Shown here piece by piece: positions 1-31,720 of a stretch of 31,720 nucleotides of DNA; positions within the stretch are counted from its first letter, which is position 1, and every line of letters starts with the position of its first letter. Made by a program: the position numbers and the translations under genes. The notes beneath the pieces were generated by a model. That model worked only from the letters and a program-made list of their open reading frames with translations. It was not told the origin of the DNA and did not search any database. Source of the DNA: a virus. Location of the stretch: positions 1-31,720 of the IMG/VR virus record IMGVR_UViG_3300035701_002936, one strand, 5' to 3'.

Positions 1-677
1 TGCTGGAACGTCAGCTTCCGCCAGAGGGTCAAGGCGCTTTCCAGTGTGCCGACGAACTGGTCCTCCACGGCATGATGGTGTCCGTCGAACGGTCCCCGGT
101 TGCGGTCTTCCAGCAGCCCGGAAATGATCGCGGTAATCTCGCCGCTGCCGGGGTTCAGATCGCGGCAGTAGGGGTCGGACTCATGGCCGTGAAGAAAGGC
201 GAACCGCCGGCCGCCGATGGTCGCCTCGAAAGCCTTGGACATGGCAGGCAACTCAAGCCCACGCAGGCCGACTGCGCTGCCGATGAAATCAGTCAAGGAG
301 TTGTCGTGGTTGCCGACGACCCACAAGGCCCCAAGCGGTCCCATGTGCGTCAGACGGCCCAACAAGTCCTGATAGGCGCGTATCGACTTGCTCAGATTGG
401 CCTGCCACCAGTCGAACAGGTCACCCAAAATGTAGAGTTGACCACCCTCGGCCTCCACGAAATCCAGGAACTCGTGGAAGCGGGCCTCGCGGCCTTCCAC
501 CGCGAAGTTGTCACGGCAGCCACGGTCGCACAGGTGCAGGTCGCTTATGCAGAAGATGGGCATTGCTTTCTCCGTGAATGAGGCTGTGGCGGCTGGGCGC
601 GAACCAGCGACGCACGGCTCATCGTCCCATTCCTCGGGTTGCTCGACAGGCCGGGCCTGGATCGGAACGTGAATCAT
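1..677 (-). CDS. Calcineurin-like metallophosphoesterase (partial, C-terminus beyond left edge)
   Basis: The C-terminus runs off the left edge. The family hydrolyses phosphoester bonds with a two-metal centre. Visible motifs, in order, are ISDLHL, GDLFDWW (GDxxD), GNHDN (GNHD) and HGHE, which match the metal ligands of the superfamily and look closest to the LpxH/UDP-diacylglucosamine-hydrolase-like branch. The phage substrate is unknown. Two starts are possible. The ATG at 677 overlaps the stop of the upstream gene (ATGA) and adds 38 residues. The internal ATG at 563 has a well-placed GGAG and begins MPIFCISDLHL, as family members usually do. I chose 677 because the extension is open, has coding-like base composition and would otherwise leave 110 bp empty, but 563 is a serious alternative. 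It is the last visible gene of the leftward operon and the second phosphoesterase in it. Confidence 0.85.
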   Translation of the reverse strand, partial: MIHVPIQARPVEQPEEWDDEPCVAGSRPAATASFTEKAMPIFCISDLHLCDRGCRDNFAVEGREARFHEFLDFVEAEGGQLYILGDLFDWWQANLSKSIRAYQDLLGRLTHMGPLGALWVVGNHDNSLTDFIGSAVGLRGLELPAMSKAFEATIGGRRFAFLHGHESDPYCRDLNPGSGEITAIISGLLEDRNRGPFDGHHHAVEDQFVGTLESALTLWRKLTFQ

Positions 678-901
678 CGTTGGTGCTTCTCCAGGTAGTG
701 CTCGATGAGCCGGTCCATGCCGGCCTCCACGCTGGGCGACAGCCCGTAGATCAGCGTGGGACGGGCCTCGCCGTAACCGAGCAAGAGCGTGTAAACGTAC
801 TGCTTTCCGTCCCGTCGATCCGTGATCGTCATCCGGCGGTAATCGCTATTCGTGACCCGCTCCTGTCCATCCATCGGGCCTCCGAGGAAGATGGCTCGCA
901 T
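674..901 (-). CDS. Small phage protein of 75 aa, unknown function
   Basis: The protein begins MRAIFLGGPMDGQE, a beginning seen in many small uncharacterised phage proteins, and has an acidic C-terminal helix-like segment (VEAGMDRLIEHYLEKH). There is no signal peptide or membrane segment. I chose the ATG at 901 rather than an upstream one because it follows the lipoprotein stop by 2 nt and the residues upstream look like a shadow of that gene. Its stop overlaps the ATG of the next gene as ATGA, so translation is probably coupled. Function is not recognised. Confidence 0.75.
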   Translation of the reverse strand: MRAIFLGGPMDGQERVTNSDYRRMTITDRRDGKQYVYTLLLGYGEARPTLIYGLSPSVEAGMDRLIEHYLEKHQR

Positions 902-903
902 AG

Positions 904-1248
904 CTATTTGGCAATGGGAATCCTGTAGGTACACACGCCATCCTTGCAGTAGCCCTTGTAAGTGCCGTCCTTGAGACATTTGCACGCGCGGCAGATCGTG
1001 TACATCGGGCAGCACGCCATGCGGTTGCGAATCTCACCGTTCTCAACAACGCAAACCGCTTCGTTTTCTGGCTTACATCCGCCTTGGTATGGGCAGCGAA
1101 TGGTAACGATCCCATCCTTGCAGATGATCTCGCAACCACGATTCGTGGACGGTAGAATATGAACGTCCACTGGCAGCGTAGGCGTGCCTTCACAGCCACT
1201 CAGCAGCACCACCACCAGAGCCAAAACGCACAAGACTCTCGCAATCAT
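904..1248 (-). CDS. Cysteine-rich lipoprotein, 114 aa
   Basis: The N-terminus MIARVLCVLALVVVLLSGC is a textbook type II signal peptide: short basic n-region, hydrophobic core, lipobox LSGC with the lipidated Cys at residue 19. The mature part has a dozen cysteines in CxxC-like and CC arrangements, suggesting disulfides or metal binding outside the cytoplasm. The start is fixed by GAGGT six bases upstream of the ATG at 1248. Small phage lipoproteins can be outer-membrane spanin subunits, superinfection-exclusion factors or lysogenic conversion proteins. Its place in the same operon as a three-TM protein and a secreted protease makes an envelope role likely, but spanins are usually proline-rich rather than cysteine-rich. 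The exact role is unknown. Confidence 0.8.
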   Translation of the reverse strand: MIARVLCVLALVVVLLSGCEGTPTLPVDVHILPSTNRGCEIICKDGIVTIRCPYQGGCKPENEAVCVVENGEIRNRMACCPMYTICRACKCLKDGTYKGYCKDGVCTYRIPIAK

Positions 1249-1257
1249 CGCATTACC

Positions 1258-1446
1258 TCATGCTTTTTCGTTGGTGAAGTCGAAGACAAGCGTATCGCCT
1301 TTAGTGAGGGTCAAGTCCTCGGGGACAACGACTCGGGCCACCATGCCGCCTGCGGGTTTCCGTCCCACGACGTAATAGGTCTGCATCGCTTCCGGGGCCT
1401 CGCCCCGGCGAATACAGAAAAGGTTTAGTTTCAGCTTTTCGGGCAC
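1258..1446 (-). CDS. Small protein of 62 aa, GTG start, unknown function
   Basis: The start is a GTG at 1446 with an ideal AGGAGG seven bases upstream. The reading frame extends further upstream, but there it only shadows the 74-aa gene, which it overlaps by 16 nt. The protein reads MPEKLKLNLFCIRRGEAPEA, then a beta-rich stretch (YYVVGRKPAGGMVARVVVPEDLTL) ending DTLVFDFTNEKA. It looks like a small beta-sandwich or barrel. No signal, membrane segment or known motif was seen. It sits between two other tiny genes in the leftward operon. Confidence 0.7.
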   Translation of the reverse strand: MPEKLKLNLFCIRRGEAPEAMQTYYVVGRKPAGGMVARVVVPEDLTLTKGDTLVFDFTNEKA

Positions 1447-1655
1447 GACTTCACCTCCTGCAAGCGCTCGATCAAGCCGTCTGCGTCGAAGTGAAGTTCG
1501 TCGCCCGTCGCCAGCACGATGCAGCCGGGTGGAAAGACCACGCGGCAGGTGCCGTCGTCGCACCGCTGGACCATTTTCTCGGTGACGGCCAGACGCTCGA
1601 TGCACTCGCCGTCGCGCCAGTGCTCGATGGTCCATCGTGCAGGTCGTTGAGGCAT
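1431..1655 (-). CDS. Small protein of 74 aa, unknown function
   Basis: The ATG at 1655 shares its first base with the TAA of the upstream 35-aa gene (TAATG) and is preceded by GGAGG, so both coupling and initiation signals agree on the start. The sequence is acidic and beta-rich (WTIEHWRDGECIERLAVTEKM, then VVFPPGCIVLATGDELHFDADG) with three cysteines in the first two thirds. No family is recognised. It overlaps the downstream 62-aa gene by 16 nt. Confidence 0.7.
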   Translation of the reverse strand: MPQRPARWTIEHWRDGECIERLAVTEKMVQRCDDGTCRVVFPPGCIVLATGDELHFDADGLIERLQEVKSCPKS

Positions 1656-1762
1656 TACTTCCTCCGCTTCTTCGGCTTCACGTGCGCGGGGAGCTTCTTG
1701 CCCTTTGGCGCGTGAGCCTCAAACTCCTTCGCCAACTTGGATTTGTCGCACAGAGGTAGCAT
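1655..1762 (-). CDS. Tiny basic protein of 35 aa, start uncertain
   Basis: The frame ends in TAA coupled to the next ATG (TAATG), and its codons are G/C-rich at the third position, so the 3' part is probably genuine. The product MLPLCDKSKLAKEFEAHAP... ends in a lysine/arginine tail (KPKKRRK). The only ATG in frame, at 1762, lacks a Shine-Dalgarno site. A good AGGAG lies in front of ATGs at 1788 and 1782, which are in a different frame and would read MPMQGQAQRCYLC before running out of register. Either translation starts without a clear site, or there is a frameshift (real or a sequence error) between the two. Confidence 0.45.
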   Translation of the reverse strand: MLPLCDKSKLAKEFEAHAPKGKKLPAHVKPKKRRK

Positions 1763-1797
1763 CGCTGGGCCTGGCCTTGCATGGGCATTGCGGACTC

Positions 1798-2079
1798 CTA
1801 CATGAACAGGTGAGTCACCCAGCCGACGCCGAGGGCGAACAGCGGAGCGACGAACACGTCGGCCACCGTCTGTTCCTCTTTCTTGTGGTTGAGCAGGAAG
1901 TTGAGAAACACGGTCAGACCGATGGCCGAGGCCACGCCCAAGGCAGGCACTGCGAACACCGGAGCGATCAGCCAGCCCCAGAGGATCGAGAGGCATAGGC
2001 CGCGCACGAGGACGGCTAGGATGCAGAGCAGAAGCACGCCCACGGTCGCACAGCCCAGCAGAGCAAGCATGTTCTTCAT
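1798..2079 (-). CDS. Small membrane protein with three transmembrane segments (holin-like candidate)
   Basis: The 93-residue protein has three hydrophobic stretches, at about residues 4-26, 30-60 and 75-93, with a short charged loop (NHKKEEQT) between the second and third. I chose the ATG at 2079 because GAGGA lies six bases upstream. The ATG two codons earlier sits directly on that site. Size and topology fit class I holins, which form inner-membrane lesions at lysis, but many phage membrane proteins of unknown role look the same. The operon also encodes a secreted protease and a lipoprotein. The holin call is an inference only. Confidence 0.75.
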   Translation of the reverse strand: MKNMLALLGCATVGVLLLCILAVLVRGLCLSILWGWLIAPVFAVPALGVASAIGLTVFLNFLLNHKKEEQTVADVFVAPLFALGVGWVTHLFM

Positions 2080-2122
2080 GGTCATTCCTCACACAGGATT
2101 GAGGTGAACAAGGGGATGTGTT

Positions 2123-3442
2123 TCATCGCGGCAGCGGCCCTACATCCCGCCCACCGTCAATCAGGTAGCGACGGGGGCCGTTTTTCTCATTCTCGTGACG
2201 GAGCTTGCAGTTGAGTCGCCAAGTGATCCCGTGTTTCGGGTTCACGCCATGTAGCCATTGGGCAGGCTCTCTGTACCCACTTAGCGAGTTGTAGGCGAAG
2301 GCATCGGTGCCCACCCACGATCCATTGACCAGCAGTTCGCCGTCCACGTCTGAGAGAACGCTTGCAGCGTGATGATGACCGACAACAAAGTACCGGCATC
2401 GCTGAGCGCCGGCCGCGGCACCCAGAGCAATAAGGCCCTTTTGTCGGCGAACCATTCCGTACCAGGGGATTGATAGCTGGCTACGAACATCATCACCATG
2501 CGCGATGTTAAAGCCGACGCCGTTTATGTTGATGTTGGCGCTCCACGCATCGGGAATCGTGAAGTGGACGTTACCCAAATCGCGGCAATGAAGCCGAGCC
2601 ACTTCGCCGACGAGGTAATCCCAGTTGTCGTGGGCACCCGAATAATCTTTCTTGGGCGTGCGGCGGCCGTGGTTGCCGGCCAAGTAGAGCACGTTCACCT
2701 GCTCGAAATGGGCAGCCAAGTCCCGGTACATGAGAGCGTGAAGCTGCCCGATGGCGAGGCAGTTCTTGAACTGGTTGCGATAATAGGATCGCTCGCAGGC
2801 CCGGTGAATCTCGCCGCTGGTGTAGTCGCCGTAGGCCAGCACCCAGAGGACTGGAAACGCGAACTTGGGGGCCAAGGTGTCGTGGCACCATTCGACTACC
2901 GTATCCACGTAGCGTTCCGCCCGGCAGCACGAAATGGGGAAGTTGTAGTCTTCCAGGCCGCCGACTTCCTCCGGCCGCACCACTTGGTCATGGTGCCCGT
3001 CCGAAAGGTGCATAACGACGTGTTCGACAATCTCGGCCTTCCGGCGGAAATCCACGGCCAGCGGCAGGGCCGCGAACGGGTTGATGCGTTGCTCCATCTC
3101 GGCAACGATGGCCTTGAACAGGCCGGCGATCTTGGCGCTGGCCTTGACCCTTGCCCGCTCCCGGTTGCGTTCGTCGGTCAGGTGGACGATCTCCGATTCC
3201 AACTCCATGATCTTGGCGTTGGTCGGGTCGTAGTTGTCAAGCGGCTTCCGCTGCCCACCGGGCCGCTTGGGCATGGGCGGCCCGCCTTCGGGCCAAGGGA
3301 CGCCGGCATAGATACGCCCAGTGGCGATGTCGGAAACTGTTGACCGGCTGACACCGAACAGTTCCGCCACCTTGGGCTGCGTCATGCCCTCGACGAGCTT
3401 CGCCTTGAGTTCCTTCACCTGCTGTTCGTTGAGTTTGCGCAT
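2123..3442 (-). CDS. HTH-domain fused to metallophosphoesterase, 439 aa
   Basis: The N-terminus (residues 5-45) is a helix-turn-helix: MTQPKVAELFGVSRSTVSDI, ending ATGRIYAGVPW, a form common next to phage and homing-endonuclease DNA-binding modules. A charged helical linker follows (75-120). The rest is a calcineurin-like phosphoesterase: LSDGHHD (146-152), GDY (205-207), GNHGR (256-260), AHGDD (314-318) and GHHHA (355-359). These keep the histidines and aspartates for two metals, although GDxxD and GNHD/E are degenerate. DNA binding plus phosphoesterase suggests a DNA nuclease or an SbcD-like processing enzyme. I chose the ATG at 3442 because the only upstream start is a TTG in low-complexity sequence. 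It lies between the protease and the small membrane protein. Confidence 0.85.
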   Translation of the reverse strand: MRKLNEQQVKELKAKLVEGMTQPKVAELFGVSRSTVSDIATGRIYAGVPWPEGGPPMPKRPGGQRKPLDNYDPTNAKIMELESEIVHLTDERNRERARVKASAKIAGLFKAIVAEMEQRINPFAALPLAVDFRRKAEIVEHVVMHLSDGHHDQVVRPEEVGGLEDYNFPISCCRAERYVDTVVEWCHDTLAPKFAFPVLWVLAYGDYTSGEIHRACERSYYRNQFKNCLAIGQLHALMYRDLAAHFEQVNVLYLAGNHGRRTPKKDYSGAHDNWDYLVGEVARLHCRDLGNVHFTIPDAWSANININGVGFNIAHGDDVRSQLSIPWYGMVRRQKGLIALGAAAGAQRCRYFVVGHHHAASVLSDVDGELLVNGSWVGTDAFAYNSLSGYREPAQWLHGVNPKHGITWRLNCKLRHENEKNGPRRYLIDGGRDVGPLPR

Positions 3443-3550
3443 GGCAATCCAGGGGGTTGGTGATTTTGAGAGGCTTGGGCGGCGCTGCCCACCGCCGCCC
3501 AAACCAAGCTGCCGGTCAGGCCAAGATCGGGCAGATTCAGAGGGATGGCC

Positions 3551-4519
3551 TCAGAGCGACTGGCTGCCCGCGCGGTTGAAGAATCGTTGAACCCATTTGA
3601 TGGCGTCGGTGAAATCGAACGGCGGCTTGAAGGCGGGCATACCACCCTCGTCAGGGCCGCCGGCCGGATTCCGATCGGGATAGCCGTCGGGCGACTGGCC
3701 GGCGTCTTCCACAGGGATCGCCTCGATTTCCTTTAAGCTGGGCATAGGGACCGTAGGATCAATTGCCCATTCGATTTTCGATGCCTTGGCCCAAGCGTGG
3801 ATGCGTCGCACCGGCACGATGAAGTTGAATCCTTGCAACTGCATCACGCCCTGCGTCAACATGCCGATGTACAGGCCGTTGTCTTTCAGATACATCCCGC
3901 CGCCGGACGAACCAGGGAACGAGACCGCCGTGACCTGATCGAAGACCTTGACGTTAGCGCCCTTCATCGGTAGTGTGCGGCCCACTTGGGACAGCACGCC
4001 CGTGGTGTAGCTGTTGGCCCCAAACTGGCCCAAGAGGCTGCCGCAGTGGCTCAGATCGACGCCGATGGGCGGAATGTAGTTCGAGTCTTTGTGGAACTTG
4101 GCGCAGACGTTCAGCGGATAGGCACCTTTGCAGCGGACCATGAGCACGGCCAGGTCTTCGCCGTAGTCGGCATCGCTCACCTTGATGACCTTGCAGTCGT
4201 ACTTGACCTCGCCGACCCGGCGGCCCTCTTGCTGTCGCTCCTGGACAATTTCAGGGTCTTTGTACTCGACCAGAATCCGGGGCGTGCCCTGCGGCGTGAC
4301 CACCGTGCGCGTGGTGCGCAAGCCATCGACCACGTGGGCGGCCGTCCAGATGAAGGTCACGGTGTCCTCGCCCACCTGCCGGGTAACGACGGTGCCGGAG
4401 CCTTGGGCGCGGCCCGCCTTGATGGTGACGCTGACTTTCTGCAAATCATCCGGGACACCGGCGACCGCCGGCGCGACGGCCAGGGCGATCAGGGACAGGA
4501 CCAACAGTACATACTTCAT
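3551..4519 (-). CDS. Secreted trypsin-like serine protease, 322 aa
   Basis: This is an S1/HtrA-like serine endopeptidase with a signal peptide (MKYVLLVLSLIALAVAPAVA) predicted to be cut near residue 20-21. The triad is visible as TAAHVVD (His62), GEDLAVL (Asp122) and PGSSGGG (Ser205). Several cysteines may form disulfides outside the cytoplasm. There is no PDZ domain. The C-terminal 70 residues are proline/glycine-rich with a final basic helix. I chose the ATG at 4519 because it has a good GGAG and begins a clean signal peptide. An ATG at 4552 overlaps the preceding stop (ATGA) and would add 11 residues. Exported proteases are unusual in phages and could serve lysis, host-surface remodelling or lysogenic conversion. 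Confidence 0.88.
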   Translation of the reverse strand: MKYVLLVLSLIALAVAPAVAGVPDDLQKVSVTIKAGRAQGSGTVVTRQVGEDTVTFIWTAAHVVDGLRTTRTVVTPQGTPRILVEYKDPEIVQERQQEGRRVGEVKYDCKVIKVSDADYGEDLAVLMVRCKGAYPLNVCAKFHKDSNYIPPIGVDLSHCGSLLGQFGANSYTTGVLSQVGRTLPMKGANVKVFDQVTAVSFPGSSGGGMYLKDNGLYIGMLTQGVMQLQGFNFIVPVRRIHAWAKASKIEWAIDPTVPMPSLKEIEAIPVEDAGQSPDGYPDRNPAGGPDEGGMPAFKPPFDFTDAIKWVQRFFNRAGSQSL

Positions 4520-4548
4520 CGCTGCAACTCCAAGGGTGAAAAGGATGT

Positions 4549-4860
4549 TCATTCAATCACTTCAACTTCGACCATCGACTCGTACTCGGGCCGGAAGGCG
4601 GCGAGCAAGGCTTCAACGATGTCGTCGCGAACGATCTCGCAGTGCCAGTGGCGGGGACGCATCGTAGCCTCAGCCACCAACATCTCATCTTCGCCGGGCT
4701 CCTCGAATCTCAGACGAGTGAGCATGGGAGGGTGCGGCGGCACTTCTCCATCCGTGGGTGGTGGGAAGATCGACCGCAGGGCATCGCGCACGGACCGCTT
4801 GGACGGCTCGGTTTCCCATGTGCCCTCGGAAAGCCCTACTCTGCAAACAACATGGCTCAC
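4549..4860 (-). CDS. Unknown acidic protein of 103 aa, GTG start
   Basis: The start is a GTG at 4860 that overlaps the helicase stop as GTGA, with GGAGG ten bases upstream. The longer frame upstream only shadows the helicase. The protein has a proline-rich middle (FPPPTDGEVPPHPP), then RLRFEEPGEDEMLVAEATMRPRHWHCEIVRDDI and an acidic tail (MVEVEVIE). No known domain was recognised. Tight coupling to the helicase suggests a shared task in DNA metabolism, but this is inferred from position only. Confidence 0.65.
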   Translation of the reverse strand: MSHVVCRVGLSEGTWETEPSKRSVRDALRSIFPPPTDGEVPPHPPMLTRLRFEEPGEDEMLVAEATMRPRHWHCEIVRDDIVEALLAAFRPEYESMVEVEVIE

Positions 4861-6821
4861 GTTACCGCTTCCTCCACTTGTAGCTCTCCGTCGCCGGCAT
4901 CGGTCCAATCGACGCCCTCCAAGACCTCTCCCAAGGTCATCAGCTCCAAGCGCCGATTCGCACGAATGACCTCAAGGACGCGCTCGTCGCTTGGCAGGTG
5001 AATCAGGTCCACGATGGTGCAGCCCAGGTTCTCATCCATGCCCTTACGGTGGATGCGATCCTCGCTCTGCACGCGGTACTCGGGTTTCCAGGAGTTGGAC
5101 CAATAGACCGCCATGCGGGCCTCGACCAGGGTCAGCGACATGCCGCCAGACTCCGGGTTGGCGACGAAGGCCACCTTCGGATGCTCCGTGTTGGCCCAAT
5201 AGTCCAGCGGTTCTTCGGCGATTTCCCCGTCGCCCTCCTCGTCGTTGGAGAACACTTGGAACTCGCCCTGGTCGCAGCGCACCACGTCCCAGCCCTGCGT
5301 AAGGCACAGCTTGACGATGCGGTCCACCGAGCCGGTGAAGCCGGCGAACACCACGAGCCGGCCCACTTCCTCGTTCTCCTCCAAGAGCATCTTGAGGGCT
5401 GAGTCCTTCGGGCAGGGAACCTCCTGGGCGATGCGCGTGACCTTGGGAACTTCCCGCGTGCCGCCACAGGCCGGACAAGGGGCGGTCTGCCTTACCAGCG
5501 TGGCGACAAACTCCGGGTCCATCAGGTCCACGGTGCGGTAGACCCGCTCTGGATCGCTCGGGTCAACCCACTCAGCCACCGTTCCATTGGCGCAGTGGAT
5601 ACATCGAGTCACGCCATCTTTGACCTCGCGGTACTGGAAGCCGTCGCTCAATTCGCGTAGGAGTGTCATGCCCGTGACCGCGTTGACCGCGGAATCGACA
5701 AGCGCACGGGCAACCCGCAGGGTGCTGGGAGTCGGCTTGCAGACGATCTTGCGGTATCGCTTCTCGGGAAGGTTCAGGCACTCCTTCTTGTGCTTGACGA
5801 TCGCCAGCCCCTTGAGCCGTTCGTAGAGCAGACTGACTTCGTTAGTGCTTGGCTCAAAGGCATGGTATGCGTCGTCGAAGTCGCAGGGATCGTGCGGGCC
5901 TTCTTCCCGCAGCTTGCCGCACTTGTTGCACTTCCGCCCGTCATCCTTCCAGCCGATGCGCTTCTTGAAGGTGCCTACGGACTCATAGGTCTGATCGACC
6001 ATGAAGGCGAGCCGCTGTTCCATCGCCTTGGGGCTGCCTTCTTTGAGGAAGCCCGGCCAAGCGATCTCACACTGGCTCCACCAGTCCACGGGCGATTTTG
6101 GCGAAGGGGTGCCCGACATCTCGATCACGTAGCCCTCAAGGCCGTACTTCTCGCGGATCATGTCGGCAAGCTGCTGGCACGCCTTCGATCGCTGCGCTTC
6201 GGCGTTCTTGCACCGGCTCGACTCGTCACAAATGAACCCCTGCGGCAAGACGTGCGCTCCGTCCCAATGATCCACGACGGTCTTGAGGCCCTCGTAGGTG
6301 AAGAACTCCACCTGAATCTTGTCGAAGGGGAAGTGCCACTTGCGCAGTTCCCGCTTGATGTTGGGCAGGCTCGTCTTGGGGCCGACCCACCACCACAGAT
6401 CGACGCCGGAGCGCTCCATGACTTCCTGGGCCGCCAGCGTCTTGCCCGTGCCCATTTCGGCCGCGAATATCTGGTAGTGGTACGTCAAGCCCGCGTCCGC
6501 CAGGTCGCACTGGTGCGGCATCAGCGGACGGGTATACTGCTGGCGAACAAGCGGCCGGTCGAACCACTCAAACACCTTCTCGCCCATCAGGAAGGCGAGT
6601 TGGAAGCGGTTGCGCTGGCAGTCTTCCACGGACCACATCTTCCGCGGGTTCTCGTCGTCGTAGCCGTGCCACCGCGATCCCCGCATGGCCTTGATCTCGT
6701 CCTTGAGCGAGTAAGGCGACTCGACGAACCAGATGCGGCCGTCCTTCCGCTCGATCTTGGCGGCGACGCGGATCAGGCTGCCGGAGCCGGTGCGGGTCGT
6801 CAGTTTGATGCTCTCGATCAT
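4857..6821 (-). CDS. SNF2-like superfamily 2 helicase/ATPase, 654 aa
   Basis: This is a superfamily 2 ATPase that should translocate on or remodel DNA. Visible motifs are Walker A AEMGTGKT (121-128), the motif II equivalent DESS (199-202) in place of DEAH, motif III SGTP (236-239) and motif VI QSEDRIHRKG (585-594). SNF2 relatives have the same QxxDRxHRxG signature. Two cysteine clusters lie between the RecA-like lobes: CNKC (298-301) with a later CD, and CIHC...CPAC further on, so it probably binds zinc. The ATG at 6821 shares one base with the upstream TGA (TGATG). Phage SNF2-like helicases act in replication, recombination or defence evasion. Its neighbours, a 63-aa protein and a methyltransferase, hint at a DNA-modification-linked role, which is not proven. 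Confidence 0.9.
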   Translation of the reverse strand: MIESIKLTTRTGSGSLIRVAAKIERKDGRIWFVESPYSLKDEIKAMRGSRWHGYDDENPRKMWSVEDCQRNRFQLAFLMGEKVFEWFDRPLVRQQYTRPLMPHQCDLADAGLTYHYQIFAAEMGTGKTLAAQEVMERSGVDLWWWVGPKTSLPNIKRELRKWHFPFDKIQVEFFTYEGLKTVVDHWDGAHVLPQGFICDESSRCKNAEAQRSKACQQLADMIREKYGLEGYVIEMSGTPSPKSPVDWWSQCEIAWPGFLKEGSPKAMEQRLAFMVDQTYESVGTFKKRIGWKDDGRKCNKCGKLREEGPHDPCDFDDAYHAFEPSTNEVSLLYERLKGLAIVKHKKECLNLPEKRYRKIVCKPTPSTLRVARALVDSAVNAVTGMTLLRELSDGFQYREVKDGVTRCIHCANGTVAEWVDPSDPERVYRTVDLMDPEFVATLVRQTAPCPACGGTREVPKVTRIAQEVPCPKDSALKMLLEENEEVGRLVVFAGFTGSVDRIVKLCLTQGWDVVRCDQGEFQVFSNDEEGDGEIAEEPLDYWANTEHPKVAFVANPESGGMSLTLVEARMAVYWSNSWKPEYRVQSEDRIHRKGMDENLGCTIVDLIHLPSDERVLEVIRANRRLELMTLGEVLEGVDWTDAGDGELQVEEAVT

Positions 6822-7012
6822 CAGATGACTCCCTGCTCGATCTGGTCGGCGATCTCGCGGAGCACTTGGGCCTCGTGCGACTTGGCAATGGCGTGGCGAG
6901 GCCGGTCGAAGGTGTAAGCCAGGCGAGAGACCTCATCCGAAGTCGCCAAGGCCCGCAGCCGAAGAAAAGCGGCGATTCGCTCACGCTCGTTTGTCCGCAC
7001 TTGTTCGCTCAT
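6821..7012 (-). CDS. Small helical protein of 63 aa
   Basis: The protein is charged and predicted helical throughout (NERERIAAFLRLRALATSDE..., EAQVLREIADQIEQGVI), with no membrane segment. The ATG at 7012 has AGGGGA upstream, and the TGA overlaps the helicase ATG by one base, so the two are coupled. It could be a small partner or regulator of the helicase. The function is not recognised. Confidence 0.7.
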   Translation of the reverse strand: MSEQVRTNERERIAAFLRLRALATSDEVSRLAYTFDRPRHAIAKSHEAQVLREIADQIEQGVI

Positions 7013-7032
7013 GTGTTCCCCTACCAGTTAAA

Positions 7033-8220
7033 TCACCGAATCCCGGAAGTCGGAACGGTGCTCAATCGAGAGGCAGCAATCTCGCAGTAGTGTTCGTCGA
7101 GTTCGACACCGATGCAGCGACGACCGAGTTGCCTGGCAGCCAATGCCGTCGTACCGCTGCCGAGAAACGGGTCGAGAATCACGCCACCGTCCGGGGTGGA
7201 AAGCAGCGTCAGCAGATACTCCATGAGGGCCAAGGGTTTGACCGTGGGATGGTGGTTGCCCGGCCCGCGTTCCTTCCTAGTCGCTTTGGAACAGTAGAAA
7301 AACCGGCTTGCCCGGCCCGAGTCGCCGTAGCTCACTTGAACGTCGCCCGCCTTGCCGAGACGGCCGTGATAGCCATCGCCAGCTTTGGTGCGGATACAGT
7401 TGGTGCCACTGGCGAGTGTCCCGGTCTGGGCATCCAGCAGGCGGCCTGCCTCTTCGTCGAGCAAGAGATTCGCTGGCCAGCGTCCGCACTCCGAGCCGCC
7501 CACCGGCGAACGCTTCGTGCTATTCCAACCCGCGTCCGTTAGGCTATCGCCTCGCGTGCGAATGGTGCTCTCGGTGCCGATGCGGCAGGCGTCGATATTC
7601 ATGCCTGCCACGCCCCAGGCGAGGGCATTGTGGGCGATCGTGCCATCCAGCGGCTTCATCGCCAGGACAAGTGGTTCCCACGCTGGCTTCAATGCCAGCC
7701 CCCAGCCGGTCCACCGCGCGCCCTCGGGGGTCGCCGGGGCGGTAATGGCGCACTCGGCTTCGGGATTATGCAGATCGCCGTAGACCTCGTTCGTGCGGCC
7801 ATTGTCGGCGAGCGAGTAGCCTGGCCTTCCCAGCTTCGAGCCGATGACTTCGCGCTTGGCCCCCTTGGACTTGTCGATGAGCTTGCCGATGTCGCCGCAC
7901 TTGGGCATCCCCTGCCCATAGAGCCACATCAGGCAGTCCCGGATTTCCCAGCCGGCCTCTTCGATCGCGCACGTCAGGCGGTGAAAGGTTCGCGTGCCAC
8001 CGAAGGCCAGCATCATCGCGCCCGGCTTGCACACGCGAGCGATGGCCCGCCAATACACGGGGCCGGGAATGGCCTTGTCCCACTCCTTCTCCATGAAATG
8101 GAGTGAGTACGGCGGGTCTGTGACAACGAAGTCAACCGACGCCTCGGGCAGCGTCGGCAGCACGTCGAGCAGGTCGCCGTGGTAGATCGTGATGTCGTTC
8201 TTGTCGTAGTACGGCTGCAA
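7033..8220 (-). CDS. DNA methyltransferase, beta class (N6-adenine or N4-cytosine), 395 aa
   Basis: This enzyme transfers a methyl group from S-adenosylmethionine to an exocyclic amino group in DNA. The order is catalytic motif IV TDPPYSL (34-40) first and SAM-binding motif DPFLGSGTT (350-358) near the C-terminus, which is the beta-class arrangement. DPPY is used by N6-adenine enzymes and by some N4-cytosine ones, so base specificity is open. The central region (about 100-300) is long and contains the likely target-recognition part. The start is a TTG at 8220: an in-frame TGA lies two codons upstream and no ATG occurs for 40 codons, while MQPYYDKNDITIYHGD matches family N-termini. No restriction endonuclease gene is adjacent, so it is probably an orphan enzyme protecting or marking phage DNA. 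Confidence 0.9.
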   Translation of the reverse strand: MQPYYDKNDITIYHGDLLDVLPTLPEASVDFVVTDPPYSLHFMEKEWDKAIPGPVYWRAIARVCKPGAMMLAFGGTRTFHRLTCAIEEAGWEIRDCLMWLYGQGMPKCGDIGKLIDKSKGAKREVIGSKLGRPGYSLADNGRTNEVYGDLHNPEAECAITAPATPEGARWTGWGLALKPAWEPLVLAMKPLDGTIAHNALAWGVAGMNIDACRIGTESTIRTRGDSLTDAGWNSTKRSPVGGSECGRWPANLLLDEEAGRLLDAQTGTLASGTNCIRTKAGDGYHGRLGKAGDVQVSYGDSGRASRFFYCSKATRKERGPGNHHPTVKPLALMEYLLTLLSTPDGGVILDPFLGSGTTALAARQLGRRCIGVELDEHYCEIAASRLSTVPTSGIR

Positions 8221-8285
8221 GATTCACCAGACCACAAAAGGCATGTATCTATCAGTTGGTATGCAAAACGCTGCCCAAATGGCGG

Positions 8286-8810
8286 CTACTGGTGGCGTTT
8301 GTTTTCCAGGAAGAAGGTCTGATCGGGCGCTTCGCGCGAGCGGAAGTCGCCCCAGACGTTCAGACCCACGGCGTTGAACAGGCCGTAGATTTTGTTGAAG
8401 CACCAGCGCACCGAGGGTTCGGCCGTAGGGCTTGAACCGGATTTGACGGCATCGCGCCATTGACCGAGCGTGCCGGTTATGACGGCCGCCAGCACCCCGC
8501 GGGCCAGGGTCTCCGCCGTCACAAACGGCATACCCGCTGCAAACTGCAAAATGTCGAGCATGTCCCGCTCGTCGGCAGCCAGAAACACGCTGAACGAGAC
8601 GTGGGCCAGCAGGCTCGGCGGCAGACCGACCGGGGCCTGCGGATCGCGCAGCGCCGCCAAGCAGCTCAGGAACCGCTCGGCGTCGGACAGTTCCCTCCGG
8701 CAGGCGTCCGTTTGCTGGGCGGGGCTGTAGCCCAGGACCTTGTGGCTAATGCCCAGGAACGTGCGGAAATCGACGTTGGGCTGCGTAATCAGGATCGCGT
8801 CTGGCTGCAT
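8286..8810 (-). CDS. Unknown protein of 174 aa
   Basis: The sequence is mostly predicted helical and has no signal peptide. It begins MQPDAILITQPNVDFRTFLG and contains a long hydrophobic-amphipathic segment (LDILQFAAGMPFVTAETLARGVLAAVITGTLGQW). The C-terminal third contains RWCFNKIYGLFNAVGLNVWGDF. The ATG at 8810 has a weak GGAAG six bases upstream. It lies between the methyltransferase and the tRNA-like element. A gap of 65 bp to the methyltransferase start holds no recognisable signal. I do not recognise the family. Confidence 0.65.
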   Translation of the reverse strand: MQPDAILITQPNVDFRTFLGISHKVLGYSPAQQTDACRRELSDAERFLSCLAALRDPQAPVGLPPSLLAHVSFSVFLAADERDMLDILQFAAGMPFVTAETLARGVLAAVITGTLGQWRDAVKSGSSPTAEPSVRWCFNKIYGLFNAVGLNVWGDFRSREAPDQTFFLENKRHQ

Positions 8811-8833
8811 CGCTTGCTTCCGGGATAAGTGAG

Positions 8834-8903
8834 AGAGACCGCCGGAATTTGAACCCGGACCTCCGACCGGCTGCGGTCAGCGTGCTGCTTACACCACGGT
8901 GTC
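8834..8903 (-). tRNA. tRNA-like element, degenerate anticodon arm (no amino acid assignable)
   Basis: The minus strand folds into a recognisable tRNA pattern. The acceptor strands GACACCG and CGGTCTC pair at 6 of 7 positions, bases 8-9 are TG, and the D-arm GTGT-AAGCA-GCAC has a loop too short to carry the usual GG. There is a variable GAGGT and a T-arm CCGGG-TTCAAAT-TCCGG with a canonical TTCAAAT loop. The central arm is a near-perfect helix (CTGACCG/CGGTCGG) closing on CAGC, so there is no seven-base anticodon loop and no U33. No CCA is encoded. It is better read as a decayed tRNA, a tRNA mimic or a remnant attachment site than as a working tRNA. It fills the 141 bp gap between two genes. 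Confidence 0.5.
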
Positions 8904-8951
8904 GAGAACCCTGCCGTGGCCTCGCGGCAAGTCCGGCAGGGAATAAATGGA

Positions 8952-9695
8952 CTAGCGGACGCGCCCCGATCCGGCCTCCTCTTCGACCCGCTCGACGCCG
9001 TTGTCCTTCACGGTGAGGAACGCGACGATCTGCTTGCAGATCGCCTCCTCGGAGGGGACTTTGGCAAACGGGGTCGAGCACTTCGTCACCAGCGGAGCGT
9101 GCCACGCGCCATAGCGGTTCTCGACCAGCTTCGTCCGCAGGGTGACGGGGACCGGATCGCGCGGCTCCAGCCCGCTGACATCCTCGCCGGCCGCGGCCCT
9201 GGCCTGGATGCCCGCCTCCGTAATCGGCAGGTAGGGGAAGAGCCGCTTGGCCTCCCGCAAGGCGCTGGTGTTGCCGCAGAAGAACTCCAGGAAGCGGCCC
9301 GTGGAGCGCTCGTAGACCAGGAAAGAGATGCCGGCCTGGCAGTGGGAATTGGGCGTCTTGGTCCGCTCTTCGATGTCCTGGAAGGTCTTGGAGGCCCGGT
9401 CGTAGCTGACGACGATGGCCTGCATGTCGCGCATGTCGATGGCTTTCGGCCGCCGCGCCAGCGGCAGGATGTCCACCGAGGTGCCGAGGTCGATGATCTC
9501 CTCTTCGGACTCCTTGATGCCGTAGTGGCCTTGGGGAATGAGGCCCTGTTGGTTGACCTTGCTCTTGGTGAACAGTTGCAGCCGGCCGAGGAAATCGCTT
9601 CCCTTGGCGAGATCGGCGAACTGTTCGTCGGTGCCGAGTTGCGTGGAGGGAAGCTGATTGAGGTTGACGGGAACCAAAGCAGTGTTGTCGGACAT
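8952..9695 (-). CDS. Unknown protein of 247 aa, replication-region context
   Basis: The N-terminus is polar (MSDNTALVPVNLNQLPSTQL). The body includes FLGRLQLFTKSKVNQQGLIPQGHYGIKES, a beta-rich middle (IDLGTSVDILPLARRPKAID) and paired features such as CQAGISFLVYERSTGRFLEFFCGN. No catalytic motif, signal or membrane segment is seen. Proteins of this look, next to helicases and partition-like genes in phages, are sometimes single-strand-binding or recombination factors, but I cannot support that from motifs here. The ATG at 9695 has AGGT upstream. It lies 52 bp after the ParB-like gene in the same operon. Confidence 0.7.
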   Translation of the reverse strand: MSDNTALVPVNLNQLPSTQLGTDEQFADLAKGSDFLGRLQLFTKSKVNQQGLIPQGHYGIKESEEEIIDLGTSVDILPLARRPKAIDMRDMQAIVVSYDRASKTFQDIEERTKTPNSHCQAGISFLVYERSTGRFLEFFCGNTSALREAKRLFPYLPITEAGIQARAAAGEDVSGLEPRDPVPVTLRTKLVENRYGAWHAPLVTKCSTPFAKVPSEEAICKQIVAFLTVKDNGVERVEEEAGSGRVR

Positions 9696-9747
9696 GGTTG
9701 TACCTGGGATTTCGGGATTTGGGACTCGATTCGTTCGGGGATTGGAT

Positions 9748-10647
9748 TCAGGGTTCTTCGTCGCTACATAGACCCTCCTCGGTTTGTGCTTTCAGCCTCA
9801 TTTGGATTCTGCGGCGCTGTTCTTCGATGCTCTTGGCGTCCAGGTGAAGCGCCCATTGCAAAGCGAGCCGCCAGCCGTCTAGCGGCGAGTGGCAATTCCC
9901 GGCCGCAAGCATCAACGGCGCGGCGCACGGCTGTTGATATTCAGAGACAAGTTCATTAACGTTGCGCAAATGCGGCGTGGGCGCGGCGTCTGGCTCGTAG
10001 AGCGTGTCCATCTTTCCCTGCCGCACCGCTTCCTGGTACTTCTTGAGGAAAGCGCCGACCGTGATGCTGAACTCGGTGACGGGGGCAGCCTTCGCCAGGT
10101 CAACAAACTGCGGCTGGTAGACGCGCGGGACGCGCGCCAGCTTGTAGGCTGATTCCAGGGGAATCTCGCCCCGGTCCACGCATTTCTGGATGTCGCCGCG
10201 AAGCGCGAGCAGGTGCAACTTTTCCCGCACCCAGCCGGGGTGCTTGTGTACCATCGTGGCTACCTGTGCGATGGTGATGCCCGGCTTGCACGACAGTATT
10301 CTCTTCAACTGTCGGGCGAACTCCGTGGGCGTCGTGTCCAGCCGCACGGCGTTCGCCTGAATCTGGACCGCCAACACGTCTTCGTCCGCGAGGTTGTGCT
10401 TGACCGTGCAGGGAACCACGAGAAGACGCAGTTCGCGGGCGGCCGTGAACCGCCGAAGCCCGTCCACTACTTCATACTTGCCGGTCTGCCGGGGCGACGG
10501 CCGCACGCAGATGGAGTTGAAGAACCCCTTGTCCGTAAGCGAGTCCCGCAGTTCCAGGTACTCGACCGACTCCCTATTCACTAGCCGCAGGACCACCCAC
10601 GGTTCCACAAGCTCGTCAGTCGGGATGTCTCGGTTTTCGTCGGGCAT
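9748..10647 (-). CDS. ParB-like partition/nuclease-fold protein, 299 aa
   Basis: The N-terminal ParB/sulfiredoxin-like fold is suggested by VRPSPRQTGKYEVVDGLRRFTAAREL, which carries the GxRR motif (GLRR, 63-66) that binds nucleotide in this family, and by QANAVRLDTTPTEFARQL (97-114), which corresponds to the conserved box after it. A helix-turn-helix follows at about 124-142 (ITIAQVATMVHKHPGWVREKL). ParB proteins are CTP switches that load at parS sites. Phage relatives can instead be transcription regulators or nucleases. The ATG at 10647 is preceded by GGAAAG. A longer in-frame version would read through the palindrome at 10667-10755 and is unlikely. No ParA gene is in view. It is the first gene of the leftward operon. 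Confidence 0.82.
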   Translation of the reverse strand: MPDENRDIPTDELVEPWVVLRLVNRESVEYLELRDSLTDKGFFNSICVRPSPRQTGKYEVVDGLRRFTAARELRLLVVPCTVKHNLADEDVLAVQIQANAVRLDTTPTEFARQLKRILSCKPGITIAQVATMVHKHPGWVREKLHLLALRGDIQKCVDRGEIPLESAYKLARVPRVYQPQFVDLAKAAPVTEFSITVGAFLKKYQEAVRQGKMDTLYEPDAAPTPHLRNVNELVSEYQQPCAAPLMLAAGNCHSPLDGWRLALQWALHLDAKSIEEQRRRIQMRLKAQTEEGLCSDEEP

Positions 10648-10810
10648 TGTTTCTTTCCGCGTCAACGTGACACCTACACATGAGGTCCAAAAACGAGAAA
10701 TTTCCAAAGGAACTTTGGAAAATCGGTCGTTTTGGACCTCATGTGTAGGTGTCACTGTTCACAGCAATCAGCGAACGTAGAGCGTTTATACGCCTCTTTG
10801 AGGACGAACC
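10648..10810. promoter_or_regulatory. Divergent control region between early operons
   Basis: This 163 bp lies between the starts of the leftward ParB-like gene and the rightward primase-helicase, so it must hold, or lie close to, the promoters of both arms. It is dominated by the nested palindrome at 10667-10755. The right part contains GAGG six to seven bases before the TTG start at 10811. I see no convincing -35/-10 pair in either direction. A TTGACG occurs just upstream of the ParB-like start, but without room for a -10 box. Phage-specific or AT-poor promoters would be missed by eye. Confidence 0.5.
10667..10755. repeat. Long nested inverted repeat (possible operator, parS-like site or origin)
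   Basis: The outer arms are 10667-10695 and 10728-10755. They are complementary throughout except for one missing T in the right arm's T-run. Inside them is a second inverted repeat, TTTCCAAAG (10701-10709) and CTTTGGAAA (10713-10721), with a three-base GAA loop. The whole can form a cruciform or an RNA hairpin of nearly 90 nt. It lies between divergent starts, so it is not a terminator for either neighbour. The ParB-like gene beside it makes a partition or autoregulatory site plausible. A MITE-like mobile palindrome is the other possibility. No clear target-site duplication flanks it. Confidence 0.85.
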
Positions 10811-13465
10811 TTGAAAGTCACCGAAGCCTTCCGCAACTTCCTCCAAGCCCGAAAGACAGCGGCCAACGCCGATCTCGTGGACGCCTGGACGCCGGCAATG
10901 GAGACACAACTCAACGTCGCTCCGGGCAAGGGAGAGCCGGTCGCTGGCAAGCGGTCAACCTGGTCCGATGGAGTCAACCATTGGTTCAACATTCGCATCC
11001 CCAAGAACGCCGCCATCGACCCCTCCTTTGATGACTACACGCTCACCTTCCCGCTCGAAGAGCACGCCGAGGGGATCGGCTGCACGGGATGGGATTGGCA
11101 GGCGCGGTGCTCGCGGTGGGTCGGCTTCGACTTCGACGCCATCACGGGCCATGCCAAGGGCGTCGGAATCTCCAATGAGTCTCTACAGCAGGTCAAGGAC
11201 GCCGCCTGTGCCTTGCCCTATGTCGAAGTCCGCAAGAGCACTGGCGGAGGCGGCATCCACCTCTACGTCCGCTTCGATGGCGTCCCCACGGCGAACCACA
11301 CCGAGCACGCGGCCTTGGCCCGATGCGTGCTGGGCATGATGGCCAGCGACACCGGTTTCGACTTCGCCAGCCAGATTGACGCCTGTGGCGGCGTGATGTG
11401 GATATGGCACCGCAAGATGACAGCCGCCAACCAGGGACTTGCGGTCATCAAGCCAGCGACCAAGGTGCTCACCGCCGCCGATCTGCCGGCCAACTGGCGG
11501 GACCACATCGAGGTCGTGACCCGACGCCGCGCGAAGGTCCGCATTAACGAAATTGCTGAGGAGAACCTAGACCCCTTCGAGGCGCTGGCGTCCGGCCGAA
11601 GGATCGTCCCCTTGGATAAGAGCCACAAGGCCCAGATCGAGGCCCTGATGCGTTCCGGCTTCACGACGCTCTGGATCGCCGACCACCACCTGCTCCAAAC
11701 TCACACCTGTGCGCTGCAAGAACTCATGGATAAGGAGGCCAAGGAACTCGGACTAACTGGTTTGTTCCGGACGGACAGCAAGGGCCGCAATCCCGAGTCT
11801 CCCAACTGCTTCCTTTTCCCCCTCCCTGGCGGCGGATGGAAAGTCTACCGCTTCTCGCAGGGCGTGGGCGAAGCCGAGACCTGGACGCAGGACGGGCAAG
11901 GTTGGACCACCTGTTACTTCAACCGCCCGCCCGACCTGGGAACCGTGTGTAAGGCGTTCGGCGGTGTCGAAGACCCAGACCAGGGCGGCTTTGTCTTCAC
12001 GAAAGCTAGTGAGGCCATCGAAGCGGCTTGCATCCTGGGGCAGGAAATTCAGCTTCCCGACAAGAACATGGAGGACCGCCGCACTGTGCTCAAGGCCCAC
12101 AAGGACGGGCGGCTGATAGCCCAGATCGAAAGCACCAAAGACGACGAACAGATGCCCAACTGGCTGGACAAGAAGGGCAAATGGGTCCGCGTCTTCGACG
12201 TGAAAATCGAAGCCGAAAAGAAGGACGACCTCGGCTCCACAGAATACGATAACGTCGTTCGCGCACTGAAAACACCGAGCAAGCAATTTGCCGGCTGGAT
12301 GGTAAGGGACAACGACGAATGGGCCGGGCAACCCAGCGCGAACGTCAAGATGTACTTGCAGGATTCAGGCCTACCGAAGAATGAGGCCGAGGCGATTATG
12401 GGCGGCGCGGTGAAACGCGCATGGAAGCTCATCAACATTCCCTTCCATCCCGAGTTCCCCGGCGGCCGGCAGTGGAACATGGATGCCGCGCAGTTCCGCT
12501 TCAAGCCGGTCGAATTGGCCGACGACGAGGCCCCGCGCCACCCGCATTGGGACTTGATTTTCAATCATTTCGGGGCCGATCTGACGCCTGCGCTTCGTGA
12601 ATTGCCGTGGGCGCAGGAGGCCGGGATCAAGACCGGCGGCGATTACATGAAGATGTGGCTGGCCTGCTCGTTCCGCGATGTTTTCGAGCCGACGCCCTAC
12701 ATCTTTGCCTACGGGCCGGAGGACTGCGGAAAGTCGATCATCCATGAAGCCATCAAGCTGCTTGTGACCAAAGGCGTCGTGGAAGCCGCCCACGCCTTGA
12801 CCAGCAACAATGACTTCAACGGCGAGCTTGCAAACGCCGTCATTTGCGTCGTCGAAGAGGTGGACATCTCCAAGACCAAAGGCGCTCACGCCAAGATTAA
12901 GAGGTGGGTAACAGGCCGCGTTATCGCCATCCGCCAGATGCGCACCGATGTCTATGAACAGCCGAATACGACGCACTGGATTCAGACCGCCAACGACCCA
13001 AAGAACTGTCCGGTATTCCCCGGCGACTCGCGCATCACGGTGATCTATGTCAATGATCTGCCGCCCGAAAAAAAGATTGCCAAGCACGAGTTGCTATTGA
13101 AACTTGAGGAGGAAGCGCCGCACTTCATGCGAACACTTATGGACCTGCAACTCCCCAGGGTCCAAGACCGCTTGCGGCTGCCGGTCGTCGCCACAGCCCG
13201 CAAGCTGCAAGCCGAGGAAAGCAACCGCACGCCTTTAGAGCAGTTCATCGGGGAGTGCTGCATCGAGAAAATGGGCGAGCGGACATTGTATAAGGACTTC
13301 TTCGACCGTTTCGAGGCTTGGCTAGACCCGAGCGAACGAGGCCACTGGTCGCGCCGCACAACAATCAAAGAGCTTCCCATGCGATTCCCGACAACTAACG
13401 GCCACGCCAACAGGAAATACGTCAGCAATCTCGTACTGCGGCCGGAGGCCGGCGTGCCGTGTTAG
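10811..13465 (+). CDS. Primase-helicase: primase-polymerase N-domain and SF3 (D5-like) helicase, 884 aa
   Basis: This is a bifunctional replication protein. The N-terminal part looks like an archaeo-eukaryotic primase/PrimPol domain: WVGFDFDAITGH (103-114) supplies the metal-binding aspartates, and RKSTGGGGIHLYVRF (141-155) has the SxGxGxH-type motif. The C-terminal part is a superfamily 3 helicase: Walker A GPEDCGKS (635-642), Walker B VICVVEEVD (677-685), and a motif C-like TANDPKNCPVFPGDSR. Such proteins lay primers and unwind DNA at a phage or plasmid origin. The start is a TTG at 10811 with GAGG six to seven bases upstream. The next ATG (residue 30) would cut into conserved sequence. It is the first gene of the rightward early operon. 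Confidence 0.88.
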   Translation: MKVTEAFRNFLQARKTAANADLVDAWTPAMETQLNVAPGKGEPVAGKRSTWSDGVNHWFNIRIPKNAAIDPSFDDYTLTFPLEEHAEGIGCTGWDWQARCSRWVGFDFDAITGHAKGVGISNESLQQVKDAACALPYVEVRKSTGGGGIHLYVRFDGVPTANHTEHAALARCVLGMMASDTGFDFASQIDACGGVMWIWHRKMTAANQGLAVIKPATKVLTAADLPANWRDHIEVVTRRRAKVRINEIAEENLDPFEALASGRRIVPLDKSHKAQIEALMRSGFTTLWIADHHLLQTHTCALQELMDKEAKELGLTGLFRTDSKGRNPESPNCFLFPLPGGGWKVYRFSQGVGEAETWTQDGQGWTTCYFNRPPDLGTVCKAFGGVEDPDQGGFVFTKASEAIEAACILGQEIQLPDKNMEDRRTVLKAHKDGRLIAQIESTKDDEQMPNWLDKKGKWVRVFDVKIEAEKKDDLGSTEYDNVVRALKTPSKQFAGWMVRDNDEWAGQPSANVKMYLQDSGLPKNEAEAIMGGAVKRAWKLINIPFHPEFPGGRQWNMDAAQFRFKPVELADDEAPRHPHWDLIFNHFGADLTPALRELPWAQEAGIKTGGDYMKMWLACSFRDVFEPTPYIFAYGPEDCGKSIIHEAIKLLVTKGVVEAAHALTSNNDFNGELANAVICVVEEVDISKTKGAHAKIKRWVTGRVIAIRQMRTDVYEQPNTTHWIQTANDPKNCPVFPGDSRITVIYVNDLPPEKKIAKHELLLKLEEEAPHFMRTLMDLQLPRVQDRLRLPVVATARKLQAEESNRTPLEQFIGECCIEKMGERTLYKDFFDRFEAWLDPSERGHWSRRTTIKELPMRFPTTNGHANRKYVSNLVLRPEAGVPC

Positions 13466-14019
13466 TCCGCGTCTACCGAACCGAGCCTTATACCGCATCC
13501 GTGCTCCGCGCATTCCTGGTCGCCGAGGTGGAAGTAGACGACCAGCCCGATGACGTGGCCTTCTTTGCCGATCAGTACGGCGGCGACTTCATTGACATTG
13601 AATCCCTTGACCCGAGGAAAAGACACCATGACGCAGATCAAGGACTCCGGCACCCGCTCCAACTTCACGACCGGCGCAGTTCGCGACGGGCAGGACGGCA
13701 AAGGCCGCATGGACCTCTTGCCTGTCCGCGCGCTGATCGAAGTCGCCAAGATATTCGAGGCCGGGGCCAAGAAGTACGCCGCCCGCAACTGGGAGAAGGG
13801 GATTCCGCTCTCCCGCTATATGGACTCGGGCCTGCGCCACACCATGAAGTGGCTGCGAGGCGACCGGGACGAGCCGCACTTGGCGATGGCGTGCTGGAAC
13901 TTCCTTTGTCTGCAAGACACGCAGCTCCGCATTGCCGAAGGGCTATTGCCGATGGAACTCAACGACCTGCCCTGCAATCCCCTCGAACTGACGCCGGAGG
14001 CCAAAGCCACGCTGATTGA
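13459..14019 (+). CDS. Doubtful small gene; first ~55 codons look coding, 3' end unclear
   Basis: A GTG at 13459 with GGAGG ten bases upstream starts a frame that overlaps the primase-helicase stop by 7 nt. Its first 50 or so residues look genuine: acidic and protein-like (FLVAEVEVDDQPDDVAFFAD, then QYGGDFIDIESLDP). The frame then stays open for another 130 codons, but this part lies fully inside the diphosphohydrolase gene in a different frame and has the arginine/proline-rich look of a shadow. A stop at 13608 is one frame away. A lost stop, a frameshift or a sequence error after about codon 45 would explain this. Function is unknown. Confidence 0.35.
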   Translation: MLVRVYRTEPYTASVLRAFLVAEVEVDDQPDDVAFFADQYGGDFIDIESLDPRKRHHDADQGLRHPLQLHDRRSSRRAGRQRPHGPLACPRADRSRQDIRGRGQEVRRPQLGEGDSALPLYGLGPAPHHEVAARRPGRAALGDGVLELPLSARHAAPHCRRAIADGTQRPALQSPRTDAGGQSHAD

Positions 14020-14110
14020 CCCCTCACGCATCACGATCCGGCGGATGCGCAAGGGCACCCGGTCGGCCAAGAATCCCTTCTACCAGAAGACGAGGAAGAG
14101 CCGTGGTTAA
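13628..14110 (+). CDS. dATP/dGTP diphosphohydrolase-like protein (MazG/MazZ-type, DUF5664), 160 aa
   Basis: The residues GRMDLLPVRALIEVAKIFEA, GAKKYAARNWEKGIPLSRYM, DSGLRHTMKWLRGDRDEPHL and AMACWNF match the all-alpha family described as dATP/dGTP diphosphohydrolase N-terminal domain, which includes phage MazZ. These enzymes cut dNTPs to dNMP and pyrophosphate through acidic residues that bind magnesium. The likely ligands here are in IEVAKIFEA and GDRDEPH. The ATG at 13628 has GAGG ten bases upstream. It sits in the replication module and probably adjusts the nucleotide pool. MazZ serves 2-aminoadenine DNA synthesis in some phages, but the family is also common in phages without it, and no PurZ or DatZ gene is visible here. 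Confidence 0.8.
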   Translation: MTQIKDSGTRSNFTTGAVRDGQDGKGRMDLLPVRALIEVAKIFEAGAKKYAARNWEKGIPLSRYMDSGLRHTMKWLRGDRDEPHLAMACWNFLCLQDTQLRIAEGLLPMELNDLPCNPLELTPEAKATLIDPSRITIRRMRKGTRSAKNPFYQKTRKSRG

Positions 14111-14717
14111 AGTCTACTCGGGCCTGGTCCACCTCAACGGCAACCTCATGGCGGCCGTCGATCTGGAAACAACCGGCACGCAGCCGGGCTACCACGAGAT
14201 CATCCAGATCGCCGTGGTGCCGCTGGATTCGGAGTTCAAGCTGCTGGAAGGCGCGCGGCCGTTCTACACCTACATAAGGCCCAACTACCCCGAGCGGGAG
14301 ACGCCGGCTGCCACACAGAAGCACAAAATCCCGATGTCGGAACTGATGCTCCATGCGCCGAGTTCCGAGCGGGTGCAGGACTGGCTGGTCGAGTGGTGGG
14401 AAGCGTTGGACCTGCCGTTCCAGAAGTCCCTCGTGCCATTAGCCCACAACTGGGCCTTCGAGTCGAGCTTCTTGAAGGCGTGGCTGGGCGTTCCGCTGGT
14501 GGACAAGCTCTTCCACAGCCATGCCAGGGACTCGATGCTCTACGCCATTTCGCTCAATGACCGCTACGCCTGCGCCGGCGAGCCGGCACCGTTCAATCAC
14601 GTTTCCCTCGGTTCGCTATGCAAGAGGCTGAACATCACCAATACCAATCCGCACGATGCCTTGGCTGATTGTCTAGCAGAGGCCGAAGTTTACCGCGCAT
14701 TGCTGCGGCTGTATTGA
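14103..14717 (+). CDS. DnaQ-like DEDDh 3'-5' exonuclease, 204 aa
   Basis: This removes nucleotides from DNA or RNA 3' ends with two metals, either for proofreading or processing. Motifs are ExoI AVDLETTG (Asp20, Glu22), ExoII HNWAFESS (115-122) and ExoIII NPHDALADC (His184, Asp188). The usual aspartate of ExoII appears as Glu120, which is a conservative but uncommon change. The start is the GTG at 14103 with GAGG seven bases upstream, overlapping the end of the diphosphohydrolase by 8 nt. The upstream extension is a shadow of that gene. No DNA polymerase gene is in the window, so it may act in trans with a host or phage polymerase. Confidence 0.87.
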   Translation: MVKVYSGLVHLNGNLMAAVDLETTGTQPGYHEIIQIAVVPLDSEFKLLEGARPFYTYIRPNYPERETPAATQKHKIPMSELMLHAPSSERVQDWLVEWWEALDLPFQKSLVPLAHNWAFESSFLKAWLGVPLVDKLFHSHARDSMLYAISLNDRYACAGEPAPFNHVSLGSLCKRLNITNTNPHDALADCLAEAEVYRALLRLY

Positions 14718-14727
14718 GGAGGTTGCG

Positions 14728-15177
14728 ATGGAACCCGCCTATCCACCATGCCCGAGGCGGCTGGCTGGCACGGTCAAGGGCGTCGTACTGCACGCCAAGT
14801 GCAACGACGAGTCCAAGGGCCGTTACCACCAGCTTGTCCGTCCGACGGATTGCGAGCGCTGCCTTGCCGGCCCGGAGGCCGATAAGCCAGACTCGTCCGA
14901 GGAGAACGCCGCCGCGCCTGCTCCCGAGCCGCCGGGGCTGGTGCGCCGCGCCTTTTCGTATGCGGAGGCCGTTGCCCAATGGACGACGGCGGGGATGCCG
15001 GAACGATCCGACAAGGAAGTCGAACGCATATTCGCAACTTTCTGCAAGCCTTGTCGTTGGTTCCACCGTCGCCGGCAAATCTGCCGAGGATGCGGCTGCC
15101 GGGTCGCCGACAGAGGATTCGCCATCACCAACAAGATCAAGATGGCCACCGAGCACTGCCCGCGAAACCTATGGTGA
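14728..15177 (+). CDS. Cysteine-rich, probably zinc-binding protein, 149 aa
   Basis: The N-terminal part has cysteines spread through CPRRLAGTVKGVVLHAKCND and CERC. A proline/alanine-rich linker (about 50-75) follows. The C-terminal 45 residues carry a dense cluster, FCKPCRWFHRRRQICRGCGC, ending in HCPRNLW. The CxxC...CxxCxC...C spacing suggests a zinc-ribbon-like module, and the form resembles small uncharacterised phage proteins with a final CP..W. The ATG at 14728 has GGAGG upstream, 10 bp after the exonuclease stop. It may bind nucleic acid or protein. No enzymatic motif is seen. Confidence 0.75.
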   Translation: MEPAYPPCPRRLAGTVKGVVLHAKCNDESKGRYHQLVRPTDCERCLAGPEADKPDSSEENAAAPAPEPPGLVRRAFSYAEAVAQWTTAGMPERSDKEVERIFATFCKPCRWFHRRRQICRGCGCRVADRGFAITNKIKMATEHCPRNLW

Positions 15178-15569
15178 CAGCCATGTCCTGCGATTGCCCC
15201 GAGGAACAGCCCAGACCGACACCGACCGGCGGCTGCAACTACGTTGTCCACTCCGCCGGCCCGCTCTCGCGCTTCTATCGACTCGTCGAACAGGCCATTC
15301 CCGAGGTCGAACTGGCTCACGGTCGCCCAACGATTCACGCGGACGGGTCACTAGAGTTTTCAGGGCCGCCGCCTGAAATAGCCGGCTACCGCCGCGAGGG
15401 CAATTGTCTCTACCCTGCTTGGCCGCCATGCACGCTGCGGATGCTCAGGGTCCAGGCGATCGACGCCACGCTACAGATCGACGGCCTCTGCGGCAATCCC
15501 CAGGCAAGGCAGTTCGGAGGCGAGACTGCCATAGACCAGTGCCGCGACTGCCGGGCGCGGCAATCCTAG
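15171..15569 (+). CDS. Unknown cysteine-containing protein, about 132 aa
   Basis: It begins MVTAMSCDCPEEQPRPTPTG and ends CGNPQARQFGGETAIDQCRD plus a short CRARQS tail. Cysteines lie in the first 20 residues and in the last third, so a metal site joining both ends is possible. ATG 15171, GTG 15174 (which overlaps the upstream stop as GTGA) and ATG 15183 are all possible starts and none has a Shine-Dalgarno site, so translation is probably coupled to the preceding gene. It is the last gene of the rightward early operon. Its TAG overlaps the stop of the convergent gene by 4 nt (CTAG). Confidence 0.65.
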   Translation: MVTAMSCDCPEEQPRPTPTGGCNYVVHSAGPLSRFYRLVEQAIPEVELAHGRPTIHADGSLEFSGPPPEIAGYRREGNCLYPAWPPCTLRMLRVQAIDATLQIDGLCGNPQARQFGGETAIDQCRDCRARQS

Positions 15570-15991
15570 CTGCGTTCCGTGCTTTCCAGGCCCGAGACGT
15601 ACCGACGAACCAAGTCCAGCACATCGCCGGCCACTTCCCGCACGTCTTGATTCATCGTCACCGGGTCCAAATCCCAAGATCGAGCCGCACTCTCGAACAC
15701 CATTCTCGGAAGAAAGGTCCTCGACTCATCGTCATCGTCATCGTCGTCGTCGGCGGAGTCAAAGCTACTTAGGCTGTGCAGGAATTCGCATAAGTCTCGT
15801 AAGGAACTGAAACCTGTCGAGAATCCCACAGAATTGTCTTCGTAGGACAGGACGCTGACCGCCCCGTACTCACATCGCTCCATCGCAATGATCTGCAAAC
15901 TGTAATACACGCCGGCCGCCTCGGCGATCAAGTCACCTGAGACGGCGCGCGGTGGTCTGTTGTAGCAGGGAATCTTGAAGACGCGGGGCAT
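15566..15991 (-). CDS. Unknown 141-aa protein with a poly-aspartate run
   Basis: The protein begins MPRVFKIPCYNRPPRAVSGD and has a run of eight aspartates plus a glutamate near its middle, then a helical C-terminus (NQDVREVAGDVLDLVRRYVSGL). The ATG at 15991 has GGAGG six to seven bases upstream. A second ATG seven codons earlier lacks a site. It is transcribed against the early operon and apart from the late operon, so it forms a single-gene unit like a moron. A TATAAT box at 16423-16428 and the palindrome at 16313-16409 lie upstream and may control it. Acidic phage proteins can mimic DNA or inhibit host factors, but nothing here proves that. Confidence 0.72.
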   Translation of the reverse strand: MPRVFKIPCYNRPPRAVSGDLIAEAAGVYYSLQIIAMERCEYGAVSVLSYEDNSVGFSTGFSSLRDLCEFLHSLSSFDSADDDDDDDDESRTFLPRMVFESAARSWDLDPVTMNQDVREVAGDVLDLVRRYVSGLESTERS

Positions 15992-16312
15992 CACTTTCCT
16001 CCAAGCAAGCATACCTCAGCGGCGCGAGACACGTGGACCGAGACGGCTCGATGTCCTTCTCATCGTCGTCGAGAAATGAATCGGTCTTTAGCGTGCGCCT
16101 GTCGAGATGCGTTCCGCCTGGACGTATCAATGTTGCCGCCTTTGGCACTTCTTCGTCACCTTGCGATCGCGGTCCTGTTGCCCCGCCGAGTTGGTTAGCG
16201 TCTAGCAGTCATGCCATCCAGATGAGGGGTGTGCCGAGAGGGTCGAAAGACCACCGGGGCGAGAACCATACTGAACATCGCCGACGCGGCCACCTAGCCG
16301 ACGGAGGGGGGA

Positions 16313-16409
16313 AATCGCTAATGACGCGGCGTCCGAGCGGCTTTTTCGCAATACCAGACTGCCAAATGAGGGTTGCGAAAAATGACCAAACGCCGCGTCG
16401 TTAGCGATT
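16313..16409. repeat. Nested inverted repeat, 97 nt, possible structured RNA
   Basis: The outer arms 16313-16332 and 16390-16409 are complementary over 20 bases with one mismatch. The inner arms TTTTTCGCAA (16342-16351) and TTGCGAAAAA (16373-16382) are perfectly complementary around a 21-base loop. Read on the minus strand, the structure begins about 14 bases after a TATAAT, so it would form the 5' end of a leftward transcript. It may be a regulatory leader or small RNA, a protein-binding cruciform, or a miniature mobile palindrome. Its two-layer architecture matches the repeat at 10667-10755, although the sequences differ. Confidence 0.82.
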
Positions 16410-16422
16410 CGAGGGTTCGGGC

Positions 16423-16428
16423 ATTATA
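16423..16428 (-). promoter_or_regulatory. Candidate -10 box (TATAAT) for leftward transcript
   Basis: On the minus strand these six bases match the bacterial sigma-70 -10 consensus exactly, in an otherwise GC-rich region. The position 17 bases upstream (CCTATA) is a poor -35, so the promoter, if real, may need an activator. Transcription would start near 16416, run through the palindrome at 16313-16409 and could continue to the gene starting at 15991. Confidence 0.4.
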
Positions 16429-16476
16429 GTCGGCTATGTGGGATGTATAGGGCGCAGTTCCGCCCCACGATAATGC

Positions 16477-16510
16477 AAAATGCCCAGGCGGCTTTCCACC
16501 TGGGCATTTT
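16477..16510 (-). terminator. Intrinsic terminator of the late tail operon (can act both ways)
   Basis: Twelve-base arms (16477-16488 and 16499-16510, AAAATGCCCAGG and its complement) are perfectly paired around a ten-base loop, and the A/T ends give a U-run on either strand. It lies 23 bp past the stop of the last late gene (16533), where the leftward late transcript should end, and it would also shield the late operon from rightward transcription. Confidence 0.88.
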
Positions 16511-16532
16511 CTTCAACCACGCTTGCCCAAGA

Positions 16533-16712
16533 TTACTTGCCGCGCCGCAGCCGCCCCAGCGTCTTCGCCAGGTTGATTTGTCGCTTCGTCGCGGTCGTGA
16601 TGCCGGTTGGCGGGTGCATCATGTAGGCCCCGACCGACATGCCGGCGGCCTTCGCCTTGCGCGCGAGCGCGCCAGGGTGCTGGATCGCGCCCTGAATCCA
16701 CTTCTTTGCCAT
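16533..16712 (-). CDS. Small basic phage protein, 59 aa
   Basis: The protein is MAKKWIQGAIQHPGALARKA followed by a short glycine/methionine turn and ITTATKRQINLAKTLGRLRRGK. The MAKKWIQ.AI..PGAL beginning recurs in small uncharacterised phage and viral proteins, and the lysine/arginine content suggests nucleic-acid or virion association. The ATG at 16712 has GGAGGAG seven bases upstream. Upstream residues in the same frame shadow the 274-aa gene. It is the last gene before the late terminator. Confidence 0.8.
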   Translation of the reverse strand: MAKKWIQGAIQHPGALARKAKAAGMSVGAYMMHPPTGITTATKRQINLAKTLGRLRRGK

Positions 16713-16753
16713 CGTCTGGCTCCTCCGAAAAGGGTTGTCACTTGTCGCTCCAA

Positions 16754-17578
16754 TCAAGCGGGGCAAATGTACTCGACACGCAGCTCATAGACGTAGGCGT
16801 CCACGTCGAACGCGCCTATCCAAAGCGTTTCGTACCAGCGGCCGGCGGCATAGTCGTAGTAGTAGCCCGTGCCCATCGGCTGATCGTAGTAGTTGTGCGA
16901 TCCGATCGAGGTGCTGCTTTGATAGCCCGGCGTGAACGACGGCACATAGCCCGAATCCACGACCGTCGCGTCAGTGTTGCTGCACGTGTACCAATACTCG
17001 TCCTGGCCGCCGTACTGCCTCACGACGCCGTTGTCGAGCCAACGGTCCTGGTAGATGCAGTTCGTCCAGTGGAGATGCCGCAGGGTGTAGTGGATGATCT
17101 GGCCGCTTGGCCCGCCAACGCACTCCTCCAAGTGCGTCACCACGTCGGCCCCCATCGCCGCAACCATGTCGCTGTAGCTGACGTTCCCATAGAGGTACTG
17201 CTCGACAATCTGCGAGAAGGGGATCGTTACGTAGTAGCCGCCAGGATTGATCTGGACCGTTCCCGATCCCTGTGGCACGCAGCATGGTTGCTCTTCCCCA
17301 CAATTGCACCAGCCGTTGTCGATGGCGGCGTCAAGCTCGTCGATGATCGCCTTGCGCCACTTGCCGGATGAAGGTTCGCTGAACGTATTGTCGGAGCAAA
17401 TCTCGACAAGCTTGTCCCGTGCCGCCGTGATGTCGGTCTCGCTCCACTTGTGTGGCGCTTCCACCGGCGGCAATTCCTCCACGGGATCGCAGCCCTCGGG
17501 TGGATTGGTCGCCAGACCATTGATCCGCTCAAGCAGGCTGTTCCAGGCTTCAAGCGGCAGTACATACGCGGCGGCCAT
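16754..17578 (-). CDS. Probable virion/tail-tip associated protein, 274 aa
   Basis: The N-terminal half is helical (AAYVLPLEAWNSLLERINGL) with a cysteine-rich patch WCNCGEEQPCC. The C-terminal half is rich in tyrosine, glycine and aromatic residues (GTGYYYDYAAGRWYETLWIG), consistent with a beta-structured virion surface protein. The ATG at 17578 has AGGA seven bases upstream and follows the 970-aa tail-tip gene by 3 bp, so the two are co-expressed. The position after the tail-tip gene suggests a tip or receptor-facing part. No enzymatic motif is seen. Confidence 0.65.
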   Translation of the reverse strand: MAAAYVLPLEAWNSLLERINGLATNPPEGCDPVEELPPVEAPHKWSETDITAARDKLVEICSDNTFSEPSSGKWRKAIIDELDAAIDNGWCNCGEEQPCCVPQGSGTVQINPGGYYVTIPFSQIVEQYLYGNVSYSDMVAAMGADVVTHLEECVGGPSGQIIHYTLRHLHWTNCIYQDRWLDNGVVRQYGGQDEYWYTCSNTDATVVDSGYVPSFTPGYQSSTSIGSHNYYDQPMGTGYYYDYAAGRWYETLWIGAFDVDAYVYELRVEYICPA

Positions 17579-17581
17579 AGC

Positions 17582-20494
17582 TTAGTCCTGCAAGAACGCG
17601 GTGCCCGCACCAAACTTCTCACTCTCCTCGTCGTACTCGAAGTCGAACTCGTGCTCCCCGCTCTCCTGGTCCCAGAAGGCTACGTCAGTGCGGATGCACA
17701 GGTACTCGTCGCCGAACTTCAAGACATCCGTGAGCGGTCGCGGCTTGTCCTTGTGCTCCGAATCAGCAACCATCGCCTCACGGCTGATCGCCAATTTCTG
17801 GTTCTCGCCGTCCTTGACGATCCCCGCGAGGATCGACGAAAGATAAGCGGTCTTTGTTTCATTGGGGTCCGACGTGTCGAGAACCTTGGTCTTGTTCAGG
17901 TCGAGTGTAATTTCCGTCGCCGTCGTGTTGCGCGGCGTGATGGCCGGCAGGCTCCGCCGCGGGTAGGTCCGCAGGTTCAGTCGCGGACGGGAGCCGGGCG
18001 AAAGATTCACGTAGGTGGCTGAGTCCACCACGGGCTGGGGCGTGAAGCCCATGTCGGTCGGCGTGCGGTCGCCCCAGTCGCTCTGCGACTTGAAGACGAC
18101 ATTTGGGCCGCCAACGAAGATGATGCTGCCGGCCGGAATCGTGGACGTGTCGCCCACCGGCAGGCTGCCCGTCGCGCCGGCCCCAATACCGCCGCCGCCG
18201 GCGCAGTCGGCCGCAATCTCGGCGGTAGTCGGCCAGGTGTCGGTCTGCGGCAAGGCCGCCGGCCAGTAGAACTTGTACCGCTCCATCGTGCCGGCCAGCA
18301 CCGGGACCAGACACTCGAAATCGACGCAGTTCTCGGCCGAATTGTAGTTGGCCTTCTCGACGACCGCCAAGACGGGACCGTTTGCCACGTAATGGTTGGC
18401 GAAGTTAAGCGTCACTGCGTCAAAGGTTTCCAGGTTCAGCTTGTTCAAGAAGGTCTTGAACTTGATCCGCTTCCAGGTGTTCGACTTGCGGATCAGCCAG
18501 AATGTCGCGCACTTGTAGGCGATGTCCGGCTGGTTGTAGAGGTAGAAGTCGTATTCCTGCTCTTGGGTGCCGTACTTGGCGACGTTGTGCCGCAGGATGA
18601 TCGTCTTCTCGGCTTTGTCCTTCGCCTGATCCGAAAGATCGGCCCAACTCTGCCGCCACTTCACCTTCATCTTGGTCACGATCTCTTCGGTGGCGGTAAG
18701 CTCTACCTCGATGCCGCCCTCGGCGTCGATGTCGCTCACGGTAATCGTGTCGGCAGGCGTCGGCGTTTCGGGCAGGTACTTCAAGTAGAAAACACCATTG
18801 CTGATCCAGAGCGCACACCGGGCCTGGAAGGCGATTTCCTGCAAAACCTGGATTGCGTTCTTCCGCTCCAAGATCGGGAAGTTCGCCGGAAACGGTTGAA
18901 GTTTCTGCTGGACATGGTTGAAGGAACCCGCATCCCAATCCAGATCGGTGTAGTTCTCGATCAGGTACTTGAGGATTTCCACCGTGTCCGGGCCAACGCT
19001 CGACTGGAAGATGACATACAAGTCGTCGCTCCACCCTTGGTCGGTGATAGAGGAAAGCGGCTTGCTGACGACGATCTGCACGGCCGTGATGGTCCCGTAG
19101 GTCCGGGTCGTAACTGTGTAAAGATCAGTGGGCACGTCCACCAGCCGCCGCTCGCCGGTGAGTTGCTTGTACGCCTTCACCGCCAAGACCGTGCCGGGCA
19201 CGATGGAGGCGATGTAAAAAATCGGCTCATCGCTGGAAATCTTCACCGACGCGCCGGGATCAGCCCAAAACTGCTGGGCCACCGGCTCGGTGTCCATCTG
19301 GCTCACCGTGGCGTTGCTGTTGGTGATTGTCACACCCTGGTCAACGATCTTGTTCCCTTTGGGAAACCCATCGCCGCAGCCATTGGGAACCTCGTCCTCG
19401 TAGCGGTAGTAGCTCACCTGCGTCGGTTCAAGGCAGACCGCCGGCTCCTGGGTCTTCTGGTTGTACACCGTCTGCGCCGTGGCCTCGTTCGTCGGGTGCG
19501 TCCGACTGGCAACATAGAACAGGTCGCCCTCGAAGTGCCCCGTGAACAGGCCGCCATTGATGTCAATGGTGATGGTCTGGTTCTGCGGAAAGTCCTCACC
19601 GCCCAAGATGCGGATGGGGTTGTCGCCGAGGCCCTTGGCATTAGCCTCGTCGATCTGCTGCTGCCGGCGGGCCAGGGCGCACGCACGTTGCTTGTCGCGC
19701 TTCTGCGTTGCCTCCAAGATTTGCTTGTTCAAGGAGTCGATCTGTTTCTTTAGGTCGTCCGCCTTCTTCTGGTCCACGGGCGTATGGAACGGCGGTGCCC
19801 AGCAGTCCAGCACCTTCTTGAGGTGGCTCACCTGAATCATCATTTGCAAGACGCTCAAGGTAAACTGCGAATCGTCGGCACCATCCGGCAGCTTGGCCCA
19901 CAAGTCCATGCCGCTCAAGATGCCCGCGCTTGTAAGCGTCGTGCCCGTGACCGCCTTGTTGACTTGGAGCGTGGGACAGTTCATCACGGTGCCGAAGATC
20001 ATCGGCCAGGCCTTGCCCACCATGTCCGCCGGCAGGTAGGGAAACTGCCCCTCTTCGGCCGAGAAGCCGATCTCCTTGTCCTCAAGCTGCGAGAGGATCG
20101 TGAACTTGACGGTGCGGTCCCGCTCGCTCCAAGTAATGGGCGAACTGATCTTCCCGCTGAAAAGGAGAAAGGCGTCGTCCAGATCGAGGCCGTTGAAATA
20201 CTGGTAGACCCACGCCGTCCGCTTATGAACGTCATGGGCGTCCATGATGGCCTTGATCGAGCCATCCGTGTCGTCCAGGGTGACGCTAAGTTGCTGGGAG
20301 CCGCTGTTGTCGCTCACGTTGACGACGTTATCGAGGTCGCCCACCTCCACAATCCGGCCGGGGATGTCGCCCACGGTGCGGTCGGCGTAGATAGCGGTAG
20401 CGCCATCGACCCAATCCACCTCGATAATGGCGATCGGCTCGTTGCCGCAGCGCGCCGCCAATTTCGCCAATCCAGCAGGGGATATGTTTCTCAC
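17582..20494 (-). CDS. Putative tail-tip/baseplate hub protein, 970 aa
   Basis: The N-terminal 200 residues have alternating beta segments (IAIIEVDWVDG, IPGRIVEVGDL, LSVTLDDTDGSIKAIMDAHD, FLLFSGKISSPITW, TVKFTILSQLED) like those of tail hub proteins. A coiled coil follows at about 240-288 (KKADDLKKQIDSLNKQILEA). Later parts are beta-rich with glycine-rich linkers (CAGGGGIGAGATGSLPVGDT). The start is the GTG at 20494, which overlaps the previous stop as GTGA and has GGGAG upstream. The in-frame extension lacks support. Length and place after the fibre genes fit a central tail-tip or baseplate protein. I recognise the general style, not a named family. Confidence 0.75.
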   Translation of the reverse strand: MRNISPAGLAKLAARCGNEPIAIIEVDWVDGATAIYADRTVGDIPGRIVEVGDLDNVVNVSDNSGSQQLSVTLDDTDGSIKAIMDAHDVHKRTAWVYQYFNGLDLDDAFLLFSGKISSPITWSERDRTVKFTILSQLEDKEIGFSAEEGQFPYLPADMVGKAWPMIFGTVMNCPTLQVNKAVTGTTLTSAGILSGMDLWAKLPDGADDSQFTLSVLQMMIQVSHLKKVLDCWAPPFHTPVDQKKADDLKKQIDSLNKQILEATQKRDKQRACALARRQQQIDEANAKGLGDNPIRILGGEDFPQNQTITIDINGGLFTGHFEGDLFYVASRTHPTNEATAQTVYNQKTQEPAVCLEPTQVSYYRYEDEVPNGCGDGFPKGNKIVDQGVTITNSNATVSQMDTEPVAQQFWADPGASVKISSDEPIFYIASIVPGTVLAVKAYKQLTGERRLVDVPTDLYTVTTRTYGTITAVQIVVSKPLSSITDQGWSDDLYVIFQSSVGPDTVEILKYLIENYTDLDWDAGSFNHVQQKLQPFPANFPILERKNAIQVLQEIAFQARCALWISNGVFYLKYLPETPTPADTITVSDIDAEGGIEVELTATEEIVTKMKVKWRQSWADLSDQAKDKAEKTIILRHNVAKYGTQEQEYDFYLYNQPDIAYKCATFWLIRKSNTWKRIKFKTFLNKLNLETFDAVTLNFANHYVANGPVLAVVEKANYNSAENCVDFECLVPVLAGTMERYKFYWPAALPQTDTWPTTAEIAADCAGGGGIGAGATGSLPVGDTSTIPAGSIIFVGGPNVVFKSQSDWGDRTPTDMGFTPQPVVDSATYVNLSPGSRPRLNLRTYPRRSLPAITPRNTTATEITLDLNKTKVLDTSDPNETKTAYLSSILAGIVKDGENQKLAISREAMVADSEHKDKPRPLTDVLKFGDEYLCIRTDVAFWDQESGEHEFDFEYDEESEKFGAGTAFLQD

Positions 20495-20889
20495 TGCTCG
20501 ACTCCCTCGAACTCCAAGTCGATCATCTGCGCCTCGCCGACCGGCCACGGGGCAATTGCCGGCCCGGCCTTCTCCGGCGTGTCGAACTCGAAGGGGTTAT
20601 TCGTGAAATTGCCCACCCACACTCGCCCATTGTGGTCGGTGATCTTCACCGGCGAAGCAAAGTACACGAAGAGGAAGGCCCGCAATTCGAGGCCCTTGTT
20701 GCGCATCAGCCGGAAGGTCCATTTCAGCTTCCGGCGGTCGCCCTTCCGCTTGACGTAGGTGTAGCGCGTTCCGTCCATCGCCAGCTTGCGGGTCACGGTC
20801 GCCGTCAGGCCCTCCTGGTCGCTAAGCTGAGGATTGGGCAGCAGCGTCGTGGTCTGTAGCGCAGGGTGCGGAGCTTGCAAAGTGAACAT
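20491..20889 (-). CDS. Small virion protein, probably tail-tip component, 132 aa
   Basis: This is a compact beta-rich protein (GTRYTYVKRKGDRRKLKWTF, then FVYFASPVKITDHNGRVWVG) ending MIDLEFEGVEQ. The end resembles the C-terminus of the upstream 587-aa protein (SASLEFEGELVSA), hinting at a shared fold. The ATG at 20889 has GGAG upstream. The TGA overlaps the GTG of the 970-aa gene. Its size and place suggest a distal-tail-like adaptor, which is unproven. Confidence 0.68.
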   Translation of the reverse strand: MFTLQAPHPALQTTTLLPNPQLSDQEGLTATVTRKLAMDGTRYTYVKRKGDRRKLKWTFRLMRNKGLELRAFLFVYFASPVKITDHNGRVWVGNFTNNPFEFDTPEKAGPAIAPWPVGEAQMIDLEFEGVEQ

Positions 20890-20904
20890 GGGACTCTCCT
20901 CGCC

Positions 20905-22668
20905 TTACGCCGAAACCAATTCGCCCTCGAACTCCAAGCTCGCCGAGAAGCTGTCCCGACTGTCTTGAACTACCGGCTCGGTCGGCGCGGTGACGACGCC
21001 CTTCCAGGCCCGCCCTTCCCAGTCCAGCAGCCCGATCTCCTCGCCCAGGTGCGTTTCCAAGAAGGCGAGCAACTGCTGGGCTTGGACGCTACGGAGGCCC
21101 GAGAAACTGAGCACCAGGGTTTCGACCTTCGGCCAGATCGGATCGGCGAAGACGATCAGCGTGCCGTCGCGTGTCTCCCGCAGGATGCGGTTGAAGCTGA
21201 GCCGGTCTTTGTTGCAGAGGTTTGGCGCTCGCAGCGTCACCGAATCGGTCACGACGCCTTCGGCCGGGTAGAACAACTGGAAGGGCAGTGCGACGTGCTC
21301 CGGCGGCCCGATGGTCACGGCCGGAGGGGTTGGCGACCCAGCGGCCCCTTCGCCGACGAACGGCTTGTACTGTCCGAGGACGCCGCGGGAGACGATGCTG
21401 TAGGTCGCCGCCTGCGAGAGGCCCAGAGCCGAGACGACCGCACGCGGGACGCTTACCAGAACGGCCGCCTCTTGCGAAAGATTCAACCTGGACCGTACCA
21501 GCTTGCACTTGTCCACGGCGGCAGAATGCCCGAGCGAGAGCCAATCCCTAGCTGTGGCGGTCGGGCTTATGCGGATTTCGCCCAGAAGCTCAAGGACGCT
21601 TTCGGCCGACACGGCGATGGCCGTGGGCTTAACGCGCACGACCGAGGCCGACTGCGCCAGTGGAATCGCCTGGTGAACGGCCGCCGTCAGCGGCCGGGCA
21701 GTGCTGGCCGAATCTTGCAGCCCTTCGTAGACCGGATAGAAGGTGTCGGTCGCCTGGTCGTATGCGTAACCGACGGTCTGAAGCGCCGTCTCGGCCGACA
21801 CGTACCAGGGCCGCGCGGTGTGCTCGGCGTGCGACAGAGCGAGAGCATTGTGGGCCGCCAGGTTGCGAACAACCTTGACCGCGGCCATATCGACCAGCAC
21901 GAGGAAATCAGTGCAACTGCCGTTGCGGCTAGTGACAAGGGTACAGGCAGCCTCGCCCGTTACCGTGAGATCGCTGGCCGCCGACGCATCCAGTAGCCGC
22001 CCGACCTGGACGGCCGACGAGTCGAGAGTGAGTGCGGACTGGGCGGTCGTGCTTACCAGGTTGTTGCGTCCGGCAGTCGCCGCAAGGCTCAAGGCGCTTT
22101 CCGCCGCAAGGGACCGCACGGCTGCCACGCTCGCCACCGAATCTAGGCTAATCGCCGACTCGGCCGCGACAAGGCAGGCGGAGCTGTCGGCGGCCACGTC
22201 CAGGCTCAGGACGCTCTCGGCCGAGATCGACCGAACGGCGGCACAAGTCGCCGTGGCGGCGGGACTAATCACCGATTCGGCCGCCACGCCCCGTGAGATC
22301 GCACAACCGGCCGTCACCCACAGATCGAGGGTACTGATACTACTGGCACTCAGCAGATTGTTGCGGCCGGCTGCCGCCGTGAGGCTAATCGCACTAAGCG
22401 CCGTGCAAGCCCGCACGACGGCTGCAAGGGCTGCCGTCTGGTCAAGCGTCAGGGTCGTCGTGGCAGAGACAATATATATATTGCCAACGCTGCTGTCGCC
22501 TTCCTGGCTGCCCAGGCCGACCCGCATGTTGCCCAACAGCGAATGGCTCGTGCCAAACTGACCGGTAATCGCGCCCGTGAGTGGGCGCAAGGCGTCGGCC
22601 CCGGCGTAGGCCAGTTGCACGTTCCCGAGCCGGGAGTCCGCGGTGCCGAGTTTGCTGGTTGCTGCCAT
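20905..22668 (-). CDS. Repeat-containing fibre/shaft-like virion protein, 587 aa
   Basis: Residues 69-248 (nucleotides 22464-21925) are about nine tandem copies of a 20-residue unit with the pattern A-E-S-x-L-S-L-x-x-x-A and two further hydrophobic positions. Examples are AAESAISLDSVASVAAVRSL (168-187) and AAESALSLAATAGRNNLVST (188-207). Degenerate copies continue to about 430. Such periodic Ala/Ser/Leu sequence suggests a solenoid or trimeric fibre shaft. The last 140 residues form a different domain (LRAPNLCNKDRLSFNRILRE ... VVQDSRDSFSASLEFEGE) of a type found on phage tail tips. The ATG at 22668 follows the fibre paralog stop by 3 bp. Confidence 0.78.
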   Translation of the reverse strand: MAATSKLGTADSRLGNVQLAYAGADALRPLTGAITGQFGTSHSLLGNMRVGLGSQEGDSSVGNIYIVSATTTLTLDQTAALAAVVRACTALSAISLTAAAGRNNLLSASSISTLDLWVTAGCAISRGVAAESVISPAATATCAAVRSISAESVLSLDVAADSSACLVAAESAISLDSVASVAAVRSLAAESALSLAATAGRNNLVSTTAQSALTLDSSAVQVGRLLDASAASDLTVTGEAACTLVTSRNGSCTDFLVLVDMAAVKVVRNLAAHNALALSHAEHTARPWYVSAETALQTVGYAYDQATDTFYPVYEGLQDSASTARPLTAAVHQAIPLAQSASVVRVKPTAIAVSAESVLELLGEIRISPTATARDWLSLGHSAAVDKCKLVRSRLNLSQEAAVLVSVPRAVVSALGLSQAATYSIVSRGVLGQYKPFVGEGAAGSPTPPAVTIGPPEHVALPFQLFYPAEGVVTDSVTLRAPNLCNKDRLSFNRILRETRDGTLIVFADPIWPKVETLVLSFSGLRSVQAQQLLAFLETHLGEEIGLLDWEGRAWKGVVTAPTEPVVQDSRDSFSASLEFEGELVSA

Positions 22669-22671
22669 CGT

Positions 22672-23649
22672 TTAGCCTTCTTCCCAACTCACCAGCGACA
22701 AGGAGCACTTCTGGTTGTTGTTCACCGGATCAATGAAGATGCCAAACTGGTTCGGCCAGTTCGACGAGTCGTTGGTCGTTTCCAGCAAGAGGAAGTTCAC
22801 CCCATCCGACGAGTGAGAAATGCGGATGTTTCCGTCCACCTGCTCGCAGCGGAACCAAACCACGCGCTGCGGGAAACAAACGCCCGAGCTAAAGGCCGCG
22901 CCCGTGCGGGTGGCCGTGGCCGAGGTGTACCGCTGGTTACGAATTTGCCAGGACGAGCTGGAGGCCATGATGCCGATGCACTGCATCTTGCCGTCGTTGG
23001 TGCCGCCGCTTTGGCGGATGCAAAAGCCCATGAAGGGATTGCCGTTGGTGATGATCCCGTTCCACAGAAACCCCATCGTGACCTTAATCGGCGTGGCCAC
23101 GTTGCGCACGAGGATGCGAAGCTGCGGATTGGTGGCGTCGAGGTCTGGGTCTTCCAGCACCAGCGTGCTGCCGTTAAAGGTCGCCGTGGCATTGCCCTGG
23201 TTCACCCACGTCCAGCCGGTCGTGGGCGGTGCTTTGAGCCGCCGATAAGGACCATACTTGTGCCAATTGGCCCCGTCATCATATTCCAGGAACATGCCAT
23301 CGGTGGGCAGAAAGAGCCGTCCCGCCACACCGGCGGCCGGCTTAGTGGCGTAAGCGTCCGAGATAAAGCGGTTGGCTACCCGCGCTTCCAAGCCACCTTT
23401 GGTGAGCAGGTGGACGACAGCCGCACCGCTGGCATGGGTGGCCGCCACCGTTCCTTCCGCCCCGCGCACGACTGTGAACGTGGTGCCAGCCACACCGGTG
23501 ACGATGAGGATTTCGCTGTCGATCTTGATGCGGAAGTTGCCACTTACCGGGAAGCCCAAGGCACTGGCGACCGAAACGCTCGTCGCCGCAGTCGTGGTGA
23601 TGGCGGCCGAGAGGGTCGTGGCGGCGCTGTTGGCGAATAGTTCAGTCAT
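22672..23649 (-). CDS. Tail fibre/receptor-binding-like protein, paralog 3 of 3, 325 aa
   Basis: It shares the N-terminal domain of the next two genes: MTELFANSAATTLSAAITTT, GFPVSGNFRIKIDSEILIVT and FTVVRGAEGTVAATHASGAA. It also shares the junction AAGVAGRLFLPTDGMFLEYD. The C-terminal 200 residues are beta-rich and lectin-like in style (concanavalin-type sandwich), with RLLVRNVATPIKVTMGFLWN-like strands. I set the start at 23649 by alignment with the paralogs. It overlaps the upstream stop as TGATG. An ATG five codons earlier is less likely. It probably displays a variable binding domain on the tail tip. Confidence 0.78.
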   Translation of the reverse strand: MTELFANSAATTLSAAITTTAATSVSVASALGFPVSGNFRIKIDSEILIVTGVAGTTFTVVRGAEGTVAATHASGAAVVHLLTKGGLEARVANRFISDAYATKPAAGVAGRLFLPTDGMFLEYDDGANWHKYGPYRRLKAPPTTGWTWVNQGNATATFNGSTLVLEDPDLDATNPQLRILVRNVATPIKVTMGFLWNGIITNGNPFMGFCIRQSGGTNDGKMQCIGIMASSSSWQIRNQRYTSATATRTGAAFSSGVCFPQRVVWFRCEQVDGNIRISHSSDGVNFLLLETTNDSSNWPNQFGIFIDPVNNNQKCSLSLVSWEEG

Positions 23650-24641
23650 CAATACTGTTTCCAATGGATGAAGGTGCAGCCGCCGTTCCAGTAGTACGGA
23701 TAGCCGAACAGGCTATTGACACAGATGCCGATCTGGTCGGGCGTGAGATAATCGGCGCGGCTGTTCTGGACCATCTGCGCCCAGTTGTAGCCGTCCGCCG
23801 AGATCGAGACGGTGCGGTAGTTCACCCCGTCGTCCGCGTATTTGATCCAGATCGGCTGCGAGGAAAGCTGGTAGCTTGAACCGGAGTTGGGCCAGTTGGC
23901 CACCGCGCCGCTGCGGGCCGAGTAGCTGCTGTAGTTGCTGCCGTTGATCTGGAAGTCGCTGTTGGACACACCGTAGACTTGCATTTTGCCGCCCACCGAG
24001 TCCCGGATGCACAGCCCCGCCCCCACCCCGGAGCCGTAGGTGTAAATGCAAGAGACGGGCAGGAAGGCCATCTCCACGGTAAACGGCGGCGTAGGATACG
24101 TCTTGACCCGCGCCCGCAGGTTCTCGGAGTTTCCAGTGATCGCTTCCAGGTAGATCGCGCCTTTGTTGTCTACCGACGTGGACGTGCCCTGGTTGACCCA
24201 GGTGGGAAAATCGGAAAGCTGCGGAGGGGTCAGCGGCCAGATCGGGCCGAACTTATCCCAGGTGGAACCGTTGTCGCGCTCGATGAACACGCCATCGGTG
24301 GGCAGAAAGAGCCGTCCCGGAACCCCGGCGGCAGGCCGGTTGGCGAAGCTGTCATAGATGCTCAGATCGCCCGTCTCGCGGGCATCTAGCGCGCCTGGCG
24401 TCAGCACATGGTAAACGGGGGTCGCATCGGCGTGGGCCGTCGCCGTGGTGCCTTCCATGTGGCGCGTCACGGTCAGGGTGGTGCCGCTGACGGCCGTCAC
24501 CAGCATGAGTTCGTTTTCCACGAGGGTGCGGAAGTTGCCGCTCGTAAACCCCATCGCGCTGGCGACGTTGATCGAAGTCTGCGAGTCGTCAATCGCGCCG
24601 CTCAGGGTCGTGCTGGCGAGATTCTTAAACAGTTCAGCCAT
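23649..24641 (-). CDS. Tail fibre/receptor-binding-like protein, paralog 2 of 3, 330 aa
   Basis: The N-terminus MAELFKNLASTTLSGAIDDS and the GFTSGNFRTLVENELMLVTA, TLTVTRHMEGTTATAHADAT segments align with the other two paralogs. The same linker (AAGVPGRLFLPTDGVFIERD) leads to WVNQGTSTSV and a diverged beta-rich C-terminal domain with YGSGVGAGLCIRDSVGGKMQ. The ATG at 24641 overlaps the upstream stop by one base (TGATG). The likely role is host-surface recognition at the tail tip, by position and architecture. Confidence 0.78.
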   Translation of the reverse strand: MAELFKNLASTTLSGAIDDSQTSINVASAMGFTSGNFRTLVENELMLVTAVSGTTLTVTRHMEGTTATAHADATPVYHVLTPGALDARETGDLSIYDSFANRPAAGVPGRLFLPTDGVFIERDNGSTWDKFGPIWPLTPPQLSDFPTWVNQGTSTSVDNKGAIYLEAITGNSENLRARVKTYPTPPFTVEMAFLPVSCIYTYGSGVGAGLCIRDSVGGKMQVYGVSNSDFQINGSNYSSYSARSGAVANWPNSGSSYQLSSQPIWIKYADDGVNYRTVSISADGYNWAQMVQNSRADYLTPDQIGICVNSLFGYPYYWNGGCTFIHWKQY

Positions 24642-25624
24642 CAGCTTTCGCTCCAGTGCAGGAAGGTCACGATCCGCGGCACGGCAGTGGTGAGGTAGCT
24701 ATTGGCGAAGACCCCGACCTGATCGGCCGTCAGGAAGGTGGTGCGGTCTTCGGTGGCCCTGGCAAGCTGCCAGTTCAGCCCATCGCCGGACACCTCGACG
24801 CTGCGGACGCCGCCGACGCCGGTGTCGCCGAAACGAATCCACCAGGGCCAGTTCCAGGCGATATTGGTGCGCGTGTCGTAACTGCTGTAGCTCGTGGCGT
24901 TCGTCCAACGGGTCTGATAGAACCAGCCCGGATAGGACTGGGTGCCAGGCCCCAGCACGATGATCTTGCCGGAACTGCTCTCGCGCCAGCAGACGCCGTA
25001 CTGCGCCGTGTTGGACTGCGAATGATACGGGGGACTCTGTGCGATGAAGGCCACAGTGATCTTGTAGGGAGGCGTCGGTGCGGCCTTCAGCAGCAACCGC
25101 AGGCTGTCCCCGGAGGCCACGGCTTGCGGCGAAAGGATCATCATGCTCTTGCTGGCCGCCACGGTCGACGTCCCCTGGTTGATCCATCCGATGCTGAAAT
25201 CGGTGCTCACCGGCGGCTTCATGTACTGCAAAGGGAACAAGTCCCACGCCAGGCCGTTGTCCTGGCCGCCGAAGCCGGCAGTGGGCAGATAGAGGCGTCC
25301 CGGCTGACCGGCAGCGTCCCAAGTTGTGCCGCCGGTGTTCACCTGATCGTTCTCCCGCGCAGCCAGCGCACCGGCAGTAAGGATGTGAAAGACCGCTTTG
25401 TTGGTGCTGTGGCTGGCCGCCGTGGTTCCCTCTTGTCCCCGTGTGACGGTAAAGACCGGGCCTTGCACATTAGTGACCAGCATGATCTCGTTTTCCACCA
25501 GGATGCGGAAGTTGCCCGTAATGGGGAACCCCACAGCCGACTTGACCGTGAGGCTCGTGGCGCTGTTGTCGATGTCCGCATCCAGCGAAGAGAGTCCGCC
25601 GTTGGCAAATCGTTCGTAGGCCAT
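24641..25624 (-). CDS. Tail fibre/receptor-binding-like protein, paralog 1 of 3, 327 aa
   Basis: This is the first of three tandem relatives. The N-terminus MAYERFANGGLSSLDADIDN then GFPITGNFRILVENEIMLVT and FTVTRGQEGTTAASHSTNKA form the shared domain. The linker (GQPGRLYLPTAGFGGQDNG) and WINQGTSTVA precede a diverged lectin-like C-terminus ending VTFLHWSES. The ATG at 25624 has GAGGA five bases upstream. The in-frame GTG at 25636 is less likely. The 94 bp before it contains two CTTCGCT direct repeats but no clear terminator, so all three probably share the late transcript. Confidence 0.78.
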   Translation of the reverse strand: MAYERFANGGLSSLDADIDNSATSLTVKSAVGFPITGNFRILVENEIMLVTNVQGPVFTVTRGQEGTTAASHSTNKAVFHILTAGALAARENDQVNTGGTTWDAAGQPGRLYLPTAGFGGQDNGLAWDLFPLQYMKPPVSTDFSIGWINQGTSTVAASKSMMILSPQAVASGDSLRLLLKAAPTPPYKITVAFIAQSPPYHSQSNTAQYGVCWRESSSGKIIVLGPGTQSYPGWFYQTRWTNATSYSSYDTRTNIAWNWPWWIRFGDTGVGGVRSVEVSGDGLNWQLARATEDRTTFLTADQVGVFANSYLTTAVPRIVTFLHWSES

Positions 25625-25718
25625 CGTGATCCTCACAAAAGCGAACCGTAGCGAAGAAAGGCCGAGCGAAGCTTCTTATGGAAAACCCCGCCCGACCTGT
25701 GGCGAGGGATTCCGGGCG

Positions 25719-26324
25719 TTACGCGCTCACGGTGTACGTCACCTTCAACTGGTCTTCCGCGTTGACGGCCACGTCGCCGGTGCCAAACAGCGCGGTGGCC
25801 CAGAGGATGGCCCCGGCCGCCGCATTGTCGCCTTTGGTCTGGGCACCGGCCGCCCCGCCCACTAGAAACAGGCCCTTGACCGTCCCGCTGCCGGTGATGT
25901 CGCACACGACCGGACTAGAGTTGGTGATGGCCTGGCCCGAGGCCGCACCCTCGGTCCACTCGGGGCGGGTGCTGCTGCTGCCGCCGTTGCCGGCGTCGTG
26001 GTAGTCGGTGAACTCGGCCCAGCCGTTGCTGCCGCCGATCTGGGCGTAAACATCGGTGGCGGCCAGCGCGCTATAGCCACTGTTGGAGATGAGCCCCAGC
26101 CACCAGGTCGTGATGGCCGAGACGCCGTGGAACATCACGTCCAGCAGCTTGTTCTTCCCCTGGTTGGTAATCCCGTTGGGGAATTCGTAGTGGCCGATCT
26201 TCACGCCCTTGCGGAAGTGCTCGACCACAAACCGGCCGCGGGGTTGGAGTTGGTCTTCGGCCTTGCGGGCGCGGACCAGACTGCAACCCGCGCTGTGGCT
26301 GACGTTCATCTGACTGATGCTCAT
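25719..26324 (-). CDS. Phage structural protein after tape measure, 201 aa
   Basis: The sequence carries VVEHFRKGVKIGHYEFPNGI followed by TNQGKNKLLDVMFHG and TTWWLGLISNSGYSALAATD, a pattern I associate with virion proteins encoded near tail-fibre genes of siphoviruses. The C-terminal half is Gly/Ala/Ser-rich and beta-structured (AGNGGSSSTRPEWTEGAASG). There is no signal or enzyme motif. The ATG at 26324 has GAGGA six bases upstream, 26 bp after the tape-measure stop. It may join the fibres to the tail tip. Confidence 0.7.
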   Translation of the reverse strand: MSISQMNVSHSAGCSLVRARKAEDQLQPRGRFVVEHFRKGVKIGHYEFPNGITNQGKNKLLDVMFHGVSAITTWWLGLISNSGYSALAATDVYAQIGGSNGWAEFTDYHDAGNGGSSSTRPEWTEGAASGQAITNSSPVVCDITGSGTVKGLFLVGGAAGAQTKGDNAAAGAILWATALFGTGDVAVNAEDQLKVTYTVSA

Positions 26325-26349
26325 GGGTGTTCCTCACGTTGAAAAGGGA

Positions 26350-29300
26350 TTACAGGGTTGCCGTGCCACGCCGCAACTCGCGTCGCAATTCGGCGGCGAT
26401 GGAACGAGCCGTCTGGCGGCTGGTTCCGCCGCCGTTCACCGTCACGTTGATGTCACCGATGTTGGTGACGCTGCCGCCTTCGCTGCGGTAGACCGGCTGC
26501 ACGCCGGCATTGATGGCGGTCAATTGCGCGGCAAAGCGCCGCGCCGAGGCGGCGTTGATGACCACCTCGCCCGGCGAGAGCATCGCCGGAATTACGTCCG
26601 TGCCCTGCGGCCTGCCGCCGAGGGCCAGAAGGTTCCATGCCTTGCCTCCGTGCGCCGCGGTCATTTCCCACGCCGGGGCCTGGACCGACTGGGAAGCCAT
26701 TGCCGCGCTCCACATGGCGTCGGCAATGTCCTGGGTCTGGCGGACCAGGTTGCTCATGTCGATCTGCGAGACTTGGCCCAATGCCCTGCCTGCGGCCTCA
26801 GCCCCATCCCTGGTTTCGCCTACGCTCTCCTTTGCCTTGCGGGCCGCTTCCTCAGCCGCCTTCAAGGCGTTCTCGATAGCCGGTCTGTTTTGCTCGGCCT
26901 CTGCCGCGCTTGGCTCCATCGCCTTCAAGCCCGCCTCGATCTTCTGGACCCGCTGCGCCGCGTCCACTGCCAAGTTGGCCTTCTTCATAAACTCCTCGAA
27001 GCCGGCCTTGCTTGCGGCACTGGGCCGGACGGCTTCAAGGTACTGGTCGTAAGCCACCTTGAGCTTGTCCAAGTCCTCCGTGGAAGGCTGCGCACCAGGG
27101 GTATTGAACTTGTCGATGGCCCCTTCCAACGCGATCAGTGCGTCCCGGATCGGTTGGAACCTGCCGGGGAACAAGCTGTTCTTGTTGGCGATGATCGCAG
27201 CCAAACCGCCGAAGCGATCCAAGTCCTTGATCCAGCCGACGTTGGCCCAGCGGTCCAGCGCGCTTTTGATCTCGCCTTGGCCTAGTTCAAGGGCCGTGTT
27301 GGCTGACTTCAAGGCGTCCTTGGTGGCGTTGTAGCTGTCGATGATCTTGGTGGCGCGCTGCAATTCTTGGGAGAAGTGCGCGATTGTCTCCTCGGCAGTC
27401 ATCCCTTTCGTGGCTTCCCACATCTGTTGACTGCCGCCGATCCTCCCCACGTCGATCATCACGCGGACAGGGCCGACACCTCGCTCAATATCCTCGCGGA
27501 ACTTGGCGAAGGTCTCCGGCGCAGAATAAAGCTGCTTGACCTCCGCCTGCGAAACACCGCCCTCCAAGGCCAGAGTGACGCGGCGCTGTAATTGGTCGAA
27601 GGCTAGAAGGTCGGCCACTTCGACCTTTTTGCCGCCCAGCCACAAGTCCTTGAACTGGGCGATGTTCTCGTCGAGCCGAGCCTGTTGCTCGGCCAACGCC
27701 TGCGGCGATTTTGCCCCGTGCTTGTCGAAGGCTTGCAGATCGGCGAGGATGTCCTTCATTAGGGCCTTCATCTCGTCGAGCCGCTTCTGCTCCTTGGCGG
27801 CCTCGTCGGCAAGCGATTGGGCGCGGGCGGCCTGCATCTCCTCTAGCTTCTTCTCGGCGTTGATCCGTGCTTCGAGGTTGGTGCGGATGCTGCGGTGCGC
27901 CTGCTCTTGCAGCCAAGTATCGCCTACTTCCTTGGCAAGCGTCGTTCCCTCGTCCAGGAAGCTCTTGGCCCGTTGCTGGATGGCTGCGGCGCGGCGCACG
28001 TCGTCCTCGGTCTGCGCCTTGGCGATCATCCGGTTCGCCTCGGCCTCCAACCCCCAACTCCGCTCAAGCAGGAGCCTTGCCTTCTGGCTCCCCTCGAACT
28101 TCACGTCCTCGTCCATCCACTTGCGGAACATCAGGTCGGAATACTCCGATTCCAAGCTGACGCGCCGGTTCTGCGACTCCTGCACGATCCGCAGGGCGGC
28201 ATTGGCGGCATTGCGGTACGCGGCGACGACCCGCTCTTGCGACGTGACCATCGACTGCATGACCTGCCGGTCGCTCTCGATGATCTCCTTGTTCTTGTCC
28301 TTGAGGTCGTCCAGGGCCTTGAAGTATTCCCGCCGAATCTTCGAGGCGCGGTCCTCCCAATTGCGGTTTTCTTCCGCCCGCTTCTTCTCTTCCGTCTCGC
28401 GCAGCGCCCGCAGTTCCTCTTCCTTGTTCTTGATGTACTCCAACGTAGCCTGGCGCTGTTCGTTGGAAAGCTGGCGAGTCTCGTTGATCGACTTCGCCGT
28501 AAAGTAGCTCATGCCGCCGAAGAGCGCGGAAATCGCCGCCGTGGCCCCCAGGGCGATCCATCCGATTGGACCGAGAGAGACCTGCGCCGCCATCGCCGCT
28601 ACGCCCAAGACACCCAAGGCAGCGGCAGCCGGGATCGCGGCAACAGCAATCGCCTGGATAGCGGCCGAGAGATTGTTGGCCCCGCCCACCATCTGCATCG
28701 TCTGCGCCAGTACATGGGTGAGGATACCGCCGAAGTCCTGGGTCAGGTTGATCTTGAGCGCATTGATCTGCGTGGTCAGCTTCTCGGCGTCCGTGGACTT
28801 GAACTGCTCGTAGACCTTGCTGAGCGCCTCGGGCGTCGATGCCTGCATCGCCTGCATGGCCTCTTCGACCTGCTTGGCCCCGCTCCCGGTCAACCGCAGC
28901 TCGGCCGTCAAGGCGCGGACATTGCGGAAGGACTTGGCAATCTGCGAAGCCATGTGGTCCGAGGCACCCGCGACCGCTTCCAGGGCACCTTGGAACCCCT
29001 TGGCCTGGACCAATTGCTCCGCCGAGGTGAAGCCCAATTCCCGGACGACCTTCTTCATGTCTTCCGAAGGTTTCAAGAAGGCGGTCATCGCCCCGCGCAG
29101 GGCCGTCACCGACTTGTGGGCGTCCATGCCGCCGATGGTCATGGCGACCATTGCGGAGTTGACTTCATCCAGGCTCACGCCCAACTCGGAGGCAATGGGC
29201 ATGACCTGGCCCATTGTGTCGGCCAGTTCCTTGCCGCGCACCCGGCCCAAGCGGATCGTGGTAAAGAACTTCGCTGCTACCGCATCGGCCTGTTCGCTCG

Positions 29301-30111
29301 TCATGCCGTAGGCGTTCAGCGTGCCGGTAATCAACAGGATGGCATCTTGGAAGTCCATCACGCCGACCTTCGCCAGCTTCATCGCGCCCTGCATGACGTT
29401 GGCGCGTTCCGACATCCCCGTAAACTGGTTGGAGATTGTCTGGTACAACCCCTCGGTGGCCTGCGCCAGGGGGACGTTGAACTGCCGCGCGAAATCCGCC
29501 GCCTCGCTGGTAAGCTGCCCGAAGCTGCCTCCGAGCTGCGGCGCAATGGTCTGGACTTCGGCGATCCGCCGCTGGAACTCGATGGATTCCGTGACCGCAT
29601 CGCTCAGGGCATTGCGAATCTGGCTCAAGGCACGGACAATGGCCTGCGTCATCACGATGCGGCCGAGCGTCTGCCAACTCACGACCCACGACTGGTGAGC
29701 GGCAGTCGCGCTCTGGGTGGCCTTGTCCGCCTTGTCCACGGCGTCGGCAACTTGGTTTGCGCCATTGACTGCCTGGGAGTAGTCGGGTGGAACCCACAGC
29801 TTCGGCATGCCTTGCGCGGAGGTGGCCGGCAGCGAGCCGCTGGGGCCGGCAACCGTCGAAGGGGGTGGGCTGACTGCCTTGGCGTATTCCCGGTTGAGCC
29901 GTCCCATCGCCGAAGCGGCCTTGCTGGCGTTGTCCGCGATGGTCGTGAGCACGTTGACGACGCCACTGGTGTTGGCATTCCAAGCGCCCAGTGCGCCGGC
30001 GAACTGCTGGAACGCCCCTTGGAGCGTTTGCAGCTTGGCGTCAATCCGGTCGATGGCGCTCAGCGCGTTATCGACGTTGAAGCCGAGTTTGCTGAGAACT
30101 TCGTCGGCCAT
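26350..30111 (-). CDS. Tail tape measure protein, 1253 aa
   Basis: It sets tail length and is ejected ahead of DNA during infection. The N-terminal region (about 145-480) matches the tape-measure core style: RIVMTQAIVRALSQIRNALS, FQRRIAEVQTIAPQLGGSFG, SEAADFARQFNVPLAQATEG. A hydrophobic stretch follows (about 483-537: AIAVAAIPAAAALGVLGVAA...) which may insert into the host membrane. A long charged coiled coil comes next (about 545-830), and then the typical C-terminus PQGTDVIPAMLSPGEVVINA with a basic tail. The ATG at 30111 lies 3 bp after the previous stop. At about 0.15 nm per residue the tail would be near 190 nm, a rough inference. Confidence 0.93.
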   Translation of the reverse strand: MADEVLSKLGFNVDNALSAIDRIDAKLQTLQGAFQQFAGALGAWNANTSGVVNVLTTIADNASKAASAMGRLNREYAKAVSPPPSTVAGPSGSLPATSAQGMPKLWVPPDYSQAVNGANQVADAVDKADKATQSATAAHQSWVVSWQTLGRIVMTQAIVRALSQIRNALSDAVTESIEFQRRIAEVQTIAPQLGGSFGQLTSEAADFARQFNVPLAQATEGLYQTISNQFTGMSERANVMQGAMKLAKVGVMDFQDAILLITGTLNAYGMTSEQADAVAAKFFTTIRLGRVRGKELADTMGQVMPIASELGVSLDEVNSAMVAMTIGGMDAHKSVTALRGAMTAFLKPSEDMKKVVRELGFTSAEQLVQAKGFQGALEAVAGASDHMASQIAKSFRNVRALTAELRLTGSGAKQVEEAMQAMQASTPEALSKVYEQFKSTDAEKLTTQINALKINLTQDFGGILTHVLAQTMQMVGGANNLSAAIQAIAVAAIPAAAALGVLGVAAMAAQVSLGPIGWIALGATAAISALFGGMSYFTAKSINETRQLSNEQRQATLEYIKNKEEELRALRETEEKKRAEENRNWEDRASKIRREYFKALDDLKDKNKEIIESDRQVMQSMVTSQERVVAAYRNAANAALRIVQESQNRRVSLESEYSDLMFRKWMDEDVKFEGSQKARLLLERSWGLEAEANRMIAKAQTEDDVRRAAAIQQRAKSFLDEGTTLAKEVGDTWLQEQAHRSIRTNLEARINAEKKLEEMQAARAQSLADEAAKEQKRLDEMKALMKDILADLQAFDKHGAKSPQALAEQQARLDENIAQFKDLWLGGKKVEVADLLAFDQLQRRVTLALEGGVSQAEVKQLYSAPETFAKFREDIERGVGPVRVMIDVGRIGGSQQMWEATKGMTAEETIAHFSQELQRATKIIDSYNATKDALKSANTALELGQGEIKSALDRWANVGWIKDLDRFGGLAAIIANKNSLFPGRFQPIRDALIALEGAIDKFNTPGAQPSTEDLDKLKVAYDQYLEAVRPSAASKAGFEEFMKKANLAVDAAQRVQKIEAGLKAMEPSAAEAEQNRPAIENALKAAEEAARKAKESVGETRDGAEAAGRALGQVSQIDMSNLVRQTQDIADAMWSAAMASQSVQAPAWEMTAAHGGKAWNLLALGGRPQGTDVIPAMLSPGEVVINAASARRFAAQLTAINAGVQPVYRSEGGSVTNIGDINVTVNGGGTSRQTARSIAAELRRELRRGTATL

Positions 30112-30114
30112 TAC

Positions 30115-30615
30115 TCACACCTTGACGCGCACGGACTTGACGTAGGGGGCCACGGCCGGAAGATCGACCGTCTGAGAGAACCGCTTGAACGCCTCGTAAC
30201 CCTTCACCTGGAAGTTGTAAGGGCCTGGCTTGAGAAGCTTGCCAAAGAGTCCTGGGTCGGGATCGACGTTGGCGTTTTGGTACTCGTTCCACACCAGCCA
30301 CGGGAGCCAGGTGCGGTACTCGAAGGCGTAGCGGCCCTTCTCCTCGTCGATTTCCAAGGGGCCGGCGGCCGACGCGATGCCCACGCCGCGCCGGTCAATC
30401 ACCTTGGGCGAAATGGGAACGTTGAACGCGATGCGGCTGGCCAGCGGGATGAATGTCGCCCGCGACGCCCCGCTCCACACGGGAATCTCCTCAAGCACCG
30501 CCGCCAGCCACGTCACAATGGCCTGCGCGAGCACATCTTGCATGTGCGCGTGCAGGGCCTTGCGGTATCCCGCAAAGTCCAGCGTCGGCACGGCCAGCGA
30601 TGCGGTGAACTTCAT
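30115..30615 (-). CDS. Tail completion/connector-like protein, 166 aa
   Basis: The protein lies between the chaperone T extension and the tape measure. It contains LEEIPVWSGASRATFIPLAS and ISPKVIDRRGVGIASAAGPL, then a WLPWLVWNEYQN segment and a basic C-terminus (PYVKSVRVKV). Proteins of this style (HK97 gp10-like) close the tail or join it to the head, but usually lie upstream of the major tail gene, so the assignment is tentative. The ATG at 30615 overlaps the T stop as ATGA, indicating coupling. Confidence 0.62.
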   Translation of the reverse strand: MKFTASLAVPTLDFAGYRKALHAHMQDVLAQAIVTWLAAVLEEIPVWSGASRATFIPLASRIAFNVPISPKVIDRRGVGIASAAGPLEIDEEKGRYAFEYRTWLPWLVWNEYQNANVDPDPGLFGKLLKPGPYNFQVKGYEAFKRFSQTVDLPAVAPYVKSVRVKV

Positions 30616-30884
30616 GGTCCGACACCTCCTCCCCGAGAAGCCTGGGCGAGGCCCGAGGGCATCCTTGCCCCAACGAGTTGAGCCTCCCGCTCTTGCTCGT
30701 CGTAACTGGCGATCTGATCGAAGGCGACGATAAGAGCCTGGGTCTCAAGGCCGCACTCGTCCCAGGACGCCCGGACGCCCGGCGGCCGAACGCCTAGCCG
30801 GCGGCAGGCCCGCCAGACGGCGTACTCGCCGCTTCGGAAAGGGGCGAAGAGAACTCGGGCGGCAGAGGAGCCGGACCAGCAAGA
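30612..30884 (-). CDS. Tail assembly chaperone T extension, expressed by -1 frameshift
   Basis: These 90 codons (VLFAPFRSGEYAVWRACRRL ... QALIVAFDQIASYDEQEREA) look like a real protein, yet no ATG, GTG or TTG occurs in frame ahead of them until near the end (ATG CCC). The frame is exactly -1 relative to gene G and continues from inside it. Siphoviruses make a G-T fusion in this position by programmed slippage. The run GGTTTTTC (30890-30883) is the best slip site seen. Slipping there gives a fusion of about 236 residues with G residues 1-146. The stop overlaps the next start as ATGA. Confidence 0.78.
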   Translation of the reverse strand, partial: SCWSGSSAARVLFAPFRSGEYAVWRACRRLGVRPPGVRASWDECGLETQALIVAFDQIASYDEQEREAQLVGARMPSGLAQASRGGGVGP

Positions 30885-31321
30885 AAAACCTCGCGGGCCT
30901 TTTGCAGCTTGGACTCGTCCAAGGCGTTGGCCTCCATGACCAGGGCGAGCACGCGGTTGGCCTCGATCTGCGTCAGGCCGCCGTTTTTCAAGTCGGCTTC
31001 CCAGTTGGGCCAGGTGCGAGGGTCTTCCCGCTTCACCATGTCCCACTCGATCTCGCTCGGTTCCAGCGAGCGGGTCACGATGTAGCCCAGCCGCTTCTTG
31101 CCGTACTCGGCCGTCACTTGCTGGTAGGTCGGATCATTCAGTTGCGGCACCCAGCCGTCCTTGGTCAGCTTGCCCGGCGGCTTGGGCACGGGGCAGATGG
31201 AGTCGAACTCGTCCATGTCGGTCAGGCCGCGGGCGCGGAACACGATCTTTTCGTCGCCGCGTGGCAGGACTAGCACGACCTCGTTGCACAGGGTTTTGGG
31301 GTCGATTCCGCCAATCTTCAT
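30794..31321 (-). CDS. Tail assembly chaperone G, 175 aa
   Basis: The gene lies between the major-tail-like gene and the tape measure, where siphoviruses encode the chaperone that coats the tape measure until tail-tube polymerisation. The N-terminus is structured (GDEKIVFRARGLTDMDEFDS, GYIVTRSLEPSEIEWDMVKR). The last 28 residues (AGPAPLPPEFSSPLSEAAST...) are low-complexity, as expected after a frameshift site. The ATG at 31321 has GAGGG upstream. No catalytic motif is present. The same mRNA should also yield the longer G-T fusion. Confidence 0.8.
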   Translation of the reverse strand: MKIGGIDPKTLCNEVVLVLPRGDEKIVFRARGLTDMDEFDSICPVPKPPGKLTKDGWVPQLNDPTYQQVTAEYGKKRLGYIVTRSLEPSEIEWDMVKREDPRTWPNWEADLKNGGLTQIEANRVLALVMEANALDESKLQKAREVFLAGPAPLPPEFSSPLSEAASTPSGGPAAG

Positions 31322-31448
31322 GGTTTTCCCTCGCGTTAGAGTTCAGAGTGGCGGGGTCGGCTCCGGTGCCGGCCCCGCCTATGGGACTGGTCATTTTGGC
31401 CAATCCAACCGGCTAAGGCCCCGCAAGGCGTTCGCCGGGGAGTCGTCC
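31322..31448 (-). other. Intergenic hairpins after the major tail gene
   Basis: The minus-strand transcript leaving the major-tail-like gene meets two hairpins. One is CCCC/GGGG-based at 31419-31440 with an inner GGC/GCC stem. The other is a 12-bp stem with one G-U pair at 31350-31379 around a six-base loop. Neither is followed by a U-run, so complete termination is unlikely. They may slow polymerase or protect the 3' end, allowing the tail protein to be made in excess over the chaperone. No gene is seen in this 127 bp. Confidence 0.5.
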
Positions 31449-31720
31449 TTAGACGCGGCGCTCGACAATCGGCTCGGTGGCGTTGCACTTGCCGCTAATG
31501 GAGATCGTGGCGTCCTTGAAGTTGACCTCCTTCGAGTCGGCCCGGAAGTCCGGGAAGGTCGTCTTCTCGTTCTCAGCCGTGCCGCAGGGCGGCGTGTAGA
31601 GCACGATCAGGTCGATGGCGTAAGGCTCGCACGGATCGTCCGAGGAGCTTACCCACTCGGCCGCTCCGCCCGCCTGCTTCAGCGCGTCCATCGGGCTGAC
31701 CGGCTCGCTGGTGCCCTGGG
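31449..31720 (-). CDS. Major tail (tube) protein-like, C-terminal part, cut by right edge
   Basis: The reading frame is open to the right edge, and residues before the first in-window ATG (QGTSEPVSP) flow smoothly into MDALKQAGGAAEW, so the true start lies outside the window. The visible part has alternating beta segments (YAIDLIVLYTPPCGTAENEK, FKDATISISGKCNATEPIVE) as in tail-tube subunits. The call rests on order: the gene just upstream of the chaperone pair is normally the major tail protein. A different virion beta-protein is possible. Confidence 0.6.
   Translation of the reverse strand, partial: QGTSEPVSPMDALKQAGGAAEWVSSSDDPCEPYAIDLIVLYTPPCGTAENEKTTFPDFRADSKEVNFKDATISISGKCNATEPIVERRV

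Follow-up and report, generated by a model that had tools for sequence, protein, structure and literature searches.

A nested palindrome beside a PrimPol-helicase gene as a candidate stem-loop replication origin in a group of uncultured phages

The DNA considered here, referred to below as the window, is the whole of the IMG/VR virus record IMGVR_UViG_3300035701_002936, a fragment of 31,720 bases. Two divergent genes in the window face away from a short gap between them. The leftward gene (9748–10647, minus strand) encodes a ParB-like protein with the domains ParB_N and HTH_ParB, for which the Pfam search returned PF02195 and PF17762, both over the cut-off; the protein also matches TIGR00180 and ParB/Spo0J/Noc/KorB entries in the PDB. 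The rightward gene (10811–13465, plus strand) encodes a primase-helicase, and 163 bp separate its start at 10811 from the ATG of the ParB-like gene at 10647. A long nested palindrome lies in this gap and has a G+C content of 44%, compared with 62% for the sequence as a whole; GC skew is close to zero in all three gene blocks, does not switch at the palindrome and is uninformative as to an origin. Further to the right, positions 13550–14110 match PF18909, the N-terminal family of dATP/dGTP diphosphohydrolases. Owing to this gene, the PurZ family PF00709 was looked for in 20 related records and found in none of them, and a diaminopurine genome is therefore not indicated.

The primase-helicase protein has 884 aa, carries DUF5906 in the Pfam search and matches phage primase PHROGs, while its match to the C-terminal part of P4-family primases is below the cut-off and its match by sequence to the CTR of NrS-1 polymerase has an E of 0.01. 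An AlphaFold model built from 18 relatives (mean pLDDT 82.7, pTM 0.46) is closest to the C-terminal helicase of NrS-1 polymerase (E 9e-14), and the lower-ranked fold matches include D5/E5 primase-helicases, the SaPI5 primase-helicase and PriRep1. In the N-terminal alignment, the motifs GFDFDA and RKSTGGGGIHLY can be recognized, which we take to be AEP-type motifs. Because of the DUF5906 domain, the primase matches, these motifs and the NrS-1-like fold of the model, the protein is most likely a PrimPol joined to an SF3/D5-like helicase. PrimPol-SF3 helicases commonly serve as replication initiators, and this one is the presumed initiator at the palindrome. A family-A DNA polymerase is encoded in all 20 related records tested, and no family-B polymerase was found.

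The palindrome spans positions 10667–10755 and consists of one hairpin nested in another. The left outer arm (10667–10696, plus strand, 30 nt with one bulged A) and the right outer arm (10727–10755, plus strand, 29 nt) are reverse complements of each other apart from AAAAA on the left facing TTTT on the right; between them, the inner arms TTTCCAAAG (10701–10709, plus strand) and CTTTGGAAA (10713–10721, plus strand) form a 9-bp helix around the 3-nt loop GAA (10710–10712). In the repeat search, which takes the palindrome as two 43-nt arms that are 84% complementary, it is the stronger of only two inverted repeats in the window (arms of at least 20 nt within 200 bp). As single-stranded DNA it folds with −42.6 kcal/mol compared with a shuffle mean of −11.9 kcal/mol (z −12.9), an energy reached by 0 of 200 shuffles, and its self-complementarity score (z 21.5) is higher than that of any of the 781 other stretches of equal length in the window. 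The preliminary description had reported a long nested palindrome at this place in the divergent gap, and sequence, repeat search and folding against shuffles all agree that it is real, with the coordinates and anatomy given there. A second nested inverted repeat lies at 16313–16409 in the gap 16013–16532; it has 20-nt arms 57 nt apart and an inner pair TTTTTCGCAA/TTGCGAAAAA, and its architecture has no obvious counterpart among four related whole genomes.

Relatives of the primase-helicase are many in viral contigs and few in metagenome-assembled genomes, where they represent prophages; the closest of the latter belong to Planctomycetota/Pirellulales, which suggests a host of this group for the phage. 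Among cultured phages there is no close PrimPol relative of the window protein, and a distant member gives only weak helicase matches. A ParB-like gene divergent to the primase-helicase gene was found at 135 loci, yielding 76 distinct gaps, of which 75 were long enough to test. An inverted repeat with z>5 over dinucleotide shuffles is present in 63 of the 75 gaps, and the number is again 63 of 75 for gaps whose repeat outscores every other stretch of equal length at the locus; about one sixth of the gaps are without a strong repeat. The spacing between the arms differs among the relatives, from a few bases to hundreds, and the distant members have larger repeats, with arms of roughly 60–137 nt or with arms lying hundreds of bases apart. 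The element is single-copy: of 27 whole records (28–136 kb), 23 have exactly one place that fits the hairpin model. A literature search covering few subscription journals found no description of this hairpin element.

Across these phages, it is the shape of the hairpin that is kept and not its sequence. In an alignment of 30 distinct near-clade hairpins with an outer helix of 20 bp, 98.7% of the cells are paired over the 20 pairs in the 30 phages; double compensatory changes occur in 16 of the 20 outer pairs, several of which show four or five pair types. The homologous arms thus covary, with a score of 0.521 vs 0.157 after shuffling and 0.05–0.21 (at most 0.214) in slid controls, and when the left arm of one phage is set against the right arm of another, pairing drops to 52%. 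For instance, in two phages whose PrimPol and ParB proteins are 93–95% identical, 4 of 18 arm positions differ and all four are compensated (L005 vs L060). The inner helix is less regular in the relatives (63% paired), with double changes in four of its seven pairs. Although these counts come from related sequences, the covariation is so strong, and so far above the slid controls, that a chance origin is implausible. Template-switch correction of quasi-palindromes could keep the arms alike without selection on folding; the hairpin has stayed in one position while the proteins diverged to about 40% identity, which points to a function of the hairpin.

It is also possible to ask which of the two genes the hairpin accompanies. 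In two contigs (L130 and L122), the divergent ParB-like gene is missing, and ParB_N is absent from their whole records, of 49 kb and 26 kb, respectively, which are possibly fragments; the divergent neighbour there is, judging by eye from the translations, an apparent relative of the window gene at 8952–9695. A strong hairpin nevertheless remains in both: that of L130 has the nested form seen in the window and ends 3 nt before the primase start, and that of L122 is a plain 47-bp stem ending 17 nt before it. In two other loci (L080 and L084), where other genes split the ParB-like/primase pair, the repeat remains on the primase side, while it is nearer to ParB than to the primase in L003, L015 and L021, which have insertions between the pair, and also in L071 and L164. 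Since the hairpin is kept beside the primase gene in the two contigs without ParB, it does not need ParB; as far as gene arrangement can tell, it is independent of this protein and tracks the replication module. In two further loci, the gap between the ParB-like and primase genes contains a tmRNA gene (L063, 5453–5816; L064, 3686–4049).

These observations bear on what the palindrome may do. It has been reported that the origin of the Sulfolobus plasmid pRN1 takes the form of a stem-loop of 100 bp whose loop measures 58 nt, and that it adjoins the gene for a PrimPol-helicase (orf904) and is required for replication (PMC3869888). The likeness extends to the dimensions, both being stem-loops of about 90–100 bp beside a PrimPol-helicase gene with arms of about 20–26 bp split by a loop (PMC3869888). 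However, the pRN1 origin sits 3' of the gene, whereas the palindrome lies 5' of it, between divergent genes; the pRN1 loop carries a needed GTG motif, whereas the loop at 10693–10729 has neither GTG nor CAC, GTG being confined to the arms; and the function of the pRN1 origin is backed by deletion tests, whereas here an origin function is inferred. The second parallel is NrS-1 polymerase, the closest solved fold to the helicase part of the neighbouring protein, which initiates synthesis of DNA at a motif of 8 nt that reportedly occurs in both orientations and has been suggested as an origin (PMC7102993). This motif, TTTGGTTA, is missing from the window, and no ParB is annotated next to the NrS-1 primase; AB746912 itself holds only one exact copy of TTTGGTTA. 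The SaPI and PLE satellites similarly combine an initiator gene with a nearby origin, and SaPI5 primase-helicase and PriRep1 are among the fold matches mentioned above; PLE uses semi-palindromic iterons bound by RepA (PMC7145576), and its origin and RepA co-vary in modular fashion (PMC8263062). In contrast, no iterons are seen in the gap, the only direct repeat being a pair of 8-nt units within the primase gene, so that the palindrome does not fit an iteron origin of the SaPI or PLE type.

The palindrome is probably an origin, because its folding and not its letters is kept beside the gene of the presumed starter enzyme in dozens of relatives, and among origins a stem-loop or cruciform is favoured because the pRN1 origin offers a working parallel and NrS-1 polymerase starts at a motif proposed as an origin. 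In its full form, namely that the palindrome is the core of a stem-loop or cruciform phage origin used by the adjoining PrimPol-SF3 helicase, the reading has in our estimate about an even chance of being correct. The low G+C content of the palindrome and the family-A polymerase of the relatives count in its favour; the flat GC skew, the missing TTTGGTTA, the five loci with the repeat nearer to ParB, the gaps lacking a strong repeat and the one-sided wobble pairs described below count against it. We favour a mode of action like that of the pRN1 origin and do not file the palindrome as a member of that type, because the loop is without GTG and there are no iterons of the SaPI/PLE type. Among the ideas of the preliminary description, an origin fed by the adjacent primase-helicase is thus the one best borne out, through the conserved hairpins that adjoin this gene in dozens of phages and the retention of a hairpin without ParB in two contigs; that description stands in part, since its ParB binding site did not hold up, its switch for both operons is at most a possibility, and of its proposed cruciform or RNA role, the cruciform is taken up in the favoured reading, while the RNA receives some encouragement from wobble pairs.

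The palindrome could alternatively be transcribed leftward into an RNA hairpin that acts by folding in the control of translation or stability; the transcript would be the 5' leader of the ParB-like mRNA or else a small RNA. Mismatches in the outer helix are wobble-compatible on the minus, ParB-coding strand in 11 cells and on the plus strand in 2 (p 0.02), the ratio over all loci being 27 to 13, and in near relatives the hairpin ends 0–49 nt before the ParB start. By distinct columns, however, the bias is just 6 to 2 (p 0.29), and it is weaker among distant relatives; it leans towards a folded minus strand, as RNA or single-stranded DNA, or towards a mutation bias between strands, and is not decisive. 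The hairpins adjoining the primase start in the two contigs without ParB argue against a ParB mRNA leader, and in several phages the ParB start abuts the 20-bp helix, which would hinder translation. Moreover, no Rfam family scores above the gathering threshold, and a promoter consensus scan found no sigma-70-like site in the gap. An RNA hairpin is on balance rather unlikely. Below the Rfam threshold, a plant miRNA hairpin matched on both strands and was judged a chance palindrome match.

Another explanation is a dyad operator or initiator site, in which two inverted half-sites are bound as duplex DNA with no extruded hairpin, controlling both operons or replication, and the arms stay alike by coevolution or gene conversion. 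This agrees with the position of the palindrome in a divergent control region and with the outer (ACCTA) and inner (AAA) ends of the arms, which are more conserved than the rest; arm similarity also follows protein similarity (Spearman 0.63–0.68), although shared descent predicts such tracking as well. On the other hand, both arms, about 20 bp each, change together even where the candidate binding proteins are nearly identical, as in the pair of phages described above; the inner helix, set apart by unpaired stretches, has compensatory changes too; and the spacing of the arms is variable. This explanation is considered unlikely, slightly more so than an RNA.

The adjoining gene, with its ParB_N and HTH domains, suggests a parS-type centromere, and the preliminary description had named the palindrome as a possible binding site of the ParB-like protein. 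Against this speak the arms, which are single-copy and unconserved in sequence among phages with 50–95% identical ParB, and the persistence of the hairpin in the two contigs without ParB. A far better fit to parS is a separate short palindrome in the same gap, GAGCGTTTATACGCCTC (10780–10796), with the core GCGTNTANACGC at 10782–10793. The window holds one exact copy of GCGTNTANACGC; in related phage records, 39 copies occur in 22 of 23, compared with 0 for the reversed control pattern, and the core recurs 1–4 times per genome, both within and between genes, its longest forms resembling AAGAGCGTATAAACGCTCTT. In related whole records, it is thus a short palindrome in several copies, one of them near parB, as expected of parS, and it is probably the binding site of the ParB-like protein. 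It is offset to the right of the hairpin by 26–27 bp here and mostly by 31–35 bp from the outer end in relatives (range 12–46), and the insertion of an ORF that displaces the primase does not alter this spacing (L015 and L021). The likeness to ParB-parS systems is therefore limited to the ParB-like gene and the short multi-copy palindrome sharing a gap, and it differs from them in that no ParA-type ATPase (AAA_31) was found in the 23 phage records. A centromere role of the long palindrome itself is highly improbable.

Several variations around this site were seen in relatives. L015, L053 and L021 carry a small inserted ORF that by eye looks like an HNH endonuclease (FWSKVDRRG...); it follows the parS-like site and precedes the primase gene, so that the distance from hairpin to parS-like site is preserved in all three. 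The whole record of L027 (G006) encodes a second ParB_N-domain protein, at 26952–27239 and 37719–37940. In a distant clade (L045, L046, L050, L055, L057 and L058), short palindromes of the form TGATTTGATT..AATCAAATCA lie near both gene starts, outside the large inverted repeat, and are probably operators or ParB sites of that clade.

Telomere resolution by a protelomerase, as in the linear plasmid prophage N15, is hardly credible: its site telRL is in outline a nested palindrome in a phage replication region, which the present element resembles, but no ResT/TelK catalytic domain, and thus no protelomerase gene, was found in 27 related records (the window record itself being a fragment), the centre is a non-palindromic loop without a strand-symmetric axis, and the contigs run on past both sides of the palindrome. 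A mobile palindrome, MITE or REP-like insertion, suggested by the length and near-perfection of the repeat and expected to leave the dispersed copies that the preliminary description named as its mark, has a negligible chance, since the same location bears different sequences in dozens of phages, exact copies of the arm core number zero in viral_contigs and genome_contigs, and no similar stretch occurs in phages or plasmids.

For the stem-loop origin favoured here, we infer the following course of events. The nested hairpin would be extruded by negative supercoiling or protein binding, exposing AT-rich internal and terminal loops; the primase-helicase would recognize and assemble at these loops, open the duplex and prime both strands, so starting replication; and the family-A polymerase of the phage would take over after priming. 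Meanwhile, the ParB-like protein would bind the neighbouring 12–16 bp parS-like site and may regulate or organize the origin and the two divergent operons. A bolder version, which we regard as possible though doubtful, is an origin defined by shape, whose initiator recognizes the nested cruciform and whose arms are free to change as long as they remain complementary.

For most uncultured phages the origin has yet to be located, and searches for it usually rely on sequence motifs. An element conserved in shape beside a PrimPol-helicase gene gives an origin candidate that is concrete and open to experiment across an entire group of phages, and if its structure is what is recognized, it would represent a class of origins that motif searches miss and that is quick to change sequence. 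Should the origin be defined by shape, such phages could escape nucleases or satellites that target origins, and origins of this kind would be common among uncultured phages across several bacterial phyla.
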